IMG/VR virus record: IMGVR_UViG_3300013102_000011
Location: 1-51,974 of that record
Direction: 5' to 3' (one strand)
Source: a virus
DNA length: 51,974 bases
In this document: positions 1 through 51,974 of the stretch, in pieces
Layout of the letters: each line of letters starts with the position of its first letter
Numbering within the stretch: the first letter of the stretch is position 1
The notes under the pieces: generated by a model
What the model saw: the letters and a program-made list of their open reading frames with translations, nothing else
Databases searched by the model: none
Told to the model about the DNA's origin: nothing
Program-made: the position numbers and the translations under genes

Positions 1-123
1 AGGTCCTCGCCGACGGTGAAGGTCGCCCGCTCACCGTTCACCAGCGCCAGTCGGGAGCACTGCTTTCCGGCTTCCAGGTGCTTTTCCACCTCGTCGCTCA
101 GCAGCTCCTGATCCTTGAGCTTG
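1..123. repeat. Direct terminal repeat, left copy
   Basis: Identical to 51852-51974. It lies inside rdgC, and removing one copy restores a 915-nt open reading frame, so it marks circularity of the map. It may be an assembly overlap or reads from a permuted or concatemeric genome. Confidence 0.95.
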
Positions 124-746
124 ACCACCGCACCGCCCTGCACCGGGTCGGCCAGCGTCGCTTCGAAGCCAAGCGACAGCCCATCCGGAAGCGTCTCGCC
201 TGCGATCCAGCCGGTCAGGATCGAGCGCGGCGCGACTTCGGCGTTCAGAGGCATAGCCGGGAAGCTGCCCAGCACGCCGCGGATCTGCGAGACCACATGC
301 TCGGCCGTCTTGCGTGAGGTGGTGGCGACGGCGATCAGGCCGAGGGCTGGGAAGATCAGTGCGTCGGCGCGGCCGGCTTTGACGAAGGCCTTCGGCAGCA
401 GCTCGTGCAGCAGGTCGTCCTTCATCCGCTTGCGCTCGCGGCCACCGGGCATGCGGCCGTCACGCTCCTCGACTTCCTTGATCTTGGCGTCCAGCGCACG
501 GGCCAGAACCGAGCCCGGCAGGATCTTGGTTTCGGTGCCGACACTCAGCCACAGCGCGTCGAATCCGCTGGTGGTGATGTTGACCAGCAGGCGGTCGTCG
601 CCGAACGGGGAGACGAAGCCGGAGCTGCAGTATTCCAGCGCGCCGACAGGTTTCAGGGTGGCTGCGGGCAGCAGCTCGGCCAGCTCCGAGAAGTCGATGG
701 CGGAGTGGAAGCGAAGGAGCACGAAGTTGTGCGCGTGGATTTTCAT
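1..746 (-). CDS. rdgC: RdgC-like recombination-associated protein, N-terminal and central part
   Basis: The frame opens with ATG at 746 and runs off the left edge without a stop. It continues in frame at 51851 and ends with TGA at 51683, giving 304 aa, close to the roughly 303 aa of Escherichia coli RdgC. The N-terminus (MKIHAHNFVLLRF) and the blocks around residues 45-60 and 95-125 look RdgC-like. In bacteria RdgC forms a DNA-encircling ring and restrains RecA loading. Its place among a phage nuclease, a Sak4-like ATPase and SSB suggests a role in phage recombination or in modulating host RecA; that role is inferred. The track of complete genes misses it because the contig break cuts it. Confidence 0.9.
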   Translation of the reverse strand, partial: MKIHAHNFVLLRFHSAIDFSELAELLPAATLKPVGALEYCSSGFVSPFGDDRLLVNITTSGFDALWLSVGTETKILPGSVLARALDAKIKEVEERDGRMPGGRERKRMKDDLLHELLPKAFVKAGRADALIFPALGLIAVATTSRKTAEHVVSQIRGVLGSFPAMPLNAEVAPRSILTGWIAGETLPDGLSLGFEATLADPVQGGAVVKLKDQELLSDEVEKHLEAGKQCSRLALVNGERATFTVGED

Positions 747-793
747 GTGGTGATGGGCTCAGTCGAGGGTGAAATGGTGTGCAGCGCGATGGA

Positions 794-1048
794 TCAATCA
801 ATCCTGACGGTCGCGCCCTTGAGGAAGCCGGAGCAGACGACGCCGGTGACGCGCTTTCCGTTCTTGTCGGTAGCTTCGAAACCGGTGTGGAAGTTGTCGT
901 CCTCGCTGCAGCCGAAGAGGCGATAGCCGGTGGTTTTTACGTCGGTGAATCCGAGCGCTGTCACTGCGCGTTCGGCCTCGCTGCCCGAGCTGCATGCGGT
1001 GAGAGCGGCAGCCACTGCGAGCGCGGTGATCAGGGTTTTGATCTTCAT
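794..1048 (-). CDS. Small predicted lipoprotein
   Basis: An 84-aa protein with a basic start (MKIK), a hydrophobic segment at residues 5-16 and a lipobox LTAC with Cys19, followed by Ser-Ser-Gly. It is predicted to be exported by Sec, cleaved by signal peptidase II and lipid-anchored. The mature part is about 65 aa with two further Cys (in GCSED and VVCSG) that could pair in the periplasm. It sits between rdgC and a 98-aa helical protein in the recombination operon. Surface-modifying or superinfection-exclusion lipoproteins are common phage accessory genes, but no specific function can be read here. Confidence 0.75.
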   Translation of the reverse strand: MKIKTLITALAVAAALTACSSGSEAERAVTALGFTDVKTTGYRLFGCSEDDNFHTGFEATDKNGKRVTGVVCSGFLKGATVRID

Positions 1049-1057
1049 GGAGTGGTC

Positions 1058-1354
1058 TCAGTCGAGGGAGAAATCCTGCCCGGTGGACAGGTAGTGGATC
1101 GCGCGCTGCACCAGGGCCTGGTATGCGGCCTCCTTCACGTCGCGGGCGATGTGATTGACCGCGTCGGCCACATGCAGCTCCACCGCCGCCAGCGCGGCGC
1201 GGTTGTTGCCGCCGATGATGGTGGCAAGGGCCTTGGTGATCGGGGTGGATGCCTGTTGCAGGACAGGCGCGAGGGCCTGGTCGACCATCTCATCTGCGCG
1301 CTTGCGTAGGGTCTCATCGAGACGCTGCAGCAGCGGGCTTTCGGCGATCTGCAT
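1058..1354 (-). CDS. Hypothetical 98-aa helical protein
   Basis: An Ala/Leu-rich, probably all-helical soluble protein with no signal peptide or known motif. The ATG at 1354 lacks a clear Shine-Dalgarno sequence; several starts in this genome are likewise preceded by CCACC-type sequence. The stop lies 10 nt before the lipoprotein start, so both are probably in one transcript. Function unknown. Confidence 0.65.
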   Translation of the reverse strand: MQIAESPLLQRLDETLRKRADEMVDQALAPVLQQASTPITKALATIIGGNNRAALAAVELHVADAVNHIARDVKEAAYQALVQRAIHYLSTGQDFSLD

Positions 1355-1372
1355 GGTGGGCGCGATAGGAAT

Positions 1373-1388
1373 GCCGGGACGTCCCGGC
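1373..1388. promoter_or_regulatory. 16-bp perfect palindrome GCCGGGACGTCCCGGC
   Basis: Lies just upstream of the 98-aa gene start. It contains CGGGA and TCCCG half-sites, the motif that recurs in other intergenic regions here. Operator or RNA hairpin; role inferred. Confidence 0.4.
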
Positions 1389-1433
1389 GAGGCAATCGTC
1401 GCGCACGATTGCGCATGAATGCAACATGACGCG

Positions 1434-1470
1434 CCCGGGCCATTTATCCTCCGTTCAGGATCGGCCCGGG
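1434..1470 (-). terminator. Hairpin downstream of the HTH gene
   Basis: Outer arms CCCGGGCC (1434-1441) and GGCCCGGG (1463-1470), with an inner ATCCT/AGGAT pair (1446-1450 and 1457-1461). No U-tract follows, so it may be an attenuator or processing site rather than a full terminator. Confidence 0.4.
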
Positions 1471-1482
1471 GCGTCCGGGGTG

Positions 1483-1716
1483 CTACTTGCTGTAGTTGGC
1501 GGTGCTGTCGGTGGTGCGGCGGGCCTCGAAGGCCTCGACCTCATGCAGCGGGTAAACGACGCGGCCACCCAGCTTGGTGAACTTCGGGCCCGTGCCCAGG
1601 CTGCGCCAGTTGGAGAGCGTGCGGACGGAGACGTTCCCTCCCCATCGTTGCCGCAGCTGCTCGGCGGTCAGGTATTTCGGTGTGTTGTCGTTGTCGGCTT
1701 TCAGTGCGGCATTCAT
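1483..1716 (-). CDS. Helix-turn-helix DNA-binding protein, excisionase/AlpA-like
   Basis: A 77-aa protein whose centre (YLTAEQLRQRWGG, then SVRTLSNWRSLG, then GRVVYPLHEVEAFE) has the order of MerR/AlpA/Xis-like winged helix-turn-helix domains: 'tool-up' helix, recognition helix, then a strand leading to VxYxxxEVxxF. These proteins act as small transcription factors or recombination directionality factors. No integrase partner is intact in the window, so transcriptional control is the likelier role. The gene lies 8 nt downstream of the Sak4-like ATPase and is probably cotranscribed. The N-terminal ALKADNDN tail resembles the NDN runs seen in other proteins of this phage. Confidence 0.75.
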   Translation of the reverse strand: MNAALKADNDNTPKYLTAEQLRQRWGGNVSVRTLSNWRSLGTGPKFTKLGGRVVYPLHEVEAFEARRTTDSTANYSK

Positions 1717-1724
1717 AGCGGACC

Positions 1725-2801
1725 TCAGAACAGATGATCGTTGGACTGGGCGACGGGCTCGGTTTCTCCACGGCCCGCGGATTCTTCGGGCGGCGTGTTG
1801 TCGTTGGCGGCCGTTTGCGCCTGGCTGGCGGCACCGGCGAGCGCGGCATTGATGTCGGCGGCGCCTCCGTCGTCCCTTGCCTCGCGGGCCTGCTTTTCGT
1901 ACTCGGCCGCCGATGCGATCAGGGTCGCCTTGAAGGGCTCGCCCAGGGCGGTGCGGATACCATCCGGAACCTTGCCCCAGCTCTCCTCGACGTAGGCCCT
2001 GCCCTTTTCGGTGATGCTCAGGAGTCGGTTGCGGTACTTCTCGACGTTCGGGTCGAGCTGCTGTGCGCCGTCCACCCAGCGGCGGATGGCCTGGCCGTCG
2101 TCGGCGGTGATGTGACCCTGGCCGCGGCCCAGGATCTCCTGCAGGTCACCCGGGCACTTCACCACGTCCTGGCGCCTGCCCTCGTCGTGCAGCATCAGCG
2201 ATGCGGTCGCCTCGAACAGCACGTTCTTCTCGGTGATCGCCTGCAGGCCCATATCCACGTACACGGTCTTTTCGCGGCCATCGACCATCTGCTTTTCCGG
2301 CTTCGCCTTTTCTCGGGCGCGCAGGCACAGGATCACGTGCATGTCGCAGGTCAGCAGCGCGTTCATGAAGCGCTTGTGCTCGGCCTTGGCCTTGTTCCAG
2401 TTCGGCAGGCGTGGATTGCCTGCCTCGGCGATGCTGACGCAGCCACCGATGCCCTCCCACTCGTGGCTGCCACTGTCGATCACCAGGACCTCGACGCCAG
2501 CCTTCTGGTAGGCGTGGATGGCTTCGATGTAGCGGTCGGGCGAGAACGGCGCGTTGAAGTCGAGGATCTTGAACGGGGTGTCGCTGCGGTCGGGGCGTGA
2601 CGGGCTCCGGAATACGTCAGCGTACAGCGAGCCTCGGCGGTTCTCGGTGTCGATGAATCCGACCTTCGACAGGTCGCGGTTGGCCAGGCCGTAGGCCAGC
2701 TCCAGTGCCGTGCGGGTTTTGCCGCTGCCGGACACGCCGGCGAGCATGATTACAAGACGGGCGCCCTCGCGCTGCGCCTCGCGGATCTCAAATGCGGACA
2801 T
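1725..2801 (-). CDS. Sak4-like RecA-fold ATPase, recombination
   Basis: A 358-aa single-domain P-loop ATPase. Walker A is GVSGSGKT (residues 22-29), a FIDTE block follows at 49-53, and the Walker B strand LVIDS has Asp109. This order fits the phage AAA_24/Sak4 family of single-strand annealing or RecA-like ATPases. The region after residue 280 is low-complexity (Ala/Gln/Asn/Asp) and ends in an acidic/hydrophobic DHLF. It directly follows the ExoVIII-like nuclease and shares an operon with SSB, the usual partners of Sak4 proteins in DNA pairing. Family assignment is strong; biochemical activity is inferred. Confidence 0.85.
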   Translation of the reverse strand: MSAFEIREAQREGARLVIMLAGVSGSGKTRTALELAYGLANRDLSKVGFIDTENRRGSLYADVFRSPSRPDRSDTPFKILDFNAPFSPDRYIEAIHAYQKAGVEVLVIDSGSHEWEGIGGCVSIAEAGNPRLPNWNKAKAEHKRFMNALLTCDMHVILCLRAREKAKPEKQMVDGREKTVYVDMGLQAITEKNVLFEATASLMLHDEGRRQDVVKCPGDLQEILGRGQGHITADDGQAIRRWVDGAQQLDPNVEKYRNRLLSITEKGRAYVEESWGKVPDGIRTALGEPFKATLIASAAEYEKQAREARDDGGAADINAALAGAASQAQTAANDNTPPEESAGRGETEPVAQSNDHLF

Positions 2802-2825
2802 GATGTCTCCTGGTGGTGGTGGAAG

Positions 2826-3791
2826 TTAAGCGGCGTCCCGACGGCGCGCCCATTCCGGGCGAGCGATCGTCTCGATGCCTGGCCACTGCCCAGTGCGCTT
2901 GCACTCGGCGTAGCGGTCCAGGTCAGCTCGGAAGTCGTTGCGACCGGCGAGCTTGTCCTCGTTGGTGATCGTGAAGCAACGGACCGGGTAGCGTCCGGCG
3001 TTGCGCTGGGTGCTGACCGCCAGGAACACGAACGCATCAGGCGGCGCGCCGAAGTGCTGGGTGTAGCCCTCGGTGTAGAACGCGTCCTGCACGTGGTAGC
3101 GGTAGTCATCGATCGATGCCGAGAAACGCTCGATATCGCCGGTGGTCTTGACGTCCAGCAGTATGCGCATGCCGTTCGGCAGGCGCACCAGCTTGTCGGG
3201 ACGGCAGCGGCACAGCTCGCCGGTCTTGGGGTCGATCCAGTAGATGCTGGGTTCCACGTCGCCGTCGGCCTCCAGCAGCATGCGCGCGAAGGGATGCGCC
3301 ATGGCGCTGGCACGCATCAGATGCACCTTGCGGAATTCGGCGGCGGTGAGAACGTGGCGGCCGCCGAGGTCCTGCCCCCACTGGCTGAGCATGCGGTCCA
3401 GCACCGGCGCGTCGGGCTCGATGTCCAGCAGCTTTTCGATCAGCACCGGTTTGGTGTCCTTGGCGCCGTAGCCGATCCCCTCACCGTCCATGTAGGCCTT
3501 GATCTGGTCCACGCTCACCAAAGCGTGAGGTGGCGCCACGAACTCGCCGGTGTATTCCTGTTCGAAGCGTTGCGGCTCCAGAGATACCGCATGGAACGCA
3601 TCGCCCAGGTCGACCGCTGCACGCGCTTCCTCATCACGCGGTGCACGGCGCGACCACTCGAGCAGGGCCGGCGCGAGGTGCAGCAGGTCGAGCTGCGACT
3701 TCGAAATGCCGGGACCGGAATGGTAGTCCGCGTTTGGCACGCCAAGGTAATACCCTGGCGCGGAAGGTACTGCTGAAGTATTCGTTTCCAC
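2826..3791 (-). CDS. ExoVIII-like PD-(D/E)XK exonuclease
   Basis: A 321-aa RecE/ExoVIII-like protein. The opening YYLGVPNADYHSGPGISKS is a typical family start. Further along are GDAFH at residues 63-67, a likely metal Glu at 180, RPD at 197-199, the catalytic DVK at 213-215, and a Gln/Tyr helix near 235-240. The fold degrades one DNA strand to expose a 3' tail for annealing. The start is GTG at 3791, because no ATG lies near and the family motif begins at once. It is the first gene of the leftward recombination operon, 24 nt before the Sak4-like ATPase. Confidence 0.88.
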   Translation of the reverse strand: METNTSAVPSAPGYYLGVPNADYHSGPGISKSQLDLLHLAPALLEWSRRAPRDEEARAAVDLGDAFHAVSLEPQRFEQEYTGEFVAPPHALVSVDQIKAYMDGEGIGYGAKDTKPVLIEKLLDIEPDAPVLDRMLSQWGQDLGGRHVLTAAEFRKVHLMRASAMAHPFARMLLEADGDVEPSIYWIDPKTGELCRCRPDKLVRLPNGMRILLDVKTTGDIERFSASIDDYRYHVQDAFYTEGYTQHFGAPPDAFVFLAVSTQRNAGRYPVRCFTITNEDKLAGRNDFRADLDRYAECKRTGQWPGIETIARPEWARRRDAA

Positions 3792-4040
3792 AAAAGCCCC
3801 CGCTATACACGTATTGCCCCGGCACTTCCGAGGTTTGGCAATTGTCGCCCGGGTTACCCCTGCGTATCAACTGCCATTCCCGAGGCAATGCGGGTCGTTT
3901 TGCGCTTTCGCGTGCGCTTCCGTGATAATCTAAGACTATGGCACACCTTGCCCGTGGGGCAAGCGAGCTAACCTATGTTGGTCATTGCTATCGTTGTATT
4001 GCAAAAAAAGTGGCACTCTTGCGCATTTAGGGAGGGAGGA
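3792..4040. promoter_or_regulatory. Divergent regulatory region of recombination operon and regulator/helicase
   Basis: A 249-bp AT-richer gap between the ExoVIII-like gene (minus) and the 110-aa regulator (plus). It holds the 13-mer ATTCCCGAGGCAA at 3876-3888, repeated exactly at 12448-12460, and a hairpin CTTGCCC-GTG-GGGCAAG at 3947-3963. It also has an A7 run near 4004-4010. Candidate -10 hexamers exist on both strands but none has a convincing -35, so start sites are not assigned. Confidence 0.55.
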
Positions 4041-4373
4041 ATGCCAAACCGTAAGGATTCAGCTCGCAGGGTCTATGCCCTCGCCGCTCGCCTGGGCGTC
4101 GGGATCGGCGAGGCCTGCGATCGCGCCGGCATCGCCCGCTCGACGCCGCCGAGGTGGAAGAGCGGCACCAAGCCGCGCCCGCAGCAGCTTGCCATTCTCC
4201 GTCAGTCCATCGTGGAGATTGCGATGCGACGAGGTGTGCTGGATGGACCCGTTGATCCCTCTAGCATCGACGGCCCGGTTGACCGTACCGCCGCCCTGGT
4301 GGCGTTGAGCGCCGCGCGGGATGTCGTGTTCCGCCTCGAGGTTGCCCTCGGTCTGCGGGATGACGTCGCGTGA
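4041..4373 (+). CDS. Small putative HTH regulator
   Basis: A 110-aa protein. The ATG at 4041 is chosen over the upstream ATG at 3975 because GGAGG sits 5 nt before it and the N-terminal extension is not protein-like. Residues 8-32 (ALAARLGV, then EACDRAGIARSTPPRWKSG) read as a helix-turn-helix with the recognition helix at STPPRW. The C-terminal half is helical. It is coupled to the helicase by a GTGA overlap. It may control the divergent region in which it lies. Family unnamed; the HTH call is moderate. Confidence 0.65.
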   Translation: MPNRKDSARRVYALAARLGVGIGEACDRAGIARSTPPRWKSGTKPRPQQLAILRQSIVEIAMRRGVLDGPVDPSSIDGPVDRTAALVALSAARDVVFRLEVALGLRDDVA

Positions 4374-6118
4374 AGCTGTCGCTACGGCCCTACCAGCACC
4401 GCGGTCTGGACGAGATTCGGTTCGAGTACAAGAGCAAGCGGCGGCGGCCCCTATACGTGCTGCCGACCGGCGGTGGCAAGACGGTTTGTTATGCGGCGAT
4501 CGCCGAGGGTGCGGCAGCGCGCGGTAAGCGCGTGCTCATCCTCGAGCACCGAAAGGAGCTGATCCGGCAGGCATCCACGGCGATCGCCCGGCTCGGCCTG
4601 CGCCACCAGGTGGTGTGCCCGCCGGAGAAGCTGGCCGGCATCCGCAAGGCCCACATCAATGCCGTGGGCATGCCGATGCTGGATCCGCGCGGCCACGTCG
4701 CGGTGGCCAGCGTGCAGACCCTCGCCGTCCGCATGGACTGGCTCGAGGAATTCGACCCCGACATCATCATCATCGACGAGGCGCACCACGCCGTCGCCGG
4801 AACCTGGGCGCGCATCATAGCCGCCTGCCCGCGCGCGCTGCTGCTGGGCGTCACCGCGACGCCGGTGCGCACCAACGGCCAGGGCCTGGGCGATGTGTTC
4901 GACTGCATGGTGCTGGGCCCGACGATGAAGGAGCTGATCGCCGACGGCTACCTGCTGCCGCCGCGCGTGGTCGCGCCGCCGTTGAAGGTCGATCTGTCCA
5001 AGGTGCGGAAGCGCGGCGGCGACCTGGACGCCGACCAGCAGGCCGAGCTGATGATGGCCGACCGGGAGATCACCGGCGACGCGATCGAGCACTACAACCG
5101 CCTGGCGCCCGGCCGGCCGGCGATCGTGTTCTGTGCCAACCTCAAGCACGCCGAGTCGGTGGCGGCCGACTTCCGCGCCGCCGGCTGGCGGTTCCAGGTC
5201 ATCCACGGCGGCATGCTGGACACCGAGCGCGACGGGCTGATCGAGCAGCTGGCCGATGGCCGGCTCCACGGTCTCGTCAACAAGGACCTGATCAGCGAGG
5301 GCACCGATATCCCGGTCGCCGAGGTCTGCATCCTGCTCCGGCTCACCGAGTCGGAATCGTGGTACCTGCAGGCCACCGGCCGGGTGCTACGCCCTGTGTA
5401 CGCCGCCGGCTACGACCTGTCCGACCTGGACGGCCGCATGGCCGCGCTCGAGGCGTCGGGCAAGCCCTACGGCCTGGTCATCGACCACGTCGGAAACTCC
5501 GGCCGGATCATAGATGGCGAGTTCGTGCCGCGGCACGGCCTGCCGCACGACGACCGCGACTGGACCCTCGAGGGTCGGAAGAAGCGGAAGCGGAAAGGCC
5601 AGCAGGAGGAGGCCATCGAGGCCGCCACGCAGTGTCCGAGCTGCTATGCCGTGCACGATCCGGCGCCGGCGTGCCCGGCCTGCGGCCACACCTACAAGGT
5701 GCGGGCGATCGCGCCGCCTAAGCAGGTCGACGGCACGCTGGTCGACGTCGAAAGTGAGGGCGTGATCCGGCGCCAGCAGCGCCAGGCCCAGGGCGCCGCG
5801 CGCACGATCGACCAGCTCGTGGCCCAGGGCATGACCGAGGGCCGGGCCCGGCACATCCTCGAGGCGCGGGCGGAGAAGGAGCGCATGCAGCGGCAGCTCC
5901 GCGACCTGGCCGAGCGCTGGTACGGCGAGGCTGGGCATGCCGACGTTCCGCTGCAGCGCGCGCTGCACCAGGCGTTCGGGTTCGGGCTGGGCGATATCGC
6001 CGGGATGAAGCCGAAAGCGCTGCGCGAGGCCGTGGAGCGCGTCACCGAGGAGGTCCTGCGCCTGCAGCTCGGTGCGCCGGCCAACGACAACGGTTTCGTG
6101 ATCCGCAGCTCGGCCTGA
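4370..6118 (+). CDS. DEAH-box superfamily 2 helicase
   Basis: A 582-aa SF2 helicase. It has a Q-tip-like RPYQHRGLDEI, Walker A PTGGGKT at 32-38, DEAH at 136-139, TATPVR as motif III, and a C-terminal RecA domain with an ATGRVLRP motif VI. A zinc-ribbon-like CPSC...CPAC pair lies near residues 424-440, followed by a helical tail. It starts at GTG 4370, overlapping the previous stop (GTGA). Phage helicases of this type unwind DNA or remodel replication or recombination intermediates. It faces the recombination operon divergently, with no downstream partner on its strand. Confidence 0.92.
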   Translation: MKLSLRPYQHRGLDEIRFEYKSKRRRPLYVLPTGGGKTVCYAAIAEGAAARGKRVLILEHRKELIRQASTAIARLGLRHQVVCPPEKLAGIRKAHINAVGMPMLDPRGHVAVASVQTLAVRMDWLEEFDPDIIIIDEAHHAVAGTWARIIAACPRALLLGVTATPVRTNGQGLGDVFDCMVLGPTMKELIADGYLLPPRVVAPPLKVDLSKVRKRGGDLDADQQAELMMADREITGDAIEHYNRLAPGRPAIVFCANLKHAESVAADFRAAGWRFQVIHGGMLDTERDGLIEQLADGRLHGLVNKDLISEGTDIPVAEVCILLRLTESESWYLQATGRVLRPVYAAGYDLSDLDGRMAALEASGKPYGLVIDHVGNSGRIIDGEFVPRHGLPHDDRDWTLEGRKKRKRKGQQEEAIEAATQCPSCYAVHDPAPACPACGHTYKVRAIAPPKQVDGTLVDVESEGVIRRQQRQAQGAARTIDQLVAQGMTEGRARHILEARAEKERMQRQLRDLAERWYGEAGHADVPLQRALHQAFGFGLGDIAGMKPKALREAVERVTEEVLRLQLGAPANDNGFVIRSSA

Positions 6119-6127
6119 AAAGGCGAA

Positions 6128-6147
6128 GGCCCCGGTAGTCCGGGGCC
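6128..6147 (+). terminator. Hairpin after the DEAH helicase
   Basis: GGCCCCGG-TAGT-CCGGGGCC, 10 nt after the helicase stop, with a weak CTCT tail. Likely terminator between convergent units. The rest of 6148-6470 shows no convincing gene; it holds a TCCCCGG/TTCCCGGG cluster near 6249-6264. Confidence 0.65.
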
Positions 6148-6470
6148 CTCTGCGGCGCGTCTCTCGACGATGGCCACCTGGCGATGAGGTGCGCTGACGG
6201 CGCTCGCCAGGTGTTGCGTGCCGGTTGGGATAGCCGGCTGAGATGGCCTCCCCGGTTTCCCGGGATCTACCCTGCCCATGGAGTTTTCGCCATCTCGCTT
6301 TCGACTGCTGCATCGGGAGCCCGGCATTTCAGACGGGGCCGGTGTCGTGCCGGCTCGATTTTCCCTTTTGATGCTGCCGGCTGACGGTCTGCGTCACCAT
6401 CGTCCCGGCGAGTGCGGCCGAGGAAGGACGGCAGGGCTCGCATCCTGCCAACTGCACTCTTGGGCCAATC

Positions 6471-6689
6471 CTACCGCTTGACCTTCACCGCCTGCAACAG
6501 AAGGCCGCTGATCACCGCCGTCGCGCTGCCGCCTCCGGCCTCCTGCAGCTGGGCCAGGGCGTTGGCGGCGTCGGCCGGTAGCAGCAGCTCCAGGCGGCGG
6601 CCGCCTTCGCCAACCACACGGGTCCGGTGCTCCCGCGCGTTCTTGCGGCGTGCCAGCGTGGATCGGCTGGGCTGGGTGTTCTCGCTCAT
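6471..6689 (-). CDS. Hypothetical 72-aa basic protein, RHH-like composition
   Basis: The ATG at 6689 is preferred: GAGGAA precedes it and it overlaps the upstream stop by 1 nt. The protein has a basic start (STLARRKNAREHR), then RRLELLLPADAANALAQLQEAGGGSATAVISGLLLQA. A strand followed by two helices is the layout of small ribbon-helix-helix DNA-binding proteins. This is the last gene of the 8.4-6.5 kb accessory operon. RHH-type regulator is a suggestion only. Confidence 0.6.
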   Translation of the reverse strand: MSENTQPSRSTLARRKNAREHRTRVVGEGGRRLELLLPADAANALAQLQEAGGGSATAVISGLLLQAVKVKR

Positions 6690-7075
6690 CAACGTTCCTC
6701 GATTACGCAGTCTTTCAGGGTGATGCCAGTCCAGCCCGGCACCGCGGATCCGCACCGCACCGTCACGGCAGCGCCCGGGCGCAGGGTGGCGGCCACGGCG
6801 GACTGGCTTGGTTCCAGGCGGGCGTCGGCGGTGGCTGCGGGCTGCAGCCGGTCGGACAGCTGGAGCAGGTGATACTGACCCATATCGACCTTTCCGACCA
6901 GCCGCGCGCTCACGACGACCTCGGCGCCGAGCAGTTCGGCGCTGGTTCCGGCGAGGTTGTCACGGAAGCCGGCGGCCAGGTAGCCGAGGCCGGTGTGCAC
7001 CGGTGCCTTGACGTTGCCCGCCTGCGCGCTCGTAGCGGCCGCGGCGATGACCAGGGTTGCGATCAGCTTTTTCAT
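6689..7075 (-). CDS. Exported OB-fold protein, tRNA_anti-like
   Basis: A 128-aa protein with a Sec signal peptide (MKKLIATLVIAAAATSAQA, cleavage after AQA at about residue 19). The mature part has the pattern of periplasmic OB-fold proteins of the tRNA_anti-like family: a strand with VVVSARLVGKVD, then a spaced Cys (VRCG), then a C-terminal LKDCVIE with a second Cys that may pair with it. Predicted periplasmic in the infected cell. It overlaps the next gene by 1 nt. Role unknown, possibly envelope modification. Confidence 0.65.
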   Translation of the reverse strand: MKKLIATLVIAAAATSAQAGNVKAPVHTGLGYLAAGFRDNLAGTSAELLGAEVVVSARLVGKVDMGQYHLLQLSDRLQPAATADARLEPSQSAVAATLRPGAAVTVRCGSAVPGWTGITLKDCVIEER

Positions 7076-7085
7076 CTCGTGTCTC

Positions 7086-7367
7086 CTATGCCCATGAACC
7101 AGACTCCCATCGCTCCCGCAGCATCGCCTCGGTCAGCGTAGGATTATGTTCACAGTAGCCGGATCCACGCCGGTGAGGGAAGCTGTAACCGTAGCATTTG
7201 CACGGTCGAACCTTCCCGCCGCGCTCCACGCGCGTGCGGTAGGCGTCTACGGTGTAGCGCCGGCTCCGGCAGCCATAGGTTCGGCACCTCGGCGGCCGGA
7301 TGTACTCATCGGGGTGGCGGCTCAGCGTCCGCCTTGCCCGGCAGCGGCAGCAGCGGACGAAGGCCAT
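7086..7367 (-). CDS. Cys-rich zinc-binding-like hypothetical protein
   Basis: A 93-aa basic protein with nine Cys. CCRC and CRTYGC fall in the first 35 residues, and CKC with a later Cys follow the arginine-rich middle. The spacing suggests one or two zinc knuckles. The ATG at 7367 overlaps the upstream stop by 1 nt. Part of a run of tiny accessory genes; function unknown. Confidence 0.65.
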   Translation of the reverse strand: MAFVRCCRCRARRTLSRHPDEYIRPPRCRTYGCRSRRYTVDAYRTRVERGGKVRPCKCYGYSFPHRRGSGYCEHNPTLTEAMLRERWESGSWA

Positions 7368-7558
7368 CAGCGTGCCACCGGCCAGGTGCGGCGCAGGTCC
7401 ATGGCGAGCTGGTGCAGGTCGACCAGCTCGGGCGGGTTGGCCCGGTTACCGGCCGTGGTCATGGCCGACTGCCACAGGGTGCGCATGCGGGTCTGCATGG
7501 CGGTCCGTCCGCAGCCGTCGTTGCGGACCTGGGCGCCGTTGAGGGTTGGGTAGTTCAT
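7367..7558 (-). CDS. Hypothetical 63-aa protein
   Basis: The start MNYPTLNG at 7558 is preferred because it overlaps the upstream stop by a few nt. It has a short N-terminal stretch, then an amphipathic helix (PELVDLHQLAMDLRRTW). No motif recognised. It lies between two zinc-ribbon-like small genes in the same operon. Confidence 0.6.
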   Translation of the reverse strand: MNYPTLNGAQVRNDGCGRTAMQTRMRTLWQSAMTTAGNRANPPELVDLHQLAMDLRRTWPVAR

Positions 7559-7755
7559 GCGGCACCGCCTTGGCGCCATTGCGCCTTGTATTCAGCGATG
7601 AAGTCAGCCGGGAACTGAGACCGCCACCCGCAGGAACAGGCGAACTGCTCGCCATCCCATCGCGTGCGCGGCATCCCTGCAGGGCAGCGCTCGGCTCCGC
7701 AGTACGGCGTGTAGCCTTCGCGGGTCAGAAGGTTGTGACGGACGATGCTGATCAT
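7555..7755 (-). CDS. Small zinc-ribbon-like protein
   Basis: A 66-aa protein starting at ATG 7755, four nt inside the previous gene. It contains YCGAERCPAG and, 20 residues on, FACSCGW, two CxC/CxxxxC knuckles fitting a zinc ribbon, then a helical tail. It may bind nucleic acid or a host protein. Accessory operon member; function not known. Confidence 0.6.
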   Translation of the reverse strand: MISIVRHNLLTREGYTPYCGAERCPAGMPRTRWDGEQFACSCGWRSQFPADFIAEYKAQWRQGGAA

Positions 7756-8180
7756 GCCCCACCCCACAGCGCCGGCCAGCGCTCGATGCCGGCGGCGAAT
7801 CCGGCCAGCACCAGAATGGCGCCGATCGCCAGCGCGACGGCCAGCAGGAAGGCGACCACGTCGCCGAGGGTTACCTTGAACGGGTCGGCCTTGGCCTCGG
7901 CCACGTTGCGGCGGCGTTCGATCAGGCGCTCGCGGCGGCGCTGGGCGCGGGCAAGGTTCGGGCGGTCGATGCGCTCGGCCTGCGGCACCACCGGTTCGTC
8001 CGGAAGCTGGATCTGCGCCAATGCCTCGCGCGGGTCCGGGCCCTGCGTTTCCGGCTCGGGCCGGCGGTGCAGCTGGTCGACGCCGACGCGGGCGATCATG
8101 ACCTGCTCGTCGGTGGGAGGCACGAGTCGGCCTGCGCCATCGACGTCCTGATACTGCCGGACTGCTTTCTGCTTTTTCAT
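7752..8180 (-). CDS. Membrane-anchored hypothetical protein, C-terminal TM
   Basis: A 142-aa protein. Residues 1-95 are charged with an arginine-rich helix (RAQRRRERLIERRRN), and residues 105-130 form one hydrophobic segment (VVAFLLAVALAIGAILVLAGFA). Predicted tail-anchored inner-membrane protein with a cytoplasmic domain. ATG 8180 is preceded by a CCACCACC spacer. It overlaps the next gene by 4 nt. Function unknown. Confidence 0.65.
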   Translation of the reverse strand: MKKQKAVRQYQDVDGAGRLVPPTDEQVMIARVGVDQLHRRPEPETQGPDPREALAQIQLPDEPVVPQAERIDRPNLARAQRRRERLIERRRNVAEAKADPFKVTLGDVVAFLLAVALAIGAILVLAGFAAGIERWPALWGGA

Positions 8181-8198
8181 GGTGGTGGTCTCGGTGGG

Positions 8199-8444
8199 TC
8201 AGATGAAGAACATCGCCAGTTCAGCGTCGGTCAGCATGACCGAGTACGGGGTGGCGTCGCCGACGATCTGGAACCATGCGCGGCCACCCTTGATGCTGGT
8301 GATGCCGATCACGTTTGCGCCAAGGGCGGCGCGCGCCGCTTCGAACATGCCCCGCCACGTCGCACGATCAACACCCGGCTTCGGGCAGGCTGCTGCGTTC
8401 TTAGGGGCCTTGATGGCAGTGCTGGGCTGGCGGTCGAATTTCAT
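8199..8444 (-). CDS. First gene of accessory operon, hypothetical 81 aa
   Basis: A small globular protein with alternating helices (TWRGMFEAARAALGANVIG) and strands (AWFQIVGDA). It is the first gene after the palindromic promoter at 8461-8494, with a roughly 20-nt leader. No family recognised. Its promoter twin controls the 39.9 kb operon, so it is probably expressed with those genes. Confidence 0.65.
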   Translation of the reverse strand: MKFDRQPSTAIKAPKNAAACPKPGVDRATWRGMFEAARAALGANVIGITSIKGGRAWFQIVGDATPYSVMLTDAELAMFFI

Positions 8445-8460
8445 GTGATGGGCCTGTCGC

Positions 8461-8529
8461 GTTGGTGTGGGCTCAGTATATCCGGATATACCAATGCAAC
8501 AACGTCACATGTAGGAATCAGCGTTCTAC
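8461..8529 (-). promoter_or_regulatory. Promoter P1 with 16-bp palindromic operator and upstream box
   Basis: The block 8461-8494 is identical to 39892-39925. It holds the perfect palindrome GTATATCCGGATATAC (8476-8491), whose minus-strand edge forms a TATACT -10 box. TTGTTG 16 nt upstream could be the -35. An upstream box GTAGAACGCTGATTCC (8514-8529) lies exactly 35 nt before the block, matched by GTGGAACGCTGTTTCC at the twin site. Confidence 0.75.
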
Positions 8530-8562
8530 TGTTGCGATTAATCAGTAGGATATTCTCCCGGG

Positions 8563-9141
8563 ATGAAACCGATCATCTCACTATCGGCTGCCCGATCAGC
8601 TGGGTTGGCGCGCTACTTCACCGGACGCCCTTGCCGTCGCGGGCATGTCGCAGAGCGGCTCGTCAGTTCGGCCATGTGCTCGGCCTGCAGGTCCGAAGAT
8701 AACGCCTCCTACCACCAACGGACACGAGATCGCCAGCTGGTCCGCATCGCTCGAAACAATGAGGCGAGGCGCGATGAGATCAGGTCCTCGATGCGTGCTC
8801 GATTCCATGCCCACCCGGAGAGCTTCGTCCGCAGCCACGCGAAGCGCCGGGCAGCGATCTCGGAGGGCGGCTTGGACGACTTCACCGTGTTCGTCATGGC
8901 TGAGGCCGTGCTGGCTACCCGCCGCCGCCGCGCGATGACCGGTATCGACTGGCACGTTGACCACATGGTGCCGTTGAGCCGTGGCGGCGCGCATGCCTGG
9001 CACAACATCCAGGTGATTCCGGCGTGGCTCAATCGGTGGAAAAGCGATCGGCTGATTCTGACCTGTCGCGGCGAGTGGGTCCGACACCTGCACCACGCGC
9101 ATGGCTTACCGCCACCATTACCGCTACCAAGCCCGGAATAG
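8563..9141 (+). CDS. HNH endonuclease-like protein
   Basis: A 192-aa protein. The N-terminal 60 residues hold a zinc-knuckle-like C-RRGH...CSAC pattern. A basic helical middle follows, then an HNH core near residues 125-160: DWHVDHMVPLSRGG, AWHNIQVIP and the final N-xx-K. Small phage HNH proteins are homing enzymes or cos/terminase helpers. This one is far from the terminase and lies on the opposite strand to its neighbours, next to a tRNA, which suits a mobile or moron gene. CTCCCGGG lies at its ribosome-binding position. Confidence 0.8.
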   Translation: MKPIISLSAARSAGLARYFTGRPCRRGHVAERLVSSAMCSACRSEDNASYHQRTRDRQLVRIARNNEARRDEIRSSMRARFHAHPESFVRSHAKRRAAISEGGLDDFTVFVMAEAVLATRRRRAMTGIDWHVDHMVPLSRGGAHAWHNIQVIPAWLNRWKSDRLILTCRGEWVRHLHHAHGLPPPLPLPSPE

Positions 9142-9158
9142 GGCCTGCAACCTGTGGG

Positions 9159-9233
9159 TGGTGAGCGGGGTGGGGATCGAACCCACGACCACAGAATTAA
9201 AAGTTCCGTGCTCTACCACTGAGCTACCCGCCC
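9159..9233 (-). tRNA. tRNA-Lys (anticodon UUU)
   Basis: A complete cloverleaf: acceptor GGGCGGG/CCCGCUC with one G-U, D-stem GCUC/GAGC, anticodon stem CGGAA/UUCUG with loop CUUUUAA, variable UGGUC, T-arm GUGGG-UUCGAUC-CCCAC, discriminator A, and an encoded CCA. AAA/AAG lysine codons would benefit. In a GC-rich genome a phage UUU tRNA may supply wobble reading, or the copy may descend from an attachment site. Confidence 0.93.
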
Positions 9234-9310
9234 CACGACCTTTGGTTGAACGCCCATCTCGGCCTGTGGCTCCGACGATGTGATTAAAAGTCATGTGGTC
9301 TGGCATAATG

Positions 9311-9340
9311 CGACCTCCCGGGCTTTCCCGGGGATTCCCG
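9311..9340 (-). repeat. CGGGAA array A, three 10-bp units
   Basis: On the minus strand CGGGAATCCC, CGGGAAAGCC and CGGGAGGTCG follow with exact 10-bp period. They lie about 80 nt upstream of the tRNA-Lys 5' end. The same motif with the same period occurs at 43101-43140. One helical turn between units suggests a protein bound on one DNA face. Confidence 0.6.
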
Positions 9341-9401
9341 TAAAGCATTACTCCAGCTTGGCTTTTTCGGCTACGACTATGTTCGGGCAAGTGTTTCACG
9401 C

Positions 9402-9659
9402 ATGGCCGCAACCGGTCCCGTTACCGCCACCAAGGTCCCCTCTATGCTCAATCCAAAGACGATCGAATCCGAGGTTCGAAACGCCACCTCGGAACGGCTG
9501 CTGGTCGACGGCACCGGCGAGCGCGGCACCGGCCGCCTTGGCCTCCGGATCCGGCCTGGCCGTCCGAGGCGGCGCGAGGACACCGAACAGGTGGCCGGCG
9601 TGGAGGATGGCGATCGCGCGAAGCGGCGGCCGCCGTACCACTGGGCACTGGCGGCCTAG
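9402..9659 (+). pseudogene. Possible truncated integrase N-terminal remnant
   Basis: An 85-codon frame. From ATG 9444 it reads MLNPKTIESEVRNATSER, then LLVDGTGERGTGRLGLRIRPG, which resembles the arm-binding N-terminus of tyrosine recombinases (a 'D-G-x-G-x-x-G-x-G-R-L-x-L-R' pattern). After residue about 60 the match ends and the frame stops near the Rz1 end; no catalytic R-H-R-Y domain follows in any frame. It lies plus-strand in an otherwise gene-free 9234-9655 gap. It could be a decayed integrase or a chance frame. Confidence 0.3.
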
Positions 9660-9934
9660 CGGATGTGGCCTTTGGCTCGGTGCTCGGCCAGGCAGCGGTG
9701 CTCCTCGCCGCGCAGGCGCCGTTCCTCGGTCAGGATTCCCAACAGCTCGACGGCAAAGGCCGGGCCCTCGCGGAGCCAGTCGGCCGGCCATTCGCTCGGG
9801 TCAGGGGTCGCGCCCTGCTCGCAGTGGACTGCCGGCGGCTCGGGCTCGATCGACGGCCGCACGTCCCTCGTCGCGCACGCGGTCAGGCAGGCCAGTAGGG
9901 CAATTGGCAGGAACTTCGATGGTCCTGGTTTCAT
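9656..9934 (-). CDS. Rz1-like outer-membrane spanin lipoprotein
   Basis: The start MKPGPSKF at 9934 lies inside Rz in another frame. It has a signal peptide with lipobox LTAC (Cys20), a Pro/Glu stretch in the mature N-terminus, and ends at residue 92. A lipoprotein nested and staggered over an i-spanin is the hallmark of Rz/Rz1 pairs, which fuse inner and outer membranes in the last step of lysis. The mature part (about 72 aa) is longer than in lambda Rz1, with extra Cys at QCEG-like and HRCL positions. Confidence 0.82.
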   Translation of the reverse strand: MKPGPSKFLPIALLACLTACATRDVRPSIEPEPPAVHCEQGATPDPSEWPADWLREGPAFAVELLGILTEERRLRGEEHRCLAEHRAKGHIR

Positions 9935-10250
9935 AGCGCACGCGCTCCACCGCTGCCGCGGTCTCGGTTCGGGTCTCGACGGTCGCCTCGTGGGCGCGGT
10001 CGGTAGTGCTGTTGTTGATCGCCGCAGCGTCCTGGGCCTGCTTGGCGGCTGCGGCCTTGGCCTCGGCATCGGCCTTTGCCTGGGCGGCCACCCAGCTCGC
10101 GCGCTCGTCGGCCACGCCGGAATCGTATCGATGCTCGCCGTAGCGCCAGCCGATCAGCAGAACCGCGGCCACCGCCCAGGCCTGCCACGGGATCGCGCGC
10201 AGGAAGGCCCAGGCGCCCTTAGCGGCGGCGATCAGCGGCAGCGGGATCAC
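9801..10250 (-). CDS. Rz-like inner-membrane spanin
   Basis: A 149-aa protein starting at GTG 10250, which overlaps the previous stop (GTGA). It has one N-terminal membrane segment (about residues 15-35, WAVAAVLLIGW) followed by a long Ala/Lys/Glu-rich coiled-coil periplasmic domain. The C-terminus overlaps the Rz1 gene. It pairs with Rz1 to bridge the envelope after endolysin action. Confidence 0.85.
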   Translation of the reverse strand: MIPLPLIAAAKGAWAFLRAIPWQAWAVAAVLLIGWRYGEHRYDSGVADERASWVAAQAKADAEAKAAAAKQAQDAAAINNSTTDRAHEATVETRTETAAAVERVRYETRTIEVPANCPTGLPDRVRDEGRAAVDRARAAGSPLRAGRDP

Positions 10251-10531
10251 GGCGTGGCCTCGGCCGGAATCGGGCGGATGCGGAATCCGAACCAGATCTC
10301 GTCGCCGGGATTGCGGTAGCTGTTCGCCAACTGCAGCATGCTGGCGCCGACGCTGATCACCAATTCCAGGACCCAGCTCTTGGCGACGACCATGTTGATC
10401 TCGTCGCCGTCCTCGCTCTCCATCTGGCAGAACACCGGCACGCCAAAGTGCCACCCTTCGTGAGTGAAGCCCTGGGCCAGCGCGCTGGCCCGGGTCATCC
10501 AGATGGCATCGGCCAGCTCGCGCAGGCTCAT
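10247..10531 (-). CDS. Lysis-cassette hypothetical protein
   Basis: A 94-aa protein. ATG 10531 overlaps the holin stop as ATGA. It is soluble with strands (HFGVPVFCQM, EINMVVAKSWVLELV) and a C-terminal FGFRIRP. Coupled between holin and Rz, it probably takes part in or regulates lysis, but it has no known family here. Confidence 0.65.
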   Translation of the reverse strand: MSLRELADAIWMTRASALAQGFTHEGWHFGVPVFCQMESEDGDEINMVVAKSWVLELVISVGASMLQLANSYRNPGDEIWFGFRIRPIPAEATP

Positions 10532-10893
10532 GGCTTGCACTCGTCCGCCGGCACTACCGGCATCGCGCTCATCTTGGGCTCGAGCCAGGGCCAGAAGTGG
10601 TACAGGACCCGCGCGCCGTAGGTGTATATCACCGGCGAGGCAAAGCCGATCGCTGCGGCGATGCCGAGGCGCTCGATCCAGTCACCTGGCCACATGGCGG
10701 CGACCGGCAAGGCGCCCAGCAGGAAGGCCAGCATGCGCGTCCAGAAGCGGCGGGGCACCTCCGGCATGGCGACCAGCGAGGGAGCGTTCTTGACCAGCTG
10801 GGTCACGCCCCAGGAAACGATCAGGCCGACGATGATCGCCCGGACCTCGCGAAAGGTGAGCCAAGTGGCCACGGTGTTGATCCAGTCGAACAT
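10528..10893 (-). CDS. Putative holin
   Basis: A 121-aa protein with hydrophobic segments near residues 18-36 (VRAIIVGLIVSWGV), 53-70 (MLAFLLGALPVAAMWPG) and 76-95 (GIAAAIGFASPVIYTYGA), a basic loop between, and a cytoplasmic tail. Location directly after the endolysin and before the spanins supports holin function. It would permeabilise the inner membrane at a set time. Confidence 0.75.
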   Translation of the reverse strand: MFDWINTVATWLTFREVRAIIVGLIVSWGVTQLVKNAPSLVAMPEVPRRFWTRMLAFLLGALPVAAMWPGDWIERLGIAAAIGFASPVIYTYGARVLYHFWPWLEPKMSAMPVVPADECKP

Positions 10894-10908
10894 TTGCCGC
10901 TTCTCCGG

Positions 10909-11466
10909 TCAGGAAACCCGCTCGCGGAACCAGCCGTAGACGTACTCCTCGTCCTTCGGGCGGCGGCGTGCCAGGTCGATGTAGTAGGCGCCCTGCAGGC
11001 AGTTCAGCACGCGATGCAGGACGGTCTCGCCTTCCTTGCCGCGCTTGGCCAGGTAGGTTTTCAGTGCGGCCACGGTGCGCGGGCCACAGGCGCCGTCCTC
11101 ACCCACGTCGGCGAAGTCGCGGCCGTTGCGGTTCAGGGCGTTGAGGGCTTGTTGCAGGAACATGCTGGCGCGGGCTGGACCCATGTTGACGCCGGTATCG
11201 ACCAGCTCGGCGCCGACCAGGTCGGATGCCTCGACGATCGGGCCGTAGCCGGGCTCGTTGACGAACAGCATGCGGTAGATGGCGCGCGCCTCCGGCTCTG
11301 TCAGCGCGGCGACCTCGGCCGGCGTGACCTGGCGCTTGCGGTAGCGCGACAGGGTCGCCTGCGTGATGCCGTACTTGGTCGGCCCGCCGCTGTCCTTCGG
11401 GTCGTTGGTGTACTTCGAACCCTCACGGCGGATCACATCGCTGATGATATCGTCGACCTTGCTCAT
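10909..11466 (-). CDS. Endolysin, glycoside hydrolase 108-type muramidase
   Basis: A 185-aa protein with start MSKVDD at 11466 after GTGGGG. The N-terminal motif RREGSKYTNDPKDSGGPTKYG carries the expected catalytic Glu15 of N-acetylmuramidases of family 108. The C-terminal third has a peptidoglycan-binding-3 pattern (GEDGACGPRTVAALKTYLA). There is no signal peptide, so it depends on the holin. It cuts the glycan of the host wall. Confidence 0.9.
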   Translation of the reverse strand: MSKVDDIISDVIRREGSKYTNDPKDSGGPTKYGITQATLSRYRKRQVTPAEVAALTEPEARAIYRMLFVNEPGYGPIVEASDLVGAELVDTGVNMGPARASMFLQQALNALNRNGRDFADVGEDGACGPRTVAALKTYLAKRGKEGETVLHRVLNCLQGAYYIDLARRRPKDEEYVYGWFRERVS

Positions 11467-11530
11467 CTCATCCCCACTTCGAATTGGTGCCGGGAGGCGT
11501 TGCGGCGCCTCCCGGCTGGCCCTGGTTCCG

Positions 11531-11965
11531 CTACTCGAGCGGCACCCCTCCATTCCTCACGGCCCACAGGGCCGCAGCCACCAGCAGGCCGCCGATGACG
11601 CCGATCACGTACCGCGTGGCATCACGCAGGCCGGCCTTCGCCGCGCTGGTGATGACGCGTGTCTCGCGGCCCTCACCCTCGAGGGCGCGCAGGCGTGCCT
11701 CGTGGCCTTCCAGGCGCCGATCCACTGCGGTGATCTGCGCCTCGTGGTGCGGCAGGCGCTGCAGCTGCAGCTCTACTGCCTGCTGGCGCGCCATCATGCT
11801 GCGGATATCGGCGCGGATATCGGCGATGCTCTGGCCCTGCCCCTCGTGCGAACGCTGCAGTGCCGCCATGTCGACGCGCAGGTCGCCCAGCATCGCATTG
11901 CCCTTCTCCTGGGCCTCCCGCGTGTCCTGTAGTAACTCAGTGATCAGCGCGAGACGTTCGGGCAT
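11531..11965 (-). CDS. Coiled-coil protein with C-terminal membrane segment
   Basis: A 144-aa protein. The start MPERLALITELL at 11965 is preferred: GGAG lies about 12 nt upstream and the longer frame is arginine-rich noise. Residues 5-95 predict a continuous coiled coil, and residues about 118-138 are a single membrane helix (VIGVIGGLLVAAALWAV). It lies just before the endolysin. It may be an accessory holin/antiholin or scaffold of the lysis cassette. Confidence 0.65.
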   Translation of the reverse strand: MPERLALITELLQDTREAQEKGNAMLGDLRVDMAALQRSHEGQGQSIADIRADIRSMMARQQAVELQLQRLPHHEAQITAVDRRLEGHEARLRALEGEGRETRVITSAAKAGLRDATRYVIGVIGGLLVAAALWAVRNGGVPLE

Positions 11966-12064
11966 GGTGGCTGCGTTCTCCACGGGTTGTTTACCCGCCG
12001 TTCTATTGGTGGAAATGGTACCAGCTCGCCGAGGCCGTGTGTTTGACCGGTTTTTCACGAAACC

Positions 12065-12424
12065 TCACAGTTTAATCATGGCATTGAGGAACACGGTCGG
12101 CTGCATGTTGTTGTGCGCGCCGCCGACGCCATTTGCTTGTACCGCAATGCCCGTTCCTGCCGCGTAGATGCCGATTCCGGTACCGGCGGCATAGAGGCTG
12201 ATGCCTGTCGCGCTGGCCGTCGTGTTCTCCGCCCGATGGTTGTTGGCAGTGCCGACATCCGAACCCTGGCCGTTTGCCGTGGTCACGCGGTTGTAGCTGT
12301 GCACGTGTCCCGGATCGTAGACGCCGTGGGTGTGGGTCGGATCGTACACGCTGTGTGCGTGCGTCGGGTCGCCCTCGGTGAAAAGCTTGTCCATCGTTGC
12401 GCCCGGCCCGTCGATTCTGTGCAT
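12065..12424 (-). CDS. Short tail-collar-like protein with HxH metal motifs
   Basis: A 119-aa protein. Its N-terminus MHRIDGPGAT...KLFTEGDPT matches that of the 221-aa fibre protein at 13464-14129. The middle repeats a His-x-His element: THAHSVYDP, THTHGVYDP, HVHSYN. The C-terminus NNMQPTVFLNAMIKL resembles collar-domain ends of microcystin-dependent/T4 gp12-like fibres. HxH motifs in such fibres bind metal in a trimeric spike. It follows a terminator and so may be expressed apart from the other tail genes. Confidence 0.7.
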   Translation of the reverse strand: MHRIDGPGATMDKLFTEGDPTHAHSVYDPTHTHGVYDPGHVHSYNRVTTANGQGSDVGTANNHRAENTTASATGISLYAAGTGIGIYAAGTGIAVQANGVGGAHNNMQPTVFLNAMIKL

Positions 12425-12432
12425 TTCTTTGC

Positions 12433-12462
12433 CTTGTTGTCGGGAGTATTCCCGAGGCAAAG
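12433..12462. promoter_or_regulatory. Nested inverted repeats before the collar gene
   Basis: An outer CTTTGCCT/AGGCAAAG-type pair encloses CGGGAGTATTCCCG (12441-12454). The 13-mer ATTCCCGAGGCAA (12448-12460) is also at 3876-3888. It lies in the leader of the collar/lysis transcript; operator or RNA structure. Confidence 0.45.
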
Positions 12463-12511
12463 AGTGCTTTTCGGCGCTGATCTGCGGTATTTGCAGGCCT
12501 ACATATTGACA

Positions 12512-12540
12512 GCGGCGCGGAGTATTGCTCTCCGCGCCGC
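12512..12540 (-). terminator. Strong hairpin ending the main tail operon
   Basis: Perfect 11-bp arms GCGGCGCGGAG (12512-12522) and CTCCGCGCCGC (12530-12540) with a 7-nt loop, 10 nt after the stop of the 305-aa tail gene. No long U-tract. Confidence 0.7.
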
Positions 12541-12549
12541 CTGCCCGCC

Positions 12550-13467
12550 TTACTTCGGCTGTTCCGTCGCGTTGTGCGTGGCGATTCGCTTCCCAGCATC
12601 CTCGCCGGCGAAGTAGCAGTTGTCGCCGACGTTGATGAACACGACGTCGCGCACGCCGACTGGACGGCATTCGATCACGCGCTCCCACGTCAGGCCGCGC
12701 TCGTCTGCGACCAGGACCTCGCGGTCCAGCATCTCGGGCAGTTTGGCCTCGCCGCCACCACGCAACGGCATCGGCGTGCTGTCCGAAGCCACCACGGCCG
12801 CACCGCTCTCGGTGACGATGCGCCAGCAGGGCTGCGGGCTGATGGTGTTGTTGCGGACCTCGAGGAGTACGACGGATTCGGTGTCGAAATCCGGGCACTC
12901 GATCCGGTAGCCGAGCTGCACGTCGCCGGCGACCAGGTTCGGCTCCAGCAGCATGTCGGTCGCCACGCAGTTCGGAAGCGGGCCACCACCACCGTCATTT
13001 GCCTGGACCTCGGCAGTGACCGTCATCCGCAGCGATCCGCTGGATAGAACCGCCGTTCCGCCAACTGCGCGGATTTCGATGATGATGTTGTAGGAGGCCG
13101 TGCTGGATCCCGACGTGTACCTGCTCGCGGTGATCTTCACCTGGCGCTCGGCGGTCAGTGGGCGCCAATCGCCGGCGGTGTTCTCGATCACCGCGCCGGA
13201 GCCGCCGACGTTGATGGTGGTGAGACGCAGCTCATAGCCGTCGCCAAGGCCCGGGGTGACGAGGTCATACCACTGGCCGCCGACCGGGCTGTAGCCAGTG
13301 CCGAACCCCAGCCAGCTGCCGTCGGTTCCGATGCGCAGGATGCCCTCGGAAACCGATTGCACGAATCCGACGGCGTATGCGTTGATCGGCTGATACACCG
13401 GCGATGCGATGATTCCGGGCGCCGTCGAGGGCGACCGGCGGGGGAGCATCAGTACGCCCGGGATCAC
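12550..13467 (-). CDS. Putative tail/fibre-associated structural protein
   Basis: A 305-aa protein. The GTG at 13467 overlaps the fibre-gene stop (GTGA). It is beta-rich with Gly/Thr/Val repeats, has a central GDGGGGPLP linker near residue 160, and four or five Cys in the C-terminal half. No enzyme motif is seen. Last gene of the tail operon, downstream of two fibre genes; probably a fibre-tip, adhesin or fibre-assembly partner. Family not recognised. Confidence 0.6.
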   Translation of the reverse strand: MIPGVLMLPRRSPSTAPGIIASPVYQPINAYAVGFVQSVSEGILRIGTDGSWLGFGTGYSPVGGQWYDLVTPGLGDGYELRLTTINVGGSGAVIENTAGDWRPLTAERQVKITASRYTSGSSTASYNIIIEIRAVGGTAVLSSGSLRMTVTAEVQANDGGGGPLPNCVATDMLLEPNLVAGDVQLGYRIECPDFDTESVVLLEVRNNTISPQPCWRIVTESGAAVVASDSTPMPLRGGGEAKLPEMLDREVLVADERGLTWERVIECRPVGVRDVVFINVGDNCYFAGEDAGKRIATHNATEQPK

Positions 13468-14129
13468 GTGGTTGGCTCCAGGCCGCCGGTCACCCACCAG
13501 GTGTTCGCGCCCTTTTTAATCAGGACGATGATGGCGTGCTGGTTCAGGGTCTTGAGGTTGTAGCCCGCGCTGCGCAGCAGGCCGACACTGCCGCCCGCGG
13601 CAATCGTGACCTGCCCGGTGAAGTGCTGTGAAATGTGAATGCAGGTGCCGACCGGCAGGTTCAACTCGCTGTCCGGCCGGACCGTATAGGTGATGGCAGT
13701 CGAACCATTGAGCGACAGGATGTTCTCTGCGTGCGTGGCCTCGGTCTGGAAAGACGTACCGCTGAGGATCTGAACCTCGCGGCGGATCTGGTTCGACTTG
13801 AAAACGCCGTTGTAGATCTTCTCGGCCAGCTGCTGCAGTGCCGCCTCGACGTTCTTGGTGGCAAAGAAATTGCCGACATCGGCCACCGACACGCCAGTGG
13901 CGGTGACGGACACGCCGCCGCCGGCGATCAGCGACTTGATGGCCGCGACCAGCTGCGCGCTGTTCGACTTGGTCGGCTCGATTCCTGCCTCGAGCAGGAC
14001 GTTGATGATCTCGTCCTGGACGGCGTTGCACCAGTCCGCCGTCACGGTGGTGGCCGGTACGCCAGTGGTCGGATTGCCCTCGGTGAACTTGCCGTCAGCG
14101 GTTGCGCCTTCGCCATCGATGCGATGCAT
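13464..14129 (-). CDS. Tail fibre protein
   Basis: A 221-aa protein. The N-terminus (MHRIDGEGATADGKFTEGNP) and the block WCNAVQDEIINVLLEAGIEP are typical of phage tail-fibre attachment regions. A Gly/Thr/Val-rich middle follows, then a beta-rich C-terminus (SGTSFQTEATHAENILSL, TGQVTIAAGG). Likely a short receptor-binding fibre. The first 20 residues are shared with the collar protein at 12065-12424, suggesting both dock to one baseplate site. Confidence 0.78.
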   Translation of the reverse strand: MHRIDGEGATADGKFTEGNPTTGVPATTVTADWCNAVQDEIINVLLEAGIEPTKSNSAQLVAAIKSLIAGGGVSVTATGVSVADVGNFFATKNVEAALQQLAEKIYNGVFKSNQIRREVQILSGTSFQTEATHAENILSLNGSTAITYTVRPDSELNLPVGTCIHISQHFTGQVTIAAGGSVGLLRSAGYNLKTLNQHAIIVLIKKGANTWWVTGGLEPTT

Positions 14130-14135
14130 GGTCGT

Positions 14136-14330
14136 TTACTCCGTCTGTTCGGCAGCGGCTGCGGCCTGGATGCCGATCGGGTTGGCATCGGAGGTCGCCT
14201 GTCGCTCGGCGGCAACCTCGGGAAGTTTGCGCAGCACGGACACAGCCTGCTCGACTTCGCGGAAGGGGCGCTCGCCCAAATATGCCAGGGTTGCGGCGAG
14301 CTGCTGTTCGGTGATGATGAATTGGCGCAT
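14136..14330 (-). CDS. Small helical protein between fibre genes
   Basis: A 64-aa protein, MRQFIITEQQLAATLAYLGERP then a Glu/Ala-rich tail. Sited between two fibre genes it could be a fibre chaperone, but no family match is visible. ATG 14330 follows AGAACA, a modest ribosome-binding site. Confidence 0.6.
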   Translation of the reverse strand: MRQFIITEQQLAATLAYLGERPFREVEQAVSVLRKLPEVAAERQATSDANPIGIQAAAAAEQTE

Positions 14331-14339
14331 GCTGTTCTC

Positions 14340-15674
14340 TTATGCGGAAGTTGAATCGGTGATGAGGCCCTTGTTCGCCAATGCGGTGAGAAGGGATGCC
14401 AGCGCGGCGTTGCCCCCCCTGCTCCCCGTGATGGCGCCCTTGGCGGTCGGGGCGGATCCGAAGAAGCCGAGCTGATTGCCGGTGACCTGCACCACATCAT
14501 AACCGGTGCCGGCGCTGCGGCCTCGCAGCTTGATGAAGCTGCCATCGTCCTGATCGATCACGAGCGCGCCACCACCATCGACCGCGATGGCCCCGCCGCT
14601 GCGACGGCTGTTGATCGAGTCTCGATACATGAACTTGATCGGCGGGCAGCCGACGTTCGGGGTCAGTAGGCCGGTGCCCAGCTCGAGCCCGATAAGCGCG
14701 GCCGCGTCATCGACGAAGAAGCCTCGCGCCCACGGGATCTTCGGGTTTGCGAAGGTGCCCAAGGGGCCGACTCGATAGGCGATCGAAATCGCGGGCATCA
14801 CCGTCGATCCGCCGACCACATCGCAGCCGACAGCGGTGCTGCCCGCGTTGGTGACATTGACGTCGATCTCGGCGCCCCACACCTGGGCGGCATCGAAGCC
14901 GAGGTCCTGGGATCGCGTGTTGATGCCCCACACCACGGTGTTGTCGGCCTTGCAGTTGCCCTCACCATAGATCGCAACAGCAGGGCCTCCAGGCGCTACC
15001 GTTTTTGCGTAGCCCGCGACACCCCAACCGCCGGTCATGGCTCCGGTGGGGATGTTGACGGCACCCAGCACGCCAACATGGCCTGCGAGGTTGTCGAAAC
15101 CAATAGAGCCATGCCCGTTCAGATCGACGAACAGGCCCACGCGATGCTTCTTGTCGGTGTAGTCCGTCCAGGTGGCGTTGTCCGGGTTGTGCCCGAAATG
15201 GATCACCGTTCCCGAGCTGGAGAACGTGCCTGCGCCAGAGTTGGCGATATCGGCGCCGGACTCAAATACCGCGACCCCATTGAACGGCAGGCTGATCGCG
15301 CCAGCGCTGTTCTTGTAGTTTCCGGCGGGGAAGTGAATCTGCTTCCCGGTATCGAACGCGCCGATGATCGACGCCCCGTCATCATCAGTGCCGTTCCCCT
15401 TGGCGCCGAAGTCGCGCACGCTGACCACGTCAGAGAGCTTCTCCGCGGTGGTGCGCTGGGTCGCGCCGTCGCCGTCCTGGGTGAAGTAGACGATCTCGGT
15501 GGGGATCTGGCCGAGCGGCACCCTCCCGTCATCACCCAGCGTATTCAGGCCACCAGCCTCGCCCACCTTGAGGCGCACGGATTCTCCGAACTTCTCGCCG
15601 TAGACCTCGGCGCCGATCGGGGTGCTCGGGAACGGAAGCTCGCGCAGGCGACGTCCAACGATCAATTCTGCCAT
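14340..15674 (-). CDS. Tail spike/fibre with pectate-lyase-type N-motif
   Basis: A 444-aa protein. Near residue 85 it has VSVRDFGAKGNGTDDD, the usual entry of parallel beta-helix tailspike/pectate-lyase-3 domains, followed by HFPAGNYKNSAG. Residues 130-400 are Gly/Ala/Val-rich with short strands, consistent with a beta-helix or triple-stranded fibre. The N-terminal 80 residues likely bind the baseplate. The usual lyase or hydrolase catalytic residues cannot be assigned by eye. Confidence 0.8.
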   Translation of the reverse strand: MAELIVGRRLRELPFPSTPIGAEVYGEKFGESVRLKVGEAGGLNTLGDDGRVPLGQIPTEIVYFTQDGDGATQRTTAEKLSDVVSVRDFGAKGNGTDDDGASIIGAFDTGKQIHFPAGNYKNSAGAISLPFNGVAVFESGADIANSGAGTFSSSGTVIHFGHNPDNATWTDYTDKKHRVGLFVDLNGHGSIGFDNLAGHVGVLGAVNIPTGAMTGGWGVAGYAKTVAPGGPAVAIYGEGNCKADNTVVWGINTRSQDLGFDAAQVWGAEIDVNVTNAGSTAVGCDVVGGSTVMPAISIAYRVGPLGTFANPKIPWARGFFVDDAAALIGLELGTGLLTPNVGCPPIKFMYRDSINSRRSGGAIAVDGGGALVIDQDDGSFIKLRGRSAGTGYDVVQVTGNQLGFFGSAPTAKGAITGSRGGNAALASLLTALANKGLITDSTSA

Positions 15675-15676
15675 CT

Positions 15677-16339
15677 CTACTCCAGCATTAGTCCAGTGTC
15701 GGTTGCCACCAGGAACACGTCGTCCTGGTCCAGGAGCAGCACGCCGCCAACGCCGTAGGCGAAGATCACGTGGGTGTGCGCCGGCTTGTAGTGGAGGATT
15801 CTACACTCAAGCCCTGCGTTGCCCCACGTCGCCAGCGGCTCGCCAGCGGCGCCGGAGCCTGCTCGGAATGGTGTCACAGTCACCGTCGGCGCGCGCACGC
15901 GCCAGGTGAACTTCCAGTCGCCATTGGTCAGCGGATCGCCCGCGTCGGACCATCCTGCCTGGAATGGTCGGAACTCCTCGATCTGGATCTCGAAGCCGAG
16001 CGCGGCAGCCACGGCCTTGAAGTAGGCGATCGACTGCCCGCCGCGGCTGACCAGCTTCGACACCAGGTCATTGCGCCGGCCCTGCTGCGTCTCGGCCAGC
16101 AGCCCCGAGCAGCTGTCGGGCAGGCCGGCCACGCGCTCCCAGTCGCTCAACATCTCCGCCGTGGTGGACGGCACCGCCTCCGCGGTGAGCCGATCCGCGC
16201 GGGCATCGAGGCGCGCCAGCTCCTGCGCCATGGCGTCGAGGAGGCTGTCGAGCGTGTTCCCGCGCTCACGCGGGAATGCTCGGCCCGGCGGCAGCAGGGC
16301 CTTGAGTTGCTCTCGGTACTGATCTGCCGTGAAGCCCAT
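15677..16339 (-). CDS. Mu gp48-like baseplate protein (DUF2313/YmfQ)
   Basis: A 220-aa protein with the family opening QYREQLKALLPPGRAFPRE, then a helical LDSLLDAMAQELARLDARAD, and WERVAGLPDSC. The C-terminal half is beta-rich and ends in a membrane-free VGGVLLLDQDDVFLV. It follows gp47 in Mu-type order and completes the wedge arms that hold fibres. Confidence 0.85.
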   Translation of the reverse strand: MGFTADQYREQLKALLPPGRAFPRERGNTLDSLLDAMAQELARLDARADRLTAEAVPSTTAEMLSDWERVAGLPDSCSGLLAETQQGRRNDLVSKLVSRGGQSIAYFKAVAAALGFEIQIEEFRPFQAGWSDAGDPLTNGDWKFTWRVRAPTVTVTPFRAGSGAAGEPLATWGNAGLECRILHYKPAHTHVIFAYGVGGVLLLDQDDVFLVATDTGLMLE

Positions 16340-16342
16340 AGG

Positions 16343-17413
16343 TTACGGGATCGCCTCCCAGGTGATCGTGCCGGGCACGGCGATTTCGCCGATCGCGTGC
16401 GTGACGTTCCCGGCCGGGGTGACCACTACGTGGTCGAGCTCGCCCGCTGCGGTGCTGATGGCTTCGCGCAGGTGGCTGATCAGGATGGTGCCGCCCGGCT
16501 CGGCCTCGCGTCGGATCAGGTCGCGGATCTCGGCCTCGACAGCGGCCTTAACTTCCGAGGTCGCGGGCTGGATCTGGATCGTCATATCCAGCGGCTTGGC
16601 GATCGGGGCCACCACGAACAGCCGCGCGGTGACCGGGCGCAGCTCATCGATGTATGCCTGCACCACAGCCACCTCGGTGGCGTCGGGGATGATGTCGTCG
16701 GCATCATCGTCGCGCACGAAACGGACCGTCACCGTGCCCAGCCCCATTTCCATCGGGTAGACCCAGGCCCGGGTGACGCCCGGCACCTCGAGGGCCCAGT
16801 TCACGTAGTCGGCCGCGGCGCCGCCCTGCGGCGGCTCCTGGATGCGGGTCAGGAGGCGCGCGCGCAGCGCATCGTCGTCCTCGGCGTCGCTGCCAGCTGA
16901 CAGGCCGGTGGTGACCACGGTGGCAGACGACTGGACGCCGCTGATCGGGCCCTGCAGGGTCAGGGTCACGCCGGCGGCAGTGTTCCCTGCGGCGCCGGCT
17001 GCGCTGGCGATAACCGGCACCACCACGGACCCAGCGGACGGCACCCTGCCGACGTCGGTCGCCTGGAACAGGGCGCCGTCCTGGCGCTGCAGCACCGTTC
17101 CGAGCGGGATTTCCGCGCCTGGCGTGCCAGTGAACGACACCGAGCCGATGGCGAACTCCGCGGCCTTGCGGCGCACACCCCAAACGCTGGCCCAGCGGTC
17201 GAGGTATTCGGCATCGGCCGTGTCGATGATGACCTGGCGCGCGATGTAGTCCAGGCGGCCGTGCAGCTCGTGTGAGGCGCCGGCCAGGGCCCGGCCAAGG
17301 ACGCCGAGCACGGATCGCCGCAGCACGGCGCCGTCGACGCCAACAACGCGGCTCGACAAGTCGGCCAGGACTCGATCGATGATCTCGGTAAGGGTCGGGC
17401 GCGGGAACGCCAT
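16343..17413 (-). CDS. Baseplate J-like protein (Mu gp47)
   Basis: A 356-aa protein starting at MAFPRPTLTEIIDRV, which overlaps the gp46 stop by 1 nt. Baseplate_J features include FTGTPGAEIPLGT, AGNTAAG, and the DDALRARLLTRIQEPPQGG block near residue 190. A major wedge component of contractile-tail baseplates. Order gp45-gp46-gp47-gp48 is kept. Confidence 0.9.
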   Translation of the reverse strand: MAFPRPTLTEIIDRVLADLSSRVVGVDGAVLRRSVLGVLGRALAGASHELHGRLDYIARQVIIDTADAEYLDRWASVWGVRRKAAEFAIGSVSFTGTPGAEIPLGTVLQRQDGALFQATDVGRVPSAGSVVVPVIASAAGAAGNTAAGVTLTLQGPISGVQSSATVVTTGLSAGSDAEDDDALRARLLTRIQEPPQGGAAADYVNWALEVPGVTRAWVYPMEMGLGTVTVRFVRDDDADDIIPDATEVAVVQAYIDELRPVTARLFVVAPIAKPLDMTIQIQPATSEVKAAVEAEIRDLIRREAEPGGTILISHLREAISTAAGELDHVVVTPAGNVTHAIGEIAVPGTITWEAIP

Positions 17414-17883
17414 CAGATCGCTCGCTTTGCGGCCTGGGCCGCCCATTCATAGTCGTATCGGTAGGACTGCCTGGCACCATCGGGGCGGTAGATATCGATG
17501 GCGATCCCGATCACGCCCATACGGACGTACTCAGTGCCCACGTCGACCCGCCGCGCGACCTTGTCCTCGACCATCCAGGCAACCGCCTGCTCGGCGTACT
17601 GACGGGCCCTGGCGAGGGTTTCCCGGGTCTGTTTCTCGCGAGCCAGCAGCCACAGGTGCGAGCCGGTTCGGTCACCCTCGGCGGCGGGGTTGTAGTCGCC
17701 CCACCAGCCGCGCAGATCATTCCGGTTGTCGCCTGGCCGCAGCTGGTCTAGAGCGGCGCGTCGGTCAGTGAATAGCGACACCAGCACCGCGCTCTCCAGG
17801 CCGTCGTCCCGCGCCAAATCCTGGCCGGCCAGCAGCAGGTCGCCGCCGCCGAGGTCCGAGAATTTGAGCGCGATATCCGACAT
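17413..17883 (-). CDS. Baseplate wedge protein GP46 family
   Basis: A 156-aa protein with GDLLLAGQDLARDDGLESAVLVSLFTDRRA and a WWGD block, both common in Mu gp46/T4 gp25-like proteins. It starts the wedge assembly on the sheath side of the baseplate. It overlaps both neighbours by 1 nt. Confidence 0.88.
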   Translation of the reverse strand: MSDIALKFSDLGGGDLLLAGQDLARDDGLESAVLVSLFTDRRAALDQLRPGDNRNDLRGWWGDYNPAAEGDRTGSHLWLLAREKQTRETLARARQYAEQAVAWMVEDKVARRVDVGTEYVRMGVIGIAIDIYRPDGARQSYRYDYEWAAQAAKRAI

Positions 17884-18464
17884 CAGTTCGGGACTCCGGT
17901 GGATCCGCCGCCCGGCTGGACGCCGGTGTGGGTGTGGGTGCTGCCGATGTTCTTGCCGTTGTTGGTGATCGTGCCGGTGCTGGCGATGTCACCGGCCAGC
18001 GTCGACGGTCCGTTCACGGTCAAGCTACCCTCAATGGTAACCTCAGACACGATCTTTGTGGTGGGCGCCGTCGCCTCGAGGTGCTGAACAGCCTCTATTT
18101 TGACCATATCGCGCAAGAGCTTCACGGCATTCCCGAGGTCATCGTACAGGGCAACCTCGCCGGGATGCAGCAGGAGCCGGTACCGGCGGTCGTCGACCAC
18201 CACTGCGATCGAGCGTTCGCGCGAACCGCCCGCGCAGACGATGACTGCGTCGCAGCCCGGCAGCGGGTGCGAGGTCATGCCATAGTTCTGCACGCGTTCT
18301 ACCCCGTCGCGCACCTCGTCCTTGAGGATCTCGACCTGCATGGTCTGGCGGCCCTGGGTGTCGCCGACCAGCCGCACCACGGCCTTGGCTGCCATCATGG
18401 CGAGCTTGTCCTGCAGCGGCCGCAGCGCTGAACGCAGGCCACGGTCCGTCACGTTATTTGCCAC
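17883..18464 (-). CDS. Baseplate spike protein (Mu gp45-like)
   Basis: A 193-aa protein. An OB-like N-terminal part contains VRLVGDTQGRQTMQVEIL, followed by a beta-helix-like VTIEGSLTVNGPSTLAGDI segment and the final GSTHTHTGVQPGG with an HTHT metal motif. Mu gp45 uses such a C-terminal iron-binding tip to pierce the outer membrane. The start at 18464 overlaps the previous gene by 11 nt. Confidence 0.88.
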   Translation of the reverse strand: MANNVTDRGLRSALRPLQDKLAMMAAKAVVRLVGDTQGRQTMQVEILKDEVRDGVERVQNYGMTSHPLPGCDAVIVCAGGSRERSIAVVVDDRRYRLLLHPGEVALYDDLGNAVKLLRDMVKIEAVQHLEATAPTTKIVSEVTIEGSLTVNGPSTLAGDIASTGTITNNGKNIGSTHTHTGVQPGGGSTGVPN

Positions 18465-19599
18465 TGGATCCCCCGATCTTGGTCATCCACTCGCGGACAT
18501 CCTCTCCGACGCCCTCGCCCCAGGCGCCCGAGCTGCTTTTCCCGTTGGACTTCTTTTTCTTGGACTTCTGCTTGCCATCCGGTGGCTCGGCCTCGTAGGC
18601 CTGCGGGCTGACCACATCCAACTGGGTGGTGGTGCCGCTGCCGCTGCGGTTGAACGTGACCTGGCGGATCAGCAGCTCGCCCTCAACACCCAGCCACGGC
18701 GAGATGACATGCACCAGCATGTTTGGCTCCCACAGCGCGCCGCCTGGCGTCTGCCGCCAGCCCTGCACGGTGATTGTGGCCTGTCCGGACTTGCCGATGC
18801 GGGTGTTGGCCTCCCACGCCGCGCGTTCCTTGGCGCTGGATACGCTGGCCTCGGTGTCGTTGACCACCAGCAGCGGCCGGTACCGCGTGACGCCCTCGTC
18901 CTTGGCCTCGCCGATCGCGTGCGCCTCGACCTCGCTATCGGTGTCCGCGCTGAAACCGGACTGCCCCTTGATGATGTAGTCGGAGTAGCGTTCGGACCAA
19001 TCCAGAGTGCCGCTGGCTGACAGGATGTTGACGCCCTGCACCAGGTCGGTGGCGGCGCGCTTGGCGCCGGTACGCGTCAGCAGTATGCCTCCCTTGCCGT
19101 CCGGCATCACCAGGACCTTGCGCATCTTGGCGTGCCGATTCAGCGCCTCGAGCGCGGTCTCGCCCTGCTGTAACTTCACAAGGTCCAGTGCGGCCCCAAC
19201 GTCGGTCTCGGCCTTCACCTTCACGCCGAAAGGCTTGCCCAGCGTTTCGGCCAGCTGCAGCAGCGTTACCTTTTTCCACTGATCCGGCTTATGCACCGCC
19301 GAGCAGTCGATCATATCGGCGGAACGGTCGCGCCCCTGGACCTCGATGGAATGGTCGGTCGAGGAGAAACCCGGACGCACCATGTCGACGTAGCCGGTGA
19401 TCACCGTGTCGCTGCCGATTCGGATCTCGCACTCATTGCCTGGCACGATGCGCCACGGCTGCGAATTGGCCGACCAGCGGTCGGTTACGGACAGGTTGAA
19501 CGTGCCGCTAGCCGCATCCATGGCACGCGTTACGCCGGCGCTGGTCCAGCCCCCATAGATGCGCCCGTCAACGAGTAGTTGGACAACGTCATCAGGCAT
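18454..19599 (-). CDS. Baseplate hub protein (Mu gp44/P-like)
   Basis: A 381-aa protein. The start MPDDVVQLLVDGR at 19599 is chosen because the upstream frame is arginine-rich and overlaps gp43. The N-terminal domain reads RAMDAASGTFNLSVTDR; the hub core follows near residue 90 (QWKKVTLLQLAETLGKPFGV). The C-terminal tail is Lys/Ser-rich. It anchors the tape measure to the spike. Confidence 0.88.
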   Translation of the reverse strand: MPDDVVQLLVDGRIYGGWTSAGVTRAMDAASGTFNLSVTDRWSANSQPWRIVPGNECEIRIGSDTVITGYVDMVRPGFSSTDHSIEVQGRDRSADMIDCSAVHKPDQWKKVTLLQLAETLGKPFGVKVKAETDVGAALDLVKLQQGETALEALNRHAKMRKVLVMPDGKGGILLTRTGAKRAATDLVQGVNILSASGTLDWSERYSDYIIKGQSGFSADTDSEVEAHAIGEAKDEGVTRYRPLLVVNDTEASVSSAKERAAWEANTRIGKSGQATITVQGWRQTPGGALWEPNMLVHVISPWLGVEGELLIRQVTFNRSGSGTTTQLDVVSPQAYEAEPPDGKQKSKKKKSNGKSSSGAWGEGVGEDVREWMTKIGGSSGK

Positions 19600-20875
19600 C
19601 GGCCACCACCTCGAGCGGCTTGCCACCCTGCAGGAAACCCGGGTGCGGCGCCTTGTTGCGCTTGGCGATCTCCACCGAACGGCCGGCATCCTCGTAGAAG
19701 TCGTAGGACACCACCAGCGACGGCAGGGTGGCAGGCGGCGTTACCTCGGCGAGGCTGGGCAGCCGGAGGGCTGGCGCCGGGACACCCTTCACCACCTCCG
19801 TCCGCAGTTTGGCGAAGGCCTGGAAGGCCACCGGATCCGTGCCAGGATCCTCCATCTCGAGGTCGAGCGTGTCGGTGATCTCGTCTCGGGCGGCAACGGC
19901 CTCATCGCGCGATTGATAGAGGCCCTCGGTGCCCGGCGCATCATCGGTGGTGGTGCCATCTGCCTCGTCCGCGCGCGCGGCGGCCACGGCAGTGGCGCTC
20001 TCGCTGGCCTTTACGGCAGCTTCCTTCGCCTGCTCGGCCGTGGCGGCCTGGCGGATCAGCGCCGAGAACGCCTCGTCGTTGGCCTTCTGCTGCTGCCGGT
20101 TCGGCGTATTGGTTGGGCCGGTGTAGGGCGCCTCGTATGCCTTCCGCAGGGTCCGTAGGACCGTGTTCGAACGGCCGCCAAACACCTCGCGCACGCTGCT
20201 CATGATGCCAAGGATCGAGTTGGCCATCTCGCGCGGCGCGTTGACCAGACGCAGGGCCTGGGTTTTGAGCGACCTCACCTTGAGGGAGAAGTCGGCCACC
20301 GACTGCGCGGCCGCCATCGGGTTGATCGGCAGGTTCGACATCAGGTCGGACAGGCCTCCCAGTTTGCCCGCCGCCGCATCGACCACGAAGGACGGGAACC
20401 CATCCACCGAGAACTTGCCCAGGAAGCCGCCGCGCGCCGCCTCCATGGCATCGTTGGCCGCGCTGGTGATGTTCTTGACCAGATCCGCCTCGCTCGACGG
20501 GAAGGCGGCATCGCCTGCCTCCACGAACGTGAGCTGCAGGTAGCAGATGCGACCGTCTCGGCTCGTCTCGCGCACGCGCAGGCCGGTACACTCGACCTGC
20601 ATGTTGCCCAGGTAGGGATGCACCAGCTCGCCCTCGCCGCCTGTCTCGCAGGCTGCAATCAGGCGGTCACGATCCGTTGCGTAGTCGTCACCGAGCACAT
20701 AGGCGTCGACGCTGAATTCGCGCGCGCGGCGGCCGAGGTCCTCGGTGAACGGCTTGTCCCGGCCGGGGAATTCGTGCGTGACCTGACGCCGGCCGAAGCC
20801 GGCGTCGTGTCCCTCGACCTTGAATTCGATGCCGCGGAAAGATGCGGTGCGGTAGCTGTCCAACCAGCTCATCAA
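19592..20875 (-). CDS. Mu gp43/N-like protein with DNA-circularisation N-terminal domain
   Basis: A 427-aa protein. Residues 1-120 (SFRGIEFKVEGHDAGFGRR, EFPGRDKPFTEDLGRR) match the 'DNA circularisation N-terminal' family, a baseplate or tail component in Mu-type tails. The C-terminal two-thirds is helical, with a glutamine/alanine coiled-coil stretch near 265-330. It lies between tape measure and hub. Confidence 0.88.
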   Translation of the reverse strand: MMSWLDSYRTASFRGIEFKVEGHDAGFGRRQVTHEFPGRDKPFTEDLGRRAREFSVDAYVLGDDYATDRDRLIAACETGGEGELVHPYLGNMQVECTGLRVRETSRDGRICYLQLTFVEAGDAAFPSSEADLVKNITSAANDAMEAARGGFLGKFSVDGFPSFVVDAAAGKLGGLSDLMSNLPINPMAAAQSVADFSLKVRSLKTQALRLVNAPREMANSILGIMSSVREVFGGRSNTVLRTLRKAYEAPYTGPTNTPNRQQQKANDEAFSALIRQAATAEQAKEAAVKASESATAVAAARADEADGTTTDDAPGTEGLYQSRDEAVAARDEITDTLDLEMEDPGTDPVAFQAFAKLRTEVVKGVPAPALRLPSLAEVTPPATLPSLVVSYDFYEDAGRSVEIAKRNKAPHPGFLQGGKPLEVVADA

Positions 20876-22603
20876 TCAGCTCCCGAAGGCGTAGCCCTGG
20901 TTCAGTTCAAATTGCGGCGTGCCGCTCTCCTGGGTGGTGACGCGGGCACCAGGCGGGAGGCCGTTCATATCCACCTGGACGCGCACATTGCCCTGCTGCG
21001 CGGCCGCGGCCTTGGCACCAGCAGCAGCTGCACCGACCGGTGCGGCGCCCACGGCGGCAGCCTTCGCCGGCGCCGCCGCAGCGGCCGCCTGCCCACCGGT
21101 GACGTTCAGCGATGCACTGCCGCCGCCGAACAAGTTCTTGGCCCAGTCGGGGATCATACTGGATAGGCTGCTGGCGAAGTCGCGCAGCGACTGCATGGCG
21201 TTTCCGAAGCCCTCTTTGATGTTCTCCCACAGCTGGCTGAACACCACCTTGGCCTGGTCGATGGTGCCCATCAGGTGATCCCACATCGCCTTCCAGATCA
21301 GGACCATGTTCATGTGCTCAACCAGCCACAAGAACACCTTGCCGAACTTGGTCAGCTTCACCTGGCCGTCCTCGATCTGCAGGCTGAAGTAGAGGATGGC
21401 GGCAGACAGGACCAGGATAGCCGCAGCGATCCAGCCGATCGGGGTCGTCATGATCGCAACACCCAGCGCATAGAAGGCTGTGGCAGTCGCGTAGATGGCC
21501 GGGACAAGCGTCACGATCAGGATTCCGGCGACCACGCCGATGATCACGTTCATCGTGCCGAACTTCTCAGTCAGGAACTCGATCGCGTTGGTGAATGGCT
21601 TGGCCTTGGCCTGGATATCATCCCAGTTTTTCACCAGCTTCTCGCCGGTGGCCCACAGCTTGTCGAACTTCTCCACCAGCCACGTGCCAATGGCCTCGGC
21701 CAGGCGCTGCAGCTCACCGGACTTTGCCATGGCATCGATGCGCTCCAGCAGCCCGGCCAGACGCTTGCGCAGCTGCTCGAACGGCCCGCTCTGCATGATC
21801 ATCAGCTTGAACCGCTGCCACTGATCTGACAGGTTCGACATCATGCCGCCCCAGGTGCCCGAAAGCTTGTCCATGGCGCCGCTGTAGCGATCGTTCCAGA
21901 TCGCCATAAGCGTGGCCTGGATCATCGCGCGGTTGCTGGCGTCGGCAACCTTGCGCATCGTCTTGCCGTCCTTGCTGTACTCGTAGACGATCTTGTCGCC
22001 CTGCTTGCTGGCACGGATGCCGAATTCCTTGAGGCGCTCGTTTTCGCCGGTCATCGCGTCTGCGATGGCCTCCACGGCCTGCATGATCGGCTTGCCCATG
22101 GCCGCCGAGGTGTCGCCCAGCACGCGCAGCGTGCCGTTGGTCGGGTCGATGCCGTAGGCGCGCAGCTTGACGAAGCTGTCCATCACCTCGTCCAGCTCGT
22201 AGGGGGTCTTGGCCGCGAATTCGGAAACCCACTGGATCGACTTGGCGGCCTTGGCCTGGCTGCCCTCGATCGTCTCCAGCACCGTCTGGTACTTCTCGAA
22301 CGTAGATGCGGTGTCGATCAGGCTCTTGCCCGCGAACACGCCGAGGCCGATGAGGCCGGCACCGATGGCGCCGATGACGGTCAGGACGCGGCCGGCGCGC
22401 GCGCCCAGGTCGCCCATGGCGGTGCCCAAGCGCTGGGTGGCCGCGGTCATGGCCGGCAGGCCCAGCTTTTCGCTGAGGCCACGGGCGCTGGCCCCGATCC
22501 GCTGGTCGAACCGACGCACGGCATTCTGGATGCCGCGCATCGGCGCAGTGACGCGGTCGATGGCCCGAATGACTACGCTTAGGGGGAACTCTTTTGCTGC
22601 CAT
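20876..22603 (-). CDS. Tail tape measure protein
   Basis: A 575-aa protein from ATG 22603 (GTG 22612 is an alternative). The N-terminus is helical; residues about 75-100 have a hydrophobic patch (VIGAIGAGLIGLGVF) and 330-410 hold further membrane-like segments. The C-terminal Ala-rich tail ends in beta-like residues. Length sets tail length; this is short for the class, implying a short contractile tail. Its start overlaps the GpE-like frameshift tail, as is usual. Confidence 0.9.
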   Translation of the reverse strand: MAAKEFPLSVVIRAIDRVTAPMRGIQNAVRRFDQRIGASARGLSEKLGLPAMTAATQRLGTAMGDLGARAGRVLTVIGAIGAGLIGLGVFAGKSLIDTASTFEKYQTVLETIEGSQAKAAKSIQWVSEFAAKTPYELDEVMDSFVKLRAYGIDPTNGTLRVLGDTSAAMGKPIMQAVEAIADAMTGENERLKEFGIRASKQGDKIVYEYSKDGKTMRKVADASNRAMIQATLMAIWNDRYSGAMDKLSGTWGGMMSNLSDQWQRFKLMIMQSGPFEQLRKRLAGLLERIDAMAKSGELQRLAEAIGTWLVEKFDKLWATGEKLVKNWDDIQAKAKPFTNAIEFLTEKFGTMNVIIGVVAGILIVTLVPAIYATATAFYALGVAIMTTPIGWIAAAILVLSAAILYFSLQIEDGQVKLTKFGKVFLWLVEHMNMVLIWKAMWDHLMGTIDQAKVVFSQLWENIKEGFGNAMQSLRDFASSLSSMIPDWAKNLFGGGSASLNVTGGQAAAAAAPAKAAAVGAAPVGAAAAGAKAAAAQQGNVRVQVDMNGLPPGARVTTQESGTPQFELNQGYAFGS

Positions 22604-22750
22604 TCGGACCACTCCTCCGCCCGCTGGAACCAGAACATCAGATCATCGAGGGTCATCCGTTCCAGCTTGTCCGGCTGGAAGTGAAAGACGCCGGCCAGTA
22701 GCGTCAGGACGCCCCGCCAATCTTCTGGCCAGCGCCCAGCCGCTCCCCCA
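22579..22750 (-). CDS. GpE-like tail-chaperone extension in the -1 frame
   Basis: The -1 frame relative to the preceding chaperone is open across its stop and reads LLAGVFHFQPDKLERMTLD, then DLMFWFQRAEEW, stopping at TAA 22579. This matches the P2 GpE pattern (xxFHWxPxxLDxMxLxxLMxW). A ribosomal slip would make the long G-GT-type product. A G5 run (22745-22749, frame-0 GTG GGG GAG) is a candidate slip site, but no canonical heptamer is evident. The boundary given is approximate. Confidence 0.75.
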
Positions 22751-22982
22751 CAATGCCGCAGACCTCCAGCAGGTCCTCGGAATCCATCTCATCGAGGAGG
22801 ACGGCCGATTCACCCATGACCTTGCCGGCGAGATCCATGATAACGCCCATGGTGTAGAGCTTCGGGTCGCCGGGCAGCGATCGCATGTGCTTGCCCTTGA
22901 TGGAGCCGATCTTGACCTCCTCGACGGTCTCGCTGCCGAGGGTGACGGGGTGCTTGAGTTTGTAAGTGACGTGCTTTGTCAT
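22704..22982 (-). CDS. Tail assembly chaperone (gpE/gp41 family)
   Basis: A 92-aa protein, THVTYKLKHPVTLGSETV-type start followed by LYTMGVIMDLAGKVMGESAVLLDEMDSEDLLEV. It belongs to the 'tail assembly chaperone E, 41 or 14' group. It binds the tape measure during tube assembly. Termination at 22704 is followed by the overlapping -1 frame extension. Confidence 0.88.
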   Translation of the reverse strand: MTKHVTYKLKHPVTLGSETVEEVKIGSIKGKHMRSLPGDPKLYTMGVIMDLAGKVMGESAVLLDEMDSEDLLEVCGIVGERLGAGQKIGGAS

Positions 22983-22985
22983 GGA

Positions 22986-23351
22986 TTAAGCGACCTCCTC
23001 GCCGCTCATGCCTTCGAAACGGACGGCGATATTGCCCTCCTCGGTGTTGCCGGTGCCCTCGCCCGCGAACCACGCGTTGCGCAGCACGATCACCTTGGTG
23101 TTCGCCAGGCGCAGGTAGACCGTTGCGTCCGTGGTGGTGACCAGCTCCTCGAGGCTCAGGTCCTCGCGGTCGGTGATTTCGCCCTCGATGAAGGCCGCCT
23201 GCGGGGTTTCCTTGTAGCCGTGAACGGTGTCGGCACCGATCACGGATTCGCGCAAGGGGCGGCCGAGGTTGTAGGTGAAGTTGCCCTTGGCGCTCTGGAT
23301 CTTGCCATCGATCTTGAGCTCGATGATGCCGCCAACTCGCTTGCCTGCCAT
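22986..23351 (-). CDS. Tail tube protein (Mu-like)
   Basis: A 121-aa protein with GGIIELKIDGKIQSAKGNF, GYKETPQAAFIEGEITD and a final AVRFEGMSGEEV, the layout of Mu gpM-type tube proteins. It polymerises inside the sheath. It lies between sheath and chaperone, as in other contractile phages. Confidence 0.9.
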   Translation of the reverse strand: MAGKRVGGIIELKIDGKIQSAKGNFTYNLGRPLRESVIGADTVHGYKETPQAAFIEGEITDREDLSLEELVTTTDATVYLRLANTKVIVLRNAWFAGEGTGNTEEGNIAVRFEGMSGEEVA

Positions 23352-23381
23352 GTTCCGATTCTCCTGGTTTGGCGTCCCGGC

Positions 23382-24854
23382 TTACAGCCGGAACGCGATC
23401 TTGTTGGCGACCACGCGCAGCCCGTTGATGACGTCGGGCGGCAGCAGCACGTCGAGGCGGTTGGGGTCGCTCGGGTTGCGCTCCACGATCAGGTCGCGCT
23501 TGAACTGATCGAAGTTTTCGACCAGGCCGATCTCCTCCCACTCACGGAACTTCGCCACAGCCTCGGCCTTGAACAGGTTCGGCGTTGCCACGGCCTGGCC
23601 GGGCCCGAAGCGGGTACCGTCGTTGGCGAGCTTGTGGCGCGGGTACTTGCGCTTGATGTAGTCGCGCCAGTCATGGCGGATGGTCATCAGCGTGAACAGG
23701 GTCTCCACGTCCAGGTAGGACGTGTCGTTGCCGCCGGCCGCGTTGGTCTTGTAGGTGGTCACCATGCGCTCGATCTGCATCACACCGCTGGCGTTCACCG
23801 TGGTGGTGGCGATGCCGTCGAACAGCAGCAGGTTGCGCTCCTCGAGGGTGAAGCGATCGTTCTCGGCCGGCGCCAGGCAGTAGGTGTAGGCCAGGGTCTG
23901 CAGCGGGCGCGCCGGGTCGATGCTGGCGTAGTACGCCGCGATCGCCGCGGTTTCCGCGGCCTTCGCATAGGGCGGCATCGGCTCGGCGGCAGCGGCCACG
24001 ATGGTCACGTGCGGCGAGTTGCGGCTGTCGCCCAGGGTGCCCAGGGTGCCGTGGGTGCCATTAGCGGCGGCGAAAGCGTGGCCCTCGATCTCGCGCAGCG
24101 GGCCGAAGCGGCTGTCCAGCTCGGATTCGAGCACGGCCAGGTTCGCGGCGTCGGTGTACGGCATGGCGATCACCTGGAACCACTCATCGCCGAGGGCGGT
24201 CAGCGCGTCGGTGATGTCCGGGTTGCCGGTACCGCCAGTCGGCTCCACGATGGTCGCGGTCAGGCCGTTCGGCAGCGACTCGCCGTAGTAGTTCACACGC
24301 ACGTCGATGCCGTTGCCCGCCTCGCCCTTGTTGCGCGCAGTGATGTTCACCTTGCTGGCGGTGGTGCCGTCGACTGCGGCGGTCACCGGCAGCGCGTTGT
24401 TGGAGTTGATCGCCGCGGCCAGTGCAGTCGCCAGCGACGTCGGGGTGTCGGAGCTGGTGGCGCCGATCTGGACGCGCTTGCCGCCGATGTAGACGCTGAT
24501 GGTGCCCGAGGTGGTCGGAGCACCGCCGAAGGTCAGCGAACCGACAGCGGCTGCGCCGGCGGAGTTGTCCTCGATCGGCTGGGCCCACATTTCAGTGAAG
24601 CTGTTGGACGCCAGGGCGGCCTCGGCCATGATGGCCAGCATCGAACCGACGCCGAACAGCTGCTGGGCCTGGTTCACGCTGGTGATGCGCACCGGGACCA
24701 GCGCCTCGGCGATGCCGGAGGCCAGGATCTGGCCGAGCAGCAGGATGCGGTACTGCAGCATCTGCACGCCGCTGACGGCCTGGCTGTTGTCGATTTCGCT
24801 GTAGACGCCGGGAACGCGCATGTTCGCCGGGATCTTGTTGAAGCTGATTGCCAT
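23382..24854 (-). CDS. Tail sheath protein (Mu gpL-like)
   Basis: A 490-aa protein starting MAISFNKIPANMRVPGVYSEI, a standard sheath N-terminus. There is a variable insert domain near residues 90-180 (Gly/Thr/Ala-rich) and a conserved C-terminal DWRDYIKRKYPRHKLANDG. It contracts to drive the tube through the envelope. Confidence 0.93.
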   Translation of the reverse strand: MAISFNKIPANMRVPGVYSEIDNSQAVSGVQMLQYRILLLGQILASGIAEALVPVRITSVNQAQQLFGVGSMLAIMAEAALASNSFTEMWAQPIEDNSAGAAAVGSLTFGGAPTTSGTISVYIGGKRVQIGATSSDTPTSLATALAAAINSNNALPVTAAVDGTTASKVNITARNKGEAGNGIDVRVNYYGESLPNGLTATIVEPTGGTGNPDITDALTALGDEWFQVIAMPYTDAANLAVLESELDSRFGPLREIEGHAFAAANGTHGTLGTLGDSRNSPHVTIVAAAAEPMPPYAKAAETAAIAAYYASIDPARPLQTLAYTYCLAPAENDRFTLEERNLLLFDGIATTTVNASGVMQIERMVTTYKTNAAGGNDTSYLDVETLFTLMTIRHDWRDYIKRKYPRHKLANDGTRFGPGQAVATPNLFKAEAVAKFREWEEIGLVENFDQFKRDLIVERNPSDPNRLDVLLPPDVINGLRVVANKIAFRL

Positions 24855-24860
24855 TGTCGG

Positions 24861-25073
24861 TTACTCCCGGTTGACCTTGCCACGGCTGGTATCAGCCGCA
24901 CGCGCCACCACGGCATCGGCCGCGGGCTTGACTTCGACCACGTCGCCCTGGGTCAGCCGGCGCCGCCAGTAGTTGTCCATCTCGACGTTCTCGCCTGCCT
25001 CGGCGAGGTGACCACCGTCTGGACGGCGAACCTTCACGCCATCGGCCGGCCGCAGAAACTTCTGCTCGCTCAT
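24861..25073 (-). CDS. DUF2635-type small tail protein (Mu gp38-like)
   Basis: A 70-aa protein, FLRPADGVKVRRPDGGHLAEAGE then YWRRRLTQGDVV, matching the short protein normally found just before the sheath gene in Mu-like phages. It overlaps the previous gene by 4 nt. Probable tail-assembly factor. Confidence 0.8.
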   Translation of the reverse strand: MSEQKFLRPADGVKVRRPDGGHLAEAGENVEMDNYWRRRLTQGDVVEVKPAADAVVARAADTSRGKVNRE

Positions 25074-25645
25074 TGTTGAAATCCCTCGATGTCGGTTTGT
25101 GCGCGGTCGCGCGTGTCCGGCTGTTTGCCGTCCAGGTTGTACTCGGTGTGCACGTGTTCCAGGTCCGGCAGTTCCAGCTCGCCGCCACCGCCCTGAGCTG
25201 GCGCGTAGGTGTAGAAGGTGGCCTGCAGGGAGATGATAACCGCTCCGAGCAGCTTGTTGCCGCCTCCGTCGATGGTGTTTGTCGATCCGGTGAGCACCAG
25301 GTCGTCGGCGGTCCCATTCAGGGTGTCATCCAGCAGCAGCGCCTCGACTACCTGCTCCTCGAACTCGTCGAGCTGGTCGTCCAGGGCCTGACCTGGCTTG
25401 ATCTCGCATGCGCACTCGACCACCAGCTCCGCCTCGTGGCGGTACCGGCGCGGCGACTCGTCGAACACCTCGGAGCGGGTGCTGCGGGTGTAGACGATGA
25501 TGGCCGGCAGCTCGTCGAGCCCGCCTGCAGCATGCGGCTGCTGCGACAACGGATTCGGGCGGCTGCTTTCCACCCGGGTGCCGGCAATGGTCTTGCCGAT
25601 GAGCGCGGCCTTCACCGCCTCACGGATGAGCCGGCGCGGGGTCAT
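25070..25645 (-). CDS. Putative tail terminator/minor tail protein
   Basis: A 191-aa protein. The N-terminal helix RLIREAVKAALIGKT, then IIVYTRSTR, LVVECACE and a long acidic helix LDDQLDEFEEQVVEALL resemble phage tail-terminator (U-like) or minor tail proteins. Position between head-tail joining and sheath genes supports this. Family assignment is by layout rather than by strong motif. Confidence 0.65.
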   Translation of the reverse strand: MTPRRLIREAVKAALIGKTIAGTRVESSRPNPLSQQPHAAGGLDELPAIIVYTRSTRSEVFDESPRRYRHEAELVVECACEIKPGQALDDQLDEFEEQVVEALLLDDTLNGTADDLVLTGSTNTIDGGGNKLLGAVIISLQATFYTYAPAQGGGGELELPDLEHVHTEYNLDGKQPDTRDRAQTDIEGFQQ

Positions 25646-25983
25646 GCTTCATGCAGGCGCAACGTCACCGTGCCCTGCCCGTCAAAATTTGGTTGCACCA
25701 CGCGGTATATCACGCTGCGGATGAGGCAGGTGTCGCCCACGTTCGGCAGGGCCTGCAGGTCGGAGAGCGCGAAGCTCACCTGCGGGCGGTTGCTCAACAC
25801 GGTCGCGCCGGTATCGAGATCCACTTCCTCGGTGGTCGCCTCGAATATCCCGTTGACCTGGTAGCTCTGGCCGCTGGCGTGGGTGAACACGACGCCCACC
25901 ACGTCGCCCTCGCCGAACGTGCGCACGCACGTCCGCATGGCGCGGGTTACGGTCTGCTCCCATTTGGTCTGCGGTAGCGGCAT
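25642..25983 (-). CDS. Head-tail joining protein (gpFII-like)
   Basis: A 113-aa beta-rich protein, VVGVVFTHASGQSYQVNGIFE and LQALPNVGDTCLIRS, close in layout to lambda FII-type head-tail attachment proteins. It is likely to sit at the base of the portal. It overlaps the next gene by 4 nt. Confidence 0.7.
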   Translation of the reverse strand: MPLPQTKWEQTVTRAMRTCVRTFGEGDVVGVVFTHASGQSYQVNGIFEATTEEVDLDTGATVLSNRPQVSFALSDLQALPNVGDTCLIRSVIYRVVQPNFDGQGTVTLRLHEA

Positions 25984-26002
25984 GCCATCCCCTCTGGATG
26001 GA

Positions 26003-26022
26003 GGGCGGCCCGGAGGCCGCCC
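26003..26022 (-). terminator. Hairpin between head and tail gene blocks
   Basis: GGGCGGCC-CGGA-GGCCGCCC between the stop of the 125-aa gene and the FII-like start; no U-tract. Possible attenuator or processing hairpin. Confidence 0.45.
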
Positions 26023-26029
26023 CCATCGG

Positions 26030-26407
26030 TTACTTACCGGCCAGTGCTTCCTTGGCCTCGGCGATCGCTTCGATCACGCCGACGCGCGGCTTTTCGCGCT
26101 CCTGCTCCGCCGCCGCCAGCGCATCCAGGTGCTCGGCGTTGAACTTGCCGGCCTGCAGCGCGGCGGAGATATCCGGCACGGTGCCTTCCAGCAGCGCGGT
26201 GTCGAACTGGGCCGGCGGCGGAGGCGGCGGCGGGTTCGCGGCCGGGGTACTGGCCGCGGCCGGCGCGCTCTTGCCCGCAGCCTGGGCGAAACCGCGATCG
26301 ATCAGTGCCTTGGCGATGGCGTCGGGCAGGTTGTGCTCGCCCGGCGCCAGGTTGCGGCGGCCCTTGTCGTCCTTGAAGTCAACGGTGATGGTGGTGGTGA
26401 CCTTCAT
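26030..26407 (-). CDS. Small head/packaging accessory protein, Pro-rich linker
   Basis: A 125-aa protein. The N-terminal domain (KVTTTITVDFKDDKGRR, PDAIAKALIDRGF) is followed by an Ala/Pro linker with seven consecutive prolines, and a C-terminal helical part. Lies between capsid and joining genes, where lambda has FI. FI-like role is positional inference. Confidence 0.65.
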   Translation of the reverse strand: MKVTTTITVDFKDDKGRRNLAPGEHNLPDAIAKALIDRGFAQAAGKSAPAAASTPAANPPPPPPPAQFDTALLEGTVPDISAALQAGKFNAEHLDALAAAEQEREKPRVGVIEAIAEAKEALAGK

Positions 26408-26419
26408 GGCTTCTGCTCC

Positions 26420-27439
26420 TTACAGGACCGACGCGTAGAACGACGCGTTCGGGCGGTAGGGAACGACCAGCGGGGCCGACTGCATCAGCAGCACGCGCAC
26501 CGACGGATCCTTGACGACCCAGCTCTTGGTGAAGCTCTCCATCGCCTGGAGGCCGGCTTCGATGTCCTGGATGGCGCCGTGGTGCTGGACGCCCTCGATG
26601 CCCGCCGAGCCCAGGATGACGGAGCCCGCCGGCAGGTAGTTCTGCGAGTTGCCGTCGTTGTCCACGTAGCTGTTGTTGTACAGCCAGATGGTCTGGTTGC
26701 CGACGCGGCCCTGGTAGACGCCGCCGGCCTCGATGATGGCGCCGTAGCGCAGCATCTCGACGTCGTTGAGGCGGCGCACATCCAGCAGCTTGCCCAGGGT
26801 GACGTCGTCGCGGTAGGCCTGCCAGGCAGCCACGTCCATCACGACCTCGGTCGGGTACACGCCGGACTTCTGGTGCACCAGCAGCGACCAGGCTTCGACG
26901 TCCTTGTACGGGCTGACGCCGTCCTCGCCCCACTTGGTGCCGGCCACCTTGGCGACGGTCAGGGCGGCGTCACGGCCGAAGTCGACGACCACGGTCGGGT
27001 ACTTCTCGCCGGTGATGGTGGCCTTGCCGGTGCGCAGGACCTCGGCAGCCATCACTTCCTTGCGGCGGGTCAGCATCTCCTGCTGGTCGGCCAGGTCTGC
27101 GGACAGCGCCATCGCCAGGCGATTGCCCGGGGTGGTGTTGCCGCCGATGGTTTCACCGATGGTGCGGCGGAAACCGCGCTTCGGGTTGTGGACGCGCTTG
27201 TCCTTCACATAGGCCGGAGTGAAGGTCTTGGTCACGTAGCCCTGGCTTTCAACCAGCTGGCCCTCGACCAGCGGCGACACGAACGGCGAGATGCGCGGGC
27301 GCTTGTTCTCGACGTCGAACTTGATGTCCTCGGTCTCCGATTCCTCGATCTCGCCGAAGAACAGGCCCAGCAGGAACGAGGGGAAGCGCCGCATGTCGCG
27401 CACGACGCGGTTGATGGTGGTTGTGCTGTAGATATCCAT
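26420..27439 (-). CDS. Major capsid protein (lambda gpE-like)
   Basis: A 339-aa protein with YSTTTINRVVRDMRRFPSF at the start and FTPAYVKDKRVHNPKRGFRR near residues 75-95, common in gpE-type HK97-fold capsids. Length matches lambda gpE (341 aa). Preceded by the gpD-like decoration gene, as in lambda. Forms the T=7-type shell. Confidence 0.92.
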   Translation of the reverse strand: MDIYSTTTINRVVRDMRRFPSFLLGLFFGEIEESETEDIKFDVENKRPRISPFVSPLVEGQLVESQGYVTKTFTPAYVKDKRVHNPKRGFRRTIGETIGGNTTPGNRLAMALSADLADQQEMLTRRKEVMAAEVLRTGKATITGEKYPTVVVDFGRDAALTVAKVAGTKWGEDGVSPYKDVEAWSLLVHQKSGVYPTEVVMDVAAWQAYRDDVTLGKLLDVRRLNDVEMLRYGAIIEAGGVYQGRVGNQTIWLYNNSYVDNDGNSQNYLPAGSVILGSAGIEGVQHHGAIQDIEAGLQAMESFTKSWVVKDPSVRVLLMQSAPLVVPYRPNASFYASVL

Positions 27440-27453
27440 AGTTCCCCGTCCCC

Positions 27454-27825
27454 TTAAGCCACGACCGGCTTGTGCAGGTAGATGTTGAGGTCGCGCAGCG
27501 CCTCGTACACGGAGGCCGCGGTGTGGCCGGTGCCGAAGGTCATTGCGTTCTGGTTGAAGTCGCCGCTGAGGTAGACCATCGCGTCAGCGTCGGCTGCGAG
27601 CACCAGGTCCTCGGCCATGATGGCCTTGGGCGCCTGGCTGCCGTCGGACGCGGCCGACAGCGAGGTGGTGTACTTGCCGCCGGTGGTGATCTGACCCAGC
27701 AGGGTGCCGCGCTTGTAGGTGCCGGCCACCAGGGTGACCTTCTTGCCGCGGATGGGGAAGTCGCCGGCGTGCAGGTTGTCCACCACGGCGGTGCCTTCGT
27801 TGCTGAAACTTGCCCGATCGTTCAT
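27454..27825 (-). CDS. Head decoration protein (gpD-like)
   Basis: A 123-aa protein, NLHAGDFPIRGKKVTLVAGTYKRGTLLG then VYLSGDFNQNAMTFG, matching lambda gpD. Trimeric protein that cements the expanded head. Confidence 0.88.
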   Translation of the reverse strand: MNDRASFSNEGTAVVDNLHAGDFPIRGKKVTLVAGTYKRGTLLGQITTGGKYTTSLSAASDGSQAPKAIMAEDLVLAADADAMVYLSGDFNQNAMTFGTGHTAASVYEALRDLNIYLHKPVVA

Positions 27826-27842
27826 TGCTCAGGTCTCCTTGG

Positions 27843-28253
27843 TTACTTGGCCGCGCCGACAGCGCGCGCGCCGGCCATCAGAGCTTCGTAGGACTTTTCG
27901 TCCTCGCTCTTTTCGCCGTTGTCGTTGTCCGCACCGACGTTCGCGTTGCCTTCGGCGCGCATGGTGGCGTCCAGCTTCTCGAAGCCGGTAGTGGCGGCGG
28001 CCTTCGGGGCGACCTTGAGCATCGCCACGGCGGCATCGACGGTGCTGTCGGTGTCGAATGCTAGGTGCTTGGCCAGGTCATCACGACCGACGGCCTCCTC
28101 GCTGCCCAGGATGCCCTTGATGCGGGCACGTTCGCCGCTGGTGCCCTCGGCGCGGAGATCCGCGGCGGCCTGCGGGTGTTGCTCGCCCACCTGGGCGGTG
28201 GTCAGTGTGCTCGGCTTGGTATCGGCAGCCGGCGCGCCGTTGTTCTCGCCCAT
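27843..28253 (-). CDS. Internal in-frame scaffold start (Nu3-like) within protease gene
   Basis: An ATG at 28253 (residue 291 of the protease) is preceded by GAGGAG with 6-nt spacing and would give a 136-aa acidic protein starting MGENNGAPAADTKP. Lambda makes scaffold Nu3 from just such an internal start in gene C. Expression is inferred from the ribosome-binding site and position. Confidence 0.65.
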   Translation of the reverse strand: MGENNGAPAADTKPSTLTTAQVGEQHPQAAADLRAEGTSGERARIKGILGSEEAVGRDDLAKHLAFDTDSTVDAAVAMLKVAPKAAATTGFEKLDATMRAEGNANVGADNDNGEKSEDEKSYEALMAGARAVGAAK

Positions 28254-29123
28254 GGCGATCTCCTCGTTATTGCCGCCGGCGGCGGCGATTGCACCAGCCC
28301 TGCCATTGGTCGTCGACCGCAGCTCCGAGATGACGCCCTCGTAGCTGCCGACGCGATCGGCGAGGCCAGCGTTCACAGCGGCCTGGCCGACAAACACGTC
28401 GCCCTGGCCGAATTCCTTGAGTACGGTTTCCACGTCCTTGCCGCGGTTTCGCGCCACCTTGCCGACGAACACCTCGGCCAGCGCATCGACGCGGCCCTGC
28501 AGGCGGCTCTGGCCCTCCTCGGTGGCCGGATCCACGCGCTTGAACGGCGACTGCGCGCTGACGATTTCCATGCGCTTGATGCCGTTCTTGGTGTCGCGCT
28601 CGCGGCTGTCCTCGATGCCGAGAACCACGCCGATGCTGCCGAGCATTGCGGTGTCGTCGACGATGACGCGCTCGGCCGCCGAGGCGATCCAGTACGCGGC
28701 GCTGGCACCGAATCCGCCAACGTAGGCGACAACCGGCTTCTTGCCGCGCGCAGCGTAGATCATGTCGGAGAATTCCGAGACGCCGCTGGCCTCGCCGCCG
28801 GGGCTGTCGATGTTCAGCAGTATCGACTCGACCGACGGGTCGTTGAGCGCCTTGGTGAAGTCGCGTGCCAGCAGGTCGTAGCTGGTGGCGCCGCTGATCG
28901 CGGTGAACAGGTTCGCGTAACGGAATAGCGGCCCGGTGACGCTCAGGATGGCGATGCCGTCGCGGTACTCGACGTCATAGGTGTTCTCGAGCGGCCGGCC
29001 CAACTTTGCGGCCACGGCCTGCGGCGACTCGTTTTCGCGCGCGGCGATATCCAGGATGGAATCCATCGCCTCCCGGGTGATGGCCCAGGGCTCGCTCTTG
29101 AGGCGGGAAAACACGCGGATCAT
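27843..29123 (-). CDS. Head maturation protease, S49 (lambda C-like) with scaffold domain
   Basis: A 426-aa protein. The ClpP/SppA fold spans residues about 40-270: ILLNIDSPGGEASG, then FGASAAYWIASAA with nucleophile Ser141; Lys195 (SPFKRVD) is a candidate base. Residues 291-426 are Ala/Asp/Glu-rich and scaffold-like. Lambda C/Nu3 have the same plan. It cleaves scaffold and portal in the prohead. Confidence 0.92.
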   Translation of the reverse strand: MIRVFSRLKSEPWAITREAMDSILDIAARENESPQAVAAKLGRPLENTYDVEYRDGIAILSVTGPLFRYANLFTAISGATSYDLLARDFTKALNDPSVESILLNIDSPGGEASGVSEFSDMIYAARGKKPVVAYVGGFGASAAYWIASAAERVIVDDTAMLGSIGVVLGIEDSRERDTKNGIKRMEIVSAQSPFKRVDPATEEGQSRLQGRVDALAEVFVGKVARNRGKDVETVLKEFGQGDVFVGQAAVNAGLADRVGSYEGVISELRSTTNGRAGAIAAAGGNNEEIAMGENNGAPAADTKPSTLTTAQVGEQHPQAAADLRAEGTSGERARIKGILGSEEAVGRDDLAKHLAFDTDSTVDAAVAMLKVAPKAAATTGFEKLDATMRAEGNANVGADNDNGEKSEDEKSYEALMAGARAVGAAK

Positions 29124-29127
29124 AGGC

Positions 29128-30729
29128 TCATTCCTCGCCCTGCGCGCCGCCTGGGGCGCGTGGCTGGTCGGGATCTTCTTGGGTGGTGACGTTGTGAGAT
29201 TCTGTCACAGAATCCGGCGCTGCGGCGCCCGGAAGGCCCAATTTCCGTGCGAACTGCTCCTCGCGGGCGCGCTGCTCCAGCACTTCCTCGTAGTCCAGGC
29301 CCTGCTCGGCCGCCTCGCGCTCCAGGGTGGAGACGTTGTTGCGGACGCGCTCGCCGCTGGCCTGGGCTTCCTTCATCGGGTCAACCCAGCCGCGGCCGGC
29401 GCCGATCCAGCGGCAGGCGGCATAGGCGGCCTGGTTGTCGTAGTAGCCCGGGGCCTCGACCTCGCCGCGTGCCACGGCCTCCTCCAGCCACAGCTCATAG
29501 GCCGGGGTGGCCCAGTACGTGGCGAGCCAGTCGCGGCGGGCGTTGAAGTAGCGCCAGGCCTCCAGCAGTGCCGCGCGGGCGCTGCTGTAGTTGGTCTGGC
29601 TGAAATCCTTCATCAGCAGCTCGTAGGGCATGTTCAGGCCCGTGCTGATGTACCGGAGCACCGCATTCACGAACGCCTCGTAGGCGCTGTTCGGGCGGGT
29701 CGGCGTGAAGGCGTTGAGCTTGTCGCCCGGGTGCAGCGGGATGATGCCGGCGCCCTCGAGTTTCACGTCCCAGCTGTTGCGGGAATCCATGAATTTCTCG
29801 GTGGTGCCGAACAGTTCCGCGATTTCATCGGCCTTGAGCGGCGTCTCAATGAACGCGGCGATCATGCTGTTGACGACGACGGTCTGCAGCTCGATCCGCT
29901 GGTAGTGATCCAGCATCTTGAATGCGCCCATCACGCCGGCGAGGATCGACTTGCCACGGGTCTGGCCCGCACGCAGCTGCTCGTACAGGTGGATGACGCG
30001 GAGACGGCCGTGGCGCGTCCGCGCCGGCACCCGCTCATACTGGACTGCCTCGCCGCCGAGCTGGTAGACGTCGCCCGGGTGAGACTTGCGGATGTGGTAG
30101 GCGATGGCTTCGCCGAGGTCGTTGATCTCGACGCCGTCGCGCATCTTGCCGGTTCCGCCGAGACCAAGCTGCCCGCCTGGGGTGCCCAGGCGCGCCGGGT
30201 CGACCAGCTGGAAGGCCGTCGCCCACTTCGCGCCGGGTCGATCCGGCAGCCACTGGGCCAGGGCCACGCCATCACCAGCCAGGAACGCGGTCCGCAGCAT
30301 CACGACCGTCTGGCCGTTGAAGTTGAGCCGGCGTGCCGCATCGAAGTCGCGGCTGTTGGCGAAGGTCCGCCACTTCGCCTCGGTGGTGCGGGCCCACTCG
30401 TCGGCCCAGTCTTTGTCCCGGCCCAGCGCACGGTAGTCCGGCTTGGCCGACAGGCGCAGGCCAGTACCGACGATGTTGTCCACCTGGGTGCGGATGGCGC
30501 CGGCGGCGATGCCGTTGTTGCGTTCCAGGTCGTAGCTGCGGGCCGCGATGGTTTCGCGCTCGCCGAACAGCTCGGTGTCGGCCGACTCCAGCATCGGCTG
30601 CCAGCGTGCCAGCTCCCGCGCGGTGCGCGAGGCGGCGAAATGCGAGGTGTCGCCATCGGCGCGCATCGGCCGACCGAATTGGTCGAGGATCTGGACGGCG
30701 CCGGTGGTGCGGGCTGCGATCTGGCTCAT
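29128..30729 (-). CDS. Portal protein (lambda gpB-like)
   Basis: A 533-aa protein. ETIAARSYDLERNNGIAAGAI and GTGLRLSAKPDYRA near the N-terminus, RAALLEAWRYFNARRDWLA in the middle, and WVDPMKEAQASGERVRN near the C-terminus are gpB-family blocks. The final 60 residues are low-complexity. Dodecameric channel for DNA packaging. Confidence 0.93.
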   Translation of the reverse strand: MSQIAARTTGAVQILDQFGRPMRADGDTSHFAASRTARELARWQPMLESADTELFGERETIAARSYDLERNNGIAAGAIRTQVDNIVGTGLRLSAKPDYRALGRDKDWADEWARTTEAKWRTFANSRDFDAARRLNFNGQTVVMLRTAFLAGDGVALAQWLPDRPGAKWATAFQLVDPARLGTPGGQLGLGGTGKMRDGVEINDLGEAIAYHIRKSHPGDVYQLGGEAVQYERVPARTRHGRLRVIHLYEQLRAGQTRGKSILAGVMGAFKMLDHYQRIELQTVVVNSMIAAFIETPLKADEIAELFGTTEKFMDSRNSWDVKLEGAGIIPLHPGDKLNAFTPTRPNSAYEAFVNAVLRYISTGLNMPYELLMKDFSQTNYSSARAALLEAWRYFNARRDWLATYWATPAYELWLEEAVARGEVEAPGYYDNQAAYAACRWIGAGRGWVDPMKEAQASGERVRNNVSTLEREAAEQGLDYEEVLEQRAREEQFARKLGLPGAAAPDSVTESHNVTTQEDPDQPRAPGGAQGEE

Positions 30730-30731
30730 AG

Positions 30732-30965
30732 TCAGAAGATGAACCGGACGGGGCCGCGGCGTGGGCGCTCAATGCCCTCGCAGTCAGCGATCTGGTTCTT
30801 GAGGTCCTCGATGTAGACCTTGAGCTGATTGATGTTGCCCTGGGTGTAGGTGACCGACTTGCTCGGACCGAATTGCACGGTCTGCTCGGCGGTACCGGTC
30901 AGCAGGCGATGCAGCGCCAGCTCCGCCTCGGCCAACCACAGCTTTTTGGTCAAGCAATCGGTCAC
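30732..30965 (-). CDS. Head-tail connector gpW-like
   Basis: A 77-aa protein, LWLAEAELALHRLLTGTAEQ then YTQGNINQLKVYIEDLKNQI, the two-helix gpW pattern, with a short basic tail. It closes the portal after DNA entry and has the lambda gene order A-W-B. Confidence 0.9.
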   Translation of the reverse strand: MTDCLTKKLWLAEAELALHRLLTGTAEQTVQFGPSKSVTYTQGNINQLKVYIEDLKNQIADCEGIERPRRGPVRFIF

Positions 30966-32875
30966 AGGTATGGGTCGTCCGGGCGGCTGATCTTGGGTTT
31001 GAAGGGTGCAGACTTCGACGCGGCTGGTGCTTCCGGTACCGGCGCGATGTCAGCTTCCGCCCTGGCCCACTGTTCCTCCGTCCATCGGTCGATACCTTCG
31101 AGGAAGGCGGCTGCGCGGGCGTAACCGCGGCAGTCCAAAACCTCATTTCGACCGTAGACGTTCTCCCACTGGTACCGCCGGAAGCCCTTGACCAGCCTCG
31201 GCACGATTTCCTCGGCCGTGAGCTGTTTGAAGTATTCTTCACCGTACTGGGGGAAATGACAATAGCCGTAGGGAAGTTGTTCGCCGCTCTCGTCGGTCGG
31301 TTTCTCTTGCTTCAACCACCCGTAAAGCTCCGTTTTTACCAAGGAACTCCCGACGGGCCACAGTTTTACGCTCCGGCCCTTGCGTTTACCCTGCACGGTT
31401 ACTTCGACGGCCTTCGGCTGGCCGATGATCATCTGGTAGCTGTCGCGGCCGTCGACGGCGATCACCCGGTTGGCGGCCTGGCCGCGCACGAACTGGTAGA
31501 CGGTGTTGGTGTTGTAGCCGGAGTCGATCGCCATGCGCGTGATCCGCGCCCGGCCGCCTGCGGTGGTGGTGAATTCCTCGTCCAGGATCTCGGCCAGCTT
31601 CGGCCACGGGCTGTTCGGGCCGGTCAGCTGCGAGGTGTCGCCCGGGATCACCCGGTAATCGACCGACCAGCTCTCCATGCGCCGGCCGTAGGCCACGATC
31701 TCGACCTCGAGGCGGTCTTTCTGGACGTCGACGCCGGCCACCAGCAGCACACCCCCGAACGGGATGGTGCCGACCAGGTACAGCTCGCGGCGGTCGTACA
31801 GCTTCTTCCATTCCGGCGCGTCGCCCTCGCCCTTGTAGGTCTCGCCCAGGACGGTGTTGATGAACGACTTCCGTTCCTCGGTGTTCTTGTGCGAGGCCAG
31901 CCACTCCCGGGCCAGCTGCTCCCAGCTGGCGTTCGGCGAATATGAATACGCCGCCCAAATGTGGAAGCTGGCGTGCCTCGGCTCCGCGTTGGGGTTGGTG
32001 GCCACCAACCCATACCGCTTGTCGCCGGCGAGGTTGCGGCGGTCGGCCTCCTCGACCATCCAGCGCTGGTGCTTGTACTCGATCACGCAGCCGTTGTGCA
32101 CGCAGGCGAAGTGCGCGGTCTCCGGCTTGTCCTTGTCCCAGCGCAGGTTCTGCCATTTCAGCACCTGCGGCTCGTCGCAGTGCGGGCACGGCACGTGGTA
32201 GTACCGCATGTCGCCGCGTTCGAACTGGCGCTTGATGCGGCTGGTCTGGTCCAGGGTCGGCGTGCTGCCGAGCAGGAACTTGCGATTGAAGAAGAATTCC
32301 GCGCGGCGCTTGCCCAGGGTGATCTGGTCGCCTTCCTCGCCCGCGGTGGCCGCGTAGCCGTCGACCTCATCGAACAGCACCAGGCGCATCGACACACGGC
32401 GGAAGCCGCGCGGGCTGTCGGCGCCCACCATGCGGAGCTGGCCGCCGGGGAACAGCTTGTGCAGGATCGTGTTGCCGGCCTCGCGGCGCCCGGTCTCCGG
32501 GAACAGCGGCTGCAGCACCGGCGTGTCGCGGATCATCGGGCCGATCTCGTCTTTCGAGTAGCCCGCGGCGTCGCCGATCGTCGGCTGCACGATCATGATC
32601 GGGCACGGGTCGTAGTGGACGTAGTAGCCGACCGTGTGGTTGATGATCTTGGTCCAGCCGACGCGGGCGGACTTCATGCAGGTCACCGTCTCGATCTGGC
32701 GGTCCGTAATTGCGTCCATAATCCCGCGCTGGTACGGGATCGTGCGCCAGCGGCCGACCTCGGCGGACGATTCCGCCGACAGCACGGCGTGCCGGTCCGC
32801 CCACTGCGATAGCGTGAGTTTCGGCGGCGGGCGCCAGGCCTGGCGTATGGCCTCGGCCAGGACGTCAGCGTCCAT
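30962..32875 (-). CDS. terL: Terminase large subunit (lambda gpA-like)
   Basis: A 637-aa protein. ATPase motif KSARVGWTK (68-76), Walker B LVLFDE with Asp169-Glu170, a zinc-like CPHC (230-233) with C258/C263, and the nuclease start GVDVQKDRLEVE with Asp383. The gpA type usually cuts at cos sites. It overlaps gpW by 4 nt and the small subunit by 11 nt. Confidence 0.94.
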   Translation of the reverse strand: MDADVLAEAIRQAWRPPPKLTLSQWADRHAVLSAESSAEVGRWRTIPYQRGIMDAITDRQIETVTCMKSARVGWTKIINHTVGYYVHYDPCPIMIVQPTIGDAAGYSKDEIGPMIRDTPVLQPLFPETGRREAGNTILHKLFPGGQLRMVGADSPRGFRRVSMRLVLFDEVDGYAATAGEEGDQITLGKRRAEFFFNRKFLLGSTPTLDQTSRIKRQFERGDMRYYHVPCPHCDEPQVLKWQNLRWDKDKPETAHFACVHNGCVIEYKHQRWMVEEADRRNLAGDKRYGLVATNPNAEPRHASFHIWAAYSYSPNASWEQLAREWLASHKNTEERKSFINTVLGETYKGEGDAPEWKKLYDRRELYLVGTIPFGGVLLVAGVDVQKDRLEVEIVAYGRRMESWSVDYRVIPGDTSQLTGPNSPWPKLAEILDEEFTTTAGGRARITRMAIDSGYNTNTVYQFVRGQAANRVIAVDGRDSYQMIIGQPKAVEVTVQGKRKGRSVKLWPVGSSLVKTELYGWLKQEKPTDESGEQLPYGYCHFPQYGEEYFKQLTAEEIVPRLVKGFRRYQWENVYGRNEVLDCRGYARAAAFLEGIDRWTEEQWARAEADIAPVPEAPAASKSAPFKPKISRPDDPYL

Positions 32876-33491
32876 CTGCCACCTCGACCAGCGCCTCGTT
32901 GATCAGGTCCTCGAGGATCTCGATGTCGCGGAAGGTCAGCGTCGGGATACGGCCCTTGGCCTTGGTCGGCACGGCGAGGAGTTTGGTTTTTGCCGTGGTG
33001 ATCATGCCGACAAACTTGACCTTGATCAGTTCGGCATCCACGAGCCTCCCGGCGCGCTCCTCGTGGTCGAGCCGAGCGTCCTCGGATCGGTAGAACTCCG
33101 TCCGGCGCTTGCTCTGCGCGATCGATGGCAGCCCGGTGCCGTCATCGACTTCGTCATCGTCATCGAGGCTTCGCTGGGTCGTGGTCAGGGGGGCGGGTGG
33201 CTTCTCCTTCGCCGTGGCCGTCTTGCCGCGCCGCTGCTCCCAGCCCTTTCTGGCGCCCTCCGACATCGCCGCCTTGTCGCGCACCTGGGTCACGTCACGG
33301 CTGCGACCCCAGTGCTTGGCTGCGGCATCCGGATCGGTGATGACCGGGCGCTTGCTTCCCGAGCGGAGGGTGATCTCGCCGACGCAGCTGGCCGGGATCT
33401 TGCCGTCGGCCACGGCGCGGCGGACGTACTCGCCGGAGACGCCAAGCTGTCGGCCGAACTCGCGGAGGCTGATTCCTTGCTGGGGTGACAT
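32865..33491 (-). CDS. terS: Terminase small subunit (Nu1-like)
   Basis: A 208-aa protein from MSPQQGISLREFG at 33491. Winged-HTH: SLREFGRQLGVSGEYVRRAVADGKIP. A charged middle (residues 85-120) precedes a helical oligomerisation part. It recognises packaging sites, which in lambda lie just upstream of its gene. Confidence 0.85.
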   Translation of the reverse strand: MSPQQGISLREFGRQLGVSGEYVRRAVADGKIPASCVGEITLRSGSKRPVITDPDAAAKHWGRSRDVTQVRDKAAMSEGARKGWEQRRGKTATAKEKPPAPLTTTQRSLDDDDEVDDGTGLPSIAQSKRRTEFYRSEDARLDHEERAGRLVDAELIKVKFVGMITTAKTKLLAVPTKAKGRIPTLTFRDIEILEDLINEALVEVADGR

Positions 33492-33930
33492 TGAGCGGTG
33501 CGCGCCGGGCTCGTGCGTGTTGTTGACGATTCTACGGTGTTGACAACTGCACCGGCAACGGATGGCACGGTGGTTTCGCGGGAATGCGCGGGATGGCAAC
33601 CACGTACAGCGGCCGTGAACGTTCAGTTTTCGCCGGTGATGGCTTGATGGGCCTGCATTCGGCTCGCCATCGTTCTATCCGTGTTGTAAATGGCGCCTAC
33701 TCGCTTTCAGCGTTGCATATAGCGATGCCGGGCAGTCGCCGTCCCCCGTGATCCGACATCGCCAGGGAGGACCCGCTCTTCACACGCCTGTGGATAACCT
33801 GTGCGTATCAACCCCTCTCCCTTGCCTCGCTTGGATTCGCGCATGGCTTCGCCTGCGTCTCGCCTCGTCGCATCGATCGCTGCTGTTGGTGTGGAGGTGG
33901 GCATGCACCCCATGCCCTGGTGCTGCTGGG
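33492..33930. other. 439-bp gene-free region upstream of terS; candidate cos and DnaA box
   Basis: No supported gene. The minus strand carries a perfect DnaA-box consensus TTATCCACA at 33789-33797. The position matches the lambda cos region (just before Nu1), but no staggered-cut palindrome is obvious. Mixed GC with AT-richer stretches at 33683-33722. Confidence 0.5.
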
Positions 33931-34674
33931 TCAGCGACCGGTGCCGATCTCGACACCACGCGACACGCTGTTAGCACGCTCGCTCGCGCTCTTGCCCGAG
34001 GCGATGGCCCTGCGCAGCGCTTTGTCGAATGCCTGGTAGTAGCCCTGGTCCACCTCACGTTGAGCGATGAGATCCATCTCGAACTCCCGCTTGATGGTGA
34101 CCCCCCGCTTGAAGGCGTACACGATGCGCAGCGGATAGCGTTCCTCACCGGTGCGCTGTGCGATGACCTCGTTGCCCCACTTCCGGGCCTGGAAGATGAA
34201 GGGCAGCCGCTTGTCCTTGCGCTGGCCCCTGGCCCCGAAGCTGCGATTCAGTTCGCCCTGGCGCTGGGCACGCTTGATGCGGGCGATCATCGCTGCAGGT
34301 CGCTTGCCGGTGGGGACGCGGCCTGATCCCGAGCGCAGGTTCTCCTGTTCCAGGATCGCTCGGCCGTGTGTGCCGCCCTGTCGCTTGCCGCCTGTGATGT
34401 GATCGATCAGGTACGACCGCTTCTCCTCGATGCCGACCTCGGCGTAGACCGTGGGCCAGTCGCCCTTGTCGGCCTTGTTCACCTGGACGCCGCTCTGGCT
34501 GAACTTGTTCCGCAGCTCCATTGCTCTGGCCATCTCGGTTTTCTCCGCGCGCTGCACCTGGAAGGCGAGCGTGGTGAGGGCCGATGCGGTGGCGAAGGGG
34601 ATCTGCTTGCCGGTGAAGTCGCCGAGGGCGTGGGCAAGCACGGATGCGTCGGAGCTGATCTGGACGTAGGCCAT
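33931..34674 (-). CDS. Hypothetical protein upstream of terminase, minor-tail-Z-like layout
   Basis: A 247-aa basic protein. ATG 34674 is preferred over the TTG frame extension. The N-terminal FATASALTTLAFQVQRAEKTEMARAMELRNKFSQ resembles the helical start of lambda gpZ-type minor tail proteins; the rest is basic with beta-type segments. Position before terS is odd for a tail protein, so it might also be a packaging or injection protein. Moderate to low family confidence. Confidence 0.55.
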   Translation of the reverse strand: MAYVQISSDASVLAHALGDFTGKQIPFATASALTTLAFQVQRAEKTEMARAMELRNKFSQSGVQVNKADKGDWPTVYAEVGIEEKRSYLIDHITGGKRQGGTHGRAILEQENLRSGSGRVPTGKRPAAMIARIKRAQRQGELNRSFGARGQRKDKRLPFIFQARKWGNEVIAQRTGEERYPLRIVYAFKRGVTIKREFEMDLIAQREVDQGYYQAFDKALRRAIASGKSASERANSVSRGVEIGTGR

Positions 34675-34712
34675 GGGGAGGATGTTGTTCCCGATGCGAC
34701 CGGAACGCAAGC

Positions 34713-35006
34713 GCCGCAAGGGTTTTGCGGTGGCGTTGTAGTAGGCGTAGTAGCGATGTAGTGCCGGGAACCCTTGTGCTGCTTGCCTCTCCTACACTTA
34801 CTACACTTACTACAGTAATTTATTTATTTCTTTCATGGGGTATCCATGTTTGTAATTCGCTTTTGTTGATGTGGTTTCTCTATAGGGGGGTGTGTCAGGG
34901 GATCGGTAGTTTCCGTAGTTTTCGTAGTAAACCCTTGCGGCACAATGGCTGACGCCACTACACCGCTACTACAAACGCCTGTCGCTACTACGCTCGCTGC
35001 GTAGTG
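34713..35006. repeat. Iteron cluster of 9-bp GTAG/CTAC units, candidate origin or centromere
   Basis: Four blocks in alternating orientation. 34738-34763: GTAGTAGGC, GTAGTAGCG, GTAGTG. 34792-34818: CTACACTTA twice, then CTACAGTAA. 34906-34932: GTAGTTTCC, GTAGTTTTC, GTAGTAAAC. 34955-34991: CCACTACAC, CGCTACTAC twice, then GTAGTG at 35001. Flanked by a 12-bp inverted repeat CCGCAAGGGTTT (34714-34725) / AAACCCTTGCGG (34929-34940). An AT-rich stretch (34812-34835) lies between the second and third blocks. Confidence 0.8.
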
Positions 35007-35029
35007 CGGTATCCACATTTGCAATTGGC
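34839..35029. repeat. 22-bp direct repeat pair GGTATCCA...
   Basis: Copies at 34839-34860 and 35008-35029 agree at 18 of 22 positions. The second contains GTATCCACA, one mismatch from a DnaA box. They flank the third and fourth iteron blocks. Confidence 0.65.
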
Positions 35030-35075
35030 GATATGGATGTGCGAGGATCGCGCCGTCCCCAAAGGTATCCAGATT

Positions 35076-35453
35076 ATGAACTTTGAAGATGAATTCCTCG
35101 CCCGCTTCGCTCGCGTCCGCATCCTCTCGCGGTCCTTCCCGTTGCAGGACTTCGCCGTGCTGTGCCTGATGGCAAAGCAGCCGGACCGCCGCTTCGAGGT
35201 GCAGCAGATCGCCGACGCTGTGGAGACCGCATATACCAACGCCTGGAACTCGATGCGTCGCCTGCAGCTGGCCGGCCTGGTGCTCGGCGGTAGGTTGAAC
35301 GATGCCGGCCGCGAGGCCATGGGCATAGATCCCGACTGGGTTGCGCCCAATCCGCTCGACAAGCCATGGCGCGGTGATGGGCAGGTCGAGCCGCCCGCCG
35401 CGCCCGCGCGCGAGGCGCCGGCCGTCGTGCCGGATCCACGCGAGCTGTTCTGA
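35076..35453 (+). CDS. Winged-helix-like regulatory protein
   Basis: A 125-aa protein starting MNFEDEF at 35076. Residues 20-80 (LQDFAVLCLMAKQPDRRFEVQQI then NAWNSMRRLQLAGLVLGGRLNDAGRE) have a helix-turn-helix-wing layout of MarR/PadR-like or replication-initiator-type domains. The C-terminus is proline/alanine-rich. The only plus-strand gene here, it begins 47 nt after the iteron region and may bind it. Initiator, partition or regulator cannot be told apart. Confidence 0.65.
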   Translation: MNFEDEFLARFARVRILSRSFPLQDFAVLCLMAKQPDRRFEVQQIADAVETAYTNAWNSMRRLQLAGLVLGGRLNDAGREAMGIDPDWVAPNPLDKPWRGDGQVEPPAAPAREAPAVVPDPRELF

Positions 35454-35460
35454 CACGGAA

Positions 35461-35487
35461 AAGCCCGGGCATGACCCGGGCTTCTTT
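35461..35487 (+). terminator. Intrinsic terminator after the winged-helix gene
   Basis: Arms AAGCCCGGG (35461-35469) and CCCGGGCTT (35475-35483), loop CATGA, followed by CTTTATT. Also usable for the converging minus-strand operon. The gap 35488-35617 shows nothing else. Confidence 0.85.
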
Positions 35488-35617
35488 ATTCCAGCGCGTG
35501 ATTGTGTCGGCGATCAGTTCTGCATGCGGCTGCCCTCGGCTGGGTGGATGGGCGGGTCGAGCCTCGATTGTCGGCCCGTCGCGCGCACGGCGTCAACCGC
35601 GCGCACGTGGCCGCGCC

Positions 35618-35938
35618 TCACCTGGTCGGCCGCCACCTGCACCCGGCGCAATCCCAACCATGTGCCGCTGGGTAGTTCTCGCCGTTGGGGCCGATGCCGA
35701 CGCCGTCGTGTGTGGCGCAGCGCTGCTCGAACCAGCGAGGGTGCCAGCGCAGCACCAGCTTCATCACCGGCTGCCAGTCTGGCCTGGCCTTGCCTGGCGC
35801 GGCCACGTTCACCGAGTCGAGAACGCTGGCCTTTCTCCGCCCGGTATCGTGCCACCTGCCCTCGGCGAACGGCGGGCGGTTGTGGCAGGGCGGCGTGTTT
35901 TCCTGCAGCAGCAGGTTAGCGGGCTGGCCACCAATCAT
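35618..35938 (-). CDS. Hypothetical zinc-knuckle-like phage protein
   Basis: A 106-aa protein. C-terminal HDGVGIGPNGENYPAAHGWD followed by CAGCRW is a recurring small-phage-protein signature that may bind zinc with an upstream Cys-Ala-Thr-His. The ATG overlaps the upstream stop (ATGA). Last gene of the accessory operon from promoter P2. Confidence 0.7.
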   Translation of the reverse strand: MIGGQPANLLLQENTPPCHNRPPFAEGRWHDTGRRKASVLDSVNVAAPGKARPDWQPVMKLVLRWHPRWFEQRCATHDGVGIGPNGENYPAAHGWDCAGCRWRPTR

Positions 35939-36390
35939 GCGAACGCCCCGGGCGGCGGCTTGACGCCGCGGAAGTTGAGCTTCCGCATGGCCTCAAGCAC
36001 GCTCTCGCCGAACCGCTGCTCGCGCACGTAGGTGTGCACGTTCGGGTAGCGATCCCGGTTGTGCTGGCTGTGCCAGAAACGATCCGGCACCTCGCGCCGG
36101 AAGTCGGCCAGGTCGAAGTCGTAGTACCGCTCCAGCGAGCGGCCACCGCCTCCATAGATGCCGCTGTACAGAAGCACCGGGTATCCGACACCATCCCAGG
36201 CCTGAACCTCATGCACCACCTTCGATCCGATAAATCCGCCGGGTGTTGGGCCGATATGGCTCACGCTCTCGCCCGCCACCACGTAGGGCTCACGCCGCTT
36301 GTCCATCGCATGGATGCCAGCGATACTGACGCCTGCTGCTGCCGCTGCTGCACCGAGCAGCTTGAGAAAACCTCGTCTCGTGAGGTTCAT
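35935..36390 (-). CDS. Putative Tat-exported hypothetical protein
   Basis: A 151-aa protein with N-terminus NLTRRGFLKLLGAAAAAAG, a textbook twin-arginine signal (RR at 5-6, FLK) and hydrophobic Ala run. The mature part has Gly-rich YSGIYGGGGRSLERYYDFDLADF and His-rich WHSQHNRDRYPNVHT. Tat export would imply folding, perhaps with a cofactor, before transport. No enzyme family recognised. Confidence 0.65.
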   Translation of the reverse strand: MNLTRRGFLKLLGAAAAAAGVSIAGIHAMDKRREPYVVAGESVSHIGPTPGGFIGSKVVHEVQAWDGVGYPVLLYSGIYGGGGRSLERYYDFDLADFRREVPDRFWHSQHNRDRYPNVHTYVREQRFGESVLEAMRKLNFRGVKPPPGAFA

Positions 36391-36408
36391 TGTTGCCCTC
36401 CTTCGGGC

Positions 36409-36528
36409 CTATTCATCATGCGGTTTGCGCGTGCGACCGCGCACGATCTTAACCAGCTCCCACACGATCATGGCGCCCAGGGCGATTGCCCCGAGCAGCA
36501 TGAAGGGATCGGCGAGGGCCTGTTTCAC
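36409..36528 (-). CDS. Tiny single-TM protein
   Basis: 39 aa; the GTG at 36528 overlaps the upstream stop (GTGA). One membrane helix (PFMLLGAIALGAMIVWELV) and a basic tail. Function unknown. Confidence 0.6.
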   Translation of the reverse strand: MKQALADPFMLLGAIALGAMIVWELVKIVRGRTRKPHDE

Positions 36529-36686
36529 GGATCGAGCCTCCTTCTGCTCTCCCTGATGATGGTGGCGATCGCCGAGGCAATCTCCGATATCACCGCGGCG
36601 ACACCGAAGCTGGTTACCAGGATCAGGATGCACGCCGCAGCGAAGGGCCAGAAGCTGGTGAGCACCAGTCGCAGGATCTCAGTCAT
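36525..36686 (-). CDS. Tiny membrane protein (53 aa)
   Basis: ATG 36686 overlaps the upstream stop (ATGA). It reads MTEILRLVLTSFWPFAAACI, LILVTSFGVAAVISEIASAI, then a basic RESRRRLDP. One or two membrane helices. Coupled at both ends to neighbours, which supports it as a gene. Confidence 0.65.
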   Translation of the reverse strand: MTEILRLVLTSFWPFAAACILILVTSFGVAAVISEIASAIATIIRESRRRLDP

Positions 36687-37018
36687 CTCCAACCCCGCAG
36701 CCACTCGCCGAATGTGACGCCGCCGTCGTAGCGCAGGAACTGCTGGTATCGCTGTTGCGACCTGGTCAGTTTCGGAGGCGGCGGGCTGTGCTCCTGCACC
36801 GCTGCCCGGCCGGCGTCGGTGACCATGAACAGGTCGTCTTCGCCAGCCAGCGCGAAGCCGACGCGCCTGGTCATCAGGCCCTGCTCGACCAGGGCCATGC
36901 AGTGCGGGTGGTCTCTGCTGCCCTCGCCGGTGACGAAGCGGTTTCGGTAGCTCTGGCCGCGCCCATGCTCGTCCAGGCCGAGCGAGTGTTGCAGGATCTG
37001 CAGTTGCGCCTTATCCAC
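36683..37018 (-). CDS. Hypothetical 111-aa protein, winged-helix-like
   Basis: GTG start at 37018. Pattern QILQHSLGLDEHGRG, CMALVEQGLMTRRVG, then FMVTDAGRAAVQEH resembles a small winged-helix fold (helix, recognition helix, beta wing with T-D-A-G-R). The C-terminus is Pro-rich then helical. Could be a regulator; same operon as tiny membrane proteins. Confidence 0.6.
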   Translation of the reverse strand: MDKAQLQILQHSLGLDEHGRGQSYRNRFVTGEGSRDHPHCMALVEQGLMTRRVGFALAGEDDLFMVTDAGRAAVQEHSPPPPKLTRSQQRYQQFLRYDGGVTFGEWLRGWR

Positions 37019-37172
37019 GGCATGCCCCTCGCAGCAACCAGCAGACCCAACGCCATGCAGCGCGCGCTGTGTTGGCCGCGGCCATGACCATCAGCCACAG
37101 CCCGCAGCCGGCGCCCAGGATCACCAGGGCGACCAGCAGCGCGATTACCTCGTTGTAGAAGTTGGTGATCAC
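37011..37172 (-). CDS. Tiny membrane protein (53 aa)
   Basis: The GTG at 37172 overlaps the previous stop (GTGA). It begins MITNFYNEVIALLVALVILG then AGCGLWLMVMAA and a Trp/Arg tail. One membrane helix. Unusual Cys/Trp-rich end. Function unknown. Confidence 0.55.
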   Translation of the reverse strand: MITNFYNEVIALLVALVILGAGCGLWLMVMAAANTARAAWRWVCWLLRGACRG

Positions 37173-37339
37173 TGCGCCACCTCGCCCAGCGGGTCCGGCG
37201 GTGCGATGATCGGAAGACCGTGGTGTTCGAGCTGCGCCTCGGTGTCGAACTGGCAGATGCTGGCGTGCTCAAAGAACTCGTCGCCGTCGATGAACAGCTC
37301 ATCGCAGTGCGGACAGCAGTAGCAGGTTGGGTCAGCCAT
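37169..37339 (-). CDS. Small C2H2/C2HC zinc-finger-like protein
   Basis: 56 aa from MADPTCYCCPHCDELF at 37339. Residues CPHC...HASIC form a C2HC/C2H2 finger (12-13-residue loop FIDGDEFFE). Probably binds zinc and nucleic acid or protein. Confidence 0.65.
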   Translation of the reverse strand: MADPTCYCCPHCDELFIDGDEFFEHASICQFDTEAQLEHHGLPIIAPPDPLGEVAQ

Positions 37340-37553
37340 TTTTCGGGTACTCCAAGCTCGCTGGGTGAGCACGGCACCACCACAGAAGTTTCCTACGCCC
37401 GGAGGCGTCGCGTATTTTCAGGTAGCCCTTGAGGGCGCTGTCCTCCCCAAGGATCACCGCACACTCGCCTGCATGCTCCCCGGTCTTGACCACGACGGTC
37501 ATCCCGGCCTTAGCAGGCACGCCGTGCTCTTTCCTGATCTCGGCAATGCTCAC
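37332..37553 (-). CDS. Hypothetical 73-aa KOW-like protein
   Basis: MTVVVKTGEHAGECAVILGEDSALKGYLKI has the beta-turn-beta layout of small KOW/SH3-type domains (V-x-G-x-x-A-G). It could bind RNA or ribosome/polymerase parts. Weak family call. Confidence 0.6.
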   Translation of the reverse strand: MSIAEIRKEHGVPAKAGMTVVVKTGEHAGECAVILGEDSALKGYLKIRDASGRRKLLWWCRAHPASLEYPKNG

Positions 37554-38524
37554 GGCGTCACCTCCCCGGCCGCATGCTCCCGCAGCCGCTGCGCTACCGC
37601 GGCCAGTCCGCGGGCCAGAGCCGAGCCGGTACCGAGCCCATCACGCTCCGCCTGGATCGCTGGATTCCACGCGCAGTCCAGCGCGTCGGCCAGCTGCAGC
37701 TGCCAGGTCTGTCCGGTCGCCACCTCCGGCAGCGGCTCGCGCTTGGCGTAGGCGTCAAGCACCTCATCGATCTGGCCCAGGATCTTGCGCTTGGAATGCT
37801 CGATGATGGCCGGATGGCTCCAGGCCTCGATGCAGGCCCGGGCGTTTTTCAGCACCAGGCGCATGCGATTGGCGTGCGCACCGTAGTGCAGCGCGGCGTC
37901 GACGTACTGCTGGTCCACGGCCTGCGCGGTCGGGGCGGCGTAGAGCTTGGAGCCAGGACGTAGGCCGTTCCGCTCCACCAGCGGAGCAATCGGACCGGAG
38001 CCGATCCAGAACAGGCCGAAGTCGGCGCCGACGACGGCCACCGGCTCCCCCACCGGCTGGCGGGCGGCGAGGGCGGCTTCCTCATCATTTGCCCGGATGT
38101 ACTCGGCCTCGCTGTCGCCCATGTTGACCATCACCTGGCCGCTGACGGCACCAGCAGCACCGGCCACGAATGCAGCACGGGCCAGGCGCTGCTTGTCGGC
38201 GGGCATGCCGTCGATGCACCACTCCCGCTGCAGCGTATCCCACTCGTCGCCTTTGACCGGCATGGCTTCACTATCGCAGTACCAGCAGGACGGCGGCTTC
38301 CCGGCCTGGCACGGATGCGGGGGAGCGTAATTTTCCGTTTCCGCCTGGCTGTGCGCAGACAGCGCCGCCTCGGCTTCCTCGATCGCCTCGCGCAGACCGC
38401 CCCACTCCACGCAGTCGCCGCACGGCGGGGTGATGTGGCAGCTGCAGTTGCGCTTCGGCGGATGGTCGTTCCGTTCCAGCAGCAGCTGCAGCGCGGCGGC
38501 CAGCTGGTTGGTGACGGCGGTCAT
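37550..38524 (-). CDS. Ea22-like accessory protein
   Basis: A 324-aa mosaic. The N-terminal half has Cys pairs (CSCHITPPCGDC and CWYC) and a helical charged region. Near residues 180-200 it reads FWIGSGPIAPLVERNGLRPG and GSKLYAAPT, a signature of lambda Ea22/DUF-type early proteins. The C-terminal half is helical. Role unknown in lambda relatives; dispensable early gene class. Confidence 0.6.
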   Translation of the reverse strand: MTAVTNQLAAALQLLLERNDHPPKRNCSCHITPPCGDCVEWGGLREAIEEAEAALSAHSQAETENYAPPHPCQAGKPPSCWYCDSEAMPVKGDEWDTLQREWCIDGMPADKQRLARAAFVAGAAGAVSGQVMVNMGDSEAEYIRANDEEAALAARQPVGEPVAVVGADFGLFWIGSGPIAPLVERNGLRPGSKLYAAPTAQAVDQQYVDAALHYGAHANRMRLVLKNARACIEAWSHPAIIEHSKRKILGQIDEVLDAYAKREPLPEVATGQTWQLQLADALDCAWNPAIQAERDGLGTGSALARGLAAVAQRLREHAAGEVTP

Positions 38525-38715
38525 GGCTTCACCTCCTTCAATTCAGGGATCAAGGCCTTGACCTCGGGGATGATCCAGGTTCGAAGCCACAGCTTCGCAT
38601 CAGCTTCGGCTTCTTCCTTGGTGACACCCATTCTTCCAATCGTTCCGATGCTTGGGCCTTGTTCGAGCTTGCGCAGCAGCTCAGCCGCGCGCGTTTTCCG
38701 GGTCCGCTTAGCCAT
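38521..38715 (-). CDS. Hypothetical 64-aa basic protein
   Basis: MAKRTRKTRAAELLRKLEQG start at 38715, then TKEEAEADAKLWLRTWIIPE. Helical, basic N-terminus, acidic middle. Overlaps both neighbours. Function unknown. Confidence 0.6.
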   Translation of the reverse strand: MAKRTRKTRAAELLRKLEQGPSIGTIGRMGVTKEEAEADAKLWLRTWIIPEVKALIPELKEVKP

Positions 38716-39157
38716 GGCTGACCGCCTTGATGTAGGCGGCGATCGCGGCGTCGGCGATCTCGGCCACGCGCTCACCGTCCTCGGCCACCAGTTCGAAGTC
38801 GTCCGGGCCCATGGTGCCGGCGCCCCACGCCGACCACGTCCTGGTGCAGTCGAGGGCCTCGCCCAGCGCCTCGGCCACGGCCGCATGGACTGCCTCGCGG
38901 ACGGCCTCGGGGGGTTCGGACTGCCCGTTCATGATGGCGCAGGCATGCTCCGCCAGCGCCTTGTACTGCCCGCCGTTGATCTGCGCCTCGACGATGCCGC
39001 CACCGCTGGTGATCAGGAAGCTGGTGCGGCCCAGCGAGTAGCCCGGTTTCTCGGTGAGCTTATAGGCGGCGGTTTTCGCCCGCGACGGGCGGTCACCCAT
39101 CGCGTCGTAGACGCTGGCGACCGGGCTTGAGGGGTCGTTGTCGTGATGGTGGGTCAT
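38708..39157 (-). CDS. Hypothetical 149-aa protein
   Basis: Start MTHHHDNDPS at 39157. Mixed strands and helices: YSLGRTSFLITSGGGIVEAQ, then HACAIMNGQSEPPEAVREAV and a DDFELVAEDGERVAE hairpin. No family known to me. Member of the P2 accessory operon. Confidence 0.6.
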   Translation of the reverse strand: MTHHHDNDPSSPVASVYDAMGDRPSRAKTAAYKLTEKPGYSLGRTSFLITSGGGIVEAQINGGQYKALAEHACAIMNGQSEPPEAVREAVHAAVAEALGEALDCTRTWSAWGAGTMGPDDFELVAEDGERVAEIADAAIAAYIKAVSHG

Positions 39158-39209
39158 GTCCTTTCTCGATGGGATGGGAAGTGGCCCGGTTGCCCGGGCG
39201 GTGCAGCGG

Positions 39210-39428
39210 TCAGTTGGTGTGGAGCACGCCGCGCTCGACCTGCTGACGGCGGCGTTCGATCTCGCGCCGACCCTGGTGCGGCTTGTGGTAGCTGTAGCGA
39301 GCCATGGAGCGCGCGCGGACGCTGCGGCTGCTCCCGTCGAAATGGGCGGCAGCGGTCGGCGGAAGGCCGAGGATGGACAAGAGCACGGCAACGCTGGACA
39401 TGATGCGGGCAGATGTGCGACGGAACAT
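39210..39428 (-). CDS. Small exported basic protein
   Basis: 72 aa from MFRRTSARIMSSVAVLLSIL at 39428 with GAGG 7 nt upstream. Signal-like hydrophobic core then AAAH cleavage region, then very basic His/Arg/Gln-rich mature part. Small periplasmic or DNA-binding peptide; uncertain. Confidence 0.5.
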   Translation of the reverse strand: MFRRTSARIMSSVAVLLSILGLPPTAAAHFDGSSRSVRARSMARYSYHKPHQGRREIERRRQQVERGVLHTN

Positions 39429-39511
39429 GGTGATGCCTCGGTAGTCGGGTCGGATCGCCCGTTCATGCACCCGGCTGGCAGGTGCATGGGCTTGAGATCA
39501 TGCGGTGGTGG

Positions 39512-39874
39512 TCAGTTATTGTGCGATTCCAGAATCGCTTCAATTTCAGAGTAACGGCGGGATGCTGCGGAGTCGCCGAATGCGTCTTCGTCCAGCATCA
39601 TCAGTTCCAGCTGATTCATTTCAGCTTTCAGCACCGCGCGCATCGCGTCCGGTACGGCGACTGCGCGGTGCTCGGCGCGCTCGGTCGAGGTGAGGCACAT
39701 TTCCAGCGTGTAGCCAGCCACCTTGCTGCCCTCGCCCTTGCGGCGGATCCGTTCAGCGCGGTCGCGCATGTCGGCGGCGTTGGAGCGGTAGACGCTGGCG
39801 ACGTAGTCCGGGGTGAAGCCGCGAGCGACTTCGGCGGCGGCGACTTCTTCAACGGTCTGGAGGCGGATGGTCAT
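39512..39874 (-). CDS. First gene of P2 accessory operon (120 aa)
   Basis: Start MTIRLQTVEEVAAAEVARGF at 39874. Mostly helical; blocks YRSNAADMRDRAERIRRKGEG and LKAEMNQLELMMLDEDAFG. No family recognised. Directly downstream of promoter P2, as the 81-aa gene is of P1. Confidence 0.65.
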   Translation of the reverse strand: MTIRLQTVEEVAAAEVARGFTPDYVASVYRSNAADMRDRAERIRRKGEGSKVAGYTLEMCLTSTERAEHRAVAVPDAMRAVLKAEMNQLELMMLDEDAFGDSAASRRYSEIEAILESHNN

Positions 39875-39891
39875 GATGGCGAGTCCGTGGT

Positions 39892-39960
39892 GTTGGTGTG
39901 GGCTCAGTATATCCGGATATACCAACTGTGGAACGCCCTCACCGGGAAACAGCGTTCCAC
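39892..39960 (-). promoter_or_regulatory. Promoter P2, twin of P1
   Basis: 39892-39925 is identical to 8461-8494 (palindrome 39907-39922, TATACT -10 on the minus strand). The upstream box GTGGAACGCTGTTTCC occupies 39945-39960, again 35 nt away. Here the box also forms GTGGAACGC (39928-39936) / GCGTTCCAC (39952-39960), which may terminate the primase transcript. Confidence 0.78.
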
Positions 39961-39968
39961 CGGTGATG

Positions 39969-42839
39969 CTATTCCTCCTCGGCCCTGAGCACCTGGTCGA
40001 TCGGCACGAACGTAGCCCTGGCACTGAAACCCTGACAGAAAGTGATCGGCATGTTGTGCGGCTTCGCCCCGGGCAGGCGCCGCAGGTAGGACCGCCAGTC
40101 CGCCGCCCATGGCGCGCCGCGCAGGGCCTTGGTCAGCTTCTCGCTCTTGTTGGCCACCAGCAGGCCGGCGTCCCTCCCGACGATGCCGGGCTTCACCTTG
40201 AGGCCGAGACGCCCCAGCGCCGCGCCTGCCTCGGCCGGCCACACCCCGTTCTTCGAATTCTTGTTGAACACGATGCTCACCAGCTCGCCGGTGGTCAGCG
40301 TGGTCGATCCGCGCTCCAGCTCCATGCGGTGCTCGATCTGCATGATGGCGGTCATGGCGTCGGCGGATTCATCCTCGTGCGCCGCCTCGTGGAACGTGCT
40401 CCAGTCGAACATGCGGATCAGTTTGAGCGCGCCCTCCTCGCTGATGGGGTGGTCGTAGAACAGGGTCGCGGTGCCGGCCAGCATCGTGCCGTACTGATCG
40501 CCGAGACGCTGCGACCTGAACTCGCGGGCGGCCACGCGCACCAGGGTCCGCATGTTCTCGCGGATGGTGTCGTACATGGCGATGCTGCGGGCCAGCAGGC
40601 GGCCGGCGAACTCCGCGTCGTCGCGCAGCTCCGCCAGCATGCTTTCGGTCTCCAGCCACTTCGCCTGGTGCACCTCGAGCTGGTCGGCCGACACCTGCGC
40701 ATTGCCGTACAGGCTCAGGATGCTGATGCGGGTGTGGTCGGCTTGGCGCTTGATGCCGACCTGGATCGAGGCGAGGCAGAACATGGACCGGATGTGGAAT
40801 TCCAGGTGCTTGCCGGTCGTGGTGCCCTTGAGGGTGCGGGACTGGCTCTCGCTCGATGATTGCCGGATCAGCGACAGGATGTTCTGGACGCGGTTTTCCT
40901 CGCGCTCGTCGTTCTGCTCGCTCTCGTCGAACAGCACCGGCCGGGCATCGGCGCGCAGGGTCTGGCGGATGCCGGCCTCGGTGCTGTTGCCCTGGACCTG
41001 CAGCTCCATGCCGGCCATCAGCGGCGCTACGAATTCATTGAGGATGGTGGTCTTGCCGGTGCCGGTGCCGCCGCTCAACCACACATGCGGGCGCCAGCGC
41101 AGCGCGCCGCACAGCGGCGCCAGCACGATCCAGCCGGCCAGCAGCGCGGATGACGCCGGCATTTCCCAGTTGAAGCGCTTGGCGATATCGATCACCCGGC
41201 GGGCCTGGTCCACCGGCAGCGGCTCGGCGGCGGGGCCACGCAGACGGGCGCCGGCCTCGTAGATGAACTCGCTGTCGACCTCCTCGACCCGGCTCTCCTC
41301 GCCATCGAGGATCACGCGGTTGCCCAGGTTCAGTACCAGGCGCTTTTCGTCGATCCAGCAGCCGCGGCCGCGGATGATCGAGGTGTCGAAGATGCCCTCG
41401 CGCTCGCACTGGCGCATCAGCGCGTCCGTGGCTGCCTGCCAGTGTTCGGACTTCATCTTGTCGCCGTAGGCGAAGGTGTCCTGCCAATACACCAGCGGCG
41501 CCAGCTGCATCAGGCCGGTTGGGCCGTGCGACTGTGCGGTGTAGTCGTGCACCTGGCGCTGCTTGCCGCTGAGGTAGAAGTAGCGGCCGCGGTCGTAGCC
41601 CAGCGCCCGCACCGGGCCGGCGTCGAACTTCACGTCGCGCGGCGGGCGCGGGCGCTCCGGTTTATCGGCTTTCTTGCGCGGCGCCGGCGGTTCGCTGCTG
41701 CTGGGCTCGAACGGCGGCACGTCCTCGTCCACTGGCGCCGGCGGCTGTTCTTCGGCCTGTGGTTCGGCATGGCGTTCGCGCAGGTCCGCTGGTGTGGCGA
41801 TCCTGGCCTTGATCTCGGCCAGCACCTTTTCGCCGTCCCAGCCGTCGGCCTCGCCGTCAGCGAGATCCCAGCCGTCGGCGATGGTGTCGGGCTGATCGAC
41901 GGCCACCACGCGCATCTCGGCGCCGTGTTCCGCCAGCCGATCGGCGATGCGCAGCATGGCGAGCATGCCGGGCTGTTCCAGGTAGGGCCGCATGTTCCCG
42001 TCGCGGTCCCGCTGGCTGTCGCAGTCCGGCCAGCCGACGACCTTGCGGCCGGCCAGCAGCGCCCAATCCGCCTTGTCGACGGCCTTGCAACCGCCCGGCC
42101 AGGTCAGCACCAGGTAGGACCGACCGGCGAGCATTCGGCGTGCGGCATCGGCCGCCTTCTCGCCCTCGACCAGGATCACGTTGGCATTCGGGTGCTGGTC
42201 CAGCAGCTCAGCGCCGTACAGTGCCCGCGGCTCCTCGAGCGCACCCTGGCGCCAGCGGCTCTCGCCGCCATCGGTGTTGGTCTGCCACGTCACCGGGATG
42301 ACGTCCTTGCCAGTGCTGCCATCGGGCTTGGCGAACTCCACGCGGCAGGTGTAGCCGAGCAGCTCGCCGGCGCGGTTTCGGTAGGCCCAGGCGGCGACCA
42401 CGGCGGTGTCGCTCCATTCGCCGTTGCGCTGGATCCGCAGTGTCGTCGGTGCTGGTGGCGCGTTGTCGGGCGCGGTGGTCTTAATCCACTTCGGCTGTTC
42501 CGTGACGCGACGCGAAGCCCGCTGCACCGGCGCGTTGTCGTTGGCCGGCAGGATGCCGCCGCTGATCTCCGCCAGTCGGCGCGCCGCGTCACGAAATCCG
42601 AGGCCCTCGTATTCCATGATGAAGCGGAGGCTGTCGCCGCCGGCGCCGCAGCCGGCGCAGTAGTAGAGCTGGGTTTTCGGGGTGACCTTGAACGATGGTG
42701 TCCGCTCGTTGTGGAACGGGCACAGCGCGCTGTATTCGGTTCCCTGCCTTTTCAGGTCGACGCCGCAGGCGCGGATGACGTCCTCGAGGTCGATCTGGTT
42801 TTTCAGGGATTCGACGTCGATGCGGGGTTGGGCGCTCAT
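39969..42839 (-). CDS. Primase-helicase with CHC2 zinc finger, Toprim and P-loop ATPase
   Basis: A 956-aa replication protein. Zinc finger C40xxH43 and C61xxC64, typical of DnaG-type CHC2. Toprim entry LVEGEK near residue 223 and D-x-D-like PDCDS near 270. A low-complexity Pro/Glu linker lies near 365-400. The C-terminal DUF927-type ATPase has Walker A GGTGTGKTT near residue 595. It would prime and unwind at the phage fork. Its start overlaps the XRE gene stop by 4 nt. Confidence 0.93.
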   Translation of the reverse strand: MSAQPRIDVESLKNQIDLEDVIRACGVDLKRQGTEYSALCPFHNERTPSFKVTPKTQLYYCAGCGAGGDSLRFIMEYEGLGFRDAARRLAEISGGILPANDNAPVQRASRRVTEQPKWIKTTAPDNAPPAPTTLRIQRNGEWSDTAVVAAWAYRNRAGELLGYTCRVEFAKPDGSTGKDVIPVTWQTNTDGGESRWRQGALEEPRALYGAELLDQHPNANVILVEGEKAADAARRMLAGRSYLVLTWPGGCKAVDKADWALLAGRKVVGWPDCDSQRDRDGNMRPYLEQPGMLAMLRIADRLAEHGAEMRVVAVDQPDTIADGWDLADGEADGWDGEKVLAEIKARIATPADLRERHAEPQAEEQPPAPVDEDVPPFEPSSSEPPAPRKKADKPERPRPPRDVKFDAGPVRALGYDRGRYFYLSGKQRQVHDYTAQSHGPTGLMQLAPLVYWQDTFAYGDKMKSEHWQAATDALMRQCEREGIFDTSIIRGRGCWIDEKRLVLNLGNRVILDGEESRVEEVDSEFIYEAGARLRGPAAEPLPVDQARRVIDIAKRFNWEMPASSALLAGWIVLAPLCGALRWRPHVWLSGGTGTGKTTILNEFVAPLMAGMELQVQGNSTEAGIRQTLRADARPVLFDESEQNDEREENRVQNILSLIRQSSSESQSRTLKGTTTGKHLEFHIRSMFCLASIQVGIKRQADHTRISILSLYGNAQVSADQLEVHQAKWLETESMLAELRDDAEFAGRLLARSIAMYDTIRENMRTLVRVAAREFRSQRLGDQYGTMLAGTATLFYDHPISEEGALKLIRMFDWSTFHEAAHEDESADAMTAIMQIEHRMELERGSTTLTTGELVSIVFNKNSKNGVWPAEAGAALGRLGLKVKPGIVGRDAGLLVANKSEKLTKALRGAPWAADWRSYLRRLPGAKPHNMPITFCQGFSARATFVPIDQVLRAEEE

Positions 42840-43069
42840 TGGCCAGCCTCAGCGCGCTGGTCGACCTTCAACTGGAACAGCTCCCACAGACTCACCGGCA
42901 TCGTGTTGACCCCGGATTCCCAGTAACGCCAAGCGCGGTCGCTAGCGTAGACCATGGCGGCCGCTTCGGCCTGGGTGAGGCCCGCATTGCTGCGGGCGTC
43001 GCGGATCTGATCGGCGCTGGGCGCCTCGGTAGTGCTGGTGGACACGGCGTGAAACTCGGATGGGTGCAC
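42836..43069 (-). CDS. XRE-type HTH protein
   Basis: 77 aa; ADQIRDARSNAGLTQAEAA then DRAWRYWESGVNTMPVSLWE is a Cro/CI-class HTH with the usual R-x-W-x-x-W-E-x-G. The GTG at 43069 lies 6 nt after the -10, so the message may be leaderless, or start at GTG 43045. It sits before the primase and likely regulates this promoter. Confidence 0.78.
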   Translation of the reverse strand: MHPSEFHAVSTSTTEAPSADQIRDARSNAGLTQAEAAAMVYASDRAWRYWESGVNTMPVSLWELFQLKVDQRAEAGQ

Positions 43070-43075
43070 GCCGAT

Positions 43076-43103
43076 CTTATAGGAATGGGATTCCGGTTTG
43101 CAA
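43076..43103 (-). promoter_or_regulatory. Promoter for XRE gene and primase
   Basis: Minus-strand TTGCAA (43098-43103), 16-nt spacer, TATAAG (43076-43081), a good sigma70 match. Expected start near 43069, at the GTG codon. Four CGGGAA units abut its upstream edge. Confidence 0.72.
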
Positions 43104-43140
43104 CTCCCGGTTGTTCCCGCTACTTCCCGTGATTCCCCGG
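43101..43140 (-). repeat. CGGGAA array B, four 10-bp units
   Basis: Minus strand CGGGGAATCA, CGGGAAGTAG, CGGGAACAAC, CGGGAGTTGC with exact 10-bp period. It ends at the -35 and overlaps the 3' end of the VRR-NUC gene. Same unit and period as array A at 9311-9340. Confidence 0.7.
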
Positions 43141-43560
43141 TTCACTGTGCACCAGGTCGATCATATCCTGTTCCGACCGGACGACACCTGCGATTCCGCC
43201 TGCCTTGCGGACGTTTTCCATCCAGATCCGCTGCTCCGGCTCGAGTCGGCCGGTACCGTCCTTTTCCTCGGCGGAGGTGAAGATCGCCCAGGTCTTGCCG
43301 ACGTCCTCGGGCTGGATGGTGCGCGAGGTCCAGCCGATGTGGTCGCCGGATCCGGCGATGAGACCGGCGTGCAGTGGGCGGGCGCCACGCAGCACCACGT
43401 CGCCGGGCTGCAGGGTGACGGACCTCGGCCGTCCGGTGACCTTGATCGGTTTCGCGTTGCTGACCCAGGCCAGGGCGACGTTGTTCCGGAACAGGCGGAC
43501 ATAGGGCAGCGCGCCCACGGCCTTCCAGGCGCGCTTCATCAGGTTGCTGCCGGTTGTCAT
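43120..43560 (-). CDS. VRR-NUC-like nuclease
   Basis: 146 aa. RLFRNNVALAWV, then GSGDHIGW (Asp73), an acidic EEK (98-100) in place of the usual E-x-K, LEPEQRIWMENVRKAGGIAG with Gln110, and VVRS. This is the VRR-NUC order of phage junction or flap nucleases. The T-S-A-E-E-K spacing is slightly unusual. Overlaps the 44-aa gene by 3 nt. Confidence 0.78.
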   Translation of the reverse strand: MTTGSNLMKRAWKAVGALPYVRLFRNNVALAWVSNAKPIKVTGRPRSVTLQPGDVVLRGARPLHAGLIAGSGDHIGWTSRTIQPEDVGKTWAIFTSAEEKDGTGRLEPEQRIWMENVRKAGGIAGVVRSEQDMIDLVHSEPGNHGK

Positions 43561-43691
43561 CGATCGGGTTTCCTCGGTGGTGGTGGCGGGCTGGGCTGGG
43601 CCCCATAGGGCGGCGGTTGCTTCGGCGTCGGCCGTCGCCAGCCACCGATGCCGAGCCCGCGCCGGATCTTCTCACAGACGCGGCAGGTCAT
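43557..43691 (-). CDS. Tiny Pro-rich protein (44 aa)
   Basis: MTCRVCEKIRRGLGIGGWRR then a PPPYG...PSPPPPP tail. The CxxC suggests metal or redox, but only one pair. Start and stop overlap both neighbours (ATGA), which supports translation. Confidence 0.55.
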   Translation of the reverse strand: MTCRVCEKIRRGLGIGGWRRPTPKQPPPYGAQPSPPPPPRKPDR

Positions 43692-43972
43692 CGGGTGCGC
43701 CCGCGGTATCGCGGTGGCGGCAGAGTCGTGGTGCTGGTCTGCTGGCGCGCCTTTTCCTGCGGGGTCAGCCTGGTGGTGTAGTCGATCTCGATCTCGCCGC
43801 GGCGCAGGTCGTCGGGGATGGCGCCGGCAATCACCTGGCCGCCGTCGCCATTCTCATCCACGCCGACCCGGATGCAGCGCAGCCGCACCGCACCCTGCTG
43901 CGGGTCCCGTTCGCGGAGCTGCCGCGCGAGGGCGAACAGCTCCGGGGCCTGTTGCTCGAGGTCCTGGCTCAT
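43688..43972 (-). CDS. Hypothetical 94-aa protein
   Basis: MSQDLEQQAPELFALARQLR start at 43972 overlapping the upstream stop. Strands VRLRCIRVGVDENGDGGQVI and EIEIDYT suggest a small beta domain. Between MmcB-like and tiny Pro-rich gene; unknown. Confidence 0.6.
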   Translation of the reverse strand: MSQDLEQQAPELFALARQLRERDPQQGAVRLRCIRVGVDENGDGGQVIAGAIPDDLRRGEIEIDYTTRLTPQEKARQQTSTTTLPPPRYRGRTR

Positions 43973-44856
43973 GTTGATGGCTCCTCGTCCTGGCAGAATG
44001 CGGCCTCCATCTCCTCGGCCTCGCGCAGCTGCCATTCCGCGTGCCGGCGCAGTGTCCTGGCCGCGCCGATCAGCGCCTGGCGATCGGCGTCGGGGCGCAT
44101 GCGCTGCAGCGCCTGGCGCACGTCGTAGGAGGTGGCGTCTTCCGGCAGGCCCAGGCCCCGTGCCTCCGCGGCGATCAGCGCCCGGATGTTGGCCAGCTCG
44201 GCGTTAGCGGCCCCGATCTGCCGCTGGCGCTCGGCGTTGCGTGCCTCCGCGGTCGAGGCGCGCTCCCGCTGCAGCTGCTCGACTTCCTGTTGCAGGCTGT
44301 GCTTGGCCCACTGGCGGTCGCGCATCATTTTCGCCAGCTCATCGCCCAGCATTTTGCGGGCCAGTTCCTCCTGCTTCCACGGGTTCGCCTGGCGCGCCTG
44401 CGGATCCCTGGCGAGCATCTGGCATCGGTGAACGCCGTCGATCAGCAGCTTCATCCAGGCGTCGCGCGGCAGGTTCTGCACTGGGTTGACCTTGGGCTTC
44501 TTGGCGTAGCGCCAGCCCGTGTCGCTGCGCTCGATCAGGCCGCAGCCGTGGGGGATCTCATCCTTGCGGACCATGCCCTTGGGCGTGGCGTACACCAAGC
44601 TTCCGGCGAACTCTAGATAGCGAAGTGCCTTGCCGCTTGTGACGTCGGACAGGAAGTCTGCGCGGCTGATCTTCACCTCGTAGGCCGCGGCAATGAAGCG
44701 GCTGTAGGTTGGCTCGATGCTGTAGACGTCCGGCCGTGCCGAGCCCGCGGGGCCCAGCTGCATATCGGTCCAGATCATCGCCGGCCGCGCGTAGCCGCGC
44801 AGATGCGCGGCCAGGTCGTTGGCGAGCTCGTCGTGCTTCCTCCCGTGGCTGCTCAT
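43969..44856 (-). CDS. MmcB-like PD-(D/E)XK domain protein
   Basis: 295 aa. RPDV (Asp43) and AAYEVKISRADFLSDVTSGK (E60-x-K62) form the nuclease core of MmcB-type DNA-repair proteins; GLIE follows. The C-terminal half is a long Gln/Glu/Arg coiled coil and helical tail, longer than typical MmcB. Likely a DNA-processing nuclease of the recombination operon. Confidence 0.75.
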   Translation of the reverse strand: MSSHGRKHDELANDLAAHLRGYARPAMIWTDMQLGPAGSARPDVYSIEPTYSRFIAAAYEVKISRADFLSDVTSGKALRYLEFAGSLVYATPKGMVRKDEIPHGCGLIERSDTGWRYAKKPKVNPVQNLPRDAWMKLLIDGVHRCQMLARDPQARQANPWKQEELARKMLGDELAKMMRDRQWAKHSLQQEVEQLQRERASTAEARNAERQRQIGAANAELANIRALIAAEARGLGLPEDATSYDVRQALQRMRPDADRQALIGAARTLRRHAEWQLREAEEMEAAFCQDEEPST

Positions 44857-45971
44857 ACGACCACCGTGATGCGTTCGGCGGCACGGGTGATGCCGGTGTA
44901 GAGGTGCTTGGCGCGGTCCTCGCGGAACACGTGCGATTCATCGAACAGCAGAACCTTGTCCCAGGCCGAGCCCTGGCTCTTGTGTACCGTCAGCGCGTAG
45001 CCGTAGGTGAACTGGTCCACCCGTTTCAGGTCGCGCCAGTCGAGCGACTTCTCGGTGCCGTTGAAGAACTCGTGCGGCACCTTGGTCTCGATGTGCGGCA
45101 GGTTCGGCTCGTCCAGCGACTTCGCGCCGATCTCGATCAGGCTGTGGCGCGCGGTCACCTTGGTCACCTCCCACAGGCCACCGTTGAGCAGGCCGAGGTC
45201 GCGGTTGTTTTTCAGGCAGACCAGGCGCTCGCCGGCGACGGGGTGGTGCTGCGCGGCGAGGCCCTGGTGTCCGCGGATCTCACGCATGCGGGCGTTGAAT
45301 GTCTGCCGGGTCTTGTTCATGCCGCACAGCAGCTGGTCGGCGGCCACCACCAGGTCGCGCATGGAATCCTTGCCGACGTCGCGGCGGCGGATCACCTGGC
45401 TGTCGCCGTAGGAGCCGAGCTGCAGCTGCCTGCCCTCGCGGACATCCATGCTCATGCGGATGATCGGGTTGTCGGCGGCCTGGCGGTGCACCTCGGTCAG
45501 CATGACGTCGGGCTCGGCGTTGATGAAGAAGCCCTCGCCCTTGACCGGTGGCAGCTGCGCGGGATCGCCCAGCACCAGCACGCGGGTTCTGTAGGACAGC
45601 AGGTCCCGGGCCAGCTCCTCGCCCACCATCGACACCTCGTCGATGATCAGCAGGCCTGCGCGCGCGGCAGGGCTGTCGTGGTTGATCACGAATTTGGTGA
45701 TGCCGGTATCCTCGTCCTCGATCGGCTTGTAGATCAGGGAGTGGATGGTGCTGGCGCCGACGCAGCCTTTCTTCCGCAGTACCAAGGCGGCCTTGCCGGT
45801 GAAGCATGCGTACAGCACGTCTCCCTTCACGCCCTCGGCCATGGCCTTGGCCAGTGTGGTCTTGCCGGTACCGGCGAAGCCGAACAGGCGGAACACCTGG
45901 GGGCCCTTCGGGTCGCGCAGCCACGCGTTGACCGCCTTGATGGCGGCCTCTTGCTGGGGGCTCCAGCTCAT
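44853..45971 (-). CDS. Dda/RecD-like superfamily 1 helicase
   Basis: 372 aa. Walker A GFAGTGKT (31-38), motif II IDEVSM with Asp111-Glu112, motif III LGDPAQLPPV, and a C-terminal UvrD-C2 part YGYALTVHKSQGS, then YTGITRA. SF1B 5'-3' helicase type as T4 Dda. Coupled to neighbours by ATGA overlaps. Confidence 0.92.
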   Translation of the reverse strand: MSWSPQQEAAIKAVNAWLRDPKGPQVFRLFGFAGTGKTTLAKAMAEGVKGDVLYACFTGKAALVLRKKGCVGASTIHSLIYKPIEDEDTGITKFVINHDSPAARAGLLIIDEVSMVGEELARDLLSYRTRVLVLGDPAQLPPVKGEGFFINAEPDVMLTEVHRQAADNPIIRMSMDVREGRQLQLGSYGDSQVIRRRDVGKDSMRDLVVAADQLLCGMNKTRQTFNARMREIRGHQGLAAQHHPVAGERLVCLKNNRDLGLLNGGLWEVTKVTARHSLIEIGAKSLDEPNLPHIETKVPHEFFNGTEKSLDWRDLKRVDQFTYGYALTVHKSQGSAWDKVLLFDESHVFREDRAKHLYTGITRAAERITVVV

Positions 45972-46192
45972 ACAGCTCCCTTGCCGTTGAGGCGGTTGAA
46001 CAGCCGGCGGACGAAGTAGCCGCGCAGCAGAGACAGGATGGTGTAGACAGCGGTGATGCCGAACGCGGTACCGGCGCCGGCGCGGTAGCCGAACATGGCG
46101 AGGATCAGGGGCGTCGCCGCCCAGGACACCGCGAAGCCAATCGCGGTGCCCAGGACGGTTTCAGCCACCGACCCGAGGCGGGTCTGGCTCAT
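45968..46192 (-). CDS. Two-TM DUF7220-like membrane protein
   Basis: 74 aa from MSQTRLGSVAETVLGTAIGF at 46192. Two hydrophobic segments (AIGFAVSWAATPLILAMFGY; FGITAVYTILSLLRGYF), basic tail. This small protein recurs near phage methylases. Topology both ends in cytoplasm; role unknown. Confidence 0.7.
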   Translation of the reverse strand: MSQTRLGSVAETVLGTAIGFAVSWAATPLILAMFGYRAGAGTAFGITAVYTILSLLRGYFVRRLFNRLNGKGAV

Positions 46193-47256
46193 GCGGTAGC
46201 CTCCCGAACCCAGTCGAGCTGGCGGTCGTCGTTGGCCGGCCGTCGGCGCTTGTTCCAGTCGATCACCCACTGCACGCGGGTTGGCACCAGCGCGGCGTAC
46301 TCCGGGTTCAGTTCGCAAATGATCGCCTTGCGGCCGTGCGCGATCGCCACTCCAGCGGTCGTCCCGCTGCCGCCGAAGGGGTCAAGCACGACGCCGCCCG
46401 CGGGGGACCCGGCCAGGATGCATGGCTCGATCAGGTCGGGCGGGAATGTGGCGAAGTGCGCGCCCTTGAAAGCACGCACCGGAACGGTCCACACGCCGCG
46501 CTTGCTCCTGGTCGGGGTGACAGCACGGAAGGCATTGCGGCCACTATCGGCCATGGCCTCGGTCTTTCCATTGAATTCGCCGCGCTTCTTCGACGGCCGA
46601 GGACGGTGTTGGGCCGCGGCCTGTCCCGGCAGAACGTGGTCGGCGACCTGGTTACCGCTGCGATCGAAGGTTCCGGCGCGGCCGTGCCATTCCTGTGCAG
46701 GCTCCTTGATGGCCTCGTGGTCGAAGAAGTATTTCGGCCGCTTGCTCAGCAGGAACAGGTACTCGTGAGACCTGGTGCAGCGATCCTTGACGCTCTCCGG
46801 CATCGGGTTGGATTTGCTCCAGATAATGTCCTGGCGCAGGTACCAGCCATCAGCCTGCAGCGCGAATGCGACGCGCCACGGAATGCCGATGAGGTTCTTG
46901 TCAGGCAGGCCTGGCCTTGTCTTATTGCGCCCGCCGCCGCCGTGGCCGTGCAGCCCTGCCGCTGCCTTACCGCCTGTTGAGTCACCCCATTTTGTGCCGG
47001 TGGCGTAGCTGTCCCCCAGGTTCAGCCACAGCGTGCCGTCGTTTCGCAGCACGCGGCGGACCTCGCGGAACACTTCCACGAGCGCCTGCACGAACTCCTC
47101 AGGCGTCGGCTCCAGGCCAATCTGCCCTTTCACTCCGTAGTCGCGCAGGCCGAAGTATGGAGGCGAGGTAACCACGCAGTGGACGCTGCAGTCAGGCATG
47201 GCGCGCAGCGCCTCCAGGCAGCCACCGATACGCAGGTCGAGACCGTCGATGTTCAT
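46189..47256 (-). CDS. Class beta DNA methyltransferase (N4-C or N6-A)
   Basis: 355 aa. Motif IV TSPPY (30-34), whose Ser favours N4-cytosine over N6-adenine, and motif I LDPFGGSGTT (291-300) at the C-terminal side: beta-class order. A recognition region lies between residues 150-260. No restriction partner nearby, so probably protects phage DNA. Confidence 0.9.
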   Translation of the reverse strand: MNIDGLDLRIGGCLEALRAMPDCSVHCVVTSPPYFGLRDYGVKGQIGLEPTPEEFVQALVEVFREVRRVLRNDGTLWLNLGDSYATGTKWGDSTGGKAAAGLHGHGGGGRNKTRPGLPDKNLIGIPWRVAFALQADGWYLRQDIIWSKSNPMPESVKDRCTRSHEYLFLLSKRPKYFFDHEAIKEPAQEWHGRAGTFDRSGNQVADHVLPGQAAAQHRPRPSKKRGEFNGKTEAMADSGRNAFRAVTPTRSKRGVWTVPVRAFKGAHFATFPPDLIEPCILAGSPAGGVVLDPFGGSGTTAGVAIAHGRKAIICELNPEYAALVPTRVQWVIDWNKRRRPANDDRQLDWVREATA

Positions 47257-48392
47257 GCGGTGGCCTCGGCGACGGGGTGGTTATCGTTGGCCGGGTCCGG
47301 GTAGGTATCCATGAAGGCGCCGATCACCTCGACCGCAACCTGCGGCACGATGGCGTTGCCGAAGGCGCTCAGGGCGAATTTGCGGCTGTAGTAGTGGAGC
47401 GCTTCCGGGTCCTCGGTGCGGCCTTCGAATCCGGGGCGCACAACAGCCATGCGGCCGGAAACCCCATGAGCCAGCAGACGAATGCTGGGTTCAACGCGCC
47501 GGGCTTTTCCGTCGTGGCCGATGACCCACCCGGCTCCATCCCAATGGCCACGCTCGACAGGTACAGGCCGTGCCTGCCGTCCAGCTGTGACGGAGGGATC
47601 CGGGTCGTCCTGTTCTCGTTGGCCGAAGCCCTCGGTGTCGGGTACAGCGCCATCGAAGCCTGTGCCACCGCCGAAAGATCCTGGCCGTGGCTGCGCATCG
47701 CTTCCCTGATCGCACCCTCCGTCGACCGAACGCCCTTGTCCGCCAGGCTCGCCGTCGGCGTCGGCGTCGGCCACGATGCTGCTGCTACCTGCCGCGGCAA
47801 CTGATCGATCCGGCTGCGGCCGTCCGGGCGGGTCGTTGTCATTCCCGGCGTGTCCTTCCAGTCGCGCGCTGATGCTGTCACCCACAGCGACGGCTCGTGC
47901 GGCGATCCAGAGACGATCACGTCGGTGGGGCGCGTCGACGGCACAAGCCGGGACAACGACCGCCCCGCAGGCGTAGTCGATGCCTTCCATGTCAGCACAC
48001 ACTCCGTCGAGCCAGTCCTTGCCAACCGCCGCCGCAACCTGCTCTCCCAGCCAGACAGCGGGCCGTCGGGCACGGATGAGTCGAAACTGGTGGGGCCAGA
48101 GGTGCCGATCGTCATCCTGGGCTTTGCCTTTGCCGGCGACCGAGAACGGCTGGCACGGGCAGGACCCGGTCCAGAGCTCGCGGTCGTCTGGCCATCCAGC
48201 AAGTCGGGCTGCGAGGGCCCAGCCGCCGATGCCGGCGAAGAAGTGGCACTGGGTGAATCCGCGCAGGTCGTCGGGGTGCACATCGGCAATGCTTCGTTCA
48301 TCTACTTCGCCTCGAGGGATCAGGTTTTTTGCGATCAGGTTCCGCAGCCAATGCGCGGCTTGGGGGTCGAACTCGTTGTAGTAGGCGCTCAA
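47253..48392 (-). CDS. dcm: C5-cytosine DNA methyltransferase (Dcm family)
   Basis: 379 aa with TTG start at 48392 overlapping the upstream stop (TTGA). Motif I FAGIGGW (52-58), catalytic PCQP (Cys80), APHRRDRLWI as motif VIII, and GNAIVPQVA as motif X. GEQV replaces the usual ENV, as in many phage members. Orphan enzyme; likely anti-restriction. A second open frame covers most of it. Confidence 0.9.
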   Translation of the reverse strand: MSAYYNEFDPQAAHWLRNLIAKNLIPRGEVDERSIADVHPDDLRGFTQCHFFAGIGGWALAARLAGWPDDRELWTGSCPCQPFSVAGKGKAQDDDRHLWPHQFRLIRARRPAVWLGEQVAAAVGKDWLDGVCADMEGIDYACGAVVVPACAVDAPHRRDRLWIAARAVAVGDSISARLEGHAGNDNDPPGRPQPDRSVAAAGSSSIVADADADGEPGGQGRSVDGGCDQGSDAQPRPGSFGGGTGFDGAVPDTEGFGQREQDDPDPSVTAGRQARPVPVERGHWDGAGWVIGHDGKARRVEPSIRLLAHGVSGRMAVVRPGFEGRTEDPEALHYYSRKFALSAFGNAIVPQVAVEVIGAFMDTYPDPANDNHPVAEATA

Positions 48393-49732
48393 AACTCGCC
48401 CTCCGGTTCGGCCGTCGATGCCGGGGCCTCTGCCTGCGGCTGGGCCTCGGCCTGTTCAGCGCCGACCACCTCGCCATCCTCCATGACGATGCCGACCTTG
48501 CCGCTCGTATCGACGCGCTCGATCCACACCTGGTAGTCGCGCTCGGCGGCCATCTCCGCGATCAGCTGCAGGCCGTTTTCGTCGAGCAGGCTGCCGTCCT
48601 TGATGCGCAGCACGCGCAGCTTCGGGTTGGCGGCCATGGCGATCGCCACCGATACCCGCAGCTGCTCCGCGCTGCAGGCCTGGGCGAAGGGCAGGTCCTG
48701 GTAGATCACCTCGCCGTCGCCGAAGGACAGGCCAGGCACCGGCATGGTCGCGCCGGCGATCGCCTCCGCGCGCTGACGGGTGCGCTGTTCCATCTTTTCG
48801 TTCAGGGCGACGACGTTGGCCTCGGCCGCGGCCGCCTGGCGCTCGATGTCGGCGCGCAGCTCGCGGTCCTGCACGGCCCGGTTCGTGGCCGCGGCGGTAT
48901 TGATGCGGGCACTGATGGCGGCCACGTCAATCGGGGCAGGCAGCTCGCCTGCGGCATTGAGCTTGGACTGCAGGTCGCGGTTGGCCGCATCCAGCTGTTC
49001 GGCCTCGGCTTCCAGCTCGTCCGCATCGCGGCGCAGCTGTTCCGCGCGGTCGCGCTTGTCGATCGCCTGCTTCACCCTGGCGTCGATGTTGGCCGTGGCC
49101 TGCTCCCGGTTCGCCCGGCGGCGCTCGATATCGGCATTGTGCTCGCCGGCGCGCTGCATCTCCGCCGTCAGCTCGCTGACGTCCACCGGTTCGGCCGGCG
49201 CGTCGGGGTCAACCGTGATGGCCTCGGCCTGGGCCCGCAGCTGCTTGATGCGGCGGTTGATGTCGGTGCGGGCGTCGTAGTCGCGCTTGTTGTCCTCGTC
49301 GAGCTGGTCGATGTTGACGTCGATCTGCACCAGGCCGCGCAGGGTTTCCAGCTGGCGCTTCGGCTCCATGCGGCTGAATTCGAGCGGGTCGAACGTCAGC
49401 GAGCCCAGCAGCTCGTCGAGCATCTTCTGCGGCGAGCCGTAGCGTGCGCCGTCGGCGGCCTCCACGGTGAGGCTGGTGCCGCCGGCGGCGGTGAAGCGGC
49501 GGGTGACGACCACGTCGCCCAGGTCCAACTTGATGCGCGCCTTGGCTTCGCCCTTGCGCACCGGTGCACTGGGGATGGCCTTGGTGCCCGCCAGGGCCAT
49601 GTAGATGGCGTCGAGCACGCTGGACTTGCCGCTGCCGTTGGCGCCGGTGATCTGCACCAGGGAGCCGTCGGGCTTGATCTCGACGGCCTTGAGCTTTTTG
49701 ACGTTTTCCGCAGTCAGGCTAACGATTTTCAT
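48389..49732 (-). CDS. SbcC/RecF-like P-loop ATPase with coiled coil
   Basis: 447 aa. Walker A GANGSGKS (30-37) in LVQITGANGSGKSSVLDAIY, coiled coil about 145-300, and a C-terminal signature/Walker B-like region with LRVSVAIAMAANPKLRVL. Resembles the ATPase half of SbcC/Rad50 or RecF. No SbcD nuclease seen beside it. Confidence 0.85.
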   Translation of the reverse strand: MKIVSLTAENVKKLKAVEIKPDGSLVQITGANGSGKSSVLDAIYMALAGTKAIPSAPVRKGEAKARIKLDLGDVVVTRRFTAAGGTSLTVEAADGARYGSPQKMLDELLGSLTFDPLEFSRMEPKRQLETLRGLVQIDVNIDQLDEDNKRDYDARTDINRRIKQLRAQAEAITVDPDAPAEPVDVSELTAEMQRAGEHNADIERRRANREQATANIDARVKQAIDKRDRAEQLRRDADELEAEAEQLDAANRDLQSKLNAAGELPAPIDVAAISARINTAAATNRAVQDRELRADIERQAAAAEANVVALNEKMEQRTRQRAEAIAGATMPVPGLSFGDGEVIYQDLPFAQACSAEQLRVSVAIAMAANPKLRVLRIKDGSLLDENGLQLIAEMAAERDYQVWIERVDTSGKVGIVMEDGEVVGAEQAEAQPQAEAPASTAEPEGEF

Positions 49733-49788
49733 GGAGTGGTTCTCAGGTCAGGAAAGGATGGCGCCCTGTGGCAGCGGCGCCTGGTGCA

Positions 49789-50223
49789 TCAGAACGGGAT
49801 ATCGTCGTCATCAACGGGCGGCGCGGACTGCTGCGGCGCAGGCCGCTGCTGCTGGGCCTGCTGACGCGGCGCCTGCTGCTGGCGCTGCTGCGGCGCCTGG
49901 CGCTCGCCCTCGCTGTCCTGGCGTCCACCCTGCAGGGTGACGTCGCGCACGCTCAGAGTCAGCACCGCCTTGGTCTCGCCGTTGGACTCGTACATGCGGC
50001 AGCCGACCTGGCCAGTGACGGTGACGTTGGCGCCCTTGGTCAGGTACTGGGCCAACTTCTCGCCGCGGTCGCCCCACATGCTGCAGTCGACCCAAAGCGT
50101 GCGCTTCTCACCACCGCCTGCGTACTCATCGACGGCTATCGACCAGCCGGTGACGTTGCTGTTGCTGGTGCTGCGCACGACAGCATCGCGGCCGATCCTG
50201 CCGGCGAAGGTGGCGACGTTCAT
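49789..50223 (-). CDS. ssb: Single-stranded DNA-binding protein
   Basis: 144 aa. OB fold MNVATFAGRIGRDAVVRST, TLWVDCSMWGDRGEKLAQYL, GANVTVTGQV. Gln/Pro-rich tail and acidic tip DDDDIPF that binds partner proteins. Central partner of recombination and replication genes. Confidence 0.93.
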   Translation of the reverse strand: MNVATFAGRIGRDAVVRSTSNSNVTGWSIAVDEYAGGGEKRTLWVDCSMWGDRGEKLAQYLTKGANVTVTGQVGCRMYESNGETKAVLTLSVRDVTLQGGRQDSEGERQAPQQRQQQAPRQQAQQQRPAPQQSAPPVDDDDIPF

Positions 50224-50435
50224 CGAGCACCTCGCGCCGTGTGGCGCTCGTTGTTTTCCTGGATGGTCTTGCAGTGGACGCAGATGCCGTAGGGCTTGCG
50301 GTGATCTTCCAGCGGTTCGTCGCAGTCGCGGCAGTCATCGGAAGGTTTGGCGGCGCCGCGGCGGAGTTGTTCAGCAACGGCCAGGTCGCGGTCGCGCTGT
50401 TCGATTTCCTGGGCCCGATCGAATTCGTCAGCCAC
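50220..50435 (-). CDS. TraR/DksA-type zinc finger protein
   Basis: 71 aa. CRDCDEPLEDHRKPYGICVHC is the C4 zinc finger of short TraR/DksA proteins; the N-terminal helix is acidic. Such proteins reach the RNA polymerase secondary channel and alter host transcription. Directly upstream of ssb with an ATGA overlap. Confidence 0.85.
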   Translation of the reverse strand: MADEFDRAQEIEQRDRDLAVAEQLRRGAAKPSDDCRDCDEPLEDHRKPYGICVHCKTIQENNERHTARGAR

Positions 50436-50796
50436 GGGCCACCTCCGAGGTCGCCGTGCCCATTATTGCGTCGAACGTGGCCTGGGGCAGTAAGGCCTTC
50501 GCCGCGACGACGAAGGCGCGCTCGATGCTGCTGGTGTGAGCCGCCTTCGCCTCGCGCTTTCGCCGGCCGATCTCGCGGCAGATGAGCTGGTGCTCGACGC
50601 CCAGGAAGCGGACGCGGGTTTTGGCGCGGCGGTACCAATCCGGGTCCGCCCACTGGCCGGTGGCTTTCTGTTCGCCGCGGACCTTGTCGAGCTTCGCCTT
50701 GATCGTGGCGCTCTCCTCCTCGATGACGTCGCGGCGGTCCTCGAGCTGCTGCAGGGTCAGGTCTTTCATCTCGGTGCTTTCGGTAGGGTCGTTCAT
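50428..50796 (-). CDS. Hypothetical coiled-coil protein
   Basis: 122 aa. Two helices LQQLEDRRDVIEEESATIKA and FLGVEHQLICREIGRRKREA, then a globular end. No motif. In the ssb operon; unknown. Confidence 0.65.
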   Translation of the reverse strand: MNDPTESTEMKDLTLQQLEDRRDVIEEESATIKAKLDKVRGEQKATGQWADPDWYRRAKTRVRFLGVEHQLICREIGRRKREAKAAHTSSIERAFVVAAKALLPQATFDAIMGTATSEVARG

Positions 50797-50999
50797 CCCA
50801 TTGTGTCCGGGTGCGTGGTGCTGGTGGTGGTGAATCGCGTGATTTCGACGGGTTCGACGGTGAAACCGGCCTCGACCCAGGCCGTGCCGCCGATGATCTT
50901 GGCGGCGTCCTCGGCTTCGCGGCGGGTTGCCCTGGCGGTCTGCAGGCGGCCGGACCGGTCGAACACTGCGAAGGCCATGGTAGTGCGGGTGCGGCTCAT
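50793..50999 (-). CDS. Hypothetical 68-aa protein
   Basis: Short beta-alpha-beta layout (MAFAVFDRSGRLQTA; REAEDAAKIIGGTAW; FTVEPVEITRF) with a Thr-rich tail. Unknown; overlaps both neighbours. Confidence 0.6.
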   Translation of the reverse strand: MSRTRTTMAFAVFDRSGRLQTARATRREAEDAAKIIGGTAWVEAGFTVEPVEITRFTTTSTTHPDTMG

Positions 51000-51580
51000 C
51001 GCGTGGCCGCCCGCAGCTTCTCGGTCAGCTGCTCCGCGCTGGCCAGCGCCATGCGCGCCGCGCAGTCCAGTTGCATGATCTCCTCGCGGGCATCACGCAG
51101 CATCTGCAGCAGGTTGTAGTCGGCATCGCCCTGCAGATACTCGAGGATGCGCGCGGCCACCTGGTTGGAGCTGGCCGAGGTTCCGGTGGCGGTACCGGCG
51201 GGCGGTACCTCGAGCACGACGCCGGTGCTGGTGGTGCTGCTGGCGATCTCACGAAGCTCGGCGATCAGCTCGGCGCTGACGGCGCTGGCCGGGATCTCGG
51301 CAATTTTGTCACGCTCATTGTCACGCTCAACTTTCGGCGCCGGCTTCGGCTTGGCCCCACCATCGCTGCGGCGCCCCTTGGCCCACCCCGGGATCAGCGA
51401 GTAGCGGCCGTCGTCCATCTTCTCCACGCCGTGGCCCTGGGCCGCCATCTCCGAGACCTGGGCGGCAATGCTGGCGCGCTCGCGGCGATCCTCGGCGCCC
51501 ATGGCGTCAGCGATCTCGCGCGGGAACATGGGTTCCCCGGACTGCAGTAGTGCAGCGCGGATATCGTCAGAGCGCGACAT
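50996..51580 (-). CDS. Winged-helix N-terminal protein with helical tail
   Basis: 194 aa. Three ATGs follow GGAGG in a row; the third (51580) has 6-nt spacing and is preferred. DDIRAALLQSGEPMFPREIADAMG then AQVSEMAAQGHGVEKMDDGRYSL is a winged-HTH with its wing. A linker and a helical C-terminus follow. Possible regulator of the recombination operon. Confidence 0.7.
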   Translation of the reverse strand: MSRSDDIRAALLQSGEPMFPREIADAMGAEDRRERASIAAQVSEMAAQGHGVEKMDDGRYSLIPGWAKGRRSDGGAKPKPAPKVERDNERDKIAEIPASAVSAELIAELREIASSTTSTGVVLEVPPAGTATGTSASSNQVAARILEYLQGDADYNLLQMLRDAREEIMQLDCAARMALASAEQLTEKLRAATR

Positions 51581-51680
51581 CATCATCCTCCCTGCTGTTG
51601 TGGCGATCAGGGATGAATGAGATCACCATGAAGATCGCGGTCATGATGAGAAGGCCGATAGCGGCATCCAGTCCTTTCAT
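51567..51680 (-). CDS. Tiny membrane protein (37 aa)
   Basis: MKGLDAAIGLLIMTAIFMVI then a charged EDDD tail; one membrane helix. It overlaps the next gene by 14 nt and starts 2 nt after rdgC ends. Too short for many gene finders. Confidence 0.6.
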   Translation of the reverse strand: MKGLDAAIGLLIMTAIFMVISFIPDRHNSREDDDVAL

Positions 51681-51682
51681 GG

Positions 51683-51974
51683 TCAGTCCGCCTTGCTGAT
51701 GCGGAAGGCCGATTCCATGATCCCGAACGCCACCAGAAGCTCGGAGGCGATGATGGTCATGGTTGCGGTCTGGAACTCGGCGATGCTGACGTTCTCGTCA
51801 GCGTTGTGCTCGTTCATGGCGATCTCGCCGATCTTGAACTTGCGCAGCACAAGGTCCTCGCCGACGGTGAAGGTCGCCCGCTCACCGTTCACCAGCGCCA
51901 GTCGGGAGCACTGCTTTCCGGCTTCCAGGTGCTTTTCCACCTCGTCGCTCAGCAGCTCCTGATCCTTGAGCTTG
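51683..51974 (-). CDS. rdgC: RdgC-like protein, C-terminal part (continues from 1-746)
   Basis: Reads from the right edge to TGA at 51683. Bases 51852-51974 duplicate 1-123, so the unique 3' part is 51683-51851. The C-terminus (AFGIMESAFRISKAD) resembles RdgC ends. See the entry at 1-746. Confidence 0.9.
   Translation of the reverse strand, partial: KLKDQELLSDEVEKHLEAGKQCSRLALVNGERATFTVGEDLVLRKFKIGEIAMNEHNADENVSIAEFQTATMTIIASELLVAFGIMESAFRISKAD
51852..51974. repeat. Direct terminal repeat, right copy
   Basis: Exact copy of 1-123. Confidence 0.95.

Follow-up and report, generated by a model that had tools for sequence, protein, structure and literature searches.

SaPI Rep and SCCmec Cch2, both initiator helicases, recognise through their C-terminal domains iterons that lie downstream of the genes encoding them (PMC7581432), and P4 alpha, a primase-helicase, reads repeats through a winged-helix origin-binding domain (PMC4234260). 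In the V. cholerae PLE, the initiator domain of RepA and the origin have been swapped together, which has been proposed to put the element beyond the reach of a phage nuclease that cuts the origin (PMC8263062). Here, we analyzed a 51,974-nucleotide IMG/VR phage contig (the window), which is circular and comprises 51851 bp plus a 123-bp exact end repeat. Positions 34713-35029 of this stretch are probably a phage replication origin, at which a phage-encoded winged helix would bind the word GTAGT and load the phage's own helicase-primase. The locus and its relatives appear to share with SaPI and SCCmec the combination of an initiator helicase C-terminal domain and short iterons, which in those systems lie directly downstream of the gene, and with P4 a primase-helicase carrying a repeat-reading winged-helix domain. 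Unlike SaPI and SCCmec, the systems considered here are whole tailed phages with fused primase-helicases, and their arrays sometimes lie several kb from the primase. An earlier reading of the region, made from sequence only, had proposed a module of a new type. This is too strong, since SaPI, SCCmec, and P4 already provide examples of iterons beside an initiator-helicase gene that are read by the C-terminal domain of its product (PMC7581432, PMC4234260).

The array comprises 12 GTAGT/ACTAC units within 34738-35005, in the order +++--+++---+. Block 1 contains three GTAGT units (34738..34762, plus strand; units at 34738, 34747, and 34758), block 2 two ACTAC units within CTACACTTACTACACTTACTAC (34800..34813, minus strand; 34800 and 34809) with a partial unit at approximately 34792, block 3 three GTAGT units (34906..34928, plus strand; 34906, 34915, and 34924), and block 4 three ACTAC units (34957..34991, minus strand; 34957, 34968, and 34987), followed by a single GTAGT (35001..35005, plus strand). 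The sequence-only reading had counted about twelve 9-bp units in four alternating blocks; the number and the alternation stand, but the blocks are five, and the 9-bp spacing is confined to the tidiest of them, with 10-19 bp in the others. The highest density of units is 12 per 300 bp in the array, compared with 3 in the rest of the window and 3 in 100 Markov sequences, which rules out a chance origin. Short repeats in both orientations are also what an attP with integrase arm sites would present, but the window encodes neither a tyrosine nor a serine recombinase (PF00589 and PF00239 are both absent), which bears out the earlier remark that no integrase is intact and leaves an attP extremely improbable.

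Further elements are interspersed with the iterons in a gap that, chance ORFs aside, is free of genes, as the sequence-only reading had it. The AT-rich core that it described also holds: a stretch at 34798..34857, within the array, has 27% GC against 66% for the window and is a candidate DNA unwinding element. Adjoining it is a CTATAGGG motif (34880..34887, plus strand), and CTATAGG or TATAGGG occurs in the arrays of Bordetella phage PBb001, Serratia phage MQ-4, Acinetobacter phage Acjo_20, L005, and L046 as well. A second box, AACCCTTG/CAAGGGTT, spans 34717..34937 in three copies (34717, minus; 34769 and 34930, plus), which are the only ones in the window. What had been described as a 22-bp direct repeat pair exists as a 25-nt box, TGGGGTATCCATGTTTGTAATTCGC (34836..34860, plus strand) and the 80% identical TGCGGTATCCACATTTGCAATTGGC (35005..35029, plus strand), with a third copy of 12 nt, the GGTATCCAnATT part, abutting the start codon of the adjacent gene (35064..35075, plus strand). 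The 12-bp inverted repeat reported earlier is real (GCGTAGTAGCGA/TCGCTACTACGC) and is accompanied by one of 13 bp (GCCGCAAGGGTTT/AAACCCTTGCGGC). Features of the array recur in order over a half-array of ~165 bp, but the local alignment score was not above the best shuffles, and we rejected an imperfect tandem duplication of the half-array. The near-DnaA box noted before, GTATCCACA at 35009, is present, but DnaA-like sites are at chance level (3 found, 3.0 expected), and we rejected a DnaA-dependent origin on this basis. The IHF consensus had no mismatch-free match in the window array, and GC skew, which had been suggested as a check, showed no switch at the array and was uninformative.

The exact array is carried by only two genomes, the window and its closest relative (L030/L061, hereafter L030), in which the layout +++--+++---+ is identical. 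Block 1 and the AACCCTTG/CAAGGGTT boxes are kept in L030, and the first copy of the 25-nt box is identical there. Identity between the two is 93% over the array DNA and 96% over the core, 85% over the adjacent gene, and 75% over the stretch after that gene. Thus, the absence of the repeats from relatives, which the sequence-only reading had named as grounds for abandoning its proposal, was looked for and did not occur. A blastn search of the region against phage records gave no match. On its other side, the array adjoins a Minor_tail_Z gene (33931..34674, minus strand), as in L003, L084, ZRG1, and PBb001, followed by the terminase small subunit gene (TerS, 32865-33491, minus strand) and the GpA-type large subunit gene (TerL, 30962-32875, minus strand).

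The gap that separates the minor-tail gene from TerS may hold cos; it contains a perfect DnaA box, TTATCCACA, at 33789-33797 (minus strand), which is conserved in L030. In L030, these two genes are separated by a gene for a ParB-domain/methylase fusion (4896-6494), which the window lacks at this position. Elsewhere, the window has a tRNA-Lys(ttt) gene (9159-9233, minus strand).

The candidate initiator is a 956-aa CHC2 primase-helicase (39969..42839, minus strand) with a winged-helix-like C-terminus; the structure model of this part is fair and has a winged-helix-like order, and a Foldseek search with it returned nothing significant. Its gene lies ~5 kb from the array, so in the window the array is not beside the helicase gene. 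Such adjacency is seen in SaPI and SCCmec, and origin function does not require it. We fetched loci by homology to the window primase, without use of the array, and added named phages found with the same primase. Iteron arrays lie directly after the primase in L003 (GGTAAC), L005 and L006 (GTGAGA), and L010 (GGTTAC). Among the named phages, Pararheinheimera phage KLER1-1 has a CTTAC/CTAAC array, with an IHF consensus match, in the primase-TerS gap; Synechococcus phage S-H1, whose record has a Terminase_6C terminase, has a CGTTAG array after the primase; Acinetobacter phage Acjo_20, whose record gave no GpA or Terminase_6C match, has a GTTACA array before it; and Serratia phage MQ-4 has a GTTAC-like array 1.7 kb after it. 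Against the origin reading, several kb separate the array from the primase in the window, L004, PBb001, and ZRG1, and in all of these except L004 it is closer to the packaging genes than to the primase. A common slot (array, minor-tail gene, TerS, TerL) is found in the window, L003, L084, PBb001, and ZRG1. An AT-rich stretch was present in the arrays checked, and the window-type primase occurs alongside GpA, Terminase_6C, and other terminases. The origin-like character proposed earlier is well supported by comparison, even though the exact array is confined to two genomes. The same cannot be said of its centromere-like character, for which we found no support: a repeat array, together with ParB-domain genes in L030, ZRG1, and PBb001, would fit the partition site of a plasmid-like prophage, but the window proteins searched included none recognised as ParA or ParB, the ParB-like domain of L030 is fused to a methylase, and the arrays follow the primase. 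We consider a partition site very improbable.

A search with a two-block GTAGT pattern returned 94 collection hits (40 viral and 54 genome stretches), many of them in coding DNA or unrelated bacterial repeats, which rules out the pattern alone as a diagnostic. Several non-coding viral hits adjoin replication genes, encoding AAA_25 helicase-primases (L037, L039, L051, L054, and L064) or members of other replication families (D5/NrS-1-type in L046, DUF5906 in L062). The covariation described below concerns the AAA_25 helicase-primases, a different primase family from that of the window. As a test less prone to bias than the pattern search, loci were fetched by homology to the L039 helicase-primase, and the DNA after the primase stop codon was examined. 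In 61 of 70 loci, the 330 bp following the stop contained 7 or more copies of some 5-mer, GTAGT arrays being in the minority. The usual layout, seen in most of the 22 displayed stretches, is two units, a spacer, three to four inverted units, two units, a palindrome, and two units; the spacer often carries an IHF-like AATCAATGGGTTA, an IHF consensus match is present in several of the arrays, and the palindrome is CCTATAGG- or CCTTTAGG-like. The word itself, of 5-6 bp, changes as a block, and we found at least 12: GTAGT, AGGAC, GTGAA, CGACG, GTGTA, TAGAA, TGAAA/CATAC, GTATA, TAGGA, CCGAC, TACCA/GGTAC, and GTAAC. Such a large repertoire on a similar layout sets the family apart from SaPI and SCCmec.

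At matched helicase-core identity, the C-terminal winged helix of the AAA_25 primase covaries with the word (0/2000 permutations). L132, 74% identical to L039 overall, has a different C-terminus and a different word, whereas L138 (57%) and L139 (56%) have the C-terminus and word of L039. The roseophages CRP-821 and CRP-823 share the host strain on which they were isolated and are 100% identical in TerS, 99.6% in TerL, and 99.0% in SSB; their primases are 97.8% identical over residues 1-640 but 67.6% over the last 105 residues, and their words are GTATA and GTAGT, respectively. Within this family, then, the word goes with the C-terminal part of the primase rather than with TerS or the host, and it is apparently read by the C-terminal winged helix of the phage primase acting as initiator. 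In the best-studied relatives, the reader is likely the helicase-primase's own C-terminus. According to the paper in which these phages, the CRP-822 phages, are described, nearly all members lack an integrase; "origin of replication" and "repeat" are terms that it does not use (PMC12629253). As in the PLE, initiator domain and origin change together, and the PLE co-swap offers a reason for word turnover (PMC8263062). In the PLE, however, RepA_N reads three semi-palindromic iterons of ~30 bp, compared with ~10-15 short units here and, in the AAA_25 family, an apparent C-terminal winged-helix reader.

Since the window array has the replication genes on one side and TerS-TerL on the other, and is closer to TerS than to the primase, its repeats might instead serve packaging, as a cosB- or pac-like element to which TerS, ~1.1 kb away, binds. 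Repeat arrays near TerS can belong to packaging, because in Serratia phage BZS1 (L218), a terminase relative with a related GpA terminase and lambda-O replication, ten GGTAAC units (48-303) sit at the annotated cos end and run into the TerS gene, short repeated sites near TerS of the lambda cosB type. The KLER1-1 array, moreover, is <400 bp from the deposited genome end. Most of the BZS1 repeats, however, share one orientation, and part of them is coding, the units inside TerS encoding repeated GN(K/R) residues; and, unlike a lambda-type cosB, the roseophage word is independent of TerS, differing between CRP-821 and CRP-823 where TerS does not. Arrays also accompany the primase across terminase types, the Acjo_20 array is upstream of the primase, that of MQ-4 is 1.8 kb from the genome end, and the ParB/methylase gene of L030 leaves the array unchanged. 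A packaging site is, in our judgment, unlikely.

The gene on the far side of the array encodes a 125-aa putative winged-helix protein (35076..35453, plus strand), a feature in which the window differs from P4. This protein is a candidate GTAGT binder, as the sequence-only reading had suggested. It was found only in the window phage and L030 (89% identical) and had no match in Pfam, PHROG, or PDB. Its structure model is poor (pLDDT 67), and because of this low confidence the winged-helix fold is not established here; it has weak local similarity to the winged helices of the GTAGT class (mean Z 1.1 vs -0.35). Transcription of this gene would lead away from the array, a copy of GGTATCCA precedes its start, and protein and array are both conserved in L030, as would be expected if its product bound GTAGT as an operator, controlling its own gene and the late operon with no origin role. 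But relatives have arrays in the same slot where no gene of this type was seen, AAA_25-family arrays covary with the primase, and the AT-rich element is present, all of which make a pure operator array quite unlikely. Within an origin, the GTAGT reader could be the primase C-terminus or the 125-aa protein, and the latter could instead act like P4 Cnr, which is reportedly a regulator. The window word is an outlier in its lineage, where words are mostly GTTAC/GTTAG-like; this, with the 125-aa protein not being seen elsewhere, is suggestive, no more, of a separate reader. It is conceivable, though the less probable course, that the 125-aa protein rather than the primase reads GTAGT and recruits the primase-helicase, such that a reader and word cassette retargets an unchanged replisome.

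For the window array as a replication origin, we propose a series of steps modelled on those of SaPI Rep and SCCmec Cch2 (PMC7581432) and of P4 alpha (PMC4234260). The winged helices of a phage-encoded protein would bind the GTAGT iterons on both sides of the AT-rich element, and the phage helicase-primase would be loaded and assembled there; the AT-rich stretch would open, unwinding would follow, and the primase would then start synthesis. Whereas binding, loading, opening, and origin function in the window phage are what we infer, the conservation of the array, its AT-rich element, the arrays of primase relatives, and the covariation of AAA_25 word and C-terminus can be read from the sequences. 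The array most likely belongs to a large family of origins in which a phage helicase recognises a row of short repeats; members of the family tend to retain the layout, whereas the word changes along with the protein domain that seems to read it. In this way, sequence alone suffices to place the likely origin in a class of uncultured phages. Many different short words that correspond to winged-helix sequences, on a layout that stays similar, would constitute a natural code, and the GTAGT/GTATA pair of CRP-823 and CRP-821 makes origin specificity directly testable. Word swapping further suggests that interference directed at origins, or competition among related replicons, exerts pressure.

Two further groups of repeats were met in the pattern search. 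The marine phage contigs L048, L057, L058, L044, L065, and L066 have a symmetric 3+3 (or 3+2) GTAGT array, mostly adjoining TerS; L065, the one contig long enough to test, gave no AAA_25 helicase match and encodes DNA polymerase A, an observation that counts against the origin reading. In Bacteroidales loci (L075, L076, L088, L096, L117, and others), which are Parabacteroides and Tannerellaceae genomes, tandem and inverted GTAGTTAAAG/GTAGTCAAAG repeats match the same pattern.
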